From Pseudoramibacter sp. (GTDB lineage Bacteria; Bacillota; Clostridia; Eubacteriales; Eubacteriaceae): a stretch of DNA of 64,000 bases. Below are positions 1-64,000 of this stretch, one piece after another (position 1 is the first letter of the stretch; the number at the start of each line of letters is the position of its first letter). The stretch is taken from positions 1,054,001 to 1,118,000 of the forward strand of contig NZ_JAKVLT010000001.1 in NCBI RefSeq assembly GCF_022484225.1, given 5' to 3'. The translations under genes were made by a program, and so were the position numbers. The notes under the pieces were generated by a model. It had not been told where the DNA came from. It ran no database searches and saw nothing but the letters and a program-made list of their open reading frames with translations.

Positions 1-1
1 T

Positions 2-649
2 ATCGAAGTGACCATCGGTGCCTTGATCATCGGGATTGTCATCGGCGTGCTCACCGCGATCTTCCTGGCTTTCTTCTGCCCGAAGAAACTTTACGCGGTG
101 CTTAAGCCCGGCATCAATCTGCTGGCAGGGATTCCGTCTGTTGTCTACGGCTTCTTCGGTTTGATGGTTGTCGTCCCGATGATCCGCAACACCGCCGGCG
201 GCGCTGGCTTGTCCATGCTCGCAGCCTGCATCATTCTTGGCATCATGATTCTGCCAACCATCATCACGATGAGCGAAACGGCGCTGCGCGCCGTCCCGAC
301 GAGCTATTATGAAGGGTCCCTGGGACTCGGCGCGACCCACGAACGCTCCATTTTCCGCGTCGTGGTGCCAGCCGCAAAATCCGGTATTTTCGCTGGAATC
401 ATCCTGGGCGTCGGCCGGGCCATCGGGGAAACCATGGCCGTCATCATGATCGCCGGCAACCAGGCCGTCATGCCTCACAGCCTCTTCGCAGGAGTCCGCA
501 CCATGACCGCCAACATCGTTTTGGAAATGGGATATGCAACAGACTTGCATCGTCAGGCCCTGATCGCGACAGCCGTCGTGCTGTTTGTCTTCATCCTGAT
601 CATCAATATTTGCTTCTCAATCCTTAAAAACAAAGGAGACCATCATTGA
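2..649 (+). CDS. pstC: Phosphate ABC transporter permease PstC (5' end missing)
   Basis: Inner-membrane channel subunit of the high-affinity phosphate importer; it pairs with PstA. The reading frame is open from the window edge, so the N-terminal part and first helices lie outside. The visible 215 or so residues hold several hydrophobic helices and the permease coupling loop typical of the family: SYYEGSLGLGATHERSIFRVV, then GRAIGETMAV near the C-terminal side. The stop overlaps the TTG start of the next gene (TTGA), which indicates translational coupling. Identification rests on the motif content and on the pstA-pstB-phoU genes that follow directly. Regulation cannot be seen because the promoter and pstS would be upstream. 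Confidence 0.93.
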   Translation: MEVTIGALIIGIVIGVLTAIFLAFFCPKKLYAVLKPGINLLAGIPSVVYGFFGLMVVVPMIRNTAGGAGLSMLAACIILGIMILPTIITMSETALRAVPTSYYEGSLGLGATHERSIFRVVVPAAKSGIFAGIILGVGRAIGETMAVIMIAGNQAVMPHSLFAGVRTMTANIVLEMGYATDLHRQALIATAVVLFVFILIINICFSILKNKGDHH

Positions 650-1509
650 AGACATCAAATGTTGAAATTTCAAATCAAACACCCCATGGCAAAGGAGAGG
701 CTAAAGTCTTAAAGGCCCTCGTCTGGGCGGCGGGCATCATCACCATGGCCGTGCTGCTCGTCATCGTGCTGACGGTTCTCATCAACGGTCTTCCGCACAT
801 CAAGCCCAGCCTGTTCTCGATTCACTACAACACGAAGAACGTGTCCCTGTTCCCGGCCATGATCAACACGCTGACGATGGTGGGGCTGTCCCTGCTGTTC
901 GCCGCGCCGATCGGCATTTTCTCAGCCGTTTACCTGGCGGAATACGCCAAACGGGGCAGCAAGTTCGTCGCCTTTATCCGGCTGACGTCTGAAACCCTGA
1001 CCGGGATTCCGTCCATCATCTTCGGGATCTTCGGGATGCTGATGTTCGTCGACGCCTGCCACATGGGCTACTCCATGCTCGCCGGTGCATTGACCCTGGC
1101 CCTGATGATCCTGCCGGTCATCATGCGGGCCACAGAAGAAGCTCTGCACGCGGTTCCCGACAGCTACCGGGAAGGCAGCTTCGGCCTCGGCGCCGGCAAA
1201 CTGCGCACCATCTTCAAGATCGTGCTGCCTGCCGCGACACCGGGTATTTTAGCCGGGGTTATCCTCGGGGTCGGCCGTGTGGTCGGCGAAACCGCCGCTT
1301 TGATCTACACCGCCGGGACCGTCGCCCAGATTCCGAAAAACATCATGGGCTCCGGCAGAACCCTGGCCGTTCACATGTACAGCCTGTGGACAGAAGGGAT
1401 GAATGTCGACCAGTCCTACGCGACCGCTGTCGTCCTGTTGGTCGTCGTGATTATTTTGAATCTGATTTCCGATTTAATTGCGAAAAAAGTCAACAAAGCC
1501 AATCAATAA
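646..1509 (+). CDS. pstA: Phosphate ABC transporter permease PstA
   Basis: Second membrane subunit of the phosphate importer, 287 residues, close to the family norm. It starts at TTG 646, overlapping the pstC stop, with AAAGGAGA at 632-639 as ribosome binding site. Residues 25-50 form the first membrane helix. The coupling loop DSYREGSFGLGAGKLRTIF and the GRVVGETAAL segment mirror those in PstC, as expected for the two homologous permeases that contact PstB. The next gene begins 19 bases after its stop. No alternative assignment fits better, given the gene order. Confidence 0.95.
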   Translation: MKTSNVEISNQTPHGKGEAKVLKALVWAAGIITMAVLLVIVLTVLINGLPHIKPSLFSIHYNTKNVSLFPAMINTLTMVGLSLLFAAPIGIFSAVYLAEYAKRGSKFVAFIRLTSETLTGIPSIIFGIFGMLMFVDACHMGYSMLAGALTLALMILPVIMRATEEALHAVPDSYREGSFGLGAGKLRTIFKIVLPAATPGILAGVILGVGRVVGETAALIYTAGTVAQIPKNIMGSGRTLAVHMYSLWTEGMNVDQSYATAVVLLVVVIILNLISDLIAKKVNKANQ

Positions 1510-1528
1510 ATGAGGAGTATCTGACTGA

Positions 1529-2314
1529 ATGGAAAACTATAAAGTGGAAAAACCCATCTCGAACACCATCAAGATGGCATCGAAAGATATGAATGTCTAT
1601 TACGGCGACTTCCACGCGCTGAAAGACATCAATCTCAACTTCCCGGAACACGCGATCACCGCGCTGATCGGGCCTTCCGGATGCGGCAAATCGACGTATC
1701 TGAAATCCCTGAACCGGATGAACGACCTCGTCGAAGGCTGCAAAATCACAGGCTCTATTACTTTGGACGGTGTGGATATCTATCACGATATCGATGTGAA
1801 CATTCTGAGAAAACGGGTCGGCATGGTGTTCCAGCACCCCAATCCGTTCCCGATGAGCATTTACGACAACATCGCCTACGGTCCGAGAACCCACGGCATC
1901 AAAAACAAAGGCCAGCTGGACGACATTGTGGAAGATTCTCTCCGCAAAGCCGCCATCTGGGATGAACTCAAAGACCGTCTGAAGAAGAACGCCTTAGGCC
2001 TCTCCGGCGGCCAGCAGCAGCGTCTGTGCATCGCCCGCGCCCTGGCGGTGGAACCGGAAGTGCTGCTTATGGACGAAGCGACCTCCGCATTGGACCCGAT
2101 CTCAACGGGGAAAATCGAAGACCTCGCCTTGGATTTAAAAGAAAAATACACCATCATCATCGTCACCCACAGTATGCAGCAGGCGACCCGTATCTCCGAC
2201 AAGACCGCTTTCTTTTTGCTGGGAGATATGGTAGAATTCGGGGATACCCAACAGATTTTCTCGAATCCTAAGGATGAAAGAACAGAGAGATATGTAACCG
2301 GGAGGTTCGGATAA
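1529..2314 (+). CDS. pstB: Phosphate ABC transporter ATPase PstB
   Basis: ATP-hydrolysing subunit that powers phosphate import, 261 residues, full length. Walker A is GPSGCGKST at residues 48-56, the signature is LSGGQQQR, and Walker B is [12 protein letters not shown], followed by the switch histidine in [10 protein letters not shown]. The C-terminal [19 protein letters not shown] segment is diagnostic of PstB rather than a general ABC ATPase. phoU begins one base after the stop, so the two are co-transcribed. Confidence 0.97.
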
Positions 2315-2315
2315 T

Positions 2316-2960
2316 ATGCGAAATCGATTTGACAAAGAGCTGGTTCGTTTAAACGACAGCATGATTGAAATGGGCAGTCTCTGCGAAGCCGCCATTGACA
2401 AAGCTTTAAAGGCTCTGGCCGAAAACGACAATGACCTGGCGAAGGAAGCCATGGACGACGATCACAACATCGACGAACTGGAACGGGATATTGAACAGCA
2501 GTGCTACGTCATGCTCCTGTCCCAGCAGCCGGTGGCCCGGGACCTGCGCAACGTGTCGGCGGCCTTAAAAATGATTACCGACATGGAACGGATCGGCGAC
2601 CAGGCGACGGATATCGCGGAAATCGCGATGACCGCGGATTTAACTCAAGAATTCCACAATCTGGAACTTGACACCATGGCCAAAGTGGCCAGCAAAATGG
2701 TGAATTCTGCAGTTGACGCTTACGTCCAGAAGGACATCAAAACGGTTCATGAAGTGTATAAACAGGATGATATCGTCGACGAATTCTTCGACAAGATTGC
2801 GACCCACATCATTCACCGGATCGAACACAAGGAAATCGAAGGGGCAAAAGCCGTCGAAGTGCTCATGATCGACAAGTACCTGGAACGGATCGGCGACCAT
2901 GCTGTCAACATTGCGGAATGGGTTGAGTTCTCCATTACCGGTGAACATCCGAAAAATTAA
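2316..2960 (+). CDS. phoU: Phosphate signalling protein PhoU
   Basis: Cytosolic helical-bundle protein that links PstB transport state to the PhoR sensor and damps phosphate uptake; 214 residues, the normal size. Two repeats of the three-helix PhoU fold are visible. Each carries a conserved metal-binding helix (DMERIGDQATDIAE in the first half, YLERIGDHAVNIAEWV in the second). Start ATG 2316 follows pstB by one base and there is no independent promoter. It is followed 14 bases later by phoB, so this one transcript covers import, signalling and regulation. Confidence 0.96.
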   Translation: MRNRFDKELVRLNDSMIEMGSLCEAAIDKALKALAENDNDLAKEAMDDDHNIDELERDIEQQCYVMLLSQQPVARDLRNVSAALKMITDMERIGDQATDIAEIAMTADLTQEFHNLELDTMAKVASKMVNSAVDAYVQKDIKTVHEVYKQDDIVDEFFDKIATHIIHRIEHKEIEGAKAVEVLMIDKYLERIGDHAVNIAEWVEFSITGEHPKN

Positions 2961-2974
2961 AAGAAAGAGTAATC

Positions 2975-3685
2975 ATGAAGATTTATTGTGTGGAAGACGA
3001 CAACAGCATCCGAGAATTGGTAGTCTACACGCTCAATCATTCAGGATTTGAGGCTCAGGGCTTTGAAAGCGCTGAGCCTTTTTGGAAAGCGATGGATGAT
3101 GACAAGGAAGACGGCCCGGATTTGCTCCTGCTGGATATCATGCTGCCCGGACAGGACGGGCTTTCGATCTTAAAAGAGCTGCGGGCTTCAAGCCAGACGG
3201 CAGATCTGCCGGTGATCATGCTGACCGCCAAGGGCGAAGAAGTCGACAAAGTCATGGGTCTCGACGCTGGCGCAGACGATTACGTCGCCAAGCCCTTCGG
3301 CATGATGGAACTTCTGGCGCGGATCAAGGCTGTGGCCCGGCGCGCCGGGGTGAACCAGCACGAAGGGGAACAGGAACAGGCGCAGGTCAACGGCCCCATC
3401 GCCATTTATCCCAAGGCTCACATCGTCAAAGTCAGCGGCGAAAACGTGCAGCTGACCCTGAAGGAGTACGACCTGCTGACGGTGCTCATGGAACACGCCG
3501 GCAACGTCATGACCCGGGATGCCCTTTTGACGGACATCTGGGGCTACGATTTTGACGGGGAAACCCGAACCGTGGACGTCCACGTGCGGACCCTGCGTCA
3601 GAAGCTCGGCAGCGCCCGGAAAATGATCGAAACCGTGCGGGGCGTCGGCTACCGCATGCATAAGGAAGAGAATTTTCAAAAATAA
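2975..3685 (+). CDS. phoB: Phosphate-responsive DNA-binding response regulator PhoB-like (OmpR family)
   Basis: Two-component response regulator of 236 residues. The receiver domain occupies about residues 1-120, with acidic pocket EDD at 7-9, phospho-acceptor D54 in LLLLDIMLPG and the conserved lysine in VAKPFG. The C-terminal half is an OmpR-type winged helix (LTLKEYDLLTVLMEHAGN through ETVRGVGYRMHKE). Its place between phoU and the sensor kinase identifies it as the Pho regulator, which normally activates pst in phosphate starvation. The RBS-like AAAGAAAGAG precedes ATG 2975. Confidence 0.93.
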   Translation: MKIYCVEDDNSIRELVVYTLNHSGFEAQGFESAEPFWKAMDDDKEDGPDLLLLDIMLPGQDGLSILKELRASSQTADLPVIMLTAKGEEVDKVMGLDAGADDYVAKPFGMMELLARIKAVARRAGVNQHEGEQEQAQVNGPIAIYPKAHIVKVSGENVQLTLKEYDLLTVLMEHAGNVMTRDALLTDIWGYDFDGETRTVDVHVRTLRQKLGSARKMIETVRGVGYRMHKEENFQK

Positions 3686-3709
3686 CAACGCGAAAAAAGC
3701 AGGGAACCT

Positions 3710-5410
3710 ATGAAGAGAGAAAAAAGATTATCCCATAAGCTTTTTCAGAGCATTGCCTGGACGGCGGTGATCATTCTGGCAGCTGCCCTTGTGATCCTCA
3801 TTCCGACGCTCTCGAAAAGCTTTTCGGATTCCAGAAAGCATTACCTCAAAGAGACCGCTCTCGTGGTGCGTCAGGCGATGAATCAGAATCCCGACAGCCG
3901 CATGGCCTATCTCAAAAAAGCCGGGAAAAAGTCCAGCTTTCGGATGACGTGGATCGCGAAGGACGGTAAAGTTCTGTACGACAACGAAGCAGACGCGCCG
4001 AAAATGGTTAACCATAAAAACCGGCCGGAAGTGAGAACGGCCATGAAGCAGGGAGAAGGAACCGCTTCGCGGTTCTCCAAGACCCTGTCGGAATCGACGG
4101 ATTACTGCGCCATGCGTCTCAATGACGGCAGCGTCATCCGCCTTGCCCAGACCCGTCTGTCGACCTTCGGCGTCTTTGGCCAGTCGGCGTCGATCATTGC
4201 CTTTTTGATCTGCGCAGTGGTGGCCATCGCCTTTTTCATGGCCGGGCAGGAAGCCAAATCCGTGGTGGACCCGATCATCAATCTCAACATCAAAGAACCC
4301 CTGGACAACGACACCTACGAAGAACTCATGCCCCTGCTCCAGCGCCTTAATCTCCAGCATCAGCACATCGAGCAGCAGTTTGAGATGCTTAAAAAACAGC
4401 AGAATGAATTGGAGGCCATTACCTCTTCGATGCGTGACGGTCTGGTGATCATCAGCCATACGGGAAAGGTCTTGAGCGTCAACGACGCGGCGCGGCAGTT
4501 CTTCGGCCTGTACCAAGACCGCGATCCCAAGAACATGACCTATCTCCATCTGGATCACAACCTGGATTTCCTGAAGCTGATCCGCAAAGCGATGTCCGGG
4601 GAGTCCTCGGAAATGAACTGCAAGCGGGCCGGCCGCTACTACCAGCTTATCGCCGGGCCCGGAGAAACCGACGGCGGCATCTACGGTGCGGTGCTGTTCA
4701 TCATTGACGAAACCGATCGCCAGTCGGCGGAACGGCTGCGCCGGGAATTCACGGCAAACGTGTCCCACGAGCTCAAAACCCCGCTGACGTCGATCCTCGG
4801 CTACGCGGAAATCATCGGCAACGGCATCGCCGATCCCGACGATGTCCCGAAACTGTCCCAGAAAATCATCGAAGAGTCCAAACGTCTGTTAAAGCTCATC
4901 TCGGATATTTTAAGACTGTCCCAGCTCGACGAAATGGCCACCGACGAAAAAATGGAACCGGTCGACCTCGCGAGCGTCTCGAAACAAGTTGTTCACGACC
5001 TCGAAGAAAAGGCGAAGAAAAACAACGTGTCCCTGGAAGTTTCCGGCAGCGCCGCCCCGATCCAGGGGATGGGCACGACTTTGTACGAAATGATCTACAA
5101 CCTCATCGACAACGCCATCGCCTACAACCGGAAAGACGGCTGGGTCAAAGTTGCGGTGTCTGAAGACGCCGAAGAGACCCGGGTCGCCATCTCAGATTCC
5201 GGCATCGGCATCGCTCTCGACGACCAGCCCCGGATTTACGAACGGTTTTTCCGGGCGGACCCGAGCCACAGCAAGGCGACCGGGGGGACCGGCCTCGGCC
5301 TGTCCATCGTCAAGCACGGCGCCATGATGCACCACGCGACGATTGATTTGGATTCGGAATTGGGCAAAGGTTCGACGTTTACGATCCGCTTTCCGAAAAT
5401 GCCCGAATAA
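3710..5410 (+). CDS. phoR: Phosphate sensor histidine kinase PhoR-like
   Basis: Membrane sensor kinase, 566 residues. It has a first transmembrane helix at about residues 15-35, an extracellular segment of about 120 residues, a second helix at about 160-180, a PAS-like region around 235-330, a HisKA domain with phospho-accepting H353 in FTANVSHELKTPL, and an HATPase_c domain with N box (YNLIDNAIAYN), DSGIGI and GGTGLGLSIVK. It is the cognate kinase for the preceding regulator. The large extracytoplasmic loop and PAS layout match the Gram-positive PhoR form. The gene ends 25 bases before the left end of an IS element that has separated it from its original terminator. Confidence 0.93.
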   Translation: MKREKRLSHKLFQSIAWTAVIILAAALVILIPTLSKSFSDSRKHYLKETALVVRQAMNQNPDSRMAYLKKAGKKSSFRMTWIAKDGKVLYDNEADAPKMVNHKNRPEVRTAMKQGEGTASRFSKTLSESTDYCAMRLNDGSVIRLAQTRLSTFGVFGQSASIIAFLICAVVAIAFFMAGQEAKSVVDPIINLNIKEPLDNDTYEELMPLLQRLNLQHQHIEQQFEMLKKQQNELEAITSSMRDGLVIISHTGKVLSVNDAARQFFGLYQDRDPKNMTYLHLDHNLDFLKLIRKAMSGESSEMNCKRAGRYYQLIAGPGETDGGIYGAVLFIIDETDRQSAERLRREFTANVSHELKTPLTSILGYAEIIGNGIADPDDVPKLSQKIIEESKRLLKLISDILRLSQLDEMATDEKMEPVDLASVSKQVVHDLEEKAKKNNVSLEVSGSAAPIQGMGTTLYEMIYNLIDNAIAYNRKDGWVKVAVSEDAEETRVAISDSGIGIALDDQPRIYERFFRADPSHSKATGGTGLGLSIVKHGAMMHHATIDLDSELGKGSTFTIRFPKMPE

Positions 5411-5471
5411 AACCCATCATTTTGACGCTTCTTCATAACGTCCTCATTTGAGGACGTTACAGACTGTCGAC

Positions 5472-5503
5472 AAAGTCCGAAGATTTCACTTCGGACTTTT
5501 TTC
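5472..5503 (+). terminator. Inward-guarding hairpin at the left end of the IS
   Basis: AAAGTCCGAAG / CTTCGGACTTTTTT forms a strong stem followed by T residues just inside the left inverted repeat. Many insertion sequences carry such a hairpin to block transcription entering from a neighbouring promoter, here phoR. A second hairpin (AAACCGCAT / AATGCGGTTT, 6983-7016) lies just inside the right end, within the transposase gene. Confidence 0.65.
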
Positions 5504-5568
5504 TTTGTCAAGAAAGCAGAAATCAAGCATTGCTTTGTATAATAAATAAAAAAGTTAAGGACAAAGCC

Positions 5569-7044
5569 ATGCTTACAAAGAACAGTGAAAACAAACGAAG
5601 CCAGCCACAAATTATTTCCATTGATGATCTCGTTCCAGAAGATCACTTGCTGCGTTTAATAGACAAAGCCATCGACTGGTCATTTATCTATGATCTGGTC
5701 GAAGATAAATATTGTCTGGATAATGGGCGTCCCAGCATGGATCCTGTTACACTGATAAAACTTCCAATCATCCAGTATCTGTACGGGATCCCCAGTATGC
5801 GCAAAACCATTGAAGAAATCAAAGTAAACGTGGCATACCGATGGTTTTTAGGATTGGATCTAACAGATCCGGTTCCACACTTTTCCACTTTTAGTAAAAA
5901 CTATACCAGACGATTTGCCGGAACAGATTTGTTCGAACAAATTTTTATGCATATTTTGTCCGAATGCATGAAACAGAACTTTATTGATACAGAGCATATT
6001 TTTATAGACGGTACCCATGTTAAGGCACGTGCCAACCGTCATAAGACAAAGCAAAAGCTTGTTCAAAAGTCAGCAGTATTCTATGAAAAGCAGTTAAAAG
6101 AAGAAATAGCCTTAGACCGGAAAGCGCACCATAAAAAGCCGTTTAAAGATCGGGATAATCATGATCAAAAACCGCCGACAGGCAAAACAGGCGGCAGCAC
6201 AAAAGAGATCAAAGTCAGTACGACGGACCCGGAAAGCGGCTGGTTTCACAAAGGCGAACACAAACAGGTCTTTGCCTACAATATTCAAACAGCATGTGAT
6301 AAATATGGCTGGATATTAGGTTATAGCGTCGATGCTGGCAATGTTCATGACAGCCGCGCCTTTTACGCACTTTATCAAAAGATAAATGTCCTGCGCCCTA
6401 AATATCTTATTGCAGATGCCGGTTATAAAATACCAGCCATCGCAAAATTATTAACAGACAACGGCATTACACCCGTTTTCCCGTATAAGCGGCCCATGAC
6501 GAAAAAAGGATTTTTTAAAAAATATGAATACGCCTATGATGAATACTATGACTGTTATATATGTCCAAACAATCAGGTCTTAAAATATGCAACAACCAAT
6601 AGAGAAGGCTATAAAGAATATAAAAGCAATCCTCAAATCTGTAAAACCTGTCCTTACTTAAGCCAGTGTACGGCCAGTAAGAATCATGTTAAAGTCGTCA
6701 GCCGCCATGTCTGGCAGGAATATCTTGATAATTGTGAAGATATCAGGCATTCCCTTCATTTAAAAGGTCTTTACGGTAAACGAAAAGAAACAATCGAACG
6801 TATTTTTGGCACGGCAAAAGAATTTCATGGCTTCAGATACACACAGATGTATGGCAAAGCACGGATGAAAATGAAAGTCGGGCTTACTTTTGCGTGTATG
6901 AATTTAAAGAAAATGGCAAGGCGATTATCAAAGAAAGAGAAAGATCGGCTTAATTATTTTTTGAGTTATTATCAGAATATAAAAAACCGCATCCGAGTAT
7001 TTTTCGAATGCGGTTTGTCGACGGTCTGTAACGTCCTCATTTGA
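5569..7044 (+). CDS. IS1182-family transposase
   Basis: DDE-type transposase of 491 residues from ATG 5569. An in-frame ATG at 5530 is also possible, but 5569 has the closer AAGGAC box and gives the usual N-terminus. The N-terminal DUF772-like region (DDLVPEDHLLRLIDKAID, later MDPVTLIKLPIIQYLYGI) and the catalytic region (FIDGTHVKARANRHK, KYLIADAGYKIPAI, TIERIFGTAKEFHGFRYT) follow the IS1182/IS5-like order. The Cys cluster CPNNQV...CKTCPYLSQC is also typical. The reading frame is intact, so the element may be active. The stop codon lies inside the right terminal palindrome, so the last residues are encoded by terminal-repeat DNA. Confidence 0.9.
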   Translation: MLTKNSENKRSQPQIISIDDLVPEDHLLRLIDKAIDWSFIYDLVEDKYCLDNGRPSMDPVTLIKLPIIQYLYGIPSMRKTIEEIKVNVAYRWFLGLDLTDPVPHFSTFSKNYTRRFAGTDLFEQIFMHILSECMKQNFIDTEHIFIDGTHVKARANRHKTKQKLVQKSAVFYEKQLKEEIALDRKAHHKKPFKDRDNHDQKPPTGKTGGSTKEIKVSTTDPESGWFHKGEHKQVFAYNIQTACDKYGWILGYSVDAGNVHDSRAFYALYQKINVLRPKYLIADAGYKIPAIAKLLTDNGITPVFPYKRPMTKKGFFKKYEYAYDEYYDCYICPNNQVLKYATTNREGYKEYKSNPQICKTCPYLSQCTASKNHVKVVSRHVWQEYLDNCEDIRHSLHLKGLYGKRKETIERIFGTAKEFHGFRYTQMYGKARMKMKVGLTFACMNLKKMARRLSKKEKDRLNYFLSYYQNIKNRIRVFFECGLSTVCNVLI

Positions 7045-7060
7045 GGACGTTATTTTTTTA
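7029..7060 (+). terminator. Intrinsic terminator, probably the original phoR operon terminator
   Basis: AACGTCCTCA-TTT-GAGGACGTT followed by ATTTTTTT. The stem is 10 bp with a 2-4 base loop. Because an identical hairpin without a T run lies at the left end of the IS, this looks like the chromosomal terminator into which the element inserted. Confidence 0.6.
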
Positions 7061-7068
7061 AAAAAAGC

Positions 7069-7113
7069 TTGACAATAAGGACAGGACCCTTTATTGTATT
7101 AATATACTAATAC
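7069..7113 (+). promoter_or_regulatory. Promoter with overlapping palindrome for the GntR-ABC operon
   Basis: TTGACA at 7069-7074 and TATTGT at 7092-7097 with a 17-base spacer. Overlapping the -10 region is the 18-base inverted repeat GTATTA-ATATAC-TAATAC (7096-7113). A palindrome of GTxTTA...TAAxAC type at the start of a GntR-led operon is a likely autoregulatory operator; this is inference. Confidence 0.6.
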
Positions 7114-7153
7114 AGATAAACAAATCACGATGAGAGCGAAAGGAGGGTGCGAA

Positions 7154-7573
7154 GTGAAATGGCACATTGACGTTCATCAGCCGATTTATCCCCAGCTGCT
7201 CCGCCAGATGGAACGGCGCATTCTGGCCGGGGAGTACGCGCCCGGCGAGAAGCTGAAATCCGTCCGGGATCTGGCCGAGGAAGCTGGGGTCAACCCCAAC
7301 ACCATGCAGCGGGCGATGCGCGATTTGGAGCAGTCCGGCCTGGTCCATGCCAGGCGAACCCTGGGGCGGTTTGTGACCGAGGACACAGCGCTGATTGCGC
7401 AAAACCGGCACAAACTGGCAGAGAAGACGATGCAGACTTTTTTGATCCAGATGAAGGAAATGGGCTTTTCGTCAGAACAGGCTATCGATCAGCTTCGGCT
7501 TTTTATTCAGGATCGCGAACAGCCGTCAGACGGCGGAAAAGAAAAATCATTAGAAGGAGAAAACCATGAGTGA
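7154..7573 (+). CDS. GntR-family (YtrA-type) transcriptional regulator
   Basis: Small GntR repressor, 139 residues from GTG 7154; AAAGGAGGG at 7139-7147 is correctly spaced for that start, which is why the in-frame ATG at 7130 was not used. The winged helix is seen in QMERRILAGEYAPGEKLKSV and VNPNTMQRAMRDLEQSGLV. The short helical C-terminal tail without a ligand domain is the YtrA subfamily pattern, whose members usually repress the ABC transporter genes next to them. It overlaps the following ABC ATPase gene by 8 bases. Confidence 0.88.
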   Translation: MKWHIDVHQPIYPQLLRQMERRILAGEYAPGEKLKSVRDLAEEAGVNPNTMQRAMRDLEQSGLVHARRTLGRFVTEDTALIAQNRHKLAEKTMQTFLIQMKEMGFSSEQAIDQLRLFIQDREQPSDGGKEKSLEGENHE

Positions 7574-8264
7574 AATCTTAAACTGCAGGGGACTGACCAA
7601 GCGTTACAGCGGGAAGCTGGCGCTGGATCACCTGGATCTCTCCCTGGAAAGCGGGAGAGTCGTCGGTCTTTTGGGGCCAAACGGCAGCGGCAAAACGACG
7701 CTTCTTAAAATTGCGGCGGGGCTCTTGACTCCGACCTCGGGCAGCCTGCTTATCGACGGGAAAGAACCGGGCAAAGGGACAAAAGCAGTCGTCTCTTATC
7801 TGCCGGACCGGCAGGCCGTGGCGCCGGAGATGCGGGTCGCTGCGCTGATTCAAAAATTTTCGGATTTCTTCACCGATTTTGATGCTGACCAGGCGGAAAC
7901 CCTGCTCAAAGACATGGCCATCGATTTAAACCTCAGGATGAAGGAAATGTCCAAGGGGATGGCGGACAAGGTGCAGATCGTCCTCGCCATGAGCCGAAAA
8001 GCCCGGCTGTATTTATTAGACGAACCCATCGGCGGCGTCGACCCGGCGGCCCGGGAACGGATTTTAAAAACCATCATCGCCAACTACAATCCCGAAGCCA
8101 CGGTGATCATCGCCACCCACCTCATCACTGACGTGGAACCGGTGCTCGACGACATCGTCTTCCTCAAAGACGGCCAGGCGGTCCTGCATCAGGATGCCGA
8201 CACCCTTCGGGAAAAATACGACGAATCGGTGGATGAAAGATTCAAGGAGGTGTTCTCATGTTAG
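7566..8264 (+). CDS. ABC transporter ATP-binding protein
   Basis: ATPase subunit of 232 residues, with Walker A GPNGSGKTT near residue 37, Walker B LYLLDEPIGGVD and H-loop IIATHLITDVE. The signature motif is degenerate (EMSKGMADKVQIV in place of LSGGQ), which is common in YtrB/bacitracin-type exporters. Translation is coupled to the GntR gene upstream and the permease downstream (7-base overlap). The substrate is unknown. In related systems the operon responds to cell-wall-active compounds. Confidence 0.9.
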   Translation: MSEILNCRGLTKRYSGKLALDHLDLSLESGRVVGLLGPNGSGKTTLLKIAAGLLTPTSGSLLIDGKEPGKGTKAVVSYLPDRQAVAPEMRVAALIQKFSDFFTDFDADQAETLLKDMAIDLNLRMKEMSKGMADKVQIVLAMSRKARLYLLDEPIGGVDPAARERILKTIIANYNPEATVIIATHLITDVEPVLDDIVFLKDGQAVLHQDADTLREKYDESVDERFKEVFSC

Positions 8265-9037
8265 GCAAACTCATGAAATACGAATTCAAGGAAACGTGGC
8301 TGCCCATGGTGATCGCCTTCGGACTGCTCTGCATTCTCGGCGGCATCGGCGCCATCGCCATGCACGTTTCGCCCCAGGCCGCCGTGTCGGAAATCTTTAC
8401 GGTGCTGTACGTGATTTCCCTGGTCGTCGTGGCCGTGCTCGTGGTGGTGTGGATTGTCAAGCGTTTTTACGACAATCTGCTTTCCAGACAGGGCTACCTC
8501 ACCATGACCCTCCCGGCCAACGCCTGGGAACAGGTCGGGGCGAAGCTCCTCACCGGGCTGATCTGGATGATCGCGATGATGGCGGTCATGATGATTTCCA
8601 TGAGCTTTTTCTTCATCGGCAGCGAAACCTTCAATTTTTCAAAGATGACCAGCGCCGAATGGGATACTTTGTGGCAGATGTTTCATCAGTACCACGTCGG
8701 GACTTTGATGTTTGAAATGGGCCTCAGCGCGGTGGTCAGCGTCGCGACGGGTCTTCTGACTTTCTATTTTGCCATGGCTGTGGGTCAGCTGGTGCACCGC
8801 CACCGCAAGCTCCTCTCGGTGGGCGTGTGGATCGCGCTCATGATCGTCATTCAGGTCTTAAGCATCCGGTTTATCCTGACCCTGAGCAGTCTCAGCAGCG
8901 ACTTGGGCACGATGAATCAGAGCCTGCTTACGGTCGGCAATTATTTTCTGATTACGACGGCGGTGAGCACCATTATCGGGGCGCTGCTCTACATCGGCAC
9001 GGCGTGGCTTCTCGACCGCCATCTGAACCTGGAATAA
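8258..9037 (+). CDS. ABC-2 type transporter permease
   Basis: Membrane subunit for the preceding ATPase, 259 residues with about six hydrophobic helices (for example residues 15-35, 45-70, 105-125, 150-175, 185-205, 225-250). It begins at ATG 8258 with AAGGAGGTG upstream, overlapping the ATPase gene by 7 bases. No sequence motif reveals the substrate. The three-gene cassette regulator-ATPase-permease is closed by a terminator at 9055-9083. Confidence 0.85.
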   Translation: MLGKLMKYEFKETWLPMVIAFGLLCILGGIGAIAMHVSPQAAVSEIFTVLYVISLVVVAVLVVVWIVKRFYDNLLSRQGYLTMTLPANAWEQVGAKLLTGLIWMIAMMAVMMISMSFFFIGSETFNFSKMTSAEWDTLWQMFHQYHVGTLMFEMGLSAVVSVATGLLTFYFAMAVGQLVHRHRKLLSVGVWIALMIVIQVLSIRFILTLSSLSSDLGTMNQSLLTVGNYFLITTAVSTIIGALLYIGTAWLLDRHLNLE

Positions 9038-9054
9038 AAGCAATCCATTACAGC

Positions 9055-9083
9055 AAACCAGCGGGGTTCCCGCTGGTTTTTTT
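9055..9083 (+). terminator. Intrinsic terminator of the GntR-ABC operon
   Basis: AAACCAGCGGG-GTT-CCCGCTGGTTT followed by T residues; a perfect GC-rich stem just after the permease stop. Confidence 0.85.
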
Positions 9084-9131
9084 ATGTTATACTGAACACA
9101 TGAATTTTACAAAGAAAGAGAGGAAAAATCG

Positions 9132-9554
9132 GTGATTCTCGTGATGTTTCTCGACATGAAAAACGGCATGGCCTTCAACCGCCGCCGACAGACCCGGGAC
9201 CGGGCCGCGACCGAACGGCTTTTGAGTCTATTTCCCGGGAAATGCTTCTGGGGCGATGCCCGAACGCAAATGCTTTTTGAGGATTTTGATCAGGCGGATT
9301 TCAAAGCCGATCCGGATTTTTTAGACAAGGCCGGCGACGGCGATGTGGCCATAGCGGAATTTGTCCCTTCGGATCAGCTGACCGCCGTCGATAATCAAAT
9401 CGAACAGCTTGTGATCTATCGCTGGGACAAGGTGTACCCGGCGGATCTGGTCTGTACTTATCCTCTGGCCAAAGCAGGTTGGAATCTCGTGCAGCAGACC
9501 GAATTTAAAGGCCATTCCCACGACAAAATCACCGAAGAGGTGTACCACAGATGA
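9132..9554 (+). CDS. Conserved-looking small protein coupled to a nuclease gene
   Basis: 140-residue soluble protein that I do not recognise with confidence. GTG 9132 is used because AGAGAGGA lies eight bases upstream and no later in-frame ATG has a site. It has no signal peptide or membrane segment. It is rich in D and E, with aromatic and basic patches near the C-terminus (ending HSHDKITEEVYHR). Its stop overlaps the start of the secreted nuclease gene (ATGA), so the two are translated together. The pairing suggests, without proof, a partner role such as a cytosolic inhibitor or chaperone of the nuclease. Confidence 0.6.
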   Translation: MILVMFLDMKNGMAFNRRRQTRDRAATERLLSLFPGKCFWGDARTQMLFEDFDQADFKADPDFLDKAGDGDVAIAEFVPSDQLTAVDNQIEQLVIYRWDKVYPADLVCTYPLAKAGWNLVQQTEFKGHSHDKITEEVYHR

Positions 9555-10558
9555 AATCAGATAGTTTTACACGGTGGCGCCGGCTGTTTGCCGGGGTGAT
9601 CCTCGGCGCGGCCCTGGCGCTGACCGGCTGCAGCGCCGGAACGGTTAACAAGGTCAAAAGCAAAATCAAGAACCCGGTCACAAAGAAGACCACGACGGTT
9701 CAGGCCGCAACGGCGACGGATCTTTCCCAGATTCCCGCCTATTCGGGAAATCCCTACGTCGCCTTAAACAACAACAAGCCGAACTTCACGGATTCAGACC
9801 TGACGACCAGTTCCTACGAACACTACAGTGATCTGGACAGCCTCGGCCGCTGCGGGGTGGCCATGGCCTGCGTGGGCAAGGACACCATGCCCAAAGCCGG
9901 CGAACAGCGGGGGAGCATCAGCAGCATCACCCCGACGGGCTGGCACAACGCCCGGTACGACTTCGTGGACGGCAAGATGGTGTACAACCGCTGCCACCTC
10001 ATCGCCCACGAGCTCACCGACGAAAACGCCAACGCCAAGAACCTTATCACCGGCACCCGGACCCTCAACATCGACGGGATGCTGCCCTTTGAAAATATGG
10101 TGACCGACTACATCAAAGAAACCGGCAACCACGTGCTCTACCGGGTGACGCCGATTTTCCAGGGCAATGAACTGGTGGCCCGGGGCGTCCAGATGGAAGG
10201 AGAATCCGTCGAAGATAAGGGTCAGGGCGTCCTGTTCAACGTCTACTGCTACAACGTGGAACCCGGGGTGACCATCGACTACGCCACCGGCTACACCCAG
10301 GCGGACGGTACCAAGGGCAGCGCCAGCACGTCAGGCAGCACGGCGTCGTCAAACAGCACGGCCGCCAGCACAGCCAGCACCGCAAGCCAGGACGATACGG
10401 TCCAGACTTACGTCATCAACACGAACAACCATAAATTCCACAAGCCGGACTGTTCGGCGGTTGCCCATATGGCCGACAAAAATAAACAGACGGTCAACGC
10501 CAAGCGTTCGGATCTCATCAGCCAGGGTTATACGGCCTGCGGCATCTGCAAGCCGTGA
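9551..10558 (+). CDS. Secreted DNA/RNA non-specific endonuclease lipoprotein
   Basis: Predicted surface nuclease, 335 residues. Residues 1-27 form a lipoprotein signal with lipobox LTGC (C27). A beta-beta-alpha metal nuclease domain covers about residues 60-260. The region around 145 reads YNRCHLIAHEL followed by NLITGTRTLN and a MLPFEN motif, the layout of EndA/Spd-type nucleases; the usual DRGH is replaced by NRCH, with the key histidine kept. After a Ser/Thr/Ala-rich linker (about 255-280), the last 50 residues form a small domain with H, C and CGIC residues, like the metal-binding tail found in some secreted nucleases. Likely roles are nucleotide scavenging or DNA entry. Confidence 0.83.
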   Translation: MKSDSFTRWRRLFAGVILGAALALTGCSAGTVNKVKSKIKNPVTKKTTTVQAATATDLSQIPAYSGNPYVALNNNKPNFTDSDLTTSSYEHYSDLDSLGRCGVAMACVGKDTMPKAGEQRGSISSITPTGWHNARYDFVDGKMVYNRCHLIAHELTDENANAKNLITGTRTLNIDGMLPFENMVTDYIKETGNHVLYRVTPIFQGNELVARGVQMEGESVEDKGQGVLFNVYCYNVEPGVTIDYATGYTQADGTKGSASTSGSTASSNSTAASTASTASQDDTVQTYVINTNNHKFHKPDCSAVAHMADKNKQTVNAKRSDLISQGYTACGICKP

Positions 10559-10579
10559 TCGGCATCAGAAGGAGTCACC

Positions 10580-12277
10580 ATGAAGACAGAAAAAGCAAAA
10601 CGCATGTGTATTCTGGGCATCGACACCGGGGGCACGACGACGGACGCCGTACTCTACGATCCCCGGACGGAAACCGTCGTGGCCAAGGGCATGGCGCCGA
10701 CCACCCGGCAGGATCTCAAAAACGGCATTCACCAGAGCATGGACGGCCTGCGGCCCGTGGACGGCGCCGATCTGCACGCCGTTGAAATCGGCAAGGTGGT
10801 GCTGTCCACGACCCTGGCGACCAATGCCATCGTCGAAGGCCAGGGCCGGCCCACAGGGCTGATCCTCATCGGCTCCCGGCCCAAGGGCGAGCTGCCCACG
10901 GAAAACGTGGTGCAGGTCGCCGGGAAAATTAACATCAAGGGCCGGGAAACCGAACCCGTAAATCCCGACGAAATCGAACAGGCGGTGGCGGCCCTTTTGC
11001 CGAAGGTTGAAGCCATGGCCGTGTCCGGCATGATGAGCGTGCGCAACAACGCCCACGAACTGGCCGTGAAGAAGGCGATCCGCTGCCATTCGGCGATGCC
11101 CGTGGTCTGCGGCCACGAGCTGTCATCCCAGCTCGGCTACCACGACCGGACGGTGACGACGGTGCTCAACGCGAGTCTCATTCCGATCATTCAGAATTTC
11201 GCCAGAGCCGTTCGGGAAACCATGGACGAACGGGGCATCACCGCGCCGGTGTACCTGGTCAAGGGGGACGGCGCCCTGGCGAGCCTCGCCACCATTTCGG
11301 AAAAGCCCATCGAGACCATTTTGTCCGGTCCGGCGGCGAGCATCCTCGGCGCCATGACCCTGGCGGACACCGACAGCGGCATCGTCGCGGACATGGGGGG
11401 CACCACCACGGACACCGGCGTGGTGCGCCATCACCGGCTGACCCTGTCGCCGGTGGGCGCCAAAGTGGGCAAATGGCAGACTCAGGTGGATTCAGCGAAG
11501 CTGTCCACTTTCGGTCTCGGCGGGGATACGGAAATATATCCCGAAAAAGGGAAGCCCGTGCTCACGGCGCACCGGGTCGCACCGGCCTGCCGGGGCGGCG
11601 GCGCGGAAGATCTGACGCCGACGGATCTGCTGTGCGCCGAAGGGAGTCTGACCCGGTGGGACACCGCCGCCTCTCAGCACGCCCTGGCGTTTCAGAGCCG
11701 GTGGGCCGGTCTGGAGGCTAAAGATTATTTGGATCAGGCTAAGGCCCTGGTGCTCGACCGCATCCGGAACCGGGTCTTTGAGGAACCGGATTATCAGGAC
11801 GCCGCGGATCAGCATCTGCCGGTGATCGCCATCGGTGCGCCGGCCAAGACGTGGTACAGCCTCATGGCAGAACAGGCGGACATCACGCGGCCCATCGTGG
11901 TGCCGCCCCATTTCGAAGTGGCCAACGCCGTGGGGGCGGCGACGGCCGCCATCGAAGAACGGGTCAACGCCCTGGTGCGCCCCGACGAAGCGGAAGAAGG
12001 CTATGTGGCCCACGTGGAAGGCCAGTCTGAATTCTTCAAAGACAAGGACGAGGCCGTGGTCTTTGCCAAAGCCAAAGCCGGGGAAATCGCACAGAAGCGG
12101 GCCGAAGCTCAGGGGCCGGAGGCCATTCACACCGAGGTTTCAGATAAGGACATCAAACAGAAAATCGGCTGGCGCTGGCATTATGTGGAAACCCAGGTCC
12201 GGGCGGTGGCCCGGTCCGGCCACCTCGAACTGGTGGAAGAAGCGGAAAAGCCGGCTTTTGAGAAGCATTTTGACTAA
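10580..12277 (+). CDS. Hydantoinase/oxoprolinase family protein (HyuA-like)
   Basis: 565-residue ATPase-fold enzyme. The N-terminal phosphate-binding loop LGIDTGGTTTDAVLYD (near residue 10) and a second DMGGTTTDTGVV loop near 271 mark the ASKHA fold of the HyuA/OplA group, which hydrolyse cyclic amides such as hydantoins or 5-oxoproline with ATP. Members of this family outside characterised operons often have unknown substrates. No HyuB partner is present. The gene starts with AGAAGGAG upstream and is followed 12 bases later by the serine dehydratase genes, so an amino-acid-related substrate is plausible. Confidence 0.8.
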   Translation: MKTEKAKRMCILGIDTGGTTTDAVLYDPRTETVVAKGMAPTTRQDLKNGIHQSMDGLRPVDGADLHAVEIGKVVLSTTLATNAIVEGQGRPTGLILIGSRPKGELPTENVVQVAGKINIKGRETEPVNPDEIEQAVAALLPKVEAMAVSGMMSVRNNAHELAVKKAIRCHSAMPVVCGHELSSQLGYHDRTVTTVLNASLIPIIQNFARAVRETMDERGITAPVYLVKGDGALASLATISEKPIETILSGPAASILGAMTLADTDSGIVADMGGTTTDTGVVRHHRLTLSPVGAKVGKWQTQVDSAKLSTFGLGGDTEIYPEKGKPVLTAHRVAPACRGGGAEDLTPTDLLCAEGSLTRWDTAASQHALAFQSRWAGLEAKDYLDQAKALVLDRIRNRVFEEPDYQDAADQHLPVIAIGAPAKTWYSLMAEQADITRPIVVPPHFEVANAVGAATAAIEERVNALVRPDEAEEGYVAHVEGQSEFFKDKDEAVVFAKAKAGEIAQKRAEAQGPEAIHTEVSDKDIKQKIGWRWHYVETQVRAVARSGHLELVEEAEKPAFEKHFD

Positions 12278-12289
12278 AGGAGAAGCAGC

Positions 12290-13003
12290 ATGAACGTAAT
12301 GGATGTGATCGGCCCGGTGATGGTCGGCCCCTCGAGTTCCCACACCGCAGGGGCAGTTCGAATCGGCAAGGTGAGCCGAAGGCTCCTCGGCGAAAATGTG
12401 GCCAATGCCCACATCGGCCTTTTCGGCTCTTTCCAGGCGACGGGACGGGGCCACGGGACCGACAAGGCGCTCATCGCCGGACTCCTCGGCATGGATGTGG
12501 ACGACATGGCCATTCCGGACGCCTTCGAGATCACCCGGTCCATCGGCGTAACCTTTGATTTTTACGAAGCGGACCTCGGGGAAGATTTCCATCCCAATTC
12601 GGCGAAGCTGGAACTCACCGGCGTCGGCGGCAAGACCCTGGAAATCGTCGCCTCGTCCATCGGCGGCGGCCGCATCGTGATCCAGGAGCTGGATCATCTG
12701 ACCGCCAACTTCTCCGGCGACTACCCGACCCTCATCGTTCACAACCTGGATCAGCCGGGGCACGTGTCTGAAGTCACGTCCATGCTGGCCCACAAATCGG
12801 TCAACATCGCGACCATGCAGCTGTACCGGGACGGCCGGGGCGGCCACGCGGTCATGGTTCTGGAATGCGACCAGGAAGTGCCCGCCAGCGCGCTGGTGTG
12901 GCTGAAGAAGCTCGAAGGGGTCGAAAAAGTCACCTATTTGAGCCTGCTCGAAGACATCGCGGACGACCGCATTGCACATCACAAAGGAGGACAACATGCT
13001 TGA
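12290..13003 (+). CDS. sdaAB: L-serine dehydratase, iron-sulfur type, beta subunit
   Basis: Regulatory/structural subunit of the anaerobic two-chain L-serine ammonia-lyase (serine to pyruvate and ammonium), 237 residues. It opens with the family hallmark DVIGPVMVGPSSSHTAGAVR and carries an ACT domain at the C-terminal side (PTLIVHNLDQPGHVSEVTSML). The start ATG 12290 is preceded by AAAGGAGAAG. The last 8 bases overlap the alpha-subunit gene. Confidence 0.95.
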   Translation: MNVMDVIGPVMVGPSSSHTAGAVRIGKVSRRLLGENVANAHIGLFGSFQATGRGHGTDKALIAGLLGMDVDDMAIPDAFEITRSIGVTFDFYEADLGEDFHPNSAKLELTGVGGKTLEIVASSIGGGRIVIQELDHLTANFSGDYPTLIVHNLDQPGHVSEVTSMLAHKSVNIATMQLYRDGRGGHAVMVLECDQEVPASALVWLKKLEGVEKVTYLSLLEDIADDRIAHHKGGQHA

Positions 13004-13862
13004 CGCACTGGCCACAGTTATTGAAACTGCAGAAAAGACGGGAAAGCCTTTTTGGCAGATCGTAGAGGAAGACAGCTGTCAGGAAAACGCCGTCGAACCG
13101 GCAGAATCCTTTGAGGCCATGCGTGCGACGTTGAAAGCCATGTCCGATTCAGTTGCCGATTACGACGCCAGCCGGCGTTCGGCCAGCGGCCTCGTGGGCG
13201 GCGAAGGCGAAAAGATCGAAGCCCGGCGCAAGGCCGGCAGACTCATCTGCGGCGACTTCGTGGGACGGGTTATGGAAATCGCCCTGAAGATCGGAGAATC
13301 CAACGCGTGCATGCGTCGGATCGTCGCGGCGCCCACAGCGGGTTCCTGCGGTGTCGTGCCCGCGGTGCTCATCGCCGTTTCCGAAAAAGAAGACTTTTCG
13401 GAAGATGAACTGGTCCAGGCTCTTTTCGTCGCCGGGGGCATCGGCGGCGTCATCGGGGAACGGGCCTTTCTCGCCGGCGCGGCTGGGGGCTGTCAGGCGG
13501 AAATCGGCGCTGCCTCGGCTATGGCGGCCGGCGCTTTGACGGCGCTTTACGGCGGAGATGCGGCGATGATCGCCAACGCCGCGGCCCTGGCCCTCAAGGG
13601 CCTTTTGGGGCTGTCCTGCGACCCAGTTGCCGGGCTCGTGGAAGTGCCGTGTGTGAAGCGCAACGCCCTCGGCGCGGTGAACGCCGTCACCTCGGCGGAC
13701 ATGACCCTCGCGGGGATCAAGAGTCAGATCCCGCCGGACGAAGTCATCGACGCCATGCGCACCATCGGCCGGAACATGGACCCGGACATCAAGGAAACCG
13801 GCGTCGGCGGCCTGGCCGGAACGGAAACCGGCAAGGCCATCAGCCAGCGGATTAAACTCTAA
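12996..13862 (+). CDS. sdaAA: L-serine dehydratase, iron-sulfur type, alpha subunit
   Basis: Catalytic subunit, 288 residues from ATG 12996. That start follows AAAGGAGG at 12983-12990 and overlaps the beta gene by 8 bases; the longer frame from 12972 lacks such a site. The cysteines that hold the [4Fe-4S] cluster are in the CDPVAGLVEVPC region, and CMRRIVAAPTAGSCGVVPA matches the family core. The enzyme is oxygen-labile and points to an anaerobe. A strong terminator follows at 13876-13918. Confidence 0.95.
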   Translation: MLDALATVIETAEKTGKPFWQIVEEDSCQENAVEPAESFEAMRATLKAMSDSVADYDASRRSASGLVGGEGEKIEARRKAGRLICGDFVGRVMEIALKIGESNACMRRIVAAPTAGSCGVVPAVLIAVSEKEDFSEDELVQALFVAGGIGGVIGERAFLAGAAGGCQAEIGAASAMAAGALTALYGGDAAMIANAAALALKGLLGLSCDPVAGLVEVPCVKRNALGAVNAVTSADMTLAGIKSQIPPDEVIDAMRTIGRNMDPDIKETGVGGLAGTETGKAISQRIKL

Positions 13863-13875
13863 AAGCCTTGAATGT

Positions 13876-13918
13876 ATTTGCGCCCGGAAAAAAATCCGCC
13901 GGGCGCAAATTATTTTAA
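13876..13918 (+). terminator. Intrinsic terminator of the serine dehydratase operon
   Basis: ATTTGCGCCCGG and CCGGGCGCAAAT form a 12-bp stem around an A-rich loop, followed by TATTTT. Confidence 0.8.
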
Positions 13919-13926
13919 AAAAAGCC

Positions 13927-13955
13927 TTGCAAAGTTTATGTGAAATTGCTATAAT
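13927..13955 (+). promoter_or_regulatory. Promoter of tRNA-Lys
   Basis: TTGCAA at 13927-13932 and a perfect TATAAT at 13950-13955 with a 17-base spacer, 17 bases before the tRNA. Confidence 0.8.
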
Positions 13956-13972
13956 AACTAAGTAATTTGTGA

Positions 13973-14049
13973 GGGCCATTAGCTCAGTTGGCTAGAGCAC
14001 CTGACTCTTAATCAGGGTGTCCAGGGTTCGAGTCCCTGATGGCCCACCA
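13973..14049 (+). tRNA. tRNA-Lys (anticodon CTT)
   Basis: 77 bases folding into a full cloverleaf: acceptor GGGCCAT/ATGGCCC, anticodon stem CCTGA/TCAGG with loop CTCTTAA, T arm with GGTTCGAGTCC, and encoded CCA. It reads AAG codons. A short hairpin with a T run (14063-14086) ends the transcript. Confidence 0.95.
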
Positions 14050-14062
14050 TTTAAGAAGAAAT

Positions 14063-14086
14063 ATCACCGAGAGGTGATTTTTTTTT
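14063..14086 (+). terminator. Terminator after tRNA-Lys
   Basis: ATCACC-GAGA-GGTGAT stem followed by T9, 14 bases beyond the tRNA CCA. Confidence 0.75.
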
Positions 14087-14118
14087 GCGAAAATATATCA
14101 GAATCTTATGTATTATTC

Positions 14119-14153
14119 TTGTAATATACACGCAAAACAGGTATAATTTAGTT
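14119..14153 (+). promoter_or_regulatory. Promoter of the higBA pair
   Basis: TTGTAA at 14119-14124 and TATAAT at 14142-14147 with a 17-base spacer. The expected transcription start falls at about 14153-14155, at the toxin ATG itself. Confidence 0.65.
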
Positions 14154-14438
14154 ATGATAAAGAGCTTTGTTGATAAAGAAACGAATAAAATATATCATCA
14201 ACTATTTTCTAAGAAATTGCCGCAAAATATACAGCGGATTGCTTTGAGAAAGTTGATTATGATTGATAATGCGGAAACGCTGGACGATCTTCGTGTGCCG
14301 CCTGCAAATCGTTTGGAGGTTTTATCTGGTGATCGAAAAGGCCAGTACAGCATCCGCATTAACAAACAATATCGTATTTGCTTTACGGTTCGAAATAACT
14401 GCGATTTTTATAATGTTGAAATTGTAGATTATCATTAA
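14154..14438 (+). CDS. higB: HigB/RelE-type toxin of a type II toxin-antitoxin pair
   Basis: 94-residue mRNA interferase-like toxin of the HigB (plasmid maintenance killer) group. The core RKLIMIDNAETLDDLRVPP, RLEVLSGDRKGQYSIRI and QYRICFTV is characteristic, and RRALRK-type basic residues with the terminal VEIVDYH match the ribosome-dependent RNase fold. Start ATG 14154 is the first in-frame ATG downstream of the promoter. An upstream frame extension to 14085 begins inside the tRNA terminator and is not credible. The toxin precedes the antitoxin, the higBA order. The locus is AT-rich relative to its neighbours. Confidence 0.88.
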   Translation: MIKSFVDKETNKIYHQLFSKKLPQNIQRIALRKLIMIDNAETLDDLRVPPANRLEVLSGDRKGQYSIRINKQYRICFTVRNNCDFYNVEIVDYH

Positions 14439-14448
14439 GGAGAAGAGA

Positions 14449-14748
14449 ATGAACGAAAACAGAATTGAAACGCCAACCGTAGGCGAAATCTTAAAAGAAG
14501 AATTCATGGAACCTTTAGGGCTTTCCGCCTATAAACTGGCTCAGGATATTCACGTGCCTGTTTCGCGGATTCAGGATATTCTGCACAATCGTCGGAAAGT
14601 TACCGCGGATACCTCCCTGCGTTTGGCGAAACTTTTTGGCGTTTCAGACCGTTATTTTTTAAATTTGCAGGACGATATTGATATCCGCAATTTAAAACAA
14701 AAAATGCAGGATGAAATCAACGGGATCGAAACCCTTCAATACGCGTAA
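14449..14748 (+). CDS. higA: HigA-type antitoxin, HTH regulator
   Basis: 99-residue XRE-type DNA-binding protein that neutralises the toxin and represses the operon. TPTVGEILKEEFMEPLGLSA is the HigA signature, with the helix-turn-helix at about residues 24-60 (YKLAQDIHVPVSRIQDIL) and RKVTADTSLRLAKLFGVS after it. It begins 10 bases after the toxin stop with AAGGAGAAGAG as ribosome binding site. Confidence 0.9.
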   Translation: MNENRIETPTVGEILKEEFMEPLGLSAYKLAQDIHVPVSRIQDILHNRRKVTADTSLRLAKLFGVSDRYFLNLQDDIDIRNLKQKMQDEINGIETLQYA

Positions 14749-14784
14749 GCAGATGATAATATAACAGACTCACAAGGAGAAGCA

Positions 14785-15309
14785 ATGGGACGAAAATCAG
14801 TCAAAGCCGATAAAAACATCTATCAGACCAGCCGGGAGGAGGCCGGGATGACCCGGGCCCAGGCCAGCGAAGCCCTGGGCTTCATTTCGGAAAGCCGCAT
14901 CGAAAAGTATGAAAACAACAAAGACACGTCGCCGCATCCCGATGAAGTGTTAGAGATGGCCAAGGTTTACAAAAAGCCGTCCCTGTGCAATTACTATTGT
15001 TCCCACGAATGTGTCATCGGGCGGGAATACATTCCGGAAGTGAAGTTCAGCGGGCTGGAACAGATCGTCCTGAAAATGCTGGCCTCGATGAATTCTCTGG
15101 AACGGGCGAAAGACCGCCTGATCGACATCACCGCCGATGGTGAAATCGTCGACGACGAACTGATGGACTTTGCCAAGATCGAAAACGGCGTCGAGGAAAT
15201 TTCGATGGCCGCCGAGGCCCTCAACCTTTGGGTCAAGAACACGATCGCTTCGGGGAAAATCGACTCGGAAAAGCTCGAAGAAGCCAGGGCGCAGGTCAAA
15301 AAATCCTAA
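14785..15309 (+). CDS. XRE-family transcriptional regulator with Cys-containing middle region
   Basis: 174-residue protein. A helix-turn-helix covers about residues 15-60 (TSREEAGMTRAQASEALGFI, later EKYENNKDTSPHPDEVLEMA). A short motif with three cysteines follows (CNYYCSHECVIG, near 69-80), then a helical C-terminal half of about 90 residues. Start ATG 14785 follows ACAAGGAGAAG. Return to GC-rich codon use separates it from the higBA pair. The role is unknown; the Cys motif could bind a metal. Confidence 0.75.
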   Translation: MGRKSVKADKNIYQTSREEAGMTRAQASEALGFISESRIEKYENNKDTSPHPDEVLEMAKVYKKPSLCNYYCSHECVIGREYIPEVKFSGLEQIVLKMLASMNSLERAKDRLIDITADGEIVDDELMDFAKIENGVEEISMAAEALNLWVKNTIASGKIDSEKLEEARAQVKKS

Positions 15310-15429
15310 TCCGCCAAAGTCAGGGGAATAGCTGGGGCTAATCCGCAGTTGTTGATCTTTAATGTCAATAAAACCGAAATTATAATAACACCAAGATTTG
15401 AAGTACATTCAAATGGAGGTGTTTTTTTT

Positions 15430-15588
15430 ATGAAGATTCGGGCATCAGACGTCCGCACACGGGTCACCTTGAGCCGGCTTTTGTATAAAGTCTCGGCGGA
15501 TGCGCCGCGGAGCCAAAGATTGGGCATTCAAGACATTTCAAAATTCAAGCTCCCTGAGCCAAAAGAGAAGGAGAGCCAAAGATGTTAA
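15430..15588 (+). CDS. Small basic hypothetical protein
   Basis: 52 residues, from ATG 15430 with AATGGAGGTG at 15411-15420. It is basic and has no membrane segment. Its last bases overlap the start of the next small membrane protein gene. I do not recognise it; it is kept because of the good ribosome binding site and the overlap with the next gene. Confidence 0.4.
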   Translation: MKIRASDVRTRVTLSRLLYKVSADAPRSQRLGIQDISKFKLPEPKEKESQRC

Positions 15589-15797
15589 CTTTATGTTTTG
15601 TAATTTTTTTGATGGTTATTTTGTTCAGGCTGACCGGCGTCTTTTTTCAAATCGCCGGCGGTCTGTTGGGATTTGTTTTAAGTTTGATCGGGTGGGTGAT
15701 TTTGGGCGCCCTCGCAGTGGGGCTGCTGGGCCTGGCGGTTTATTTCCTGCCCGTTGTGCTGGTGGTCGGAGCGATCGCCATGCTGTTTGCGCTGTAA
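15582..15797 (+). CDS. Small two/three-helix membrane protein, paralogue of the one at 25400
   Basis: 71 residues, almost entirely hydrophobic: helices at about residues 1-30, 33-50 and 52-70. It starts at ATG 15582 with AGAAGGAGAG upstream. It shares layout and residues with the 73-residue protein at 25400-25621. Both open with MLTL, have FRL/FRIAG near residues 15-25, a glycine-rich first helix, and a second helix ending in LP and an alanine/glycine-rich tail. Function unknown. The pair suggests a small lineage-specific envelope protein family. Confidence 0.65.
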   Translation: MLTLCFVIFLMVILFRLTGVFFQIAGGLLGFVLSLIGWVILGALAVGLLGLAVYFLPVVLVVGAIAMLFAL

Positions 15798-15814
15798 GGA
15801 CGAGAGGAAAAGAA

Positions 15815-15912
15815 ATGACGATTAAAAATAAAATTTATATGTGTCACTGGCGGCTTTGTCCAGCGCCGTTGCTGCGGTGCTGATCAGCATTAAAACTTTA
15901 TTTTTGCATTAA
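15815..15912 (+). pseudogene. Possible frameshifted short membrane peptide
   Basis: ATG 15815, preceded by GAGAGGAAAAG, opens a frame that stops at 15883 after 22 residues. One frame over, from about 15851 to 15912, runs a hydrophobic stretch (SLAALSSAVAAVLISIKTL) ending in a clean stop. Joining the two would give a roughly 32-residue single-pass peptide of basic-start plus hydrophobic-helix form. This may be a broken small gene or coincidence. Confidence 0.25.
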
Positions 15913-16070
15913 ATAGTTTTAGAAATTGATTTTATTCGCTTTTTAAACTCAAAATGCGCCGGCCGCTGTGGCTGGCGCGTTGTTTTATGCTTTGCCGCTC
16001 TATTGTCCCTTTTTATTCCACATGTTAAAATAATAACATCATCTATACTATTTTTCTAAAGGAAAAGAGA

Positions 16071-19000
16071 ATGGAACCTACACGCAATTTTGAATTTTTA
16101 AAGAACAGCGCCGAGACGGCGCCTTTTTACAGCACAGCGCGGGACATCGAAGCGCTGTACACCAACGGACAGTACGCCCCTGAGGCGGTCACAGTGCGGA
16201 AAATCGCCGAAAATCTCGCGAGGACCATCGCTTTTCGGGAACATTTGGACCTTCCGGATCGGGCGACGTTTAACGATACGCTGAAAGTGATCCGGGACCA
16301 CTACATCCTGCCGCCGGCCATGGTGGAATTTCTTTACAAGGTCAAAAAAATCGGCAATCTCGCCGCGCACGAAATGGGCGACGTGTTTTCGAAGGACAAC
16401 GGCCTGCAGCTTTTACGGGCGTGCTTTCAGCTGCTGGCGTGGTACGCGAACCGCTACTGCGGCGGGAAGGTCGCGATGGCCCAGTTCGGGGAGCCGGTGC
16501 GCCGCACCACCTACCAGACCTTTGACCGGAAGCTGATCTACATTCAAACGGCAGACGGCAGCCCGGAAGACTGGCCTTTGTATAAAAACAGCCGCAAGAT
16601 CGGCGACGCGACCCTGACGGACCCGGAAACCGACGCCCGGGCCAACAGCGATGACCTGCGCCAGGCGGCGAAGACCCGTATCCGCCAGTACATGACGACT
16701 TCCGGCGTGCCCTACAAGGTGGAATGGGCGGAACTCGCCTACAGCAAGGCGACGAAGCATTATTTCAGGGATTACGACGTCCGCAACGTCCTGTACCGTT
16801 CGGGAATCAAGCGCAACGAGAAGCTCACCGGAGACGAATGGCTTCTCACGGATCTGGACACGGCGAAGGCGGCCATCACGGCGGTGAAAAACGGACAGTC
16901 GGCCCTGAACCTCACCCATCCGGAAATGCCGGAAATCCATCTGCGTCCGGAGCAGCAGGAAGCGGTAAAGCAGACGAAAAAGGTCTTCAAGAAAAAGGAC
17001 CGGATGCTCTGGAACGCCAAGATGCGCTTCGGCAAGACCCTGACGGCCCTGGAACTCGTCAAAGAAGAAAAATTCGCAAAGGTCCTGATCATGACCCACC
17101 GGCCGGTGGTGTCGGATTCGTGGTTCGACGATTTTGGCAAGATGCACATGGCCGAAGCGGGCTACACCTTCGGTTCAAAGGGCCGGGGCGAGCCCATTCA
17201 GAGCTTTGTGAACTGCGGTACGCCTTTCGTCTATTTCGCGAGCATTCAGGATCTCCGGGGCTCGGCGATTTTCGGCGGCAAGGCCGGGGACAAGAATCGT
17301 GAATTTGAACAGATTCCCTGGGATCTCATCATCATCGACGAAGCCCACGAAGGCACCCAGACGGAGCTGGCTCAGAACGTCATCGAGGGTATTAAAAATA
17401 AAAATACAAAAATCTTAGAACTCTCTGGCACACCGTTTAATTTAATTGATCAATACGATAATCCTGAAGCGGTGTACACCTGGGACTACGTCATGGAACA
17501 GCAGGCGAAGTACGACTGGGATCTGAAGCATCCCGGCCAGCCGAACCCCTATGCCGGGCTGCCGAAGGTGGAAATGTACGTCTTCGACATCGGCAAAGAC
17601 TTCAAGAACAAGGGCTACACCGATGTCTTGGATAAGAAATCCTTTAACTTTCGGGAATTTTTCAGAGTCGATGACGAAACGGGCAAGCTCGTCCACGAAA
17701 AGGACGTGTGGCAGTTCCTCAACAACATCACCGACGAAAACAGCGAGACCCATTATCCGTTCTCGACCGAGACATTCCGGGACCGTCTGCGCCACACCCT
17801 GTGGATTCTGCCGGGGGTGAAGGAAGCGACGGCCTTAGAGGTCCTTATGAAACGGCATCCGGTGTTCGGCCCGGATTACGAGATCGTCAATGTCGTGAAG
17901 AACGACGCGCGGGACGACGTGGCCGAAGCGAGCGAAGGGGATCTGGCCAAGGTGCGGGCCGCCATCGGGGACGACCCGGGGAAAACCCGGACGGTCACCC
18001 TCACGGTGCGCAAGCTGACGACTGGGGTCAACGTGCCGGAGTGGACCGGCGTCGTGTTTTTGTCGAACACGAGTTCGGCCATGCAGTACCTCCAGGCGGC
18101 GTTCCGGGCCCAGACGCCTTTCGCCTGTGAATCTTTGGGGCAGAAGGAAATCTGCTACATCTTCGACTTTGCGCCGGATCGGGCGCTGACGGTTATGGCG
18201 GAATCGACCCAGTTCAGCACCGGCCTCGGCAAGCGGATACCGGCCCAGAAGAAGCGGCAGATGGCGAATCTCCTCAACTTCCTGCCGATCATCGGCAAAA
18301 CGGGCAACCGCATGCGGCCCTACAGCGTGGACAAGCTGCTGACTCAGGTGAAGCGGGTGTACGCGGAAAAGGCGGTGCGCACGGGCTTCGACGACGACTC
18401 GATTTATTCCGACGAGCTCCTCATGCTCAAAGAGGGGGATCTCAAGGATTTCAACGACCTCAAGGCCATCGTCGGCACGAGCAAAAAGGAAAAGGCGCCG
18501 GTGCAGATCGGCATCAACGATATCGGTTTAACGAACGAAGAGTACGATATTGCAGAAGACGCGAAGAAAAAGCACAAAAAAGACCGAACTCCTGAAGAAG
18601 AGGCTTTGCTCGAAAAAGAACGGGAACTCAAGGCTCAGCGCAAGACGATGATTTCCATTCTCCGGGGCATTTCGATCCGCATCCCGATGCTCATTTACGG
18701 CATGGACATCGACCTCGCCGAGGACGTGACGATTCAGGCGTTTCCGGACCTCGTGGACGACGTGTCCTGGGCGGAATTCATGCCCAAAGGGGTTTCGAAG
18801 GCGATGTTCAAAAAGTTCATCAAGTATTACGACGGGGACGTGTTCATCGAAGCGGGACGGATCATCCGGCGCCGGGTTCAGGCGCTCGATCATGTGAAGC
18901 CGGTGGAGCGGGCGGAGCAGCTCGCCCAGATTTTCGCGACGTTCCGCAATCCGGATAAAGAAACGGTGCTGACGCCGTGGCGGGTCGTGAATCTCCAGTG

Positions 19001-20474
19001 CGGCAAGACCATCGGCGGGCTGTCATTCTACGATGAAACGTATCACCACACGACCGAGGGGGCGAAGGACGCCCGGCACTGGGTGACGACGCCCTACACG
19101 GACCGGGTTTTCGGGCCGAAGACCCGGATTCTCGAAATCAACGCGAAGACGGGACTGTACCCGCTGTACGCGGCGGTGAGCCTGTATCACAAAGAGGCGA
19201 AGGGCATCGTGGACAGCCTCGGGGAAATCACCGAGCGCCAGGCGGAAAACATCTGGAAGCGGATTCTCAAAAACAACATTTTCGTCATCGCGAAAACGCC
19301 CATGGCCGCCCACATCGCCGAACGCACCCTCACCGGCTACCAGAAGACGATGCCGACGAATATTCATTACGTCGAAAACATTGTCGAAGCGGCCCGGGAA
19401 GACGCGAAGGCGGCAGCAGAACAGATCAAGGAGGATTTTAACACCGTGAAATTTGATTGCGTCATCGGAAATCCGCCGTATCAGGATACTTCAATCGGTG
19501 AAAATGATAATTATGCACCACCAATTTACAATCAGTTTATGGATTTATCGTATCAATTATCTGATCTTGTAACGCTTATTACACCGGCACGATTTTTATT
19601 TAATGCGGGAAGTACGCCGAAAGATTGGAATCAAAAAATGCTTGAGGATTCACATTTAAAAGTTGTTAGCTATTTTCCCAAAAGCGATGAAGTATTTCCA
19701 CATACAGATATAAAAGGCGGTGTTGCGATTACACTTCACGACAATAATCAAAAATTTGATCCTATTCATATTTTTACGCCATATCCTGAATTAACTAAAA
19801 TAAAGAAAAAAGCAGAACCTAAAGTTTTAGATGAACGTCTTTCAAATTATATTTATTTGCAAAACAAATTTGATTTAGAAGCATTATATAAAGATCATCC
19901 AGAGTATGAAAAAATAATAGGCAGTAAAGGCAAAGATAAACGCTTTAGAAATAATATTTTTGAAAAAATCGATGCTTTTAAAGAAGATAGACAAAATGAT
20001 GATGATATTAAGGTAATCGGGTTGATCAAAAATAAAAGAGTTTGGCGGTATATTGCGAGAAAATATGTCGATTTAGATCATGAAAATCTCTTTAAGTATA
20101 AAGTTTTAGTACCAAGATCAAATGGATCAGGAGCTTTAGGAGAAGTATTAAGTACACCCCTAATCGGGGAACCCCTAATCGGGTATACTCAAACATTTAT
20201 AGGCATAGGTTCATTTGACAAGAAAAACGAAGCTGAAGCAGCATTGAAATATGTTAAGAGTAAATTCGCGCGAGTAATGCTTGGAATATTGAAAGTTACA
20301 CAAGATAATAATAGAGCGACTTGGGCCGAAGTTCCAATGCAAGACTTCTCATCAAATTCTGACATTGACTGGTCGAAATCGGTGGCGGAAATTGATCAGC
20401 AGCTGTACGCGAAGTACGGGCTGTCGGACGAAGAAACGGCCTTTATCGAAGAAAAAGTGCAGGCGATGGATTGA
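16071..20474 (+). CDS. Single-chain helicase-methyltransferase of restriction-modification type
   Basis: 1467-residue protein. Residues about 1-130 resemble the DUF4145/HsdR N-terminal helical domain. Residues about 153-285 show LIYIQTADGS, KIGDATL and a Y/H/E-rich segment reminiscent of GIY-YIG (T5orf172) nucleases; this is tentative. An SF2 helicase follows, with motif I MRFGKTLTAL (near 317), DEAH in IIIDEAHEG (near 420), LSGTPFNL (near 452) and a motif VI-like QAAFRAQT (near 675). The C-terminal third is an Eco57I-like adenine methyltransferase with a weak motif I (ILEINAKTGLY, near 1018) and catalytic NPPYQ at about 1133. DNA from about 19440 to 20360, covering the region after NPPY where target recognition is expected, is abruptly AT-rich, and GC-rich codons resume for the last 40 residues. 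It probably cuts and methylates DNA as one chain, like type ISP enzymes. Confidence 0.82.
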   Translation: MEPTRNFEFLKNSAETAPFYSTARDIEALYTNGQYAPEAVTVRKIAENLARTIAFREHLDLPDRATFNDTLKVIRDHYILPPAMVEFLYKVKKIGNLAAHEMGDVFSKDNGLQLLRACFQLLAWYANRYCGGKVAMAQFGEPVRRTTYQTFDRKLIYIQTADGSPEDWPLYKNSRKIGDATLTDPETDARANSDDLRQAAKTRIRQYMTTSGVPYKVEWAELAYSKATKHYFRDYDVRNVLYRSGIKRNEKLTGDEWLLTDLDTAKAAITAVKNGQSALNLTHPEMPEIHLRPEQQEAVKQTKKVFKKKDRMLWNAKMRFGKTLTALELVKEEKFAKVLIMTHRPVVSDSWFDDFGKMHMAEAGYTFGSKGRGEPIQSFVNCGTPFVYFASIQDLRGSAIFGGKAGDKNREFEQIPWDLIIIDEAHEGTQTELAQNVIEGIKNKNTKILELSGTPFNLIDQYDNPEAVYTWDYVMEQQAKYDWDLKHPGQPNPYAGLPKVEMYVFDIGKDFKNKGYTDVLDKKSFNFREFFRVDDETGKLVHEKDVWQFLNNITDENSETHYPFSTETFRDRLRHTLWILPGVKEATALEVLMKRHPVFGPDYEIVNVVKNDARDDVAEASEGDLAKVRAAIGDDPGKTRTVTLTVRKLTTGVNVPEWTGVVFLSNTSSAMQYLQAAFRAQTPFACESLGQKEICYIFDFAPDRALTVMAESTQFSTGLGKRIPAQKKRQMANLLNFLPIIGKTGNRMRPYSVDKLLTQVKRVYAEKAVRTGFDDDSIYSDELLMLKEGDLKDFNDLKAIVGTSKKEKAPVQIGINDIGLTNEEYDIAEDAKKKHKKDRTPEEEALLEKERELKAQRKTMISILRGISIRIPMLIYGMDIDLAEDVTIQAFPDLVDDVSWAEFMPKGVSKAMFKKFIKYYDGDVFIEAGRIIRRRVQALDHVKPVERAEQLAQIFATFRNPDKETVLTPWRVVNLQCGKTIGGLSFYDETYHHTTEGAKDARHWVTTPYTDRVFGPKTRILEINAKTGLYPLYAAVSLYHKEAKGIVDSLGEITERQAENIWKRILKNNIFVIAKTPMAAHIAERTLTGYQKTMPTNIHYVENIVEAAREDAKAAAEQIKEDFNTVKFDCVIGNPPYQDTSIGENDNYAPPIYNQFMDLSYQLSDLVTLITPARFLFNAGSTPKDWNQKMLEDSHLKVVSYFPKSDEVFPHTDIKGGVAITLHDNNQKFDPIHIFTPYPELTKIKKKAEPKVLDERLSNYIYLQNKFDLEALYKDHPEYEKIIGSKGKDKRFRNNIFEKIDAFKEDRQNDDDIKVIGLIKNKRVWRYIARKYVDLDHENLFKYKVLVPRSNGSGALGEVLSTPLIGEPLIGYTQTFIGIGSFDKKNEAEAALKYVKSKFARVMLGILKVTQDNNRATWAEVPMQDFSSNSDIDWSKSVAEIDQQLYAKYGLSDEETAFIEEKVQAMD
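20156..20185 (+). repeat. Tandem 15-base repeat inside the specificity region
   Basis: ACCCCTAATCGGGGA followed at once by ACCCCTAATCGGGTA, encoding PLIGE-PLIGY. The unit is a multiple of three, so copy-number change would keep frame and could alter the recognition domain. Confidence 0.6.
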
Positions 20475-20519
20475 GGAATAGGATGAGTGTATTAATAAAT
20501 AGAAAATTGCTGAATAAAA

Positions 20520-22228
20520 ATGAATGAATATTTTACATATGATAAAGAGTCTCCGTATGTTGAGCAATATGAAACGTTGCAGGCTTTAATGGTCAATTGG
20601 GAGAATGAGGTTGTTGAATTTAAAGAGGCAAAGGGACAATACAGCGAAGAAAAAATAGGACAGTATTTTTCAGCTATTAGCAATGAGGCAAATTTAAAAA
20701 ATCAACAGTATGGATGGCTTGTACTGGGAATTAGTGAGAAAAAAGGGAAAAGGCCTGTAGGAACGGCTTTTAAACAAGGGAACAATTCTCTTCTTGAAAA
20801 GTTTAAATATACAATCAGTAAAGATACAACAGATGGTATAACTTTTCTTGATATTTATGAATTATTTCCGAAATATAATGGGAAAAAATATCGTGTCCTA
20901 ATGTTTAAAATACCAGCGGCAATTGCAGGAACACCAACAGAATGGAAATTGAGATATTATGCTAGAAGTGGTGAAAGCTTAGTCCCCTTACAACAATATA
21001 AAATCGATTTAATAAGAAGTCAGGAAAGACGCGATTGGTCTCGACAAATTCTCCCCGGTTCTTCAATTTTTGATTTGGATAAAGATGCCATTGATTATGC
21101 AAGAATAAAATATAAAGAAAAAATGAATAAACCTCATATTTCAGAAGAAATAGACGGTTTAAATGATGAAGAGTTTTTGACAAAACTTAAATTAATGTAT
21201 CATGGCAAATTAACTAATGCTGCCATGGTTTTATTGGGAGATTCAGAACATGATAATCTTTTTCAAAGCGCCCCGAGTATAATGTGGAGATTATTTTCTT
21301 CAGATGGAACTGTAAAAGATTATGAGATATTTTATATACCATTTATGATAAAATTTTTCCTCGTATTCGAAATCTTGTGTATAGATATATGCCAAATCAA
21401 TTATCTTTATTTCCAAAGGAAACGCAGCAATATGATACTTGGCTCTTAAGAGAGCTATTAAACAATTGCATAGCACATTCTAATTATCAGATAGGTGGTC
21501 GCATTTATATAAACGAAGAGGAAGATTGTATTAGTATTTCAAATCCTGGCGATTTTTTACCAAAAAAAATTGAAAATGTATTGCAAAAAACTTACAATCC
21601 CCCTTTTTATCGCAATCAACTTCTAGCCGATTCCATGGTAAAATTTCATATGATTGATACAGCAACAAGTGGTATAAAAAAGGTTTATCGAATACAGAAA
21701 GATAAATTTTTCCCAATGCCTGATTATGATTTTCGTGTTAATAATCAAGTAAGTGTAAAAGTGTATGGAAAAATTTTAGATGATCGATATACTTATATTT
21801 TATACAATCATCCGGAATTTGATTTAGAGACAGTATATTTGCTTGACCAAGTGCAAAAAGGTTATGGAAAAACTTTGTCGAACGAAGCCATTCAGTATTT
21901 AAGAAAATATCATTTAGTAGAAGGACGTAAAAATAATTTATTTCTTTCTGCAAAGGTGGCTCAAACTATACAAGAAGAGGCACAATACATAAAAAATAAA
22001 GCTTTTGACGATCAATATTATAGAGATTTGATCGTTCAATATTTAAAAAAGTATGGGAAAGCGCAAAGGAAAGATATTAGAAAACTTTTAATGGATAAAT
22101 TACCAGATTCATTATCCGATAAACAAAAAGAATATAAAATAGGTAATTTATTATCATCATTGAAGAGAAGAGGAATCATAAAAACCAGTTCTTCAAATCA
22201 ACAAAAATCATTTTGGATTCTTGCGTAA
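20520..22228 (+). pseudogene. AlbA/Schlafen-type ATP-binding protein, interrupted by a frameshift
   Basis: Two overlapping frames (20520-21449 and an extension from about 21326 to 22228) together encode one protein of about 569 residues. The N-terminal part is an AlbA_2 domain (VVEFKEAKGQYSEEKIGQYF and WLVLGISEKK). The second part holds the HATPase_c_4-like region (LLRELLNNCIAHSNY, SISNPGDFLPKKIENVL, YRNQLLADSMVKFHMIDTA) and a C-terminal winged helix. Frame 1 is lost near 21350 in ATAAAATTTTT. One extra A would restore MIKIFPRIRNLVYRYMPNQ, which continues the family pattern. The gene is AT-rich throughout and lies between the two methyltransferase-like genes. It may be dead, phase-variable by the A run, or affected by a sequencing slip. 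Confidence 0.75.
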
Positions 22229-22269
22229 TTCATAAAATTTACGCAAGATTACGCGAGAAATTACGCAAG
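22219..22269 (+). repeat. Inverted and direct TTACGCAAG repeats
   Basis: CTTGCGTAA (22220-22228) pairs with TTACGCAAG (22239-22247). Two more direct copies follow: TTACGCGAG (22249-22257) and TTACGCAAG (22261-22269). They sit in the 145-base gap before the next gene and could be a terminator plus protein binding sites. No clear promoter was found there. Confidence 0.5.
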
Positions 22270-22373
22270 GTTATAAGGTATAAACGAACGAGAATGTAGG
22301 AAATTACTACGAAATAGACCTTGAGTAATTTAAGCAAGATGTTTTGGAATAAAATTATTATTAATAAATAGAT

Positions 22374-23093
22374 ATGACATCAGAATCATTAATCAAATCC
22401 GACGAAAGGGTCAAGGCCCTCGGGGAAGTCTTTACGCCGGAACCTATTGTGAATTTCATGCTCGATCAGCCCGAAATTCAGGCGAAAATAGAGGACCTCA
22501 CGGCGACATTTTTAGAACCCGCCGCCGGCGAAGGGGCGTTCCTCACAGAACTGCTGCGCCGGAAAATGGCCGTCGCCGAGAAACAGAGCGGCAGTGTTGA
22601 AGCCTTCGAGGACAACAGCCTCGTCGCCCTCTCGACCCTGTACGGCGTCGAAATCATGGAAGACAACGTCGAAATGCTCGTCATGAATCTGTATTACACG
22701 TTCGCCGAAACCTACCGGGAAGGCCTCAAACCCTACCATAAGCCGTTGAACCCCAACGTCCTCAAAAGCGCCCGGACCATCATCCAGGCCAATATGCTCC
22801 AGGGTGACACCCTGAAAAAACAGGACGCAGACGGCCGGCCCCTGATCTTCAGCGAGTGGCGGCTCATCCCGAAAAAAAATCCGGACAGCCGCCAGAAAGT
22901 CGCCCGGGAAGAATACACCTTTGAAGAAATCTTAGCGGGCAAAACCGAATCCGCCGGCAAACTCACCCCCGACGAAGGCGGCCGCCAGGTCGACATGTTC
23001 GCCATGCTCGCCGGCGCCCCCGAACCCAAAGAGAAGCCCAAACGCTACGCCGTGGTGCCCATCACCGACGTGTGGCAGAAGAAAATTGTTTAA
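22374..23093 (+). CDS. SAM-binding methyltransferase-like companion protein lacking motif IV
   Basis: 239-residue protein resembling the front half of an N6-adenine DNA methyltransferase: motif X GEVFTPEPIVNFML, motif I FLEPAAGEGAFLTELL, motif II YGVEIMEDN and a motif III-like IIQANMLQGDTL. The catalytic NPPY/DPPY motif is absent; where it should occur the protein reads FSEWRLIPKKNP. The DNA is GC-rich like the first two thirds of the 1467-residue gene, unlike the AT-rich gene between them. It is therefore probably an original part of that locus, acting as a modification or structural subunit. No good ribosome binding site precedes ATG 22374. Confidence 0.75.
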   Translation: MTSESLIKSDERVKALGEVFTPEPIVNFMLDQPEIQAKIEDLTATFLEPAAGEGAFLTELLRRKMAVAEKQSGSVEAFEDNSLVALSTLYGVEIMEDNVEMLVMNLYYTFAETYREGLKPYHKPLNPNVLKSARTIIQANMLQGDTLKKQDADGRPLIFSEWRLIPKKNPDSRQKVAREEYTFEEILAGKTESAGKLTPDEGGRQVDMFAMLAGAPEPKEKPKRYAVVPITDVWQKKIV

Positions 23094-23184
23094 TCCCCGT
23101 TCCTGCAAAACAGGAGCAAGAATAGAGATTCATAAGAAATACCGCTGGATCTGTGTGACGGCGCAAAAATGAGAAAATGACATC

Positions 23185-23213
23185 TTGACTTCAATCCTGA
23201 CAAGGCCTAAAAT
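23185..23213 (+). promoter_or_regulatory. Promoter upstream of the TPP riboswitch
   Basis: TTGACT at 23185-23190 and TAAAAT at 23208-23213, 17-base spacer, about 20 bases before the riboswitch. Confidence 0.6.
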
Positions 23214-23227
23214 AATAATGCAATCGA

Positions 23228-23357
23228 ATAAGGGAGCTGCGAATGCGGCTGAGAGGAAGCGGAACGCTTCGACCTTTTGACCTGATTTGGATAATGCCAA
23301 CGTAGGGAACGCTAAACGAAATTGACGACGACACCCCGTTGGGGTGCCGTTTTTTTG
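23228..23357 (+). promoter_or_regulatory. TPP riboswitch with intrinsic terminator
   Basis: THI-element aptamer from 23228 to about 23316: AGGGAGCTGC, CGGCTGAGAGG, GACCTTTTGACCTGATTTGG and ATAATGCCAACGTAGGGAA all match the conserved helices and thiamin-binding bulges. Immediately after, CACCCC-GTT-GGGGTG plus flanks and a seven-T run (23327-23357) form a terminator. Thiamin pyrophosphate is thus expected to stop transcription before thiC. The stretch 23094-23422 has no other gene. Confidence 0.95.
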
Positions 23358-23422
23358 TGGGCGCACCTCCGGAAACCAGGAGACAGGCCGAAGCGCAGCC
23401 GCTTGGAGAAAGGAGAAAACCC

Positions 23423-24727
23423 ATGGAAAATTACGCAACACAGATGGATGCGGCAAAACGCGGCATCGTCACACCGGAAATGGAAAAGGTGGCGGCCAAG
23501 GAAAGACGGACGCCGGAACAGATTCGAAAATGGGTCGCCGACGGGCAGGTGGTCATTCCCGCCAATGTGGCCCATAAATCATTAGATCCCAACGGCATCG
23601 GCCGGATGCTTAAGACGAAAATCAACGTCAATTTGGGCGTGAGCCGGGACTGCAAAGACTACGACATTGAAATGCAGAAGGTGCAGAACGCGGTGGACCT
23701 CGGCGCCGAAGCGATCATGGACTTGTCCAGCCACGGCAACACCCAGCCCTTCCGCCGGAAACTCTGTCGGGAATGTCCGGCGATGGTCGGCACGGTGCCG
23801 GTGTATGACGCGGTGATTCACTACCAGCGGGATTTAAACACCCTGTCGGCCAAGGACTTCATCGACGTGGTGCGCCTCCACGCTGAAGACGGGGTGGATT
23901 TCGTCACCCTCCACTGCGGCATCAACCGCAAGACCATCGAAGAAATCAAAGCGGGCAAGCGGAAGATGAACCTCGTGAGCCGGGGCGGCAGCCTGATTTT
24001 CGCGTGGATGTCCATGACCGGAGAAGAAAATCCGTTTTATACGTACTACGACGAAGTTCTCGATATCTGCCGGGAATACGACGTGACGATCAGCCTCGGA
24101 GACGCGTGCCGGCCGGGGTGCCTCGCCGACGCCTCTGACAGCTGCCAGATCGGCGAACTTCTGCGCCTCGGGGAACTGGTGCAGCGGGCCTGGGACAAAG
24201 ACGTCCAGGTCATGGTCGAAGGGCCGGGCCACATGCCCATGGATCAGATCGCGGCCAACATGAAGATTCAGCAGACCGTGTGCAAAGGGGCGCCGTTCTA
24301 CGTCCTCGGGCCTTTGGTCACGGATATCGCCCCGGGGTACGACCACATCACGGCGGCCATCGGCGGCGCCATCGCGGCCATGAGCGGCGCGGCCTTTCTG
24401 TGCTACGTGACCCCGGCGGAACATCTGGCCCTGCCGGACGTCAATGACGTGAAAGAAGGGATCATCGCCAGCCGGATCGCCGCCCACGCCGCAGACATCG
24501 CCAAAGGCGTGCCGGGCGCGAGGGAACAGGACGACCGGATGGCCGAAGCCCGGCAGAAGCTCGACTGGGACGCCCAGTGGCAAGAAGCATTAGATCCGGA
24601 AACGGCGAAGGCGGTTCGGGCAAGCCGCGCCCCGGAACAGGAAGAAACCTGCAGCATGTGCGGAAAATTCTGCGCGGTGCGGAGCATCAACAAGGCCCTG
24701 GCCGGAGAAATGATCGATATTTTATAA
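23423..24727 (+). CDS. thiC: Phosphomethylpyrimidine synthase ThiC
   Basis: Radical-SAM enzyme converting aminoimidazole ribotide into hydroxymethylpyrimidine phosphate for thiamin synthesis. 434 residues from ATG 23423 with AAAGGAG nine bases upstream; an in-frame upstream extension starts inside the riboswitch terminator and is not used. The active-site segments are present ([36 protein letters not shown]), and the C-terminal CSMCGKFCA near residue 411 binds the [4Fe-4S] cluster. Compare BzaA and BzaB at 41-44 kb, which are diverged paralogues. It is regulated by the TPP riboswitch. Confidence 0.97.
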
Positions 24728-24729
24728 GA

Positions 24730-25314
24730 CAGCGCCGTCTCTGGAAAAACAGGGACTTTGACGTCATCGGCTTTGGCCGTCACGACAACAATACCAAGGC
24801 CCAGCATTATGTGAAGAAAGATCTTTTTGATCTTACAGCAGACGATCTTAAGGGATTCGATGCGGTTGTCGACGCCTTTGGCGCCTGGACCGAAGACACC
24901 CTGCCCCTGCACAGCACGTCGCTGAAGCACCTGTGCGACATTTTGAGCGGCACGGACACCCGTCTGGTGATCGTCGGCGGCGCCGGCAGCCTGTACGTCG
25001 ATGCTGATCACACCACTCAGCTCGTCGATACTCCGGATTTCCCGGATGCCTTCAAACCTCTGGCCACAGCCATGGGCAAGGCATTAAGCGAACTGCGCAG
25101 CCGAGACGACGTCAAGTGGACGTACATTTCGCCGGCCGCAGATTTCCAAGCTGACGGCGAACGCACCGGAAAATATCTCCTTGCCGGCGAAACATTTACT
25201 TTAAATGAAAAAGGCGAAAGTGTGATTTCCTACGCTGACTACGCCATCGCTTTGGTCGATGAAATCGAAAAAGGGGATCACATCCAGGAACGGATTTCAG
25301 CGGTCAGAGCGTAA
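24730..25314 (+). pseudogene. 5'-truncated NAD(P)H-binding (NmrA/YwnB-like) oxidoreductase gene
   Basis: From about residue 40 onward the frame matches the NAD(P)-binding SDR-like family (VKKDLFDLTADDLKGFDAVV, DTRLVIVGGAGSLYVD, KWTYISPAADFQADGERTGK, ISYADYAIALVDEIEKG). The N-terminal nucleotide-binding loop (GxxGxxG) and a start codon with ribosome binding site are missing. The frame runs back into the end of thiC in another phase. A deletion joined thiC directly to the middle of this gene. The rest of the reading frame is intact, so the event may be recent. Confidence 0.75.
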
Positions 25315-25399
25315 TAGCCGGCATTGTCCTGAAAGCGCACCAAAGGGCTTGACAACCGTGGTAGAATAGAGAAAATTGATAGAAAGGAAGACGAACATC

Positions 25400-25621
25400 A
25401 TGCTGACGCTTTTATGTCTCATCTTCGTCGCTGTGCTCCTGTTCAAAGGCACGATTTTCCTGTTCCGCATCGCCGGGCACATCCTTGGCGGCCTGTTTGG
25501 CATTCTCGTCTGGCTGTTCGTGGCGGCGGTTGTTGTGAAAGTTTTAGGCTTTCTGCTGTTTCTGCCCATCGCGGCAGTGGGCGGCATTGCGGCCCTGGCC
25601 ACAGGCGCCGGAAGATATTGA
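25400..25621 (+). CDS. Small hydrophobic membrane protein, paralogue of the one at 15582
   Basis: 73 residues from ATG 25400, with AGAAAGGAAG upstream; TTG 25376 in the same frame is less likely. Three hydrophobic stretches, MLTLLCLIFVAV start, FLFRIAGHILGGLFGI in the middle and an Ala/Gly-rich end. It matches the 15582-15797 protein in architecture and several positions. It has its own terminator at 25629-25656, so it is a stand-alone unit. Function unknown. Confidence 0.7.
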   Translation: MLTLLCLIFVAVLLFKGTIFLFRIAGHILGGLFGILVWLFVAAVVVKVLGFLLFLPIAAVGGIAALATGAGRY

Positions 25622-25628
25622 TCATTTT

Positions 25629-25656
25629 AAGAGCTGAGCCATCAGCTCTTTTTTTT
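25629..25656 (+). terminator. Intrinsic terminator
   Basis: AAGAGCTGA-GCC-ATCAGCTCTT followed by T residues, eight bases after the small membrane protein gene. Confidence 0.8.
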
Positions 25657-25719
25657 ATAAATTTGATTAAATGTAGTAAAATAGAAAGAGATAAAACTTG
25701 ATTTGAGAAGGAGGAAGAG

Positions 25720-26127
25720 ATGTCTGAATTTTTAGACCGGGCGAAAGCCCTTCGGGAAGATCCCAACGTGCATTACAACTGCGCCCAGGGGGTGCTCATT
25801 CCCTTTGCAGAAAAGATGGGACTCAAGCCGGAACAGGCTTTTAAGCTGGCGGCCCATTTCGGCAGCGGCATGCGCAGCGGCCTCACCTGCGGCGCGGTGA
25901 CCGGCGGCCTCATGGCTCTGGGCATCATGGGGGCGGACGCGCCAGAAGACGCCCACGCCTTTCTGAGAGAGATGCGGGAAAACCACAACGGCATCATCGA
26001 CTGTGCCCATCTCCTTGCAGCCAACGCGAAGACCGGCACGCCGAAAAAGGTGCACTGCGACGGCATGGTGTACGAGGCGGTGAAAAATGTCGAAGAAATT
26101 TTAAAGGCCAAGGGCCTCATTGATTGA
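25720..26127 (+). CDS. C-GCAxxG-C-C family redox-type protein
   Basis: 135-residue protein with the family pattern: HYNCAQGVL, then FGSGMRSGLTCGAVTGGLMALG, then IDCAHLL and a late VHCDGMVYEAV. Four conserved cysteines in this spacing usually mark a small redox-active or metal-binding protein of anaerobes; the exact function is not established. Start ATG 25720 follows AGAAGGAGGAAGAG. A hairpin terminator lies downstream. Confidence 0.85.
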   Translation: MSEFLDRAKALREDPNVHYNCAQGVLIPFAEKMGLKPEQAFKLAAHFGSGMRSGLTCGAVTGGLMALGIMGADAPEDAHAFLREMRENHNGIIDCAHLLAANAKTGTPKKVHCDGMVYEAVKNVEEILKAKGLID

Positions 26128-26157
26128 ACCTTAAAAACAGAAATATTGTAAAAAACA

Positions 26158-26196
26158 GACGCTTGTGATCTGAAAACGATCATAAGCGTCTATTTA
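26158..26196 (+). terminator. Intrinsic terminator
   Basis: AGACGCTTGTGATC pairs with GATCATAAGCGTCT around a 7-base loop, followed by ATTTAATT. Confidence 0.65.
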
Positions 26197-26197
26197 A

Positions 26198-26227
26198 TTG
26201 ACAAAAGAAAAAGCACCCGCGTATAAT
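26198..26227 (+). promoter_or_regulatory. Promoter of the kinase-aldolase genes
   Basis: TTGACA at 26198-26203 and TATAAT at 26222-26227 with an 18-base spacer. Confidence 0.75.
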
Positions 26228-26277
26228 TAATAATGAAAACATTCACATCACAGCATCAAAATCAGGGGGAAAAAATC

Positions 26278-27786
26278 ATGCAGTATTTAATTGGAATTGA
26301 TGCGGGAACCTCCAATGTCAAGGCGGTGCTTTTTGACGCTTTGGGGCGGGAAATCCGGACAGAGGCCATCGAAAACGAGCCGATTTATGTCGGCGAGGTG
26401 GGCGTGGAACAAAACATGAGCCTGCTGTGGGACAAAATCGCGGTGTGTATCAAGCAGATCGTCGAAGCGGGGCCGGCGTCCAAGGACGACATCGCCGGCA
26501 TCGGCGTCACCGGCCAGGGCGAAGGAATTTGGCTCGTGGACGAAAACGGCGAGCCGCTGCAGAACGCCATTTTGTGGTGCGACGGCCGCGCGGCGGATGA
26601 GGTGGCGGCGCTCACCGAAACCCGGCCGGAACTCGGGGAGCTGCTGTTTAGGACCACAGGTTCGCCGCCGCTCACCGGCACCCAGATGGTGCTGCTCAAA
26701 TGGATGGCGGACCACCGGAAGGACGTGCTGGACCGGGCCGCCCACATGCTGTTCTGCAAAGACTGGATCCGCTACAAGATGACCGGTATTTACGCCGGGG
26801 ATTTCAGCGACGGTTCGACTTCCGCCATCCTCGACGCCCAGACGGGCCAGCCGGCCCGGCAGGTGTTCAAAGCCCTGGGCCTTGAAAAATACGCAGACCT
26901 CGTGCCGCCGGTGAAAGCGTCGGCGGACGTGGCCGGCGGCCTCACCGACGAAGCGGCGGCAGCTCTGGGGCTCAATCCCGGAACGCCGGTCATCGCCGGG
27001 GCCATCGACGTGGTCGCCACGGCCGTGGGCATCGGGGCCATCGGCGTCAGCGACGTGTGTACGATTCTCGGCACCACCTGCGCAACAGAGACGTTCCGCC
27101 ACAAGGCGGACTGCAACTTCGGCGGGCCCCAGACCCGCTGGCTCAAGCACGCGGTGGGGGATTTGTTCATGAACCTCCAGGCCACGATGAACGGCACCCC
27201 GAATCTGGACTGGGCCCTGAACGAAGTGGCCCTGACCCAGGATTTTGATCAGATCGAAGCGATGATTCAAGATCAGCCCGTGGGCAGCGGCGGCGTGATC
27301 TACCACCCCTACGTCAGTGCGGCCGGGGAACGGGCGCCGTTCTACGATCCCCACGCCAAGGCCAATTTCTTCGGTATCAGCGCCCAGACGACCCGGGCAG
27401 ATCTGATTCACGCGGTGTACGAAGGGATCACCCTGTCCATCAAGGACTGTCTCCGGGGCCTCGACGCCAACGCGAAGGTCTACCTCGCCGGAGGCGGGGC
27501 CAAGAGCGCGGTGTGGGCTCAGATGATCGCCGACGCCCTCGGGGTGCAGACGATCATTTCCGCGGGCAGCGAATTCGGCGCCAAGGGTGCGGCGATGATG
27601 GCCGGCATCGCCGCAGGGGTCTACGCCCATTTTGAAGACGCCAAGCGGGCGTGCTGCTTCGCCGAAAAGACCTATCTGCCCGACCCGAAGAAAACCGAAC
27701 GCTACGACGAGCTTTACGGCATCTACGTCGAACTCCGGGAAGCCATGGCAGACCCGTGGCGCAGACGCGCGGCTTTTTTGAAATAG
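26278..27786 (+). CDS. FGGY-family carbohydrate kinase
   Basis: Sugar or polyol kinase, 502 residues from ATG 26278, preceded by CAGGGGGAAAA; an in-frame ATG at 26233 sits inside the likely leader. Both ASKHA domains are present: GIDAGTSNVKAVLFD at the N-terminus, GVTGQGEGIWLVDENG, and the C-terminal VYLAGGGAKSAVWAQMIADA. It is nearest in feel to xylulose/L-xylulose kinases, but substrate cannot be read from sequence. The following class II aldolase implies that its product is a ketose-1-phosphate or similar that is split into DHAP and an aldehyde. Confidence 0.88.
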   Translation: MQYLIGIDAGTSNVKAVLFDALGREIRTEAIENEPIYVGEVGVEQNMSLLWDKIAVCIKQIVEAGPASKDDIAGIGVTGQGEGIWLVDENGEPLQNAILWCDGRAADEVAALTETRPELGELLFRTTGSPPLTGTQMVLLKWMADHRKDVLDRAAHMLFCKDWIRYKMTGIYAGDFSDGSTSAILDAQTGQPARQVFKALGLEKYADLVPPVKASADVAGGLTDEAAAALGLNPGTPVIAGAIDVVATAVGIGAIGVSDVCTILGTTCATETFRHKADCNFGGPQTRWLKHAVGDLFMNLQATMNGTPNLDWALNEVALTQDFDQIEAMIQDQPVGSGGVIYHPYVSAAGERAPFYDPHAKANFFGISAQTTRADLIHAVYEGITLSIKDCLRGLDANAKVYLAGGGAKSAVWAQMIADALGVQTIISAGSEFGAKGAAMMAGIAAGVYAHFEDAKRACCFAEKTYLPDPKKTERYDELYGIYVELREAMADPWRRRAAFLK

Positions 27787-27847
27787 TGCGCTTTATTTTG
27801 GACGTTCGATGGGGTATCATAAAAACAAAAACACATGAGGAGGCAAT

Positions 27848-28504
27848 ATGCTGCTCGAACAAGAACGCATCGACGTGGTGAAATACTGCAAGAAGCTCAT
27901 CACCGCAGGGTTAACCACAGGGACCGGCGGCAACATCAGCATTTTAAACCGGGAAAAGGGGCTGTACGCCATCAGTCCCTCGGGCATGGATTATTTTGAA
28001 ACCGAGCCCGAAGACGTGGTGGTCATGGATTTAGAGGGGCAGGTCGTGGACGGCAGGCGCAAACCCTCCAGCGAACACGCCCTGCACCGGGTGTTTTATA
28101 CGAGACGGGATGACATCGACGCCGTGGTGCACACTCATTCGACCTACTGCACAGTGCTGGCGACCCTTCGGGAAGGGCTGCCGGCGTCCAACTACCTCGT
28201 CGCCTTTGCTGGGCCGGACGTGCGCTGCTCGGCCTACGCGTCCTACGGCACTCCGGAACTGGCCGAAGCGGCCTTTGAGGCGATGACCGACCGGAAGGCG
28301 GCGCTGCTGGCGAACCACGGTATGGTGGCCGGGGCAAAAACTGTCGCCGGGGCCTTCAATATCGCCGACCAGCTGGAACAATGCGCGAAGGTCTACGTGC
28401 TGGCCCGGGCCATCGGGAAGCCGGTGCTTTTGGACGACGATGAAATGGCGGACATGGTGGTCCGCTTCCGGGACGAATACGGCCAGAAAAAAATCAAAAA
28501 ATAA
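27848..28504 (+). CDS. fucA: Class II aldolase, L-fuculose-phosphate aldolase type
   Basis: 218-residue zinc aldolase. The TGTGGNISILNR and YAISPSGMDYFE segments, the metal-binding VVHTHSTYCTVLAT pair of histidines and LLANHGMVAGAK with the third histidine match FucA/RhaD-like enzymes. These split a ketose-1-phosphate into dihydroxyacetone phosphate and an aldehyde. It follows the FGGY kinase by 61 bases with AGGAGGCAAT as ribosome binding site. With the next gene it forms a short catabolic set. Confidence 0.88.
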   Translation: MLLEQERIDVVKYCKKLITAGLTTGTGGNISILNREKGLYAISPSGMDYFETEPEDVVVMDLEGQVVDGRRKPSSEHALHRVFYTRRDDIDAVVHTHSTYCTVLATLREGLPASNYLVAFAGPDVRCSAYASYGTPELAEAAFEAMTDRKAALLANHGMVAGAKTVAGAFNIADQLEQCAKVYVLARAIGKPVLLDDDEMADMVVRFRDEYGQKKIKK

Positions 28505-28610
28505 CGCCGATTTTACAACGTTTTCAGACAAAATAAAGATAAACCTAAACATTACCCTGTATAATTTTGTTAAAAATTCGGCAAGGCACTTGCCAAGAAG
28601 GGGTACACAA

Positions 28611-29711
28611 ATGAATAAGGTTTTTATCTCACCGTCAAAGTATGTCCAGGGTGCTGGCGCGATGAACGATTTGGGGGATTACGCGAAGAAACTGGGCGAT
28701 AAGGCGCTGATTCTGATTTCCGAAGGCGGCATCAAACGCCAGGGCGATCAGATCAAAGCCAGTTTTAAAGCGGCGGATGCGGCATGTGTGTTTGAACACT
28801 TCAACGGCGAATGCTGCAGCAGCGAAATCGAACGACTCGTTCAAATTGTCAAAGATACATCAGCGGATGTGGTCGTCGGGGTCGGCGGCGGCAAGATTTT
28901 CGACACTGCGAAGGCGGTTGCTTACAAAGCCGGCACGCCGGTGATCATCGCGCCGACCATCGCCTCGACGGATGCGCCGTGCTCGGCGCTGTCGGTTATC
29001 TACACTGAAGACGGCGTCTTTGAAAGCTATTTATTCCTGCCGAGCAACCCGAATGTGGTGCTGATGGATACGGACATCATCGCGAAGAGTCCGCTGCGCT
29101 TCACGGTTTCCGGCATGGGCGACGCCATGGCGACCTATTTCGAAGCCCGGGCGTGTTATCAGTCCGGCGCGGTTACCTGCGCGTCGGGGAAGGTCAGCGA
29201 AGCGGCCCTGGGGATCGCGCGGCTGTGCTACGACACCCTGCGGGCAGAAGGGCTGAAGGCGAAACTCGCCCTGGCCGGCGGCGCCTGCACCGAAGCGGTG
29301 GAAAAAGTCATCGAAGCGAATACGCTGCTTTCGGGCATTGGGTTTGAATCCGGCGGGCTGGCCGGCGCCCACGCCATTCACAATGGCTTGACGGTGCTGC
29401 CGGAATGCCACGCCATGCAGCACGGCGAAAAGGTCAATTTCGGGACTCTGACTCAGCTGGTGCTCGAAAACATTCCCGAAGACGATCTCGTGGATATTTT
29501 GAGCTGGATGGTCGAAATCGGCCTGCCGGTCACCCTCGGACAGCTCGGCATCACGGATTTGAGCCGTGAACATCTGATGCCGGTGGCCGAAGCCGCCTGC
29601 GCGGAAGACGACACCCTGCACAACCTGCCGGTGGAAGTCAATCCGGAAAAGGTGGTCAACGCGCTTCTCGCTGCGGATCAGTACGGACGGGCGATGCTGG
29701 ACGAAGATTAA
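28611..29711 (+). CDS. gldA: Glycerol dehydrogenase (iron/zinc alcohol dehydrogenase family)
   Basis: 366 residues from ATG 28611 with AAGAAGGGG upstream; the longer frame from 28440 overlaps the aldolase and has no support. Family landmarks are VVVGVGGGKIFDTAKAVAYK (NAD binding), IIAPTIASTDAPCSALSVIY, FESGGLAGAHAIHNGL and the metal-binding histidines in that helix and in ECHAMQHGEKV. It oxidises glycerol to dihydroxyacetone, or could reduce the small aldehyde made by the aldolase. It is separated from fucA by 106 bases holding a TATAAT at about 28559, so it may have its own promoter. Confidence 0.92.
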   Translation: MNKVFISPSKYVQGAGAMNDLGDYAKKLGDKALILISEGGIKRQGDQIKASFKAADAACVFEHFNGECCSSEIERLVQIVKDTSADVVVGVGGGKIFDTAKAVAYKAGTPVIIAPTIASTDAPCSALSVIYTEDGVFESYLFLPSNPNVVLMDTDIIAKSPLRFTVSGMGDAMATYFEARACYQSGAVTCASGKVSEAALGIARLCYDTLRAEGLKAKLALAGGACTEAVEKVIEANTLLSGIGFESGGLAGAHAIHNGLTVLPECHAMQHGEKVNFGTLTQLVLENIPEDDLVDILSWMVEIGLPVTLGQLGITDLSREHLMPVAEAACAEDDTLHNLPVEVNPEKVVNALLAADQYGRAMLDED

Positions 29712-29720
29712 AATTTTTAT

Positions 29721-29755
29721 GAAGAGGGCGGCCTCAGGCCGCTCTTTTTTTTTAA
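29721..29755 (+). terminator. Intrinsic terminator after gldA
   Basis: AGAGGGCGGCC-TC-AGGCCGCTCT hairpin with a T9 run. The rest of the 217-base gap to 29928 is AT-rich and holds an extended -10 promoter, TGGTATAAT at 29864-29872. Confidence 0.8.
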
Positions 29756-29928
29756 GATTCAAGGGTATTGTGATCATTTTGTGATGTTTTCTTTAGTTTA
29801 GATTAAAATGCTTTCTTAATTTTTTAAGAATTGGGGAACACCTTTGGGGATTTTTTCTCATTTTGGTATAATGAGACATATTAAAATCATTCTAAAAAAC
29901 ATTTTGGGGAAGGATTAGGGACTTATTG

Positions 29929-31437
29929 ATGAAAAAATTTTTGACCGCTTTGCTCACGGCGGCACTGGCATTAACCGTCGGTCTGCCGGTTTTCGCCCAG
30001 TCGTCGAGCAGCACCTTTGCGATTCAGTACGACAGCAATGACATGCACTACGTGCCGGCGGCGACGGCGAAGCTCGCCAACGCGGACGACAAATTCATTC
30101 TCTACTGCATGAATGCAGATCTGCATTGGCCGCACCAGGAAGCGACCATTGCCACGGAAGTGCCGGACTACACCGAAGACGCGAGCTATTTAAAGGCGTC
30201 GGACTTCAAGAGCACTGACGATTACAACGCCTTTATGCGTAAGCTCAAGATCATTCTCTACGCCGGCTACCCCTACAACGGTCTGGGGCTGTACACCATT
30301 GAAAAAGACGGCCAGATCAGCGAAGCGGAATTCAACAAGCTCCTCGTTGTGCCGGACAGCATCCGCAGCGACTTCAAGGACATTCTCGGCGACACCACAT
30401 TCAGCTACAGCGACTGGACGTCGAAAAATACGGCGAATCTGAATAAGCTTGTGACTTTTGTCAATACAGTTTCCAGAGCCTATGTCTCCGATCCATCGGC
30501 GAAAACCGCCTCGGGCATGACCTATCAGGAAGTGTACGCCTCCAATTTCTTCCAGGCGGCGGAAGCGGTGAAAAACGCGGAAAGCAACAGTCAAACGCCC
30601 CTTGAAGAATACTCGTCGACCCACGGCCTCCTCACCGAAGCCAACGCCTACAAGGCGACTCAGTATGCGGTGTGGGAACTCATGAACGAATACGGGGTGG
30701 CGAACAACACAACTTTCAAACCTTACGGGAACTACTACCATCCTTTTGCAGATACTTTGTACGACACGGCCAACGGCAGCGATATGCAGATCCTGGACGG
30801 CAAACCAGATTCCAGCAAGATCAGCATCTCCGGCAACACGACGATGACTTACGACGCGACTCAGAAGAAATGGATCAGCGGCGATCTCACCGTTAACGAA
30901 CCGTCTAATTACAATGGCACTTATACCATTTCGGTACCGGACGGCGTGAGTGTCGAAACGACGAGCGGCGGCAATACCGTCAAGGGCGGAGAAAGCTTCA
31001 CGCTCGTTTCTGATAAGCCGACAAACGGCAGCGTGACTGTTTCGGCGAAGCTGGTCTGGATGGAAGCGCTGAAAGTCTACAGCCCGGTGAGCGCCGGCAA
31101 GACCAACGACAACAAAGGCTTCCAGCACATGGTGGGCACGGTGATGCACACCGCCACGGTTTCAGCTTCTGCGAACTTTACAAGCACACCGAAATCGGAC
31201 GAAACCAAGCCGGCGACCCCGTCTGACAGCAATAAAACCACCGGCGATACGACTAAAACGGCCGGTAAAACCGGCAGCACCAGTCAGCCGGCAGCCACAG
31301 CACCGGCTGACGGCAAGAGCCTGACCGCAGCCCTCACCGGCGACAACACCAATGTGACCCAATACGCAGACTGGTTTATCCTCGGCGGCCTCGGTCTCGT
31401 CGCGATGATCCTCATCCGCAAAAAAGCGATTCAGTAA
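29929..31437 (+). CDS. Thioester-domain surface adhesin
   Basis: 502-residue secreted protein from ATG 29929. The signal peptide is about residues 1-23 (cleavage near VFAQ). The N-terminal domain has the thioester pair of Gram-positive adhesins: cysteine C60 in FILYCMN and the TQxA motif TQYAVWEL with Q245. Such internal thioesters react covalently with host or surface amines. After beta-rich domains comes a Thr/Ser/Pro-rich stalk (about 425-465), then a C-terminal hydrophobic helix and RKK tail. The wall-sorting motif is not LPxTG; the residues before the helix read AALTGDN. No sortase is in the window. Confidence 0.8.
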   Translation: MKKFLTALLTAALALTVGLPVFAQSSSSTFAIQYDSNDMHYVPAATAKLANADDKFILYCMNADLHWPHQEATIATEVPDYTEDASYLKASDFKSTDDYNAFMRKLKIILYAGYPYNGLGLYTIEKDGQISEAEFNKLLVVPDSIRSDFKDILGDTTFSYSDWTSKNTANLNKLVTFVNTVSRAYVSDPSAKTASGMTYQEVYASNFFQAAEAVKNAESNSQTPLEEYSSTHGLLTEANAYKATQYAVWELMNEYGVANNTTFKPYGNYYHPFADTLYDTANGSDMQILDGKPDSSKISISGNTTMTYDATQKKWISGDLTVNEPSNYNGTYTISVPDGVSVETTSGGNTVKGGESFTLVSDKPTNGSVTVSAKLVWMEALKVYSPVSAGKTNDNKGFQHMVGTVMHTATVSASANFTSTPKSDETKPATPSDSNKTTGDTTKTAGKTGSTSQPAATAPADGKSLTAALTGDNTNVTQYADWFILGGLGLVAMILIRKKAIQ

Positions 31438-31455
31438 TCAGCAGTAAATTCAAGA

Positions 31456-31482
31456 GAACGGCTTAGGCCGTTCTTTTTTTGC
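31456..31482 (+). terminator. Intrinsic terminator, GAACGGC type
   Basis: AGAACGGC-TTAG-GCCGTTCTTTTTTT. Near-identical hairpins end the next two transcription units (33694-33720 and 34474-34500). Confidence 0.8.
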
Positions 31483-31655
31483 GCTAAATTGTGATAACAA
31501 CAAATAAGTTACCTACAATTTGAGTATAAATTGAAAAATAATAAATACCAAAATAATAAAAAGAATTATTAATTAAAATGAATAACATATTGCGTTATTA
31601 ATTGGAGGTGAATATAATATTAATTATAAGAATATTTAATTCATAAGGAGGCAAT

Positions 31656-33686
31656 ATGAAAAAAAGGCATTATCTGTTGAAACATATCACTTTGATCTGC
31701 GCCTGCTTCGCCCTTATTTTCGGGGGGGGGGGGGGGGTACTCTGTGCTAAAGCAGCCCCTCTAGGAAACAGCAGCACACAGGCTGCGACGGTTTATTTAA
31801 ATGGTCAAAGCGGGGACGACAGCCGGGACGGCTTGTCCAAAGACACGGCAGTCAAAACCTTTGAACAGGCGAAAAAACTAGCGGCAGCCAACGCTAACAT
31901 CAAGACCATTGACGTAACCGGCACCGTGGCCTTGCAGGGAGAAGTTACTTTAAAAGGGACTCAGGCGATCGTCAAGCGGGACCCGGCCTTTAACGGCAAT
32001 TTGTTCACCGTGGCGTCAAATGTTACCTTATCGGATATTACGATCGACGGCGGCGGCAGCGCGGCCCCGAGCGATGCCGGCGCGCTGATTAAGATGACCA
32101 GCGGCACATTGAATATCAAAGACGGCACGGTGCTCCAGAACAACCGCAATGGTGACAGAAAATCTGATACTTTTGCAGAAGGCGGCGCTGTTTTTGTACG
32201 CGCTGGCGCCAATGATCAGGCAGTAGTTAATATGACCGGCGGCACAATCTCCGGCAACTCCGCAAATTGGGGCGGCGGTCTTTACATAGGCAGCGGCACC
32301 TTTAATATGACCGGCGGCGTCATTGAAAATAATACTGCCGAAGGTCAGGTTGACTTTACAGGTTTTGAAAACTGCGGTGGCGGGGTCGAATTGAATGGTC
32401 AGGACCGTGAAGCGGTGATGAACTTTAGCGGCGGCACCATTAAAAACAACCGTTCAGATGGCAACGGCGGCGGCATTTCCGTTGGGACATCTTTCGCAGC
32501 CAATCATGCCATTACGCTTAATATGACCTACGGCGTTGTCGAAGGCAATACCGCAGGCAAAGCCGGCGGCGGCATTTTTGTTCAGGCCGGTTATCTCAAT
32601 CCGGCAACCTGGGGTGTGGCCAACGTCACCGGTGGAAAAATCCAGAACAACCAGATGAATGCCAAGAAAGATACGCCGAATACGGCTTTCGGCGGCGGCG
32701 GTATCTATGTCAACGGTTATGCACACCAATATAAGGGCACTTTCCATGACGGGGTGTTAAACCTGAAAAACGCGGTGATTCAAAATAACCAGGCGGCCTA
32801 TGCCGGCGGCGGCTACGCGGCCTGCCCGTCTTCAGACACCCATATTTATGTGACGGACGGCGCAGCGTTCTTAGGCAACCAGGCAAAATCCGCCAAGGCC
32901 ATTTATATTCTGGCGAGCAGCAAGTACGGCGCGCACAGCGGGTCTCCGGCTTACACCATTTCTCCGTCCATGCTCGGCGGCAGCCCTTACAACTGGCAGA
33001 ACGACGACGGCACCGAAGTGGCGCTGAATCACCTTGAAGGAACGCTGGACGCCAATAAAGACGAAAGCATTGCTTTGAGCACAGCGAAAACAAGCGATGC
33101 CAAGGCGGCGAAACGCGCGAAAGTCTGGATCACCGGGAACACCTCGACGACCCGGGGCGGCGGCATCGGGACCAACGGCACCGTGAATATCGGCACCGAA
33201 CCGAAAACGGAAATTGCCGTGAAAGTCGACAAGAAATGGGCAGACGCGAAGAAAGCCCATCCGGATCAGGTGACGGTGCAGCTCTACCGCGCCGTGAAAG
33301 GCGAAGCGCCAGAGTACGTCGGCCCCGAAACTGTGAGCGCCGATCAGAACTGGACCATGAGCTTCAAGAACCTGCCCACTGAAGATCCGGACGGCAATCC
33401 CTACACCTACACGGTGAAGGAAAAAGCGGTGGACGGCTACACACCGACCATCAGCGGCGATCAGACCAAAGGCTTTGTGATCACCAACACGCCGACACCA
33501 AAGAAACCGGCCACACCAGGCAATAAGACGACGACCACACCGTCAAAAACCCAGCCGGCCACCAGCAAGAGCGGTGTCAAAACCGGCGATCCGACCCAGG
33601 CCATGGCTTATCTGATTTTGATGGGCGCAGCTCTGGCCGTGCTCGCAGGATGCTCTGTTTATCAGGCAAGAAAAAGAAATGATTAA
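31656..33686 (+). CDS. Beta-helix/CnaB surface protein with a poly-G tract in its signal peptide
   Basis: 676 residues from ATG 31656, ribosome binding site AAGGAGG. Residues 1-35 are a signal peptide whose hydrophobic core is followed by five glycines encoded by an uninterrupted G16 run (31722-31737). Residues about 60-470 are right-handed parallel beta-helix repeats (GGTISGNSANWGGGLYI and VIENNTAEG types). A CnaB domain follows at about 525-610 (VKVDKKWADAKK, LPTEDPDGNPYTYTVKE). The end is a Thr/Lys/Pro stalk, SGVKTGDPTQ and a hydrophobic helix with RKRND tail, a sortase-type anchor of the xVKTGD kind. The current tract length keeps the gene in frame. Confidence 0.82.
   Translation: MKKRHYLLKHITLICACFALIFGGGGGVLCAKAAPLGNSSTQAATVYLNGQSGDDSRDGLSKDTAVKTFEQAKKLAAANANIKTIDVTGTVALQGEVTLKGTQAIVKRDPAFNGNLFTVASNVTLSDITIDGGGSAAPSDAGALIKMTSGTLNIKDGTVLQNNRNGDRKSDTFAEGGAVFVRAGANDQAVVNMTGGTISGNSANWGGGLYIGSGTFNMTGGVIENNTAEGQVDFTGFENCGGGVELNGQDREAVMNFSGGTIKNNRSDGNGGGISVGTSFAANHAITLNMTYGVVEGNTAGKAGGGIFVQAGYLNPATWGVANVTGGKIQNNQMNAKKDTPNTAFGGGGIYVNGYAHQYKGTFHDGVLNLKNAVIQNNQAAYAGGGYAACPSSDTHIYVTDGAAFLGNQAKSAKAIYILASSKYGAHSGSPAYTISPSMLGGSPYNWQNDDGTEVALNHLEGTLDANKDESIALSTAKTSDAKAAKRAKVWITGNTSTTRGGGIGTNGTVNIGTEPKTEIAVKVDKKWADAKKAHPDQVTVQLYRAVKGEAPEYVGPETVSADQNWTMSFKNLPTEDPDGNPYTYTVKEKAVDGYTPTISGDQTKGFVITNTPTPKKPATPGNKTTTTPSKTQPATSKSGVKTGDPTQAMAYLILMGAALAVLAGCSVYQARKRND
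31722..31737 (+). repeat. Homopolymer G16 tract, candidate phase-variation site
   Basis: Sixteen consecutive G residues within the signal-peptide codons of the beta-helix protein. Gain or loss of one base shifts the frame after residue 25 or so and would abolish secretion. Tracts of this length are very prone to strand slippage. Confidence 0.85.
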
Positions 33687-33693
33687 ATAAATA

Positions 33694-33720
33694 CGGAACG
33701 GCTTAGGCCGTTCTTTTGAT
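33694..33720 (+). terminator. Intrinsic terminator, GAACGGC type
   Basis: GGAACGGC-TTAG-GCCGTTCTTTT, following the beta-helix protein stop. Confidence 0.75.
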
Positions 33721-33753
33721 TTTGAATGATATTTTCAATTTTGATGTTGGTAA

Positions 33754-33782
33754 TTGACGTTTTGTTTAAATATGCGTATAAT
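33754..33782 (+). promoter_or_regulatory. Promoter of the type III toxin-antitoxin locus
   Basis: TTGACG at 33754-33759 and TATAAT at 33777-33782, 17-base spacer; start expected near 33789, just before the RNA repeats. Confidence 0.75.
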
Positions 33783-33788
33783 AAAAGT

Positions 33789-33962
33789 ACAAAAAGTGCT
33801 TGCACTTTAACAGTGAGTCTCTCTCAGCTCTATAAATGAGAAAGTTAGAAAGCGGGTCTCTCTCCACCCTTATCGGAGTAAAGTTATCAGAGCGTGTTTC
33901 GCAGCGTTATAAATGCGAAAGTTAACTAGGACAAGTGTATTCTTACACTTGTCCTTATTTTT
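33789..33962 (+). ncRNA. ToxI-like antitoxin RNA repeats with terminator
   Basis: Three degenerate tandem units, 33810-33847, 33848-33886 and 33887-33924 (38, 39 and 38 bases), each ending in AAAGTTA. Units 1 and 3 carry the same fold: TCTCTCA or TTTCGCA, a 10-base loop ending TATAAA, then TGAGAAA or TGCGAAA. Unit 2 keeps the stem less well. A hairpin terminator (GGACAAGTGTA/TACACTTGTCC, 33929-33954, plus T run) separates the repeats from the toxin gene. This repeat-terminator-toxin layout is that of type III systems, in which the RNA is cut into units that bind and inhibit the toxin. Confidence 0.8.
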
Positions 33963-33975
33963 AAGGAAAAACAAT

Positions 33976-34464
33976 ATGTCTATTCGATTTTATGAAGTGA
34001 ATACAGATTATATTGATTATTTATCACGCCATGAGAAGCATCTATTTCGCAATAGCAAACCCAATCAGCGCAACACAAGAAAATATGTTGGCATTGTAGT
34101 TACGGTTCACGAGTTAAATTATTTTATTCCGTTATCGTCATATAAGCCAAAACACAATAGAATGCGCGAAATGGTGGATTTTTTAAAGATTCGCGATTAT
34201 GCTGTGTTAAATATTAATAATATGTTGCCTGTACCGGAAGGCTTTTATACACCTCTCAATTTTGCAAAAATAAAAGACAAGCGATATCAGCAGCTATTAC
34301 AGGCAGAATACCGTATTATTAAATCAAGACAGGAATTAATCAGAAAAAATGCAAAAATTGTTTATAATCGTAAAACGGACCCTAATGATCATTCAGCATT
34401 ATCAAAGCGTTGTAATAATTTTCTGTTATTAGAACGGCTGGCCAAATCATATCAGGCCAAATAA
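33976..34464 (+). CDS. toxN: Type III toxin, ToxN/AbiQ-family endoribonuclease
   Basis: 162 residues from ATG 33976 with AAGGA at 33963-33967; an upstream frame extension would start inside the RNA repeats. The N-terminal FYEVNTDYIDYLSRHEKHLF, the central KYVGIVVTVHELNYFIPLSS and KPKHNRMREMVDFLKI, and the NINNMLPVPEG segment follow the ToxN/AbiQ pattern, in which the protein cleaves cellular and antitoxin RNA. The codons are AT-rich. Such systems act as phage defence by abortive infection or in plasmid maintenance. The RNA repeats and terminator directly upstream make the assignment strong. Confidence 0.87.
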   Translation: MSIRFYEVNTDYIDYLSRHEKHLFRNSKPNQRNTRKYVGIVVTVHELNYFIPLSSYKPKHNRMREMVDFLKIRDYAVLNINNMLPVPEGFYTPLNFAKIKDKRYQQLLQAEYRIIKSRQELIRKNAKIVYNRKTDPNDHSALSKRCNNFLLLERLAKSYQAK

Positions 34465-34467
34465 TAC

Positions 34468-34500
34468 AAAAAAAAGAACGGCATGAGCCGTTCTTTTTTT
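34468..34500. terminator. Bidirectional terminator between toxN and the symporter gene
   Basis: A-run, AAGAACGGC-ATGA-GCCGTTCTT, T-run; works on both strands for the converging genes. Third member of the GAACGGC hairpin set. Confidence 0.8.
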
Positions 34501-34507
34501 GCGTAAA

Positions 34508-35767
34508 TTACTGTGCCGCCGCTTCGTTTGGATCTGAAATCCGAGGTTTGGCGTCGCGGTCTTTCTGGTCGATGTGGTCGACGATCGCCGCAACAGCCTG
34601 GTCGCCGGTGATGTTGCAGGCGGTGCCGAAGCTGTCCTGGGACAGGTGCAGGGCGATGATGAGTTCGCACATCGAGGCGTTGAAGCCGAGCATGGATTTG
34701 ATGATGCCGAGGGCCGCCATGACGCCGCCGCCGGGCACGCCGGGGGCTGCCACCATGGTGACGCCGAGCATGAAGATGAAGGGCGCGTAGAGGCCGAGGG
34801 TCGGGTGCAGGCCGCAGGCCATCATGATGCCCATGGAGCCTAAGGTCAGGCAGATGGTGTCGCCGGCCAGGTGAATGGTCGCGCACAGCGGGACGACGAA
34901 GTTGCGGACGTCCGGCGCGATGCCGTTGGCTTCAGCGGAGCGCAGAGACACCGGAATGGTCGCCGCCGAGGACTGGGTGCCCAGAGCTGTGAAATAGGCC
35001 GGCAGGATGTTCTTGAGGTCCTTCCAGCGGTTTTCCCTGCGCCAGCCGCTGGCTACAGTGAACTGGAACAAAATGTACACCCACTGGAGACACAGGATGC
35101 AGACGTAGAGCTTCGCGAACATGATGATCGTCGGGACCAGTTCTCCGGAGGCGGCGATTTTCGCAAAGGTGCCGGCGATGTAGAAGGGGATCAGCGGAAT
35201 GATGACCTTTTCCAGCACGAGGATGACGATATCCCGGAGTTCCTGTGTCGCTTTCATCAAAGTCGGGGTGTTGAGGTTGGCCATGCAGAGCCCCAATACG
35301 AAGGCCAGAATCAGGGACGTCATGATCGGGAATACCGGTTTCATGGTGATGGTGAAAATCGGGTCGAAGGATTTCCCTGCGACGGCCTTGCTCGTGATGT
35401 TGTGCATGAGCTTTGGGAGCAGGGTGCTGCCCACGCCGAAGGCCGCAAAGCCGGCGACGATGGTCGAGCCGTAGGCCAGGGCCAGGGTGATGCCGAAGAG
35501 CTTGTTGGCCTTTTTCCCGAGTTCCGCCAGGCCCACGGAGACGAAGGCGAGGATCAGGAGGGGAATGATGAAGTTGAGGAATTCGCCGAACAGGGCCACG
35601 AAGGTCGCGATGGCGCGGATAAAGCCCACAAAGCCCGGGGTGTGGGCGATATGGAAAATGTTGCCGAGGCTGCCGATGAGGATACCGGCGCCGATGCCGA
35701 TGAGTAATTTTGGAAGCAGGGCGAGAGAGTGTTTCTTCACCTGCTTCGGCTGAGAAGCGTTTGCCAA
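34508..35767 (-). CDS. Dicarboxylate/amino acid:cation symporter (DAACS family)
   Basis: 419-residue membrane transporter with about eight helices and two re-entrant loops. The family elements LLPKLMHNITSKAVAGKSF, ALGTQSSAATIPVSLRSAE, PLCATIHLAGDTICLTLG and PGVPGGGVMAALGI are present. The serine-rich motif SSAATIP and the C-terminal loop match Na+- or H+-coupled glutamate, aspartate or serine/threonine carriers (GltP/SstT group); the exact substrate is open. Start is TTG 35767 with AGGAGCC upstream, and an extended -10 (TGGTATAAT) lies at 35809-35817 on this strand. It is monocistronic. Confidence 0.88.
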   Translation of the reverse strand: MANASQPKQVKKHSLALLPKLLIGIGAGILIGSLGNIFHIAHTPGFVGFIRAIATFVALFGEFLNFIIPLLILAFVSVGLAELGKKANKLFGITLALAYGSTIVAGFAAFGVGSTLLPKLMHNITSKAVAGKSFDPIFTITMKPVFPIMTSLILAFVLGLCMANLNTPTLMKATQELRDIVILVLEKVIIPLIPFYIAGTFAKIAASGELVPTIIMFAKLYVCILCLQWVYILFQFTVASGWRRENRWKDLKNILPAYFTALGTQSSAATIPVSLRSAEANGIAPDVRNFVVPLCATIHLAGDTICLTLGSMGIMMACGLHPTLGLYAPFIFMLGVTMVAAPGVPGGGVMAALGIIKSMLGFNASMCELIIALHLSQDSFGTACNITGDQAVAAIVDHIDQKDRDAKPRISDPNEAAAQ

Positions 35768-35867
35768 AATAGAGGCTCCTTTCTTAAAACAAAATTAACA
35801 ACGGCTTTATTATACCATAACAATATGAAAATCAATGAAAAATTTTCATTTGTATACAATTTAGTGC

Positions 35868-37352
35868 TTAGTTTGCGATCGCCTGATCGATGTCTCTATC
35901 TGCTTTGGCGACGAGGGCATCAAAGGCGGTGAGTTTGGACGGATCGTCGAGGATGGCTTTGAACCAGCCCACGAGCACGGCGTTGACCCGGTCGAAGGCA
36001 GCCCGGGCTTTGGATTCTCCCGCGGCGGCGGCGGCCCAGGTGCCTGCGGACCAGTCGAAAATGTGGTTGGTGATCCGGCGCATGAAGGCGGCGAAGGCGC
36101 TGACGTCGGGGTGGATGTAATCTGTGGTCGCTTCGTACACTGAGTGGTCGGAAATGTGCAGGCGCCCTTCTTGCTGCAGAGCGAAATAGCTGGCACTGCC
36201 TGCGAGGATGATCTGGTGGTGGTACAGGACGTTCACCGAGATTTCCAGACGGTCGAGGAGATGATTGCGCTTGAGGAACGCGAAGTTTTCCCGGAGATCG
36301 TCGAAGGTGGAGTCCGGTTCGAACATGATGAAGCCGACGTTGGGTTCGATGCCGTGGCGTCTTAAAATCTTCAGGGCTTCTTCGTTCTGGGCCACGGTCG
36401 TGTGCTTGCCGAGGCGGTCGAGGACGTCCTGGCGGCCGCTTTCAAGCCCCACGAGGATGTCGGTCATGCCGGCGTCCACCAGCGCCTGTGTCGTCTCTTC
36501 ATCGATGTCGTTGGCCCGGGCTTCGATGCCGAAGGTGATGGGCCGGGTCTTTAAGAGCTTCGCCAGGGCCAGCACCCGTTTCCGCCCGTTTTCTCCGGGG
36601 CCGAAGAAATTGGGATCGTCGAAGTAGAAATAGCGGTGGTCCGTCTGGGCGATGACCTGGTCGATTTCGGCCAGGATGTTTTCCGGGGAGCGCCCCCGCC
36701 ACCGGGGACAGCCGGTGTCCGGCCCGTAGTACGGGTTGATGTAGCAGAAGGTGCACGTGTTGTAGCATCCGCGGCTGCCGAGGATGTTCACTTCGCCGCC
36801 GGGGTAGGACGTCGCCTTGCGGATCGGGAAGGGCAGCGAATCGAGATCTTTCACCAAAGGGCCGAATGAAGCTTTAAAGCCGTCTCCGTCCCGGTAGGCC
36901 AGGCCCTTTACACCCTGCCAGGCGTCGAGATGGTTCGCCAGTTCCACGACGGTGAGTTCGTTTTCCCCGAGCATGGCCGAGTCGATGGCCGGGCAGCGGG
37001 TCAGCACTTCTTCGTAGGCGAAGGTCGGGTAATAGCCGTAGACGTTCAAGTGGCGGATGTGATATTTAGCTTTTAACTGGGTTAAAAAATCAAAGAGCAC
37101 GTGGTTGTCTTCCCAGTTGTAGACCAGGTGAACCGCCAGAAGCTCCGGCCCGAAGGCGGCCACTTCCTTTTCGATGGCGTCGTAGGACAAATGTTCCATG
37201 TATCCTTCAATGAGGTCGACGCAGTGGCCGGCCTTGAGCAGGTTTGCGGCGAGGTAGCCGGAATTGAGACAGGACGCCAGGGTCGTGTTGGCGATGTCGT
37301 TCTGCCGGTCTTCCGCCGGCTTTCGGGGATGTTCGAGTAAGCAGATTTTCAT
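35868..37352 (-). CDS. bzaE: BzaE, B12-binding-domain radical SAM enzyme of dimethylbenzimidazole synthesis
   Basis: 494 residues. The N-terminal half has a cobalamin-binding-like Rossmann fold, and the radical SAM motif GCYNTCTFCYINP (CX3CX2C) lies near residue 194. In the E. limosum pathway BzaE performs the last C-methylation, giving 5,6-dimethylbenzimidazole. The name follows gene order and family; BzaD and BzaE are similar enough that function should not be assigned from motif alone. Its start overlaps the bzaD stop by 4 bases. It is the last gene of the operon. Confidence 0.85.
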   Translation of the reverse strand: MKICLLEHPRKPAEDRQNDIANTTLASCLNSGYLAANLLKAGHCVDLIEGYMEHLSYDAIEKEVAAFGPELLAVHLVYNWEDNHVLFDFLTQLKAKYHIRHLNVYGYYPTFAYEEVLTRCPAIDSAMLGENELTVVELANHLDAWQGVKGLAYRDGDGFKASFGPLVKDLDSLPFPIRKATSYPGGEVNILGSRGCYNTCTFCYINPYYGPDTGCPRWRGRSPENILAEIDQVIAQTDHRYFYFDDPNFFGPGENGRKRVLALAKLLKTRPITFGIEARANDIDEETTQALVDAGMTDILVGLESGRQDVLDRLGKHTTVAQNEEALKILRRHGIEPNVGFIMFEPDSTFDDLRENFAFLKRNHLLDRLEISVNVLYHHQIILAGSASYFALQQEGRLHISDHSVYEATTDYIHPDVSAFAAFMRRITNHIFDWSAGTWAAAAAGESKARAAFDRVNAVLVGWFKAILDDPSKLTAFDALVAKADRDIDQAIAN

Positions 37353-38725
37353 GAGTTTTCCTTTGATGAATGCATCGGCTTTGGCAGATCAAAGCCGTTC
37401 CACATCGCGATGTTGCGCGTCTGATGATAGACTTCCAGTTCGTAGCGGGACGTCCGCATGGCCGGCGGGTCGTAGAACACCGGGTACAGCAGGTCGGTGT
37501 CCGCGGTGATGACGCCGTTTTCCAGGGCCAGGCGTTCGATCTTCGTCCCGGGCATGATGCGGATCAGGTTGAGGACAATGGTGCCGAGGCTCTTGGTGCC
37601 GGCGTGAATGCCGTAAATGGCGTCGATGAGCTTTTTGGCTTCGGCGACAGTTTCAGGACTTTCCCCGGGGACGTTGACGAGAAAATGGTACACGGCGATG
37701 ATGCCGGTGTCGGCGAGGACCCGGGCCGTGTCGAGGATCTGGTCCACAGTCAGGTGCTTTTTCAGCATGTCCAGGTGTTTCTGGCACAGGCCGTCCGGAG
37801 ACAGGGAAAAGGACTCACACCCGGAATCGGCGTAGAGCTTCGCGTTTTCCCGGGTCAGCAGATCTTCCCGGAAGAAGCCGCTCCAGTGAATGTTCAAATC
37901 CCGGCGCAGCAGTTCTTCGCAAATGGTGTCGAGGTGGGGCGCCGGGAAGTTCACGATGGAATCGGTGAGGTGGAACCGGGTGACGCCGTAGCGCTTGTTG
38001 AGGTCTTCGATTTCGTCGACGACGCTGATCGGGTCGCGGAGGCGCATGCACCGCCCCGACAGCTTCGGGTAGGCGCAGTAGCCGCAGTGGAAACAGCAGC
38101 CCCGCTTGGTTTCGATGCCGATGCTCTCCACGTATTTGTTGACTTTTAAGTAAGGTTCCGGAGACAGCAGGGTGCGGTCGATCTGCTTGTAGTCCTTCAT
38201 GTCGAAGTCGGCCGCCGGTGGGTTCAGATGCACGGCGCCGTCTTTGCGGCGGATGATCCCGGGCAGGTCCGGGGGCGTTTCCCGTTCCGAAAGGGCCAAA
38301 GTCAAAGGCACGGCGTTGTGTTCCGCTTCCCCGACGACGCCGGCGGCGATTTCGGGAAAATCGGTCATGAGGCGTTCGGGGAAGAGCGTGAAGGCGGTGC
38401 CGCCGGCCATCAGCGGCGTGTCCGGCGCAAATTGGTGAATGAACCGGACCGTCATGGCAAAGGGCACGATCAGCGACGTGGTGCGGTTGCCCAGGGGGTC
38501 CAGGTTGCGCAGGGAAATGCCGATGACGTCGGGCTGGACCTCGTCGATCTGGGCTTTCAGGTCGGCGTAGGGGTTCTGGGCCATGTTCATGTCGAAAATG
38601 GTGACGTCGAACTGGCCGCTGCGGTGCAGCAGGGTGCCCAGGGTGACGATGCCGATGGGGTAGACCCGTTCGATGTCCAGACCTTCCATGGAAATGGCCT
38701 GGACGAGCAAAACTTTTGATTTCAT
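37349..38725 (-). CDS. bzaD: BzaD, B12-binding-domain radical SAM methyltransferase
   Basis: 458 residues. The N-terminal domain reads IGIVTLGTLLHRSGQFDVTI with a DVIGIS segment, as in cobalamin-binding radical SAM proteins. The cluster motif RGCCFHCGYCAYP (CX3CX2C) lies near residue 208. In the known pathway it methylates 5-methoxybenzimidazole to 5-methoxy-6-methylbenzimidazole. It begins 26 bases after bzaC on the same transcript and overlaps bzaE. The position in the fixed order bzaABcobTCDE supports the name. Confidence 0.86.
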   Translation of the reverse strand: MKSKVLLVQAISMEGLDIERVYPIGIVTLGTLLHRSGQFDVTIFDMNMAQNPYADLKAQIDEVQPDVIGISLRNLDPLGNRTTSLIVPFAMTVRFIHQFAPDTPLMAGGTAFTLFPERLMTDFPEIAAGVVGEAEHNAVPLTLALSERETPPDLPGIIRRKDGAVHLNPPAADFDMKDYKQIDRTLLSPEPYLKVNKYVESIGIETKRGCCFHCGYCAYPKLSGRCMRLRDPISVVDEIEDLNKRYGVTRFHLTDSIVNFPAPHLDTICEELLRRDLNIHWSGFFREDLLTRENAKLYADSGCESFSLSPDGLCQKHLDMLKKHLTVDQILDTARVLADTGIIAVYHFLVNVPGESPETVAEAKKLIDAIYGIHAGTKSLGTIVLNLIRIMPGTKIERLALENGVITADTDLLYPVFYDPPAMRTSRYELEVYHQTRNIAMWNGFDLPKPMHSSKENS

Positions 38726-38750
38726 GATCTCTCTTTTCTAGTGCAAAAGG

Positions 38751-40301
38751 TCAGTCTAGGAGCAGAAGGCCGTAGTATTTGGCGATTTCGTCCCGGCGGC
38801 GCAGGGGGTGCAGGGCTTCGCCAGCGCGGCGGACTGTGGCGTAGACGTCGATGCCGCTGCCTTCCATCGAAGGCCGGTGATGGGACGGGTTGGCGCACGG
38901 GGTGTCCGGGTCGCAGACCTCGCAGATGCTGCAGGGGCCGGCCCAGAACACAAAGGCCTTGTAAAAGCCGCTTTTGAAGGCTTCCCCTTCGGCGGCGAGG
39001 CACCGGCGCTGAAAAGTCTGGGTGGGCGGTTCCGAGCACAAAAGCAGGGCGTGGTGATAGTCTTTGACGAGGGCCTGAGTTTCGTCGTAGGACATGTCCC
39101 GGTTCGTGATGCACGTCTTCGAAAAGGCCGAGTCGCAGCCGTACACGCATTTTTCCCGGGAAAAGGGCGCAAAGACCACGGCGTCAGGATCGAGGGGCAG
39201 TACGTCGGCAAAGCCGAGATGCAAAAGCGCCGGCATGAGGCGGCGCACCGGGTCCAGGGCCAGATCGTCCAGACGGCCGGCGTCGCGGCTTGCGAACACG
39301 ACGCCGGTGTCCGTGGACAGGGGCACGAAGACTGTTTCGGCGCAGCCCGCCTTTTTGAGGACGTCTGCTGTCCATTTTGCTGAGTAGGCCCGGCCGTTGT
39401 AGGTGTTGACCATCATGTTGAGGTCCGACAGCCGGGATTTGACCGGATCGTGTTCCGTGAAGAAATCGTGGACGAGGATGAACCCGCCGGGCGCCAGATG
39501 GGCGGCCGCCTCTTTAAGCACCCCGGCGGATTCGGCTTCAGCCGTCGCGTGGACGATGTTGGACAAAATGATGAGGTCGTACTTTTGATCCAAAGCCCAC
39601 GGGTGTTCGAGGACGTTCTGAGCGGCGCAGTCTGCCCGGCTGTAAACCGCTTCTGACCAGCTTTTGAGATGGGCTTCGATGATGGGGATCATCTGGCGGA
39701 TGTCCATGAGGGTCGCCGTCGCTGTCGGACAGGCTTTTAAGACCGACAGGGCGAACAGGCCGCTGCCGCAGCCCACATCGAGCACGGCCGCGTTTTCGGG
39801 CAGGGCGTCTGTGAACATCGGCAGCATTTCGTCGATTTTATCGGCGATGACCGCGTCCATAGCCTGAAGATAGGCCGTCCGGCGCCGTTCCATGTCGGCT
39901 TCTGAAACGTCTTCGGACGGAAACAGCGTGCGGGTGCCGGCGGCGAGCACCTCGGGCAGGGTGCGCCATTCGGCTGTCAGGGATTCCCGCCAGCGGATGT
40001 TGGCCCGCTGATCGTGGGGCGCCCCGGGCACCAAATGGTCGGCTGACAGCTGAGTCAGGTACCACGTGCCGTTGTAGGCGCCGACGAGGCCGAGGGTCTC
40101 GAGGAGTTTTAAAAAACGGTCCGCCGGGCCGGGCTGCCAGCCGAGGGCTTCGGCGACGGCCGCCGTTTCGGCGTTTGAATTTTTCTGCAAAACTTCAAAC
40201 AGCCCTGAGTCCAGGGCTGTGAAAAGGGCCGCGGAGGCCCAATATGAGGTTGCCAGATTTTCGAGATACTGGCTGCCGTTTTTGTGAGGATCGTATTTCA
40301 T
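38751..40301 (-). CDS. bzaC: BzaC, SAM O-methyltransferase fused to a DUF2284 domain
   Basis: 516 residues. Residues about 1-345 form a plant-type O-methyltransferase: an N-terminal dimerisation winged helix, motif I VLDVGCGSGLFAL near 172, and LIILSNIVHA and HDFFTEHDP later. BzaC methylates 5-hydroxybenzimidazole to 5-methoxybenzimidazole. From about 375 the protein continues into a cysteine-rich domain with CSICEVC, PCANPSHHRPSMEGSGIDVY and several further Cys. This matches DUF2284 (predicted metal binding), whose role in lower-ligand synthesis is unclear. The gene follows cobT after two bases. Confidence 0.85.
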   Translation of the reverse strand: MKYDPHKNGSQYLENLATSYWASAALFTALDSGLFEVLQKNSNAETAAVAEALGWQPGPADRFLKLLETLGLVGAYNGTWYLTQLSADHLVPGAPHDQRANIRWRESLTAEWRTLPEVLAAGTRTLFPSEDVSEADMERRRTAYLQAMDAVIADKIDEMLPMFTDALPENAAVLDVGCGSGLFALSVLKACPTATATLMDIRQMIPIIEAHLKSWSEAVYSRADCAAQNVLEHPWALDQKYDLIILSNIVHATAEAESAGVLKEAAAHLAPGGFILVHDFFTEHDPVKSRLSDLNMMVNTYNGRAYSAKWTADVLKKAGCAETVFVPLSTDTGVVFASRDAGRLDDLALDPVRRLMPALLHLGFADVLPLDPDAVVFAPFSREKCVYGCDSAFSKTCITNRDMSYDETQALVKDYHHALLLCSEPPTQTFQRRCLAAEGEAFKSGFYKAFVFWAGPCSICEVCDPDTPCANPSHHRPSMEGSGIDVYATVRRAGEALHPLRRRDEIAKYYGLLLLD

Positions 40302-40303
40302 GC

Positions 40304-41377
40304 TCAGTCCTTGTTGGTGACGGCCGCTTCTTCAAAGGTCAGAATGTCGTTCATCGTCCGGGCCGCGCATTCGACGATGTGCATCGCGACAGCGGCGCCG
40401 GTGCCTTCGCCGAGGCGCATGTCCAAATCGAGAATCGGTTTTTGGCCGAGGGTCTGCCACATGAGGGTGTGGCCCGGTTCCTGAGATTTGTGGGCGGCGA
40501 TCATGTAGTCGGCCGCAGTCGGACAGAGCGTCTTGGCGATTAAGGCGCCGGCCGTTGAGATGAAGCCGTCGATTAAAATCGGTGTGCGGTGGTAGGCGGC
40601 GCCAAGAATCGTGCCGGCGATGCCGCCGATGTCGAAGCCGCCGACTTTTGCCAGCACGTCGAGGCCGTCTTCAGGGTTCGGCTGGTTCAGGGCGATGGCG
40701 TCTTTGATGACCTGGATCTTGTTGGCGAGGCCCGCGTCGTCGACGCCGGTGCCCCGGCCGGTGGCCGCTTCGACCGGATGATGGCCGATGACGGCGAGGA
40801 TCGCGGCGGACGGGGTGGTATTGCCGATGCCGAGGTCCCCGGTGCCGAGGAGCTGGATGCCTTCCTTTTCGATGGCGTCCGACGCGACAGCGATGCCCCC
40901 TTCGAGGGAAGCGACCGCCTGTTCCCGGGTCATGGCCGGGCCTTTACGCATGTTCTGGGAGCCGTAGGCTACTTTTTTATCGACGAGGCGGCCCTGTTCG
41001 ATGAGTTCGGGAAAATCCCCCTTGACCCCGAGGTCGACGAGGCGCACTTCGGCGCCGGCCGCTTTGGCCAAGACGTTGATGGACGCGCCGCCGCAGGCGA
41101 TGTTCCGCAGCATTTCCTGGGTGACTTCCTGGGGAAAGGCCGAGACGCCTTCTTCAGCGACCCCTTCGTCGGCGCCGCAGGTGATGATCATCTTGCGGGT
41201 GACGTCGGGATGGACGGTCCGCTGCATCGCGGACAGGCGCACGCCGAGGCGGGACAAGCGCCCCAGGGACCAGGGCGGCACCGCGAGGGCTTCCACGCGG
41301 GCCTTGGCCTTTTCGGCCCAGCTCTGATCTGCAGGTTCAATGCCGTTTAAGACGGTGTCAAGGGTGAGATTTGCCAT
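40304..41377 (-). CDS. cobT: Nicotinate-nucleotide-dimethylbenzimidazole phosphoribosyltransferase CobT
   Basis: 357 residues, normal length. CobT activates the finished benzimidazole base by transferring ribose phosphate from nicotinate mononucleotide, making the alpha-ribazole precursor of the B12 lower ligand. Family landmarks are GTGDLGIGNTTPSAAI, GRGTGVDDAGL, KVGGFDIGGIAGTILGAA and the C-terminal RLGEGTGAAVAM with the catalytic glutamate. Its position inside the bza operon matches that in E. limosum. Confidence 0.96.
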   Translation of the reverse strand: MANLTLDTVLNGIEPADQSWAEKAKARVEALAVPPWSLGRLSRLGVRLSAMQRTVHPDVTRKMIITCGADEGVAEEGVSAFPQEVTQEMLRNIACGGASINVLAKAAGAEVRLVDLGVKGDFPELIEQGRLVDKKVAYGSQNMRKGPAMTREQAVASLEGGIAVASDAIEKEGIQLLGTGDLGIGNTTPSAAILAVIGHHPVEAATGRGTGVDDAGLANKIQVIKDAIALNQPNPEDGLDVLAKVGGFDIGGIAGTILGAAYHRTPILIDGFISTAGALIAKTLCPTAADYMIAAHKSQEPGHTLMWQTLGQKPILDLDMRLGEGTGAAVAMHIVECAARTMNDILTFEEAAVTNKD

Positions 41378-41413
41378 GTCGTTCTCCTTTTTCTTATTGG
41401 ATAAAATTTAAAA

Positions 41414-42700
41414 TTAATCGCCGAAGAAATACTGGTAGGCGTAGTCCGCCGGGCACAGGCCTTCGCTGCAGGCCGCGCAGTGGTCGTGGGCCGGTTCGGT
41501 GCCCATGCGTTCTTTGACCATTTCCGGGAACAGAGCGTTGTCGATTTGCGCCTGGGGATCGTCTTTGACCCGGGCTTCAGCCATGGCCTTGGAGCGTTTG
41601 TAGCTTTGGCTGTCTCGGCGCAGCATGTTGACGCAGTCGGCCGCGAGGCGGGCGGTGCGCACGCCCATGACGACGTCTTCTTCTGTGGGCAGGCCCAGGT
41701 GTTCAGCTGGGGTCAGGTTGCACAGGAAGTCTGCGCCGTACATGCCGGCGAAAGCGCCGCCGATGGCGCCGGTGATGTTGTCGTAGCCCGGTGCGACGTC
41801 CGTGGCCAAGAAGCCGAGAATGTAGTACGGCACGCCGTGGCACAGCTGTTTCTGGAGCTGCATCGTCGTCGCGATGTGGTTCAGCGGCACGTGGCCCGGC
41901 CCTTCAATCATGACCTGAACGCCGGCTTCGATGGCGCGCTTCGCGAGATCGCCGGCGACCATGAGGCCCGCGACCTGGGGTGAATCCAGGGAATCCCAGT
42001 TGCAGCCCGGACGGATGGCGTCGCCGATGGACAGCACCGTGTCAGTGGATTTTAAGATTTCGAGAATGGTGTCAAATTCCGTGAACAGCGGGTTGTCTTT
42101 CTGGTTGTAGTGCATCCAGGCGGTGAGGAAGGAGCCCCCACGGGACACGACGTTGGTGAGGCGGCCGCTCTTCTTCAGGGTGTCGAGGACCCAGAAGTTG
42201 TAGGCGGAGTGGATGGCCATGAAGTCCATGCCGTCCTGGCACTGCTTTTCGATGGTGTCGAGCATTTCCTTGGCGGTCATGCCGACGATGGAGCCGTGTT
42301 TTTCGATGGCGTCCGCCGCGGCCTGGTAAATCGGCACGCAGCCGGCTGCAATATTTGAGGAAGCGATGGACTGGGCGCGCATGCCGTCGATGTCGTCGCC
42401 GGTGGATAAATCCATGAAGGCGTCGGCGCCGGCTTCTTCGATGAGGCGGAGCTTGCGTTTTTCCATTTCCTTGTCGTTGCGGTCTGAGGAGGTGCCCATG
42501 AGGGAGTTGACCTTGACGTTGAGACCGGCGCCGATGCCGCAGATGTTGCTGCGGTCACGATGGATGTTTTTCGGAATGACGATGTGGCTGACGGCGACTT
42601 GATCGCGGATATATTCCGGACTAACCCCTTCTTTTTTTGCCACGATTTCCATTTCTTCTGTGATATGACCCTTGCGGGCTTCGAGCATTTGCGTAGTCAT
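41414..42700 (-). CDS. bzaB: BzaB, ThiC-paralogous hydroxybenzimidazole synthase subunit
   Basis: 428-residue radical SAM protein of the ThiC family. It keeps the ThiC core (NVSRGGSFLTAWMH-like segment, VMIEGPGHVPLNHIATTMQ, IGGAFAGMYGADFLC) and the C-terminal cluster motif CAACSEGLC, but diverges from the true ThiC at 23.4 kb. With BzaA it converts aminoimidazole ribotide to 5-hydroxybenzimidazole, the first step of anaerobic lower-ligand synthesis. Its ATG overlaps the bzaA stop by one base (TAATG). Confidence 0.92.
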   Translation of the reverse strand: MTTQMLEARKGHITEEMEIVAKKEGVSPEYIRDQVAVSHIVIPKNIHRDRSNICGIGAGLNVKVNSLMGTSSDRNDKEMEKRKLRLIEEAGADAFMDLSTGDDIDGMRAQSIASSNIAAGCVPIYQAAADAIEKHGSIVGMTAKEMLDTIEKQCQDGMDFMAIHSAYNFWVLDTLKKSGRLTNVVSRGGSFLTAWMHYNQKDNPLFTEFDTILEILKSTDTVLSIGDAIRPGCNWDSLDSPQVAGLMVAGDLAKRAIEAGVQVMIEGPGHVPLNHIATTMQLQKQLCHGVPYYILGFLATDVAPGYDNITGAIGGAFAGMYGADFLCNLTPAEHLGLPTEEDVVMGVRTARLAADCVNMLRRDSQSYKRSKAMAEARVKDDPQAQIDNALFPEMVKERMGTEPAHDHCAACSEGLCPADYAYQYFFGD

Positions 42701-44019
42701 TACTTTAACACCTCTTCTGTTCTAGTTGGCGCTTCTTGGCCGTTCAATACCTTTTCGACGATGCGGGCGGCGCAGAATTTGCCGCACATGGTGCATTCGC
42801 TGGAGAAATCGTCCGAGCGTTCGCGCCACATGCGTTCAGCGGTTTCCGGATCAATGGCCATCTTGAACTGTGACGGGAAGTCCATCTTGACCCGGGCTTC
42901 GGACATTTTCTTGTCCCATTCGACGGCGGAAGGCAGGCCTTTGGCGACGTCGGCGGCGTGGCCGGCGATGCGGGAGGCGATGACGCCCTGGTACACGTCG
43001 TCTTTATTCGGCATGCCGATGTGTTCGGCCGGGGTGACGTAGCACAGGAAGTCGGCGCCGTAGTAAGCGGCGATGGCGCCGCCGATGGCGGAGGTGATGT
43101 GATCGAGGCCGGCGCCGGTGTCGGTCGGCAGCATGCCGAAGATGAAGTACGGGGCGCCGTGGCACAGTTTCTTTTCGAGCTGAACGGTGGTCTGGATTTC
43201 GTCCATGGCGACGTGGCCCGGTCCTTTGACCATGACCTGGACGCCGGCTTCTCTCGCGCGGCGGGCGAGGGTGCCGATGAGGACGAGTTCTTCGACCTGG
43301 GGCGCATCGAGGGAATCGTCGACGCAGCCCGGGCGCATGCCGTCGGCGAAGCTCAGGACGGTGTCGTATTTGTGGCAGATGTCGATGACCCGGTCAAACT
43401 GGGTGTACATCGGGTTTTCTTTTTTGTGGTAGAGCATCCAGCCGATGAGGTGGCTCCCGCCGTAGGACACGAGGGGGTCGATGCGGTGTTCTTCTTTGGC
43501 GTGGCGCACGACTTCCAAAGTGGTGGCTGGGTGCATGGCGAGGAAGGACACGCCCTGGGCGGCCTGGTGTTCAATCATACCGAAGATGTCGTCTTCGGTC
43601 ATATCCATCGCCGTGCCGTGTTCAGCAGCGGCCTTGGCCAGGGTTTCGTACATCGGCAAGGTGCCGACCGGGCGGTCGACGGTCGAGAGGACTTTTTCCC
43701 GCATTTCTTCAATGGGGCCCCGGACGGACAAGTCCATGATGGTGTCAGTGCCGGCTTTGACGGCGGCTTCAATTTTTGCCATTTCGCCGTCAATGGTGTC
43801 GGCTTCTTCGTACATGCCCACTGAGGCGGATACTTTGGTGGTTAGGCCCTTGCCTACGGCAACGGGGCGGATGTTTTCCCGGGCGCTGTCGAGGACGACG
43901 ATGGTCCCGTCCACAATGCCCTGACGGATGAATTCGGCGTCGACATCTTCCCGTTCTGCGCAGAGGCGCATGGCGTCTGTGATCTGGCCGGCGCGGGCGG
44001 CTTCGAGTATGGTCATCAT
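42700..44019 (-). CDS. bzaA: BzaA, ThiC-paralogous hydroxybenzimidazole synthase subunit
   Basis: 439 residues, ThiC-family radical SAM enzyme with LVSYGGSHLIGWM, VMVKGPGHVAMDEI and the C-terminal CTMCGKFCA cluster motif. It is the first gene of the B12-riboswitch operon, preceded by AAAGGAGAATT. BzaA and BzaB act together in E. limosum-type organisms, whereas other anaerobes use a single BzaF. Having separate A and B genes predicts the full pathway to 5,6-dimethylbenzimidazole encoded downstream. Confidence 0.92.
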   Translation of the reverse strand: MMTILEAARAGQITDAMRLCAEREDVDAEFIRQGIVDGTIVVLDSARENIRPVAVGKGLTTKVSASVGMYEEADTIDGEMAKIEAAVKAGTDTIMDLSVRGPIEEMREKVLSTVDRPVGTLPMYETLAKAAAEHGTAMDMTEDDIFGMIEHQAAQGVSFLAMHPATTLEVVRHAKEEHRIDPLVSYGGSHLIGWMLYHKKENPMYTQFDRVIDICHKYDTVLSFADGMRPGCVDDSLDAPQVEELVLIGTLARRAREAGVQVMVKGPGHVAMDEIQTTVQLEKKLCHGAPYFIFGMLPTDTGAGLDHITSAIGGAIAAYYGADFLCYVTPAEHIGMPNKDDVYQGVIASRIAGHAADVAKGLPSAVEWDKKMSEARVKMDFPSQFKMAIDPETAERMWRERSDDFSSECTMCGKFCAARIVEKVLNGQEAPTRTEEVLK

Positions 44020-44059
44020 AATTCTCCTTTTCTAAACCAGCTTCGGCTTTTGCGGCATT

Positions 44060-44300
44060 AAAAAAATCCACAGCCGAAATACAAAAAAATCGGCCATGGA
44101 TTTTACCGTCGTCCAGGGGCATTGTATTTCAGGCAGGTCTCCTGACTTCCCGCGCGCATTGCTGCCAGACTGCGCCTTCCCAACGCCGATATGCTGGCGC
44201 CAGTGACTTTATGCAGCCCTTCGCGGTTCACAGTGATGGGTTCGTTCAGGATTTGCACCTGATTCCCTATTCTCTCCGCTTTGGGCGGAGCACCTAAAAC
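44060..44300 (-). promoter_or_regulatory. Cobalamin riboswitch with terminator, upstream of bzaA
   Basis: Read on the minus strand, the aptamer begins GGTGCTCCGCCC at about 44294. It contains AATAGGGAATCAGGTGCAAA, GAACCCATCACTGTGAAC, GTCACTGG, GGGAAGG and the B12 box AGTCAGGAGACCTGCCTG ending near 44132. It is followed by AATCCATGGCCGA/TCGGCTGTGGATT with a T7 run (44105-44060), an intrinsic terminator. Cobalamin binding is therefore expected to end transcription before the lower-ligand genes. A TATAAT on this strand at 44322-44317 is the likely -10. Confidence 0.95.
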
Positions 44301-44400
44301 AATAATTGATGTTTTTATTATAAAACATTTACAATCCGAAATAAATATAAAATTTAGACATGTAGGGGCGATTACTGGTCTGACCTGGAGAATAAAACAC

Positions 44401-44428
44401 AAAAAAATACAGCCCCGAAGGGCTGTAA
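44401..44428 (-). terminator. Terminator of the MMPL operon
   Basis: Minus-strand ACAGCCC-TTCG-GGGCTGT followed by ATTTTTTT, 20 bases after the heptad-repeat protein gene. Together with the riboswitch this accounts for the 429-base gap 44020-44448. Confidence 0.85.
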
Positions 44429-44448
44429 GGTTAGAATTTAGGAAGTAT

Positions 44449-46608
44449 TTATTTAGAAACGCTGTCAGTTTCGATAATGAAATTGACGGAGCCTTTCATG
44501 CCGGGTTCGATGCCGGAGAAGTTGTTGTAGTCTTCTGAGGCTTGTTTGATGGCGTTGAGCTTGCTGGCCAGGTTCTTGAAGTTGTTGTTGTAGACCGCTG
44601 CGATCTTGTCGATGCCGGTGGTCTTGAACTGGTACATCCCGTAGTACAGGGTGCTCAGGCCGTCGGTCAAGGTAACGGAGCCTTTGTAGAGCTGTTTCGA
44701 ACCGTTGGACAGCTGAGACGCGCCGCTGTTGAGGGCGCCGCTGTTGGCGTTCAGGGTGTTGAGGCCGTCGCTTAAAGTCTTGGAGCCCGATGCGAGCTGT
44801 TTACTGCCTTCATTTAATTGGTCGATATTGCTAGGCAAATCTTTAGTTGAAGATTCTAATTTTCCTAAGTTATCGCTGAGTGATTTGGTACCTGCAGCTA
44901 TTTTTTGAAGGCCGTTATAAAATTTGTTAAATTTTGCCATTTGTGTATCACTTGTCGTGTTAGTGATAAGAGTTTCCATTGTTTTCAGATCATCTTGGTT
45001 AATGGAATTTAACGTAGTATTTAACGTATTAAGATCATTGAGGCTATCCTTAGCGTCTTCTAAAGCTTGTTTATCAGATTGAACTTTGTTCCCCAAAGTT
45101 TGCGCCTGTTTCCCTATATCTTGGGCTTGATTTGCAACTTTCTGTGCATTTTCTATGTCGCCCTTTGTTTTTAAGTCTTGAGCAACTTGAGATAGTGATT
45201 GTGCAGAAGTAGTAAGTGCTTGAACTGAAGTATACTCAGTTTGGAGATTGCTTTGATAATTTTTAATAATATCATTAAGCTGTGAACTTATCTTATTTGT
45301 ATCTACAGACTGAAGCTGTTCAAGGGCAGTACTTAGCGAATCAATAGTTTTTTTATTGTCTTTTAATTGCTGCATACTTGTGTTGACTTGATCTGCACCG
45401 TATAAGATGGTGTCTTCGGTCTTTGCGTCACCGTAGTAATTAACGAGAGTTTGACTGCCTGAATGTAATTGCTTAATACTACTGGTGAGAGTAGGAACTG
45501 CGCTGTCTAATTGACCCATGCCCGATGCAAGAGACGCCGATCCAGAGGCTAAGCTGTTGCCGCCGCTGGCTGCGGAGGCGACGCCGGCGGTGTACTGGTT
45601 CAGGCCGGTGACGAGGGTGTTGGTGCCGTTGGACAGGGTGTAGGCACCCGCAGAGAGCTGGGCGGAACCTTTCCAGGCCGATAAGGAGCCGGCGACGAGC
45701 TGGCCGCTCGCGGTTTCGAGTTTGTCGATGGCTGCGTCAAGATCCTTAAAGCTCTTGATGTCCTTGAGTCCTGCGCGGTTCAGCACATCCGTAGAGGCTG
45801 AGGTGATGGTCGGGCCCAGTTTGAAGTTTTTCACGTTGGCTGTGATGGTGACCGAATCCGGAATCTTCAGGCCTTCGATGGAGCTGAGCCCTAAATTTTC
45901 TTTGAGGCCCGGGAAGGCGATGCCGACGACCGCGTTGTTCTGGCCGTCGCTGACCACCGCGCCGTTGGTGACCTTGACGTTCGAGAAGCGGGACGTGGGC
46001 AGATCCAGCGCCGTCGCGACGGCGAAAGGCGTCGTGAGTCCGTTGGTTTCCCCTTCGTTATTGTAGTTGATGGTGATTTTCACCTTGCCGCTCTTGCCGG
46101 CGATTTCCTTGGGCGTCACCGACTGGCCGTCGAGTTCATAGTTGATCTGAACATTGAGGGGCAGGGTTTGATCCGTGGTGCCGCGGTAGTAAATATCTTT
46201 GTTCTTGGTTTTCCAGGTTAAGGTGTTGCCGCTTTTCGTGTATTTTTCATACCCTTTGACATTTTCGATATTCGATAAGTTGGAAATGTCCTTGAGGTTT
46301 TTTTCGTTTCCGGCGTTCTGGAGCCAGTCGGAGACATAAGTGGCCTTCCGGGTGCCCGAAGCGTCAGCCTTGACGTAGACCGTTTCCTGTTTGGTGATGG
46401 CCTTGCCTTTTTTAGACGTCAGCGCCTTGGCCCCGGAAGCCAGCTTGGCTTTCTGGGTCAGGCTTTTCTTGGATGCGGAAGAAGTGGATTTCTTGGATGT
46501 CGATTTGGATGCGAAAACCGCCGTCATGCTCAGGCACAGAACGGCGATGCCCAGGATGACAGCAAAAATGAGCTTTTTGCGTTTCGACATCGTGGTGAAT
46601 GCGTGCAT
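44449..46608 (-). CDS. Secreted heptad-repeat protein of an MMPL exporter operon
   Basis: 719 residues from ATG 46608 with AAAGGAAAT upstream. Residues about 10-33 form a signal anchor. The next 300 residues are beta-rich, and the rest are long X-X-X-Leu-X-X-Gly-type heptads (for example SGSASLASGMGQLDSAV, GSKQLASGSKTLSDGLNTL) of the kind found in YhgE/Pip-like and MMPL-linked proteins. It probably forms an extracytoplasmic helical scaffold for the exporter. It starts two bases after the mmpL gene. DNA from about 44810 to 45550 is distinctly AT-rich compared with both flanks, which suggests that this middle block was exchanged. Confidence 0.75.
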   Translation of the reverse strand: MHAFTTMSKRKKLIFAVILGIAVLCLSMTAVFASKSTSKKSTSSASKKSLTQKAKLASGAKALTSKKGKAITKQETVYVKADASGTRKATYVSDWLQNAGNEKNLKDISNLSNIENVKGYEKYTKSGNTLTWKTKNKDIYYRGTTDQTLPLNVQINYELDGQSVTPKEIAGKSGKVKITINYNNEGETNGLTTPFAVATALDLPTSRFSNVKVTNGAVVSDGQNNAVVGIAFPGLKENLGLSSIEGLKIPDSVTITANVKNFKLGPTITSASTDVLNRAGLKDIKSFKDLDAAIDKLETASGQLVAGSLSAWKGSAQLSAGAYTLSNGTNTLVTGLNQYTAGVASAASGGNSLASGSASLASGMGQLDSAVPTLTSSIKQLHSGSQTLVNYYGDAKTEDTILYGADQVNTSMQQLKDNKKTIDSLSTALEQLQSVDTNKISSQLNDIIKNYQSNLQTEYTSVQALTTSAQSLSQVAQDLKTKGDIENAQKVANQAQDIGKQAQTLGNKVQSDKQALEDAKDSLNDLNTLNTTLNSINQDDLKTMETLITNTTSDTQMAKFNKFYNGLQKIAAGTKSLSDNLGKLESSTKDLPSNIDQLNEGSKQLASGSKTLSDGLNTLNANSGALNSGASQLSNGSKQLYKGSVTLTDGLSTLYYGMYQFKTTGIDKIAAVYNNNFKNLASKLNAIKQASEDYNNFSGIEPGMKGSVNFIIETDSVSK

Positions 46609-46610
46609 GT

Positions 46611-48833
46611 TTAATTTCCTTTCTTTGAATCTGAAATATTCCGGCGGAAGAGTTTCGTCGGTTCCGAACCGTTCAGGTTTTCGATTTTAGAGAAAACCTG
46701 CGTTTCCTGATTGCTATTTTCTGCCTGAACGTCAGCTGCGGACGACCGCACTCCAAGACCGGTGCGGGCGGGATTGATGAAGCCCTTCGAGGTCTTGATG
46801 ATGACGTGGTCAAAGAGCATGAGCAGCGAAGGCAGAATGAAGATAACCGAGAGCATCGAGATGATAGCGCCCCGGGCGAGCAGTGTACACAGGGACGAGA
46901 TGATGTCGATGTCCGAGTATACCGCAACGCCGAAGGTGGCGGCGAAGAAGCCCGCTGCCGACACGATGATCGACGGGATGGCGAAGGCCAGCGCCGTTTC
47001 GATGGCGTCGCGCTTGTCCTTGCCGTTGTAGCGCTCGGTCTTGTACCGGGTCGTCATTAGGATGGCGTAGTCCACCGTCGCCCCGAGCTGGATGGTCGAG
47101 ATACAGATCGACGCGATGAACACCAGGGTCGTGTGGGTGTAGAACGGAATCCCCAGGTTGATGAAGATGGCGAATTCGATGACCGCCACGAGGATGAACG
47201 GCAGAGAGAAGGACTGGAGCACCAGGGCGATGATGAGGAAGATCATCGCGATGGACACGGCGTTGACGACATTGAAGTCGTGGTTCGAGATCGTGATCAA
47301 ATCCTTCGTGCACGGCGCTTCCCCGATGAGCATGGCCGTCTTGTCGTAGCGCTTCATCACTTTGTTGATCTTCGTGATCTGGCGGTTAACCTGGTCCGTC
47401 CCGGTGGAGTATTCGGAGTTGATGATCATGAGCTGGTATTTGCCGCTGCTGAGTTCATTTCGGACACTCGCCGGGATCATCTGCTTCGGCACCATCGGCC
47501 CGAGGAAGGAATCCATGGCCAGGACGTTTTTGACGCCCTTGATGTCTTCGATGCCGTTGATCATGTTGTGGGCGTCCCGGGTGGGCAGATCCTTTTTCGC
47601 GAGGATCATGTGGGTCGCCCCGGTCTTGAAGTCTTTTTCCATCTTATGCCGGGCGATGGAATAATTCAGGGTTTTCGGCAGCCGCGAGCCCATGTCGTAG
47701 TACGTCTGGATGTGGTTGTAGCCGTAGGAAGCGGGAATCCACACGACGATGAAGACGATGAGGAAGATTTTGCGGTGGTCGATGATGGCGTGGGCCAGTT
47801 TGTGCATATCTGGCAGAATGTTGCGGTGGCGCGTCTTTTCAATGAGAGGCGCGAACAGCAGGATCAGGGCCGGCAGCACCGTGACGCAGGAGATCACCCC
47901 TAAGATGACGCCCTTGGCCATGACGATCCCGAGGTTCATGCCGAGCTTGAAGGTCATGAAGCACATGGCGATGAAGCCGGCCACCGTCGTGATGGACGAG
48001 CCCGTCACCGACGTGATCGTGGCGGCGATGGCCTTGGCCATGGCACTTTTGGGATCGCCCCGGTTCAGCTGGAGCTGCTCTTCAAAGGAGTGCCACAAAA
48101 AGATCGAGTAGTCCATGGTGACGGCAAGCTGCAGCACGGCGGCCAGGGCCTTTGTGATAAAGGAAACCTCGCCTAAAAACTGATTCGAACCCAGGTTCCA
48201 CACGATGGCGATGCCGATGTTCGCGAGGAAGACCAGGGGCACGACGTAGGAGTCCATGAAGACCATCATGGCGATGCAGGACAAAATGACGGCGATGCCG
48301 ACGTAAATCGGCTCTTCTTTTTCCGTCAGGTTTTTGAGGTCCGTGACCATCATGGACATCCCGGAGATGTAACAGTTTTTGCCGGCGACCTTGCGCATCT
48401 GAGTGATGGCGTTCATGGTTTCATCGGCAGAGGTCGACGTATCGAAAAACACGGCCATGAGCGTTGAATCGCCGCTGTTGAAGGCCTTGTACACGTCGCT
48501 GGGGATCATCTGTTTTGGAATGTTGAGATCGGCGACGTCATCGTACCAGATGACGGAATTGACGTGGTCGATCTGTTTGAATTCGGCTTCGGTTTTGGCG
48601 ATCTCCTTGTCGCTCATGCCATCGAAAATGACGAGGGAAAAGGCGCCTTTGCCAAACTCGTCCTTTAAAATATTCTGGCCTTTGATCGTGTCGATGGAAT
48701 CGGGCAGATAAGTCAGAATATCGTAGTTGGTCCGGGTATGGAGATACCCGAAGACCGATGGAATCATGAGCAGGATAGCCGCGATCAAAATCGGAAAGCG
48801 GAATTTGACCACTTTTTTGCTAAATGCTTCCAT
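46611..48833 (-). CDS. MMPL/RND-family membrane exporter
   Basis: 740 residues with two repeats of one helix, a large extracytoplasmic loop and about five helices, the MMPL duplication. Motifs include TMDYSIFLWHSFEEQ in the first half and GATVDYAILMTTRYKTERY in the second, placing the proton-relay aspartates where expected. The substrate is unknown; lipids, drugs or peptides are all possible. It is the first gene of a two-gene operon and is divergently transcribed from a TetR regulator, the common arrangement for a regulated exporter. Confidence 0.87.
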   Translation of the reverse strand: MEAFSKKVVKFRFPILIAAILLMIPSVFGYLHTRTNYDILTYLPDSIDTIKGQNILKDEFGKGAFSLVIFDGMSDKEIAKTEAEFKQIDHVNSVIWYDDVADLNIPKQMIPSDVYKAFNSGDSTLMAVFFDTSTSADETMNAITQMRKVAGKNCYISGMSMMVTDLKNLTEKEEPIYVGIAVILSCIAMMVFMDSYVVPLVFLANIGIAIVWNLGSNQFLGEVSFITKALAAVLQLAVTMDYSIFLWHSFEEQLQLNRGDPKSAMAKAIAATITSVTGSSITTVAGFIAMCFMTFKLGMNLGIVMAKGVILGVISCVTVLPALILLFAPLIEKTRHRNILPDMHKLAHAIIDHRKIFLIVFIVVWIPASYGYNHIQTYYDMGSRLPKTLNYSIARHKMEKDFKTGATHMILAKKDLPTRDAHNMINGIEDIKGVKNVLAMDSFLGPMVPKQMIPASVRNELSSGKYQLMIINSEYSTGTDQVNRQITKINKVMKRYDKTAMLIGEAPCTKDLITISNHDFNVVNAVSIAMIFLIIALVLQSFSLPFILVAVIEFAIFINLGIPFYTHTTLVFIASICISTIQLGATVDYAILMTTRYKTERYNGKDKRDAIETALAFAIPSIIVSAAGFFAATFGVAVYSDIDIISSLCTLLARGAIISMLSVIFILPSLLMLFDHVIIKTSKGFINPARTGLGVRSSAADVQAENSNQETQVFSKIENLNGSEPTKLFRRNISDSKKGN

Positions 48834-48896
48834 AGGGTGATTTCCTTTCTGAGTGTCTGTATAAATTAGTGAATAAAAAGATAACCATACAAGTGT

Positions 48897-48925
48897 TGAC
48901 TATTTTTTTCAATCCTATTATACTG
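48897..48925 (+). promoter_or_regulatory. Promoter of the TetR gene in the divergent intergenic region
   Basis: TTGACT at 48897-48902 and TATACT at 48920-48925, 17-base spacer, within the 168-base gap shared with the mmpL operon; a likely site of TetR control. Confidence 0.65.
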
Positions 48926-49001
48926 TTATCAGAGAAAAAATCAATAAACAGATCAAAAAAAACTGTACAATATCTTAAAATCTTAAAAACCGGAGGAAAA
49001 A

Positions 49002-49661
49002 ATGTCATCCCTTTATGGAAAAAACAGGCGGGAAAACAAACATCAGAACAAGCAGGACCGCCGGGTCATCAAGACGAAGGCCGCGATGCGCCGGGCCTTT
49101 ACGGAACTTTTGGCTGAAAAGCCGATTCGGGATATCCGGGTCAAAGAGCTGTCCGAGCGCATCCACATCAACCGGGGGACATTTTATCAGTACTACCGCG
49201 ACATTTACGACATGCAGGACCATCTCGAAGAAGAGTTGTACAATAAATTCAATGAAATCTTTAAAGACCGCCCGGCGCCGGAAACCTTCGACGACATCAA
49301 AGACCGCCTCCTTGACATTTTTACCCTGCTGCGCCAGAACGCGGATCTGACCCTGGCCCTCCTCGGTCCCAACGGCGACCCGAAATTCGTTCAGAGCGTC
49401 CAGGAAATGATGCGCCTGCGCTGCATCAACGACCTCATCCGTTTCAACAACGAGCACAGTGCCGAAGAACTCAGCCACGACCAGCTGTTCAACTACAGCT
49501 ACGCCTTCATCGTCTCCGGGTGCATGGGGATGATGAAGAAATGGCTGTCCGAAGATCCGGACAAGACGCCCGAAGAAATGGTGGATATCGTCAGCAGCGT
49601 TCTCATGCTGGGAATCGAGAACATCAGCGTCGATCAGCTCAAACAGAAAAAAACGAAGTGA
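49002..49661 (+). CDS. TetR/AcrR-family regulator
   Basis: 219 residues. The N-terminal helix-turn-helix spans about residues 25-75 (TKAAMRRAFTELLAEKPIRDI, RGTFYQYYRDIYDM), and the C-terminal ligand domain is of the TetR_C-type found in clostridial dihydroxyacetone-kinase-like regulators. ATG 49002 has CCGGAGGAAA upstream. Divergent orientation to the MMPL operon suggests that it represses that exporter and itself. Confidence 0.88.
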   Translation: MSSLYGKNRRENKHQNKQDRRVIKTKAAMRRAFTELLAEKPIRDIRVKELSERIHINRGTFYQYYRDIYDMQDHLEEELYNKFNEIFKDRPAPETFDDIKDRLLDIFTLLRQNADLTLALLGPNGDPKFVQSVQEMMRLRCINDLIRFNNEHSAEELSHDQLFNYSYAFIVSGCMGMMKKWLSEDPDKTPEEMVDIVSSVLMLGIENISVDQLKQKKTK

Positions 49662-49670
49662 AAAATTTCC

Positions 49671-49699
49671 TTGACAACTGAGGGATTAAAAGCTATAGT
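49671..49699 (+). promoter_or_regulatory. Promoter of tRNA-Val
   Basis: TTGACA at 49671-49676 and TATAGT at 49694-49699, 17-base spacer. Confidence 0.8.
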
Positions 49700-49711
49700 A
49701 AATAACATCAT

Positions 49712-49787
49712 GATCCCTTAGCTCAGCTGGAAGAGCGCTACCTTCACACGGTAGAGGTCGCTGGTTCAAGCCCAGTAGGGATCACCA
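49712..49787 (+). tRNA. tRNA-Val (anticodon CAC)
   Basis: 76 bases: acceptor GATCCCT/AGGGATC, anticodon stem CTACC/GGTAG with loop TTCACAC, T arm GGTTCAAGCCC, encoded CCA. It reads GTG codons. Its 3' 36 bases are duplicated at 52687. Confidence 0.93.
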
Positions 49788-49827
49788 TTGAACGCACAAA
49801 CCCGAAGTCAAAAGGCTTCGGGTTTTT
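49752..49827 (+). repeat. Left direct repeat (attL-like), tRNA-Val 3' end plus terminator
   Basis: Starts TAGAGGTCGCTGGTTCAAGC and ends in the hairpin CCCGAAG-TCAAAAG-GCTTCGGG with T run (49801-49827), which terminates the tRNA transcript. Confidence 0.8.
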
Positions 49828-49919
49828 AAGTAAAAAATACAATATCATATAAAATTCTGTTATTTATCGACAATTATTTGCCTTGAAAATATTTTTTATT
49901 AATGGTATTTTTAAAACAC

Positions 49920-49985
49920 AATCGAGGGATACTTATGTCCTTTTATTAAACCATCGAGTGTTGGTAGCACCCGATGGTTTTTTAT
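49920..49985 (+). repeat. Conserved GAGRGATACTTATRTCC element, copy A
   Basis: AATCGAGGGATACTTATGTC (49920-49939) is followed by CTTTT and by a hairpin AACCATCG/CGATGGTT whose loop contains GTTGGTAGCA, then a T run. A second copy with different stem sequence is at 51552-51642. The conserved single-stranded parts with covarying-looking stems suggest a structured RNA or recombination site. Confidence 0.5.
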
Positions 49986-49990
49986 TATAA

Positions 49991-50473
49991 TTATTTGTCA
50001 TTTTTCCATTTATAATCAGGTTCCGATTTAATCATCTGTCGATAACGCTTTCGATAATCATTTAAGCATAAATCATTAGTACACCCTGCCCATTTATCGG
50101 GTTCGGCTTCCATCAATTCATCATCTTCCCATCCGCAATATGGACAGATATCAAAAGATGAAATATCGTTAAAAACATACTTCCCGCAGACAGGACAAGG
50201 ATGCTGATGAGGATTAAAATGTGCTTGCTGATAATTATAATTTGGATTATTCTTTATTTTTTGCCGATAAACTTTTCGATAACGTTTTAGAGACATCGGA
50301 TTTAGCCCTTCTTCCAGATCAGGATTTTGAGTCTGTTCCAGATCATTGATCCAGCCACATTGTCTGCATTGAGCATAGGGTTCGTATGAAATATCATCTT
50401 CGGATAATTTTGAGAAATGTGTTTTCCCGCAAACGGGGCAATCCATTTCTTTGTAATTTTTTAAGTTTATCAT
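49991..50473 (-). CDS. CPCC-family cysteine-rich protein, putative immunity protein
   Basis: 160 residues with two related Cys modules: CPVCGKTHFSKL...CRQCGW near residues 12-40, and CPVCGKYVFNDISSFDICPY with GWEDDE near 92-120. The second is the hallmark of the CPCC family, small probable zinc proteins often found beside toxin genes. It overlaps the preceding toxin-like gene by 4 bases. Immunity function is inferred from that coupling, not shown by sequence. Confidence 0.7.
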   Translation of the reverse strand: MINLKNYKEMDCPVCGKTHFSKLSEDDISYEPYAQCRQCGWINDLEQTQNPDLEEGLNPMSLKRYRKVYRQKIKNNPNYNYQQAHFNPHQHPCPVCGKYVFNDISSFDICPYCGWEDDELMEAEPDKWAGCTNDLCLNDYRKRYRQMIKSEPDYKWKNDK

Positions 50474-50844
50474 TTTTTCTTTTGGTTCCTTTCATTTAGG
50501 TAATAGCGATAACCGTTTTCGGGCTTAAAATACGTTATTACAATACCATCTTTTGTGACAATTACTAAAGTATTGCTTGGCTTATTATATTTATAAGTTG
50601 TACCTTTTTTATCAACGAAACTCACGTTATTTTTTCTGTCAACATGATTTGCAAATTTGACTGCATGAGCAATATATGATTCTTTCGTATTTGTTCCCAT
50701 CTGCGATCCATGACGTTGAAAGTGATCATCAGCAGTTCGCGTATTGAAATCTTTTGCCCATGGAAAATTAATTTTAGATGTTTTTTTTCCTGTTCGACCA
50801 TTTCTATTGTTTCCATAACGATTAGAAGCAGCTTTTGTTGTCAT
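50470..50844 (-). CDS. Stand-alone polymorphic-toxin-like nuclease domain
   Basis: 124 residues from ATG 50844 with GAAAGGAAAGG upstream; the longer frame from 50958 lies inside the DUF4417 gene. After a basic start, the core DDHFQRHGSQMGTNTKESYI, KFANHV, TYKYNKPSNTLVIVTKDG and TYFKPENGYRYYLNE resembles the C-terminal RNase-type domains of polymorphic toxins (Ntox50/BECR-like). There is no secretion signal or long N-terminal delivery region, so it is an orphan toxin module. It overlaps both neighbours. Confidence 0.6.
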   Translation of the reverse strand: MTTKAASNRYGNNRNGRTGKKTSKINFPWAKDFNTRTADDHFQRHGSQMGTNTKESYIAHAVKFANHVDRKNNVSFVDKKGTTYKYNKPSNTLVIVTKDGIVITYFKPENGYRYYLNERNQKKK

Positions 50845-51508
50845 TTTGCCTTTCCTTTCGATTTGCATTAATCCATGGCACATAATAGAAAAAGGTGTAT
50901 TTTTTTTTAAAAATATCAAATAAATGTCCTGGCAAACTGCCGTAAACAACAATACCACTTGGTTGAAGTTTAGGAAGAGTTTTTTCTAGAAAACAGTACC
51001 ATTCATATTGTTGATATTTGTATTTTATAAAACCGTGTGTTCCTATTGCAATAAGATGATGTTTTGGAATAGCATCAAGAAATTCATCCAACAATTCATC
51101 ATCACCACACCGAAGATTAGGAATAATAGGAATGCCTTGATTCCCATAATAATAAGTTAAAGACAAATTATCATTTATTTGAGCTTTCTGTTTAACCATA
51201 GGCATATCGGAATGAATGCTATAATCAAATCCAATAATTCCCGCTGTTCGTTTAAAAAAAGAGATGTACTTTTTTGGATGTCGTCGAATACGCTCAAAAT
51301 TTTTATCTGGTGAATATGTACAGATGAAAGTATCTGATAAGTCGCCAGAATAATTAATTGCCTTTTCAAATGGCATGATTTTTTTTGGAATAGTACAAGA
51401 AACCATTTTTTTAGGTATGATAGGATACTCTTCTTTATCAGTAAAATATGCATCTTTTACCAAAAAAGCTTGAAAGGAGTCGATTACTAAATTTGTTATT
51501 TTTGACAT
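50822..51508 (-). CDS. DUF4417-type protein
   Basis: 228 residues. The order of segments (PFEKAINYSGDLSDTFIC, IIGFDYSIHSDMPMVKQKAQ, YYYGNQGIPIIPNLRCGD, HLIAIGTHGFIK, LQPSGIVVYGSLPGHLFD) fits DUF4417, a family of phage and mobile-element proteins of unknown function, possibly nuclease-related. ATG 51508 is preceded by a weak site (AGAGGCAATATG). It is the first gene of the three-gene set with the toxin-like and CPCC genes, which overlap each other in turn. Confidence 0.65.
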   Translation of the reverse strand: MSKITNLVIDSFQAFLVKDAYFTDKEEYPIIPKKMVSCTIPKKIMPFEKAINYSGDLSDTFICTYSPDKNFERIRRHPKKYISFFKRTAGIIGFDYSIHSDMPMVKQKAQINDNLSLTYYYGNQGIPIIPNLRCGDDELLDEFLDAIPKHHLIAIGTHGFIKYKYQQYEWYCFLEKTLPKLQPSGIVVYGSLPGHLFDIFKKKYTFFYYVPWINANRKERQNDNKSCF

Positions 51509-51551
51509 ATTGCCTCTAAAAATTTTTATTTTTAAAGGATATTTTTATATC

Positions 51552-51642
51552 AATCGAGAGATACTTATATCCTTTAACAAATGACCGTTATAAATACATT
51601 TTCAAAAACAAAAGTTGGTAGCAAATGTTTTGAAAAAATTGA
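51552..51642 (+). repeat. Conserved GAGRGATACTTATRTCC element, copy B
   Basis: AATCGAGAGATACTTATATC (51552-51571) then CTTT, a longer linker, and TTTTCAAAAAC/GTTTTGAAAA (around 51599-51637) enclosing GTTGGTAGCA (51614-51623). Same order of conserved parts as copy A at 49920, but with different stem bases. The two copies bracket the DUF4417-toxin-CPCC genes. Confidence 0.5.
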
Positions 51643-51687
51643 GAACTATCTTTCCAATGGAATCACCTCCTTAATAAAACAGCAAGG

Positions 51688-52218
51688 TTATTTTGCTATT
51701 TTTATTAATTCCTGTTCATAAGGTTTTATTTGCCCAGAATAAGCATACCAATTTTGTGCACGCTTGAAGGAGTATGTAGCACATGTAAATGATATACCAA
51801 AAATATTTGAAACATCAGTAAAGCTTTTACATTCGTATACCCAAATTAATGGTGATGGTGCTAAAAAATAAGAGGCAAAGTAGTTTGCTTCGATTTCAGC
51901 TAATTCACTATCGTTGACATGTCCTAATAGAATATGTCCAAGTTCATGGGCAATTGTGAAACGTTGCCTTTCTACACAGACTTTTGAGTCATAATAAATA
52001 ATGAACTTTTGATATTTTGGGTTATAAAAAGATAAGCCATCATTTTTTAAAGAATTGTAGAATAAGGGCTTTACAATAATGTCAAAGTATTGACAAATTT
52101 CGAACGGGTCAATAGGAGGTATCAAATTTAATTTTTTATAAATACGTGCAACAGTTATTTCTATTTGATTATAAATACTTTTCGGCAATTGTATTTTTAC
52201 ATTCTTTTTGTCATTCAT
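51688..52218 (-). CDS. ImmA/IrrE-family metallopeptidase
   Basis: 176 residues with the zinc-peptidase motif HELGHILLGH at residues 91-100 and a downstream glutamate (EIEANYFASYFL). In ICEBs1 and phage-like elements such proteases cleave a neighbouring XRE repressor to induce the element. The 8-base overlap with the XRE gene upstream supports the same role here. AT-rich codon use. Confidence 0.87.
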   Translation of the reverse strand: MNDKKNVKIQLPKSIYNQIEITVARIYKKLNLIPPIDPFEICQYFDIIVKPLFYNSLKNDGLSFYNPKYQKFIIYYDSKVCVERQRFTIAHELGHILLGHVNDSELAEIEANYFASYFLAPSPLIWVYECKSFTDVSNIFGISFTCATYSFKRAQNWYAYSGQIKPYEQELIKIAK

Positions 52219-52519
52219 CAGATAGCAATACCTTCATAAGATCCAACTTTTCTTCTAACGTCAAAGTAGATGCACCGCGTTGAACAAGACGATAAGTATT
52301 TTCGAAGCTATTATCATTTTGTTGTCCGGTGATTAAATAGTCAGTAGTAGTATGAAGCGCTGTTGCCAAATTGGCAATAGTTTCTGCTTTCGGTTCGCGT
52401 TCATCATTAACATAACGTGACATTGTAGTAGGTGAAACGCCAATCATTTTAGCGAGTTCTCCTTGCGTAATATTGTTTTTCCCCATGAGAGATAAAATGC
52501 GATTTCCAAATCCTTTCAT
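52211..52519 (-). CDS. XRE-family repressor of the island
   Basis: 102 residues from ATG 52519 with AAAAGGAGAATTG upstream; the longer frame to 52627 adds a non-credible hydrophobic stretch. The helix-turn-helix is at about residues 16-60 (ITQGELAKMIGVSPTTMSRYV, REPKAETIANLATAL). The C-terminal part could be the ImmA target. The palindrome TACCA-TTT-TGGTA (52537-52549) just upstream of its ribosome binding site is a candidate operator. Confidence 0.85.
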   Translation of the reverse strand: MKGFGNRILSLMGKNNITQGELAKMIGVSPTTMSRYVNDEREPKAETIANLATALHTTTDYLITGQQNDNSFENTYRLVQRGASTLTLEEKLDLMKVLLSDE

Positions 52520-52536
52520 ATCAATTCTCCTTTTAT

Positions 52537-52549
52537 ATACCAAAATGGT
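52537..52549 (-). promoter_or_regulatory. Candidate operator of the island repressor
   Basis: Perfect 5-bp inverted repeat TACCA-TTT-TGGTA, 18 bases before the xre start. Confidence 0.45.
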
Positions 52550-52686
52550 ACTAGAATTAAAAAACGAAATCAAGAGGGCGGAGATAATTTTAGAAATTAT
52601 TAAGAAAATATTAAGAATAAATTCCAAATTATAATTACATTATATGAGAAATAAATGAGTTTTGGTTCAAATGAATATTTAGTAGT

Positions 52687-52762
52687 TAGAGGTCGCTGGT
52701 TCAAGCCCAGTAGGGATCACCATTGAACGCACAACCCGAAGTCAAAAGGCTTCGGGTTTTTT
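52687..52762 (+). repeat. Right direct repeat (attR-like), tRNA-Val 3' fragment plus terminator
   Basis: Same 76-base unit as at 49752, differing by AACCC for AAACCC before the hairpin. No 5' half of a tRNA precedes it. Confidence 0.8.
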
Positions 52763-52935
52763 ATACCTGAAATTAATTGAGAGACATCTTTAAACTTCAA
52801 GGATTTCGATCACGGAGATATCAAGCTGGACTACGAATACTTTACATAATTTATTTAATTTATATATAAATTTATAGACAAATGAAATAAATATCAATAT
52901 AATATTCATATAAAATCAGAAGAGAGGTGAGGATT
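52763..52935 (+). other. AT-rich gap between the tRNA fragment and dinJ
   Basis: Holds a short GC-richer stretch (about 52784-52849) that could be read as a 21-residue C-terminal remnant ending YEYFT-stop, then very AT-rich DNA with promoter-like sequence before dinJ. No whole gene is visible. Confidence 0.4.
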
Positions 52936-53223
52936 ATGACGATGACCAATGTTAATATCCGAATGGATAGCAATTTAAAAAAACAATTTGCAGCCTTTTG
53001 TGACGATATTGGTATGAGTATGACGACAGCTTTTAATGTATTTGCAAAACAGGCATTAAGAGAACATCGTATTCCGTTTGAAATTGGTGAAAAGCCTTAT
53101 AATGAAGAAACAAACGCAGCAATCGCAGAAGCACGCTTTTTGGCTAAGCATCCTGAAGTCGGCAAAACCTTTGACAGCCTTGAAGCGCTTATAAAAGATC
53201 TTGAAAGCGACAGTGATGACTGA
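52936..53223 (+). CDS. dinJ: RelB/DinJ-family antitoxin
   Basis: 95 residues from ATG 52936 with GAGGTGAGG upstream. The N-terminal ribbon-helix-helix (TNVNIRMDSNLKKQFAAFCD, MSMTTAFNVFAKQALREHRI) binds DNA, and the C-terminal helix wraps the toxin. It overlaps the yafQ-like toxin gene by 8 bases. Typical antitoxin-first type II order. Confidence 0.92.
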   Translation: MTMTNVNIRMDSNLKKQFAAFCDDIGMSMTTAFNVFAKQALREHRIPFEIGEKPYNEETNAAIAEARFLAKHPEVGKTFDSLEALIKDLESDSDD

Positions 53224-53494
53224 GTACAAAATTAAACGAACCACTGCTTTTAAACGCGATTATAAACGTATTAAAAGAAGAGGTTATAAATTAGAATTAC
53301 TGTGGACAGTGATCGAAAAACTAGTCAATGATGAAGTATTACCTGAAAAAAATAAAGACCATGCATTGACGGGACAATATTCAGGATTTAGAGAATGCCA
53401 TATTTCTCCAGACTGGTTGTTAGTCTATAAAATTGAAGAGGATGTTTTGATATTAACCTTATCCAGAACAGGATCGCACAGTGATTTGTTTTAA
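53216..53494 (+). CDS. yafQ: YafQ-family mRNA interferase toxin
   Basis: 92 residues from ATG 53216. The RelE-fold YafQ signature is clear: KRDYKRIKRRGYKLELLW, DHALTGQYSGFRECHISPDW, LVYKIEEDVLILTLSRTGSH ending SDLF, with the catalytic histidines present. It cuts mRNA on the ribosome when not bound by the antitoxin. A terminator follows at 53508-53544. Confidence 0.93.
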   Translation: MTEYKIKRTTAFKRDYKRIKRRGYKLELLWTVIEKLVNDEVLPEKNKDHALTGQYSGFRECHISPDWLLVYKIEEDVLILTLSRTGSHSDLF

Positions 53495-53507
53495 TTATTG
53501 TGAGTAT

Positions 53508-53544
53508 ATAAAAATCCACTGAGCCAAAAAAACTCAGTGGATTT
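53508..53544. terminator. Terminator between yafQ and the converging ilvA
   Basis: AAAATCCACTGAG-CCAAAAAAA-CTCAGTGGATTTTTT; A and T runs on both sides allow use on both strands. Confidence 0.85.
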
Positions 53545-53563
53545 TTTAATTTAATAGCCCTTC

Positions 53564-54787
53564 TTACGACAGCAAAGTCTGTGCGATTTTCGGCGCGTAG
53601 CCGTTCTTTTCTAAGGTGTCGAGGATCTGCTGCTTGTGTTCGGTGCCGAAGGCTTCCATGGTGATCTTCAGTTCCACGGCGTCCTGACGGTTGATGGACA
53701 CAAACTGGTTGTGTTCGAGGCGGATCACATTGCCGCCGGTCTTGGCGATGACCGAGGAAACCCGGGTCAGTTCGCCCGGGCGGTCCGGCAGGAGCACGGA
53801 GATCGTGAAGATGCGGTCTCTGAGGATGAGGCCTTGGCGCACGACCGAAGACATGGTGATGACGTCCATGTTGCCGCCGGAGAGGACGCAGGCGACGCGC
53901 TTGCCCTTGACGTCCAGATGGCTCAAGGCGGCGACGGACAGGAGGCCGGAGTTTTCGACGATCATCTTGTGGTTTTCGACCATGTCGAGGAAGGCTTCGA
54001 CGAGTTCCGCGTCCGGAACGGTGATGACGTCGTCGAGGTTCTTTTCAAGGTAGGGGAAGATGATCTTGCCCGGAGTCTGGACCGCGGTGCCGTCGGCGAT
54101 GGTGTTGATGTGTTCCACGGTGGTGACTTTGTGGTTCTTGAAAGAGGCGGTGAGGCAGGCGGCCCCTTCAGGTTCCACGCCGATGACCTTGATTTTCGGG
54201 TTGAGGAGCTTCGTCAGTGTCGAGACGCCGGTGGCCAGGCCGCCGCCGCCCACGGGAACGAGAATGACGTCGACGAGGGGCAGTTCCTTGATGATTTCCA
54301 TGGCGATGGAACCCTGGCCCGTGGCGACCGTCGGGTCGTCAAAGGGATGGATGAAGGTGTAGCCCTTTTCGTCGGCGAGTTTTAACGCGTGATCGCAGGC
54401 TTCGTCGTAGACGTCGCCGTAGAGGACCACTTCTGCGCCGAGGGCCTTCGTCCGGTTGACCTTGATGAGCGGGGTGGTCGTCGGCATGACGATGACGGCT
54501 TTGACGCCGAATTTCTTCGCCGCGTAGGCGACGCCCTGAGCGTGGTTGCCGGCCGAGGCGGTGATGAGTCCTTTTTCCCGGTCTTCAGGCGCCATGGTGG
54601 ACACCTTGTAGTAGGCGCCGCGGACTTTGTAGGCGCCGGTGCGCTGCATGTTTTCCGGTTTCAGATAGACTTTTGCGCCGTTGGCCTGGCTATAATAATC
54701 AGAATAAACGAGTTCGGTGGGGATGGTGACATCCTTGACCCGTTCGCTCGCTTCTTCAAAAGCTTCGATGGTAAGGGGTTTTGTCAT
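53564..54787 (-). CDS. ilvA: Threonine ammonia-lyase
   Basis: Pyridoxal-phosphate enzyme turning L-threonine into 2-oxobutanoate and ammonium, 407 residues from ATG 54787 with GGAGGCC upstream. PLP lysine in RTGAYKVRGAYYK, glycine loop PVGGGGLATGVST and serine/threonine anchor CVLSGGNMD are present. A C-terminal ACT domain (ISVLLPDRPGELTRVSSVIA) marks the single-ACT TdcB/catabolic-like form (about 400 residues) rather than the 500-residue biosynthetic IlvA. It may work beside the serine dehydratase in amino-acid fermentation. Confidence 0.93.
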   Translation of the reverse strand: MTKPLTIEAFEEASERVKDVTIPTELVYSDYYSQANGAKVYLKPENMQRTGAYKVRGAYYKVSTMAPEDREKGLITASAGNHAQGVAYAAKKFGVKAVIVMPTTTPLIKVNRTKALGAEVVLYGDVYDEACDHALKLADEKGYTFIHPFDDPTVATGQGSIAMEIIKELPLVDVILVPVGGGGLATGVSTLTKLLNPKIKVIGVEPEGAACLTASFKNHKVTTVEHINTIADGTAVQTPGKIIFPYLEKNLDDVITVPDAELVEAFLDMVENHKMIVENSGLLSVAALSHLDVKGKRVACVLSGGNMDVITMSSVVRQGLILRDRIFTISVLLPDRPGELTRVSSVIAKTGGNVIRLEHNQFVSINRQDAVELKITMEAFGTEHKQQILDTLEKNGYAPKIAQTLLS

Positions 54788-54975
54788 AATGAGGCCTCCA
54801 ATAAATTTTTTCCTCATCTTATCACAAAGCCAGGGAATTGTACCAAAAAATTGAAAATTTACAAGGGTCAGACCGAAAATTTGCGAATCTCACCCATTCA
54901 TGATAAAATAATAATGTTTTAAATGAATTTATTTTTATTTTTATATAAAAAAACTTTCGATTTCAGGAGATTATT

Positions 54976-55860
54976 TTGAAGCATCACTTTTCTAAATACA
55001 AATGGGGGGCCTGTCTGCTCGCAGTGCTTGCCATGTTTGCGGTCATCAATACGCCGGTGCACGCCGACGACGTCGACCTGGCGGCCCTCACGGATTCCAT
55101 CAACCAGCTCAACGACCAGATCGGCCAGCTGGGGACCCAGATGAACGCCACGAACCAGGAACTGGCGGACAAGACGGCCGAATACCTGCAGGCGAAGGCG
55201 GAACTCAAGGCCCAGCGGAAGACCATGGCCAAGCGGGTGCGCGCCATGTACATGATGGGCAGCGACGGCTACATGCAGTTCCTCTTCGACAGCGGCAACG
55301 AGACCACGACCTTCGCCAACCTCGACGGCATGCACAACATCGTGCGCTCGGACAACGACCGGCTGAGCCAGTACATCCAGACGGCCGCCGCGGCCAAAGC
55401 GGCCAAGGCGTCGGTGGAAAAACAGCGTGAGGAACTGGTCAAGCAGCAGAACGACCTCAACGCCAAAGTCGCCGAAGAACAGAAAAAACTCCAGGAATAC
55501 GCGGCGAACCACAACACCTCAGATCCCGGGGATCAGCTCGACTTTATCTGCGCCGTGGTGGCGGCGGAATGCAATTCCAGCTACGACGGTGCCCTAGCTG
55601 TCATCTCCTGCGTCATGAACCGGGTGGATTCGGGCAAATGGGGCGGCACGGACGCAGTGTCGGTGCTCAAGGCGCCGGGCCAGTTCGCGGCTTACCTCGA
55701 CGGCCCTTACAAAAAATTCCTCGGCGGCAAATACCCGGACTACGTCAAACAGGCGGTCATCGACTGCATGATGGGCGGCAAGCGCAGCCACCCGTACCAG
55801 TCCTTCCGCTCCGGCAGCAGCTACGGGGTGTGGAACTGCGGCGGCAACTCCTATCGTTAA
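54976..55860 (+). CDS. Secreted cell-wall hydrolase, SleB-like, with coiled coil
   Basis: 294 residues from TTG 54976; CAGGAGA at 54963-54969 supports this start. Signal peptide to about residue 30 (cleavage near VHAD). Residues about 33-180 are a long coiled coil (DSINQLNDQIGQLGTQMNAT...) of the PcsB/CwlO N-terminal type. Residues about 188-294 are a Hydrolase_2/SleB domain with the catalytic-type glutamate in VVAAECNSSYDGALAVISCV and GQFAAYLDGPY. It probably cleaves peptidoglycan outside the cell. Spore-cortex function is not implied by the coiled-coil form. Confidence 0.88.
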   Translation: MKHHFSKYKWGACLLAVLAMFAVINTPVHADDVDLAALTDSINQLNDQIGQLGTQMNATNQELADKTAEYLQAKAELKAQRKTMAKRVRAMYMMGSDGYMQFLFDSGNETTTFANLDGMHNIVRSDNDRLSQYIQTAAAAKAAKASVEKQREELVKQQNDLNAKVAEEQKKLQEYAANHNTSDPGDQLDFICAVVAAECNSSYDGALAVISCVMNRVDSGKWGGTDAVSVLKAPGQFAAYLDGPYKKFLGGKYPDYVKQAVIDCMMGGKRSHPYQSFRSGSSYGVWNCGGNSYR

Positions 55861-55909
55861 GTAAAAACTTAAGAAAAGGCACTTGTATGACAGCAAGTGT
55901 CTTTTTTGT

Positions 55910-55938
55910 TTGACAAGATAAACAAATCGCGGTATACT
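55910..55938 (+). promoter_or_regulatory. Promoter of the 33-residue peptide gene
   Basis: TTGACA at 55910-55915 and TATACT at 55933-55938, 17-base spacer. Confidence 0.75.
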
Positions 55939-55973
55939 AAAGTTAGTTAGAACAAACAAAGGAGGCACCAGAG

Positions 55974-56075
55974 ATGAAACCGATTTTGTCACAGCAGATT
56001 AAAAAAGCAGGCCGCGAACTCATCGCCTTGGGCTGTGTCCTGGGCGCCTTTGCAGGTCTGGCCCAGCTGTTATAA
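55974..56075 (+). CDS. 33-residue hydrophobic peptide
   Basis: ATG 55974 with a near-perfect AAAGGAGG site nine bases upstream and a consensus promoter 36 bases before it. The peptide has a basic N-terminal part (SQQIKKAGREL) and a hydrophobic C-terminal helix (IALGCVLGAFAGLAQLL), ending at TAA. A hairpin (CAACTGCC-GGG-CAGTTG with TTTTTT, 56075-56103) ends the unit directly, so it is its own small operon. I do not recognise it. Form and size resemble small regulatory membrane peptides or type I toxins. Confidence 0.6.
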   Translation: MKPILSQQIKKAGRELIALGCVLGAFAGLAQLL

Positions 56076-56103
56076 CAACTGCCGGGCAGTTGTAAGTTTT
56101 TTG
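56075..56103 (+). terminator. Terminator of the peptide gene
   Basis: CAACTGCC-GGG-(G)CAGTTG stem overlapping the stop codon, then TAAGTTTTTT. Confidence 0.65.
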
Positions 56104-56155
56104 TTTTGTGCTATACTAGAACACAACACATCCAGTGGATATGGAAAGGTACAAA

Positions 56156-56623
56156 ATGAAAAACATTGCCATTTTAGTCTATTCGACAGAACACCAGAAC
56201 ACGCGCAAACTGGTGGATGCCATCGCCATGGGTCAGGACGACATCGACGTCTTCGACATGACCAAAGAAAAACCGGGAGATTTATCCCAATACGCCGTGG
56301 TGGGGGTGGCCTCGGGCATTTACGCCGGGCGCTTCGCCAAACCCCTGCTCAAATATTTGAAAACCCATCTGCGCGAAGGCCAGCGGGTGTTTGCCCTTTA
56401 CACCAGCAGCACAAATCGAAAGGGCTACACCGCGGAAATCAAGAGCATCGCCGAAAGGGCCCACTGCACCTACGCCGGGGATTACGGCTGCAGGGGCTAC
56501 ACCACCTTCGGCCCCTTGAAAATTTTCGGCGGGGTCGCCAAGGACCATCCTGATGCGGCGGAAATCCAGGGCGCCATCGATTTTTTCGTCAATTTGAAAT
56601 TCAAGCGCATGAAAACCAAATAA
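56156..56623 (+). CDS. Flavodoxin-domain protein
   Basis: 155 residues from ATG 56156, with GGAAAGGT upstream and a TATACT -10 at 56113-56118. The FMN phosphate loop is seen as YSTEHQNTRKL near residues 9-19, followed by the alternating beta-alpha pattern of flavodoxin (VVGVASGIYAGRF, VFALYTSSTNRKG, YGCRGYTTFGPLK). It may act as an electron carrier or a flavodoxin-type oxidoreductase. No partner gene is adjacent. Confidence 0.85.
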   Translation: MKNIAILVYSTEHQNTRKLVDAIAMGQDDIDVFDMTKEKPGDLSQYAVVGVASGIYAGRFAKPLLKYLKTHLREGQRVFALYTSSTNRKGYTAEIKSIAERAHCTYAGDYGCRGYTTFGPLKIFGGVAKDHPDAAEIQGAIDFFVNLKFKRMKTK

Positions 56624-56629
56624 AGCATC

Positions 56630-56664
56630 AAAAAAAGACCTGAGCGTGTTCAGGTCTTTTTGAG
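56630..56664 (+). terminator. Intrinsic terminator
   Basis: AAAAGACCTGA-GCGTGT-TCAGGTCTTTTT following the flavodoxin gene. Confidence 0.85.
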
Positions 56665-56722
56665 TTGTGATATAATAAGAAAAATTTTCACGGATCAATT
56701 TATAAACAATAGGGAGAATCAT

Positions 56723-58036
56723 ATGGATCGCTTAACTTCGCAACTCATCATTTACCGCGGCATCGACCAGAACAGCATTTTGATGCAGCTCTCGGATATT
56801 TTCCGCCGCTGGCGCCAGGACGAAGACACGCCGGAAACCCTCACGGCGGACATTCTGACGCAGATTCACCGCCTGCTGGATCTGGCGACCAAGTACGGCT
56901 TCAACGACAACTTGTGGCACAATTACCTGGCTTATCTGCTGGCCACCACGGAAACGCCCTTTACTCTCGTCTCCGAAAAAGTGGGGCTGGTGGAAGGGTC
57001 GGTCAACGCCTTCGCCAAACACGACTTCAAGATTTTCAAGCAGCTCTTTGACTTTGATTTCTCCAAAATCGAAGCTGAACTCAACCTCGACTGCTTCACC
57101 ACCATCACCCACTATCAGGCGGTGGTCAAACAGGAACGCCTGTACAACCGCGGAGTCAGCGAAAAGGTGCAGCTGCTCTCCAAACAGATCGAAGCCTCGG
57201 ATTCCGTCGACGGGATCACCCAGGCCGTCGCAGATTTCTACCGCGCCTACGGCGTCGGCAAGCTCGGGCTCAACAAAGCCTTCCGAGTGAACGATGACGA
57301 CGAAGGGGAACTGCTCATCCCCATCACCAACACCAGCGACGTGGTCCTCGACGACCTCGTGGGCTACGAAATCCAGAAGCAGGAACTCGTCGAAAACACC
57401 GAAGCCTTTATCGAACGGCGCCCGGCCAACAACGTGCTCCTCTACGGCGACGCCGGCACCGGCAAATCCACGAGCATCAAGGCGATCTTAAATCAATATT
57501 ACGATTCGGGGCTGCGGATGATCGAAATCTACAAGCACCAGTTCAAGAAGCTGTCCCAGATCATCGAAGCGGTGAAGAACCGCAACTACCGCTTTATTAT
57601 CTATATGGACGACTTGTCTTTTGAAGAATTTGAAACAGAATACAAATACTTAAAAGCCGTCATCGAAGGGGGCCTGGAACCCCGTCCCGACAACGTGCTC
57701 ATCTACGCAACCTCGAACCGCAGACATCTGATCCGGGAAACCTGGTCCGACCGCGCCGATCAGGACAGCGAAGACATTCACCGCAACGACACGGTCCAGG
57801 AAAAACTGTCCCTGGCCAACCGTTTTGGTGTGCGCATCGGCTACTTCAGACCGTCCCAGAAAGAATACCAGACCATCGTCGAAGCCCTGGCCAAACGCTG
57901 CCCTGACATCGATCTGGACCGGGATACCCTGCTGGCTCAGGCCCGGGTCTGGGAAATGCAGCACGGCGGCTTTTCGGGCCGAACCGCCCAGCAGTTCATC
58001 GACCATCTGGCCGGCACCCTGCCGAAAAAGCAATAA
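56723..58036 (+). CDS. DUF815-type AAA ATP-binding protein
   Basis: 437 residues from ATG 56723, with AGGGAGAAT upstream; the frame extends back to 56660 without a site. The helical N-terminal half is followed by [20 protein letters not shown] and a P-loop [12 protein letters not shown] near residue 241. Walker B is [14 protein letters not shown], and a sensor segment reads [15 protein letters not shown]. This is the DUF815 family of stand-alone AAA proteins, common in Firmicutes and of unknown client. It is monocistronic, ended by a hairpin at 58041-58068. Confidence 0.88.
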
Positions 58037-58040
58037 AAAT

Positions 58041-58068
58041 AAGCAGCCCGAAGGCTGCTTATTTTTTT
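58041..58068. terminator. Terminator between the DUF815 and EutP-like genes
   Basis: AAGCAGCC-CGAA-GGCTGCTT followed by ATTTTTTT; the convergent gene ends six bases later. Confidence 0.8.
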
Positions 58069-58073
58069 GGCGC

Positions 58074-58706
58074 CTACCGCGCCTGGTTGTGCATGTTGTT
58101 GACGTTGTTTCGAAGGGAGCCGGCCTTGTTTTCCGAGACGATGAGGTTGTCGTTGATATCGAGGAAATCGGTGTGTCCCATGTCTTCGATTTTCGAGCCG
58201 ATGGCGATGGCTTCGTTTTTCGTGGACAGCACTTCCCGGGGCGTTTCCAGTTCTTCTTTGGTGAAGGGGAAGTGATCGTCCGGGTCTTTTAAGAAAGTCA
58301 AGAGATCCCACAGGCCGCTGCCGGTGTAGGACGACACCGGAAAAATCGGATTGGCGCCGGCAAGGCGCAGCCAGTACTGGGCGCGGTCGAGATCGGCGTC
58401 GGGTTTGTCGATCTGGGTGATGATGCCGATAACCGGGCGGGAGCTGACCCCGGCGCAGCTTGGCGGGTACAGAGAATAGGGTTCGTCGGCGGCCATGAGC
58501 AGCGCGACGTAGTCCGCTTCGTAGGAGTACAGCGCCAGGGCCCGGGCCAAATCGGTGCACTGGGCGTATTCCCCGGGGGTGTCGATGATGATGTCGAAAT
58601 AATTGACCGCCTGGGTCTTTTCGTATTGTAGTTTTTTTCCTTTAAGGGCCTGCTTCAAAGTGGTTTTGCCACATTCTGAACGGCCCATCATAACCATTTT
58701 TCGCAT
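58074..58706 (-). CDS. eutP: EutP/PduV-like small GTPase
   Basis: 210 residues. The P-loop is GRSECGKTT at residues 8-16, the Walker B-like DTPGEY matches, and NKxD is replaced by TQIDKPD, as is usual in EutP/PduV proteins linked to bacterial microcompartments. Typical members are 140-160 residues; this one has about 50 extra residues at the C-terminus. No eut or pdu shell gene lies nearby, so the role is open. Confidence 0.83.
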   Translation of the reverse strand: MRKMVMMGRSECGKTTLKQALKGKKLQYEKTQAVNYFDIIIDTPGEYAQCTDLARALALYSYEADYVALLMAADEPYSLYPPSCAGVSSRPVIGIITQIDKPDADLDRAQYWLRLAGANPIFPVSSYTGSGLWDLLTFLKDPDDHFPFTKEELETPREVLSTKNEAIAIGSKIEDMGHTDFLDINDNLIVSENKAGSLRNNVNNMHNQAR

Positions 58707-58757
58707 AAGTGGCCTCCAATTCTGGTTTCAGTTTATCATACTTGACCATAAATCTCC

Positions 58758-58796
58758 TGTAAAGAATTGTTATCTCTTTACAAAAAGTAGTATAAT
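58758..58796 (+). promoter_or_regulatory. Inverted repeat and -10 upstream of the HAD gene
   Basis: TGTAAAGA-N9-TCTTTACA (58758-58782) just before TATAAT at 58791-58796, in the divergent region with eutP. A perfect 8-bp dyad next to a promoter is a likely operator. Confidence 0.5.
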
Positions 58797-58842
58797 AGGG
58801 CCGGAATTCAATGGATTAAAAAGAGAAGATTGAGGAGGACTT

Positions 58843-59529
58843 ATGTCTGAAAAAATAAAAGCCGTGATTTTTGATATGGACGGCACGATCTTGAACACCG
58901 TAGAGGATTTGACGATTTCTTTGAACTACGCCCTGGGCCAGACGGGCCACCGCCACGATTTTGCGCCGGACGATGTGAAGCATTTCTTCGGCAGCGGCGT
59001 CCGGGTCGCCATCTGCCGGGCGCTGGCCGAAGAAGGCACCCCGGGGGTAAAAGAAGACGACCCGGAAGTGGAACGGGTCCGGAAGGTATTCGCGCCCCAT
59101 TATGCCGAACACTGCAACGATCACACCAAACCCTACGCCGGCATTCCCCAATGCATTGCCAAACTCAGAGCCGCCGGCATCGTGACCGCCGTGGTGTCCA
59201 ACAAGCCGGATTTCGCAGTTCAGACCCTGGCCAAGGATATTTTCCCGGGCTGCTTTGATTTGGCCGTCGGGGAACAGACAGGCATCCGCCGCAAGCCGGC
59301 GCCGGACATGACCGACAAGGCCCTGAAGGATTTGGGCGTGGCCAGAGATCAGGCCGTCTACGTCGGGGATTCGGAAGTGGACCTCCAAACCGCGGAAAAT
59401 TCCGGCCTGCCGTGCATCTCCGTCACCTGGGGCTTCCGGGACACCGCCTTTTTGAAAGCCCAGGGCGCGGACATCCTCGTGGACACCGCCGACGGCATCG
59501 CCCACTGGGTGGCGGAACAGAACGCCTGA
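58843..59529 (+). CDS. gph: HAD-superfamily phosphatase, phosphoglycolate phosphatase-like
   Basis: 228 residues with the four HAD motifs: nucleophile aspartates in FDMDGTILNTVEDL, serine in TAVVSNKPD, lysine in RRKPAPDM and VYVGDSEVDLQTAENS. The alpha-helical cap after motif I is of the Gph/PGMB type. Substrate could be phosphoglycolate, a sugar phosphate or pyrophosphate. ATG 58843 is preceded by GAGGAGG. Confidence 0.87.
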   Translation: MSEKIKAVIFDMDGTILNTVEDLTISLNYALGQTGHRHDFAPDDVKHFFGSGVRVAICRALAEEGTPGVKEDDPEVERVRKVFAPHYAEHCNDHTKPYAGIPQCIAKLRAAGIVTAVVSNKPDFAVQTLAKDIFPGCFDLAVGEQTGIRRKPAPDMTDKALKDLGVARDQAVYVGDSEVDLQTAENSGLPCISVTWGFRDTAFLKAQGADILVDTADGIAHWVAEQNA

Positions 59530-59549
59530 GCTGAAATTAAAAATAAGGC

Positions 59550-59578
59550 TTTACAAAAATAAGGCTTTTTGTTAAAAT
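59550..59578 (+). promoter_or_regulatory. Promoter of tRNA-Gly
   Basis: TTTACA at 59550-59555 and TAAAAT at 59573-59578, 17-base spacer. Confidence 0.65.
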
Positions 59579-59596
59579 AGCCTTGTTACATTGAAA

Positions 59597-59670
59597 GCGG
59601 GTATAGCTCAGTGGTAGAGCCCTGGCTTCCCAAGCCAGTCGCGAGAGTTCGATTCTCTTTACCCGCTCCA
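59597..59670 (+). tRNA. tRNA-Gly (anticodon CCC)
   Basis: 74 bases: acceptor GCGGGTA/TACCCGC, anticodon stem CTGGC/GCCAG with loop TTCCCAA, T arm AGTTCGATTCT, encoded CCA. Reads GGG codons. A hairpin AGTCCG/CGGACT with T8 (59683-59715) ends the transcript. Confidence 0.93.
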
Positions 59671-59682
59671 TTTGAGACAGCG

Positions 59683-59715
59683 AAGTCCGGAGGATATCCT
59701 GCGGACTTTTTTTTA
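59683..59715 (+). terminator. Terminator after tRNA-Gly
   Basis: AAGTCCG and CGGACTT stem around GAGGATATCCTG, followed by a T run. Confidence 0.7.
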
Positions 59716-59799
59716 AAAGTAAAAAGTAATCGTAACGCAAAACTAGAATAAAATATAAAATTTGGGTAAAAATTTGCACAAAGAAGGAGAGGAAAACTT

Positions 59800-61644
59800 A
59801 TGGCAAGACTGCGAACCCCGACCCAGAGCCGGGCCCAGCAAGTTGTGGAACATCTGTACAGTAATTTGGAACAGCGCATCATCGCCAGCCCCCCGGGCCT
59901 GTGCCCCGTGGACATTTCCGCGGCGTTTCTGCGCATGTGCCACGCTCAGACCTGCGGCAAATGCGTGCCCTGCCGCATCGGCATCGGCCAGATGGTCCAC
60001 ATCATGGACGACATTCTCGACGGCAAGGGCAGTATGGAAAGCATTGACGTGCTGGAACAGACGGCCCGGGTGGTTTACGAAACCGCCGACTGCGCCATCG
60101 GCTACGAAGCGGCCCACATGGTCCTGCGCTGCCTCGACAGTTTCCGGGACGATTTCGAAGGCCACGTCAAATGGGACCGCTGCATCGAACAGCTGGAACA
60201 GCCGGTGCCCTGCGTCGCTCTGTGTCCGGCGGGGGTGGACATTCCGGGCTACATCGCCCTGGTGCGGGCGGGGCGATACGCCGACGCCGTGCGCCTGGTG
60301 CGCAAGGACAACCCCTTCTGCTCCACCTGCGGCATTGTGTGTGAACACCCGTGCGAAGCCCGCTGCCGCCGGAACATGATCGACCAGTCCATCAACATCC
60401 GGGGCCTCAAGCGCTTCGCCGATGAACAGGCCGGCGTCGTGCCGGCGCCGAAGCCCCAGGCTGACACCGGCAAGCGGGTCGCCATCGTCGGCGGCGGTCC
60501 CAGCGGCCTCACCGCGGCGTATTTCCTGCGCCTCATGGGCCACAGCGTGACGGTTTACGAAAAACGGCCCCAGCTCGGCGGGATGCTGCGCTACGGGATT
60601 CCCCGGTTCCGCCTGTCCGAAGAGAGCCTGGAGCGGGATCTGGACATGATTTTGTCCACGGGCATCGACGTCAAGGTCGGCACCGGCATCGGCGATGACG
60701 ACGGCGACGTGAGCATCAAGACGCTTGAACAGGATTACGACGCGGTGTACATCGCCATCGGCGCCCACGAAGACCGGAAAATCGGCATTGACGGGGAAGA
60801 CGGCCCCGACGTGGTCTCGGCGGTCAAGCTCCTCCGGGATGTGGGCGAAGGCCACGCCCCGGACTTCACCGGCCGCAAGGTCGTGGTGGTCGGCGGCGGC
60901 AACGTCGCCATGGACGTGAGCCGCACGGCCATCCGCCTTGGGGCGTCGGAAGTCAGCGTCGTCTACCGCAGACGGAAAGCCGACATGACGGCCCTGTCCG
61001 AAGAAATCGAAGGGGCCGAAGCCGAAGGGATTCAGATTCTCGAACTCCATGCCCCCAAGGCCGTGGTCCGGGACGCCGACGGAAAAGTGACGGCCTTTCT
61101 CACCGAACCGAAAATCATCGGCAAAATCGACAAGGGCGGCCGGCCGCGGCCTGAAAACGCCGACGGCGACGACGTGGCCGTGCCCTGCGATCTGGTCATC
61201 GTGGCCATCGGCCAGCAGATCGACTCGAAGCACCTGGAAAACAACGGCGTGCCCATTCACTGGGGCACCGTGGTGGCCGGGGACAGCGGCAAGGTCAAAG
61301 GCATCCCCGGGCTTTTCGCCGGCGGGGACTGCGTCACGGGGCCGGCCACGGTCATCAAGGCTGTGGGCGCCGGCAAGGTGGCCGCGGCCAACATCGACAA
61401 CTTCCTGGGCTTCAATCACGCCATTTCGGTGGACGTGGACATTCCTGAACCGGCCCTCATCGACCATCCGGCCTGCGGCCGGGTCAACCTGCGGTTTAGG
61501 AACGCCAACAGCCGGCGCCGGGATTTCGACCCTGTGGAAATGGGCATGACCTGTCAGGAAGCCGATCAGGAATCGGCGCGGTGCCTGCGCTGTGATCACT
61601 TCGGCATCAGCACCCTGCGAGGAGGGAGGAAAGCACAATGGTAA
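59800..61644 (+). CDS. NuoF-tail/GltD-like FAD oxidoreductase partnered with hydrogenase
   Basis: 614 residues. The first 130 or so match the C-terminal iron-sulfur part of NuoF/HydB-like subunits (HAQTCGKCVPCRIG). Next comes a GltD/DPD-type cluster domain (VPCVALCPAGVDIPGY, FCSTCGIVCEHPCEARCRR), then an FAD- and NAD(P)-binding flavoprotein (IVGGGPSGLTAAY near 229, VVVGGGNVAMDVSRTA, IPGLFAGGDCVTGPATV). It probably moves electrons between NAD(P)H and the hydrogenase that overlaps its 3' end by 7 bases. The pair resembles the glutamate-synthase-linked (A2) group of [FeFe] hydrogenases. Start ATG 59800 follows GAAGGAGAGG. Confidence 0.86.
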   Translation: MARLRTPTQSRAQQVVEHLYSNLEQRIIASPPGLCPVDISAAFLRMCHAQTCGKCVPCRIGIGQMVHIMDDILDGKGSMESIDVLEQTARVVYETADCAIGYEAAHMVLRCLDSFRDDFEGHVKWDRCIEQLEQPVPCVALCPAGVDIPGYIALVRAGRYADAVRLVRKDNPFCSTCGIVCEHPCEARCRRNMIDQSINIRGLKRFADEQAGVVPAPKPQADTGKRVAIVGGGPSGLTAAYFLRLMGHSVTVYEKRPQLGGMLRYGIPRFRLSEESLERDLDMILSTGIDVKVGTGIGDDDGDVSIKTLEQDYDAVYIAIGAHEDRKIGIDGEDGPDVVSAVKLLRDVGEGHAPDFTGRKVVVVGGGNVAMDVSRTAIRLGASEVSVVYRRRKADMTALSEEIEGAEAEGIQILELHAPKAVVRDADGKVTAFLTEPKIIGKIDKGGRPRPENADGDDVAVPCDLVIVAIGQQIDSKHLENNGVPIHWGTVVAGDSGKVKGIPGLFAGGDCVTGPATVIKAVGAGKVAAANIDNFLGFNHAISVDVDIPEPALIDHPACGRVNLRFRNANSRRRDFDPVEMGMTCQEADQESARCLRCDHFGISTLRGGRKAQW

Positions 61645-63419
61645 TTCGCGTAACCATCAACGGCTTCGTCTATCAGATCCCGTCGGAACTGAGCATCATG
61701 GAAGCCTGTGAACAGACGGGGTGGCCCCTGCCCCATCTGTGTTTTTTAGAGGATATCAACGAAATGGGCGCCTGCCGCGTCTGTGTGGTGGAAGTGGAAG
61801 GGGAAGAACGGCTGGTCACGGCCTGCAACAACAAGGTGTACCCCGGGATGGTCATCTACACCAATTCCCCCCGGGTGCAGGAAGCCCGGCGCATCAACCT
61901 CCAGCTCATCCTGTCACAGCACGACAGCCACTGCACGACGTGCTCCCGAAACGGCAACTGCGCCCTGCAGCAGGCCTGCTTTGATCTCGGCATCGAAGAG
62001 AGCCTGTACCACAAGGAAATTCCCGAAAACCGCTGGCCCCAGGATTTCCCGCTGATTCGGGAAGAATCCAAATGCATCAAATGCCTGCGCTGTGTGAACA
62101 TCTGCGACAAGGTGCAGAGCCTCGGGGTCTGGGATCTGGTGCGCTCCGGCGGGCGCACCACGGTGAACGTTTCCGGCGGCCGCCACATCGAAAACGCGGA
62201 CTGCGCCGTGTGCGGCCAGTGCGTCACCCACTGTCCCACCGGCGCCCTTCACGGCCGCCTCGACCGCAAGAAGATTTACCCGTGGGAACGGGCCCTCAAC
62301 GATCCGGACACGGTGACCGTGGTCCAGGTGGCCCCGGCAGTGCGGGCGGCCTGGGGCGAAGGGCTCAATCTCCCCCGGGAACGGGCGACCCCGGGGCGCC
62401 TCGCGGCGGCCCTGAGGCGCTGCGGCTTCAACTTCGTGTTCGACACGAATTTCGGCGCCGACCTGACGGTCATGGAAGAAGCTTCGGAATTTTTGAAGCG
62501 CATGACCGACGGGACCAAGCACCGCTACCCGATGTTCACGTCGTGCTGTCCGGGGTGGGTGCGTTTCCTCAAATCCCAGTACCCGGACATGGTGGACGAT
62601 CTGTCCACATCCAAATCGCCCCAGGGCATGCAGGCGACCATGACCAAAACCTATTTCGCGGAAAAAATCGGCGCGGACCCCAACAAGATCTTCTCGGTGT
62701 CCATCATGCCGTGCCTCGCCAAAAAATCCGAAATCGCCATTCCGAGCCTCAACGACGCCGGGGCCGGGGCGGACCTCGACGTGTCCTTGACCACCCGGGA
62801 AATGATCGCCATGATCCGATCTCAGAATCTCGACGTGGCGAATCTCCCCGAAGAGCCCTTTGATTCGCCCCTGGGCACCAGCACCGGGGCCGGGGTCATC
62901 TTCGGCACCACCGGCGGGGTCATGGAAGCGGCTCTGCGCACGGGCTACTACCTCGCCGCCGGGGAAAATCCCAATCCGGACACCTTCAAGACGGTGCTCC
63001 ACTCTGAGGGACATCCCTGGGGCGAAGCGGCCTATGATTTCGCGGGCATTCCGGTGCGCACCGCCGTGGTCAGCGGCCTCGGCCACACTCGGGAACTGAT
63101 CCGGGCCCTGCGCCGGGGGGACGTTCACTACGACTTCGTTGAAGTCATGGCCTGCCCGGGCGGCTGTGTGGGCGGCGGCGGCCAGCCGATCCACGACGGA
63201 CAGGAACTGGCGGCGGTCCGGGGGCGGCGCCTCCACAATCTGGACCGCATGGCCAACATCCGCTTCTCCCATGAAAATCCGGAAATTCAGCGGCTTTACC
63301 GGGATTTCCTCGGAGAACCCCTTTCGGAAAAGGCGGAACACTACCTCCACACCGACCATCATGAGTGGGACATGCCCTTAAGTCCCCATCTGGATTCGGA
63401 CGTGAAGCTTCAGTCATAG
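61638..63419 (+). CDS. hydA: [FeFe] hydrogenase, catalytic subunit
   Basis: 593 residues, the usual multi-cluster form. N-terminal [2Fe-2S] domain (CRVCVVEV), then the His-ligated [4Fe-4S] site HDSHCTTCSRNGNC, two ferredoxin-like [4Fe-4S] motifs (CIKCLRCVNICDKVQ, CAVCGQCVTHCPTGAL). The H-cluster signatures are L1 FTSCCPGW, L2 MPCLAKKSEI and L3 EVMACPGGCVGGGGQP. It makes or uses H2 in the cytoplasm with electrons from the preceding flavoprotein. A bidirectional hairpin follows at 63431-63474. Maturases are not in the window. Confidence 0.96.
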   Translation: MVIRVTINGFVYQIPSELSIMEACEQTGWPLPHLCFLEDINEMGACRVCVVEVEGEERLVTACNNKVYPGMVIYTNSPRVQEARRINLQLILSQHDSHCTTCSRNGNCALQQACFDLGIEESLYHKEIPENRWPQDFPLIREESKCIKCLRCVNICDKVQSLGVWDLVRSGGRTTVNVSGGRHIENADCAVCGQCVTHCPTGALHGRLDRKKIYPWERALNDPDTVTVVQVAPAVRAAWGEGLNLPRERATPGRLAAALRRCGFNFVFDTNFGADLTVMEEASEFLKRMTDGTKHRYPMFTSCCPGWVRFLKSQYPDMVDDLSTSKSPQGMQATMTKTYFAEKIGADPNKIFSVSIMPCLAKKSEIAIPSLNDAGAGADLDVSLTTREMIAMIRSQNLDVANLPEEPFDSPLGTSTGAGVIFGTTGGVMEAALRTGYYLAAGENPNPDTFKTVLHSEGHPWGEAAYDFAGIPVRTAVVSGLGHTRELIRALRRGDVHYDFVEVMACPGGCVGGGGQPIHDGQELAAVRGRRLHNLDRMANIRFSHENPEIQRLYRDFLGEPLSEKAEHYLHTDHHEWDMPLSPHLDSDVKLQS

Positions 63420-63430
63420 ATTTACGTATG

Positions 63431-63474
63431 CAAAAAGCACTTTCTATTATTTAATAAATAGAAAGTGCTTTTTT
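63431..63474. terminator. Bidirectional terminator after hydA
   Basis: AAAAAGCACTTTCTATT-ATTTAAT-AAATAGAAAGTGCTTTTTTT; long AT-rich stem between converging genes. Confidence 0.85.
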
Positions 63475-63505
63475 TATAAAGATATAAAGATAAAAGAAAA
63501 TAAGT

Positions 63506-64000
63506 TCAGACCGAAAGATTTTTTAAAATCGCTTCGGCGATGATACCCTTGGAGACGCTGTGGTTCATGGCCTGTTTTTCGATGAAGTGGTGGGCGTCGG
63601 TTTCGTTCATGTTTTTCTGGTCGATGAGGAGCCATTTGGCTTTGTTGACCAGGCGGATTTCCTTCATCTTGTCTTCCAAGGAAACCGACTTCTTTTCCAG
63701 GCGGCGGAGCCGTTCCCGGTAGGCGGCCATCCACCGCAGCCCCAGGCGGACCTGTTCGCCGGTGACGGGCTTGGGCAGGGTGAGGACTCCGTAGGGCGCC
63801 ACCTGGTTGTGGACGTCGTCCAGATGGTCCCGGGCCACGAAGATCAGCGGCACCACGGCGCGGTTCTGGGCGAAGTGAATGGCCGTTTCGGTGCCAAATT
63901 CGTCGGGAAGCGGCATGTTGATGAGGACGAAGTCGTAGGGCTGGTCGTTGAGGGCCCGCCGGCCGGCAGCGGTGCTGGACACGACCGTGACGGGATCGTA
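63506..64000 (-). CDS. ANTAR-domain response regulator (5' end beyond window)
   Basis: At least 165 residues; the frame stays open to the window edge (YDPVTV before the GTG at 63982), so the true start lies outside. The visible first part is the end of a receiver-like domain (YDFVLINMPLPDEFG, VLTLPKPVTGEQV). A short coiled coil (RERLRRLEKKSVSLEDKMKE) leads to an ANTAR RNA-binding domain (IRLVNKAKWLLIDQKNMNET, AHHFIEKQAMNHSVSKGIIA). ANTAR proteins prevent transcription termination at hairpin pairs in target RNAs, often in nitrogen or ethanolamine metabolism. Confidence 0.85.
   Translation of the reverse strand, partial: YDPVTVVSSTAAGRRALNDQPYDFVLINMPLPDEFGTETAIHFAQNRAVVPLIFVARDHLDDVHNQVAPYGVLTLPKPVTGEQVRLGLRWMAAYRERLRRLEKKSVSLEDKMKEIRLVNKAKWLLIDQKNMNETDAHHFIEKQAMNHSVSKGIIAEAILKNLSV

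Follow-up and report, generated by a model that had tools for sequence, protein, structure and literature searches.

Does a run of 16 guanines inside the coding sequence for a signal peptide act as an ON/OFF switch for the surface protein behind it? The run lies at positions 31722 to 31737 (plus strand) of the window, meaning the whole 64,000-nucleotide stretch of Pseudoramibacter DNA analyzed here (positions 1054001 to 1118000 of its contig). An earlier note on this DNA had described 16 uninterrupted G bases that encode five glycines in the signal peptide of a 676-residue protein, and a direct count of the sequence gave exactly that number; its description and coordinates both held. The tract is part of an ORF with an ATG start at 31656 to 33686 (plus strand; here gene 1), predicted to encode a 676-amino-acid (aa) surface protein on the basis of ORF translation, Pfam, a C-terminal motif found by inspection and a structure model. 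The start codon is preceded by a Shine-Dalgarno sequence, AAGGAGG, and its spacer (31643 to 31655, plus strand; read directly). The signal peptide, MKKRHYLLKHITLICACFALIFGGGGGVLCAKA before A, is encoded by 31656 to 31763 (plus strand), with its cleavage site placed by inspection. Beginning at codon 23 in phase 0 and spanning codons 23 to 28 in the h/c region, G16 encodes five Gly residues and supplies the initial G of a Val codon (GTA); these glycines follow the hydrophobic core (TLICACFALIF) and precede the probable cleavage site, VLCAKA before A.

The effect of tract length on the reading frame was computed directly. At 16 G gene 1 is in frame (ON), as the note had stated, and readthrough is obtained at 7, 10, 13, 16 and 19 G (3k+1). 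At all other lengths between 8 and 20, and so after a change of one or two G, translation stops after 28 to 36 aa. The claim that a change of three would alter the signal peptide also held: one Gly is gained or lost, and nothing more. In the ON frame 3' of the tract, an ATG first appears 146 codons in; closer alternative starts are TTG or GTG codons 59 to 118 codons in, without SD-like sequence before them. Restart at any downstream start would leave the protein without a signal peptide, a functional consequence that we infer from the reading frame.

Next, the features of the gene 1 protein were characterized. Its sole Pfam match was Cna_B (PF05738) at residues 522 to 612 (E = 3.2e-21); no beta-helix family and no Gram_pos_anchor were reported in that search, and a search of NCBIfam gave no match. 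Repeats of the pattern NMTGG.I.NN.A..GGG probably form a parallel beta-helix across about residues 64 to 420. The structure model, based on an alignment of two rows only, had a mean pLDDT of 53 overall and was reasonably confident only at about residues 70 to 310, where pLDDT was mostly 70 to 95 (block means up to 95) and regular short strands were formed. The best PDB matches of the model were beta-helix proteins, at weak significance (rhombotarget A, E = 0.012), and a PDB sequence search found no relative. Of the label "beta-helix/CnaB" given in the earlier note, the CnaB part is therefore secure, while the beta-helix part draws on the repeats and on a model that is confident only in part. 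By inspection, the C-terminus contains VKTGD at residue 641, a hydrophobic stretch and a basic tail (RKRND), an arrangement that appears to resemble a sorting signal. Three sortases are encoded in the genome, away from gene 1.

To ascertain how unusual the tract is, G runs were counted on both strands of the whole genome, a single contig of 1,965,548 bp. Runs of exactly 7 G occurred seven times, and G8, G9 and G16 once each; inside the window, the next longest G or C runs have six bases. Runs of at least 16 G are expected at 1.4e-4 per genome by a second-order estimate, which is crude, and G16 is plainly not background. Only two runs of at least 9 G occur in the 1.97 Mb, both on the coding strand and both in signal peptides of surface-type genes. 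The single G8 sits in frame inside obgE. Among five genomes of the genus there were 14 runs of at least 8 G. Five of these lay no further than codon 65 in genes for secreted or surface proteins, at three independent loci; others were in housekeeping genes, obgE among them, or in intergenic positions. G8 alone is therefore no proof of a switch, and the broader proposal that any run of at least 8 G marks one was rejected. The gene 1 tract, in turn, has the homopolymer length of poly-G contingency loci (8 to 9 G or more) and their 5' coding position, where a change of frame leads to an early stop. Loss of mismatch repair was considered as the cause of the tract and rejected, since mutS was found in all five genus genomes; a mutator state is thus neither needed nor seen. 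G tracts slip in repair-proficient bacteria too.

The surroundings of gene 1 were then analyzed. A terminator-like hairpin with a T-rich tail lies 3' of the upstream gene (31455 to 31474, plus strand) and another terminator-like hairpin lies 3' of gene 1 (33695 to 33714, plus strand), so gene 1 is probably transcribed alone, as a monocistronic unit. A promoter scan 5' of gene 1 gave weak matches only, and no promoter is therefore claimed; an Rfam search around gene 1 gave nothing above gathering scores. The upstream neighbor (29926 to 31437, plus strand) encodes a thioester-domain (TED) surface protein of 503 aa without a G tract and is kept at the site in two other genus genomes, G004 and G002. 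In G004, the TED gene and a dctA-type transporter gene are 77 bp apart, whereas here gene 1 and toxN lie between them. Gene 1 is therefore accessory in this genome, and by this comparison gene 1 and toxN make up one accessory insertion, flanked by the TED surface gene on one side and the dctA-type transporter gene on the other. The toxN gene, next after gene 1, belongs to a type III toxin-antitoxin locus (33754 to 34464; ToxN, PF13958, E = 2e-46) with a strong promoter-like site (TTGACG-17-TATAAT), 41-nt imperfect repeats at 33807 to 33847 and 33884 to 33924 that probably represent the antitoxin RNA, and a terminator-like hairpin at 33928 to 33955. The hairpins at 31455 to 31474, 33695 to 33714 and 34469 to 34500, which end successive genes, are near-identical (GAACGGC..GCCGTTC plus a T run). 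No tract-bearing orthologue of gene 1 was found; among homologues with a convincing signal peptide, the nearest is in G003, with 50 to 54% identity, a different genomic site and no tract. A scan of GTDB contigs with gene 1 returned distant relatives only (Dielma and a Clostridia MAG) and no second strain of the locus, and IMG/VR scans with both tract flanks gave no match.

The other run of at least 9 G in the genome provided a second case. This G9 (contig positions 815776 to 815784) lies in the signal peptide of another surface-protein gene (gene 2), which starts with the ATG at L045:3703. The frame downstream, an ORF that runs as far as L045:4759, closes with a GVKTGD.TQAM type tail, as in gene 1. 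At G9, gene 2 is out of frame and stops after 32 aa; G8 or G11 would give 351 to 352 open codons. Its orthologue in the sister species G002 has G8, is open over 348 aa and has an identical signal peptide. The two copies have no substitutions in the 74 coding bases 5' of the tract, with 86% aa identity in the mature parts; given this unchanged flank, tract length has changed faster than the flank. Gene 3, common to G002 and G004 and with no match in the genome under study, encodes 1288 to 1292 aa with a signal peptide and a C-terminal Gram_pos_anchor match (LPXTG-type anchor). Its tract directly follows the signal peptide, with G8 and an open frame in G002 and with G9 and a stop after 64 aa in G004. 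The G8/G9 differences in genes 2 and 3 rest on single assemblies. A further G9, in G004 (L150:1841-3023), separates a ParB_N domain from an N6_N4 DNA methylase; with G8 the frame would be uninterrupted, and the locus may encode a phase-variable methyltransferase.

The frameshifted copies of genes 2 and 3 were compared with their ON orthologues. After the tract, the gene 2 OFF copy has 324 codons without a stop and a dN/dS of 0.21, and the gene 3 OFF copy has 1228 codons without a stop and a dN/dS of 0.18; in both, all gaps are in frame, and dS is near 0.37 to 0.39. Intact sequence and a dN/dS of about 0.2 argue that these are not decayed pseudogenes. The OFF state of genes 2 and 3 would accordingly be recent or intermittent, although its reversibility is not proven thereby.

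The best-supported account of the tract, its frame effects, its genome-wide rarity, the surface features and the one-G frame flips in genes 2 and 3 is that G16 functions as a slipped-strand, simple-sequence contingency switch for phase variation of the surface protein, as the earlier note had proposed. We give this reading, in which slippage in this strain, reversibility and an effect at the cell surface are predicted, a probability of roughly 0.8. The G16 locus is known from one genome of the species, and the one-G differences come from genes 2 and 3. These two orthologue pairs, which differ by one G and by frame while their ORFs are intact and constrained, and the position of the sole other run of at least 9 G in a surface-protein signal peptide both strengthen the proposal. 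In the suggested mechanism, the replication polymerase would slip on the G run and add or remove one or more G. With 3k+1 G, the signal peptide would stay joined to the mature surface protein (ON); at other lengths, translation would end after 28 to 36 residues and no protein would be exported (OFF), because the sequence offers neither a suitably placed start codon downstream nor another signal peptide. Steps of three G would change only the number of glycines in the signal peptide. The population would then be a mix of cells with and without the CnaB/beta-helix protein. Since at least two further surface-protein genes of the genus have the same device, ON and OFF states could be combined independently in cells.

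Runs of such length are generally slippery for polymerases. Transcriptional (or ribosomal) slippage might therefore operate instead, with RNA polymerase inserting or skipping G so that every cell mixes mRNA frames, which would tune dosage without switching cells. Under such slippage, genes 2 and 3 would be rescued even at G9, a possible reason why those copies have not decayed, but slippage of this kind does not predict one-G differences in DNA between orthologues. We consider it improbable as the sole explanation, and it is compatible with slippage at the DNA level, to which it could add. Slightly less probable still is a homopolymer miscall, in which a G-rich tract exists, its assembled length is wrong and the frameshifted G9 copies are in truth G8. 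In each of the three cases in the genus where G9 shifts the frame (gene 2 here, gene 3 and the ParB-methyltransferase gene in G004), the frame would be open at G8, and a published G11 of Bifidobacterium breve was mostly G12 on recount (PMC9187656); for these reasons wrongly called lengths are a genuine worry for the G9 alleles. However, miscalling leaves unexplained both the presence of long runs in surface-gene signal peptides and a G16 that is ten bases above any other G run in the window; the assemblies of different genomes would each need an error, always in one kind of gene, and obgE has its G8 in frame. Least probable is a neutral relic, an accidental expansion in dispensable accessory genes without selection for switching, which would suit the absence of gene 1 and toxN from the G004 site but not the tracts in three separate surface genes of the genus, the purifying selection on OFF copies or the lack of other runs of at least 9 G in this genome.

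The slipped-strand switch was then placed in a wider taxonomic context. At the order level, runs of at least 10 G were present in 15 of 67 genomes, and none of the other runs that could be placed was in a signal peptide. At the class level, 31 of 393 genomes had runs of at least 12 G. The earlier description of poly-G loci as unusual in anaerobic Firmicutes thus stands as a statement of frequency and fails as an absolute. About one locus per genome was read in the class survey, a sample in which two further G runs touch signal peptides. In G334, from another family of the class, G12 lies within the signal peptide MFLRSKKILAAMVMMAVMLENPLFMPIFGGGG (near 1418-2540 of extracted locus L170), out of frame with the following Beta_helix_3 protein, which would be open at 11 or 14 G; this arrangement appears to repeat the design of gene 1. 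In G423, the n-region immediately preceding a clear signal peptide contains a G12 that is in frame with an ATG start (locus L158, minus strand, near 1535). Two other loci contained G10 runs that are either possible switches or assembly errors: one breaks an ABC-transporter ATPase at its signature motif (G005, L096 near 1502-1511) and one breaks an acyltransferase-like membrane protein (G061, L087 near 1502-1511).

These results make it plausible, and on balance we favor the idea, that the genus has a small "surface phasome" of independently switching cell-wall proteins, driven by poly-G tracts within the signal peptide or directly behind it, a device that would have evolved repeatedly, on beta-helix surface proteins, within the class (e.g., G334) and would provide Neisseria-like surface diversification in Gram-positive gut anaerobes. 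Phase variation in Clostridia has mostly been described as DNA inversion, an example being Clostridioides difficile CwpV (PMC2784873). If the proposal is true, a poly-G contingency set would represent a second, independent route to clonal surface diversity in these anaerobes, which is relevant to phage receptors, adhesion and immune recognition. For annotation, it would mean that "frameshifted" copies are probably OFF alleles rather than pseudogenes.

Among known systems, gene 1 would work like gonococcal pilC (Neisseria pilC1/pilC2), where the protein is turned on and off by homo-guanine tracts located in the region for the signal peptide (PMC5354566), a change from G10 to G9 turning pilC1 from on to off (PMC5231331). 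Both have poly-G inside the signal-peptide code of a surface protein, an adhesin in the case of PilC, with ON/OFF control by frameshift that in gene 1 is predicted. PilC is a Gram-negative type IV pilus tip protein, whereas gene 1 encodes a Gram-positive CnaB/beta-helix protein and has a longer tract, and no sequence relation was seen between them (Pfam reported only Cna_B in gene 1). In Neisseria Opa, a repeat in the leader-peptide code also sets ON/OFF (PMC5354566), but it is a CTCTT pentamer in a Gram-negative organism rather than poly-G.

Among Gram-positive bacteria, B. breve UCC2003 bbr_0113 and bbr_1889 have G10 to G12 between the Sec signal and the body of a sortase-dependent surface protein, and one G sets ON or OFF, as measured in vitro and in mice (PMC9187656). 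B. breve is likewise a Gram-positive gut anaerobe, but it belongs to the Actinobacteria, and its tract is in the leading gene of a pilus operon that encodes a sortase of its own. Gene 1, by contrast, stands alone between two terminator-like hairpins, followed by toxN and with sortases elsewhere, and its tract is inside the signal peptide. In Gardnerella, tracts of at least 8 are associated with LPXTG/InlB-repeat surface proteins, and length variation has been seen; tens of tracts occur per genome, about 70% of the G/C ones upstream of genes (PMC11287997), whereas here each genome has two or three, at the 5' end of the coding sequence. In Cutibacterium acnes, the adhesin genes PPA2127 and PPA1880 carry a G/C tract at their 5' end, with strain differences in length that cause frameshifts (PMC3224659), and 54 variable tracts have been reported (PMC4746626). 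That species is also one of the Actinobacteria; its tracts lie in the coding 5' end or the promoter, and their variation follows clades and was judged slow. No description of cell-wall proteins switched by poly-G was found for Eubacteriaceae or related Clostridia, which is weak evidence given limited literature coverage. The mechanism itself is thus already known; what appears to be new is its probable use on cell-wall proteins in this Eubacteriaceae genus, together with a similar case, on a beta-helix protein, from another family of the class.
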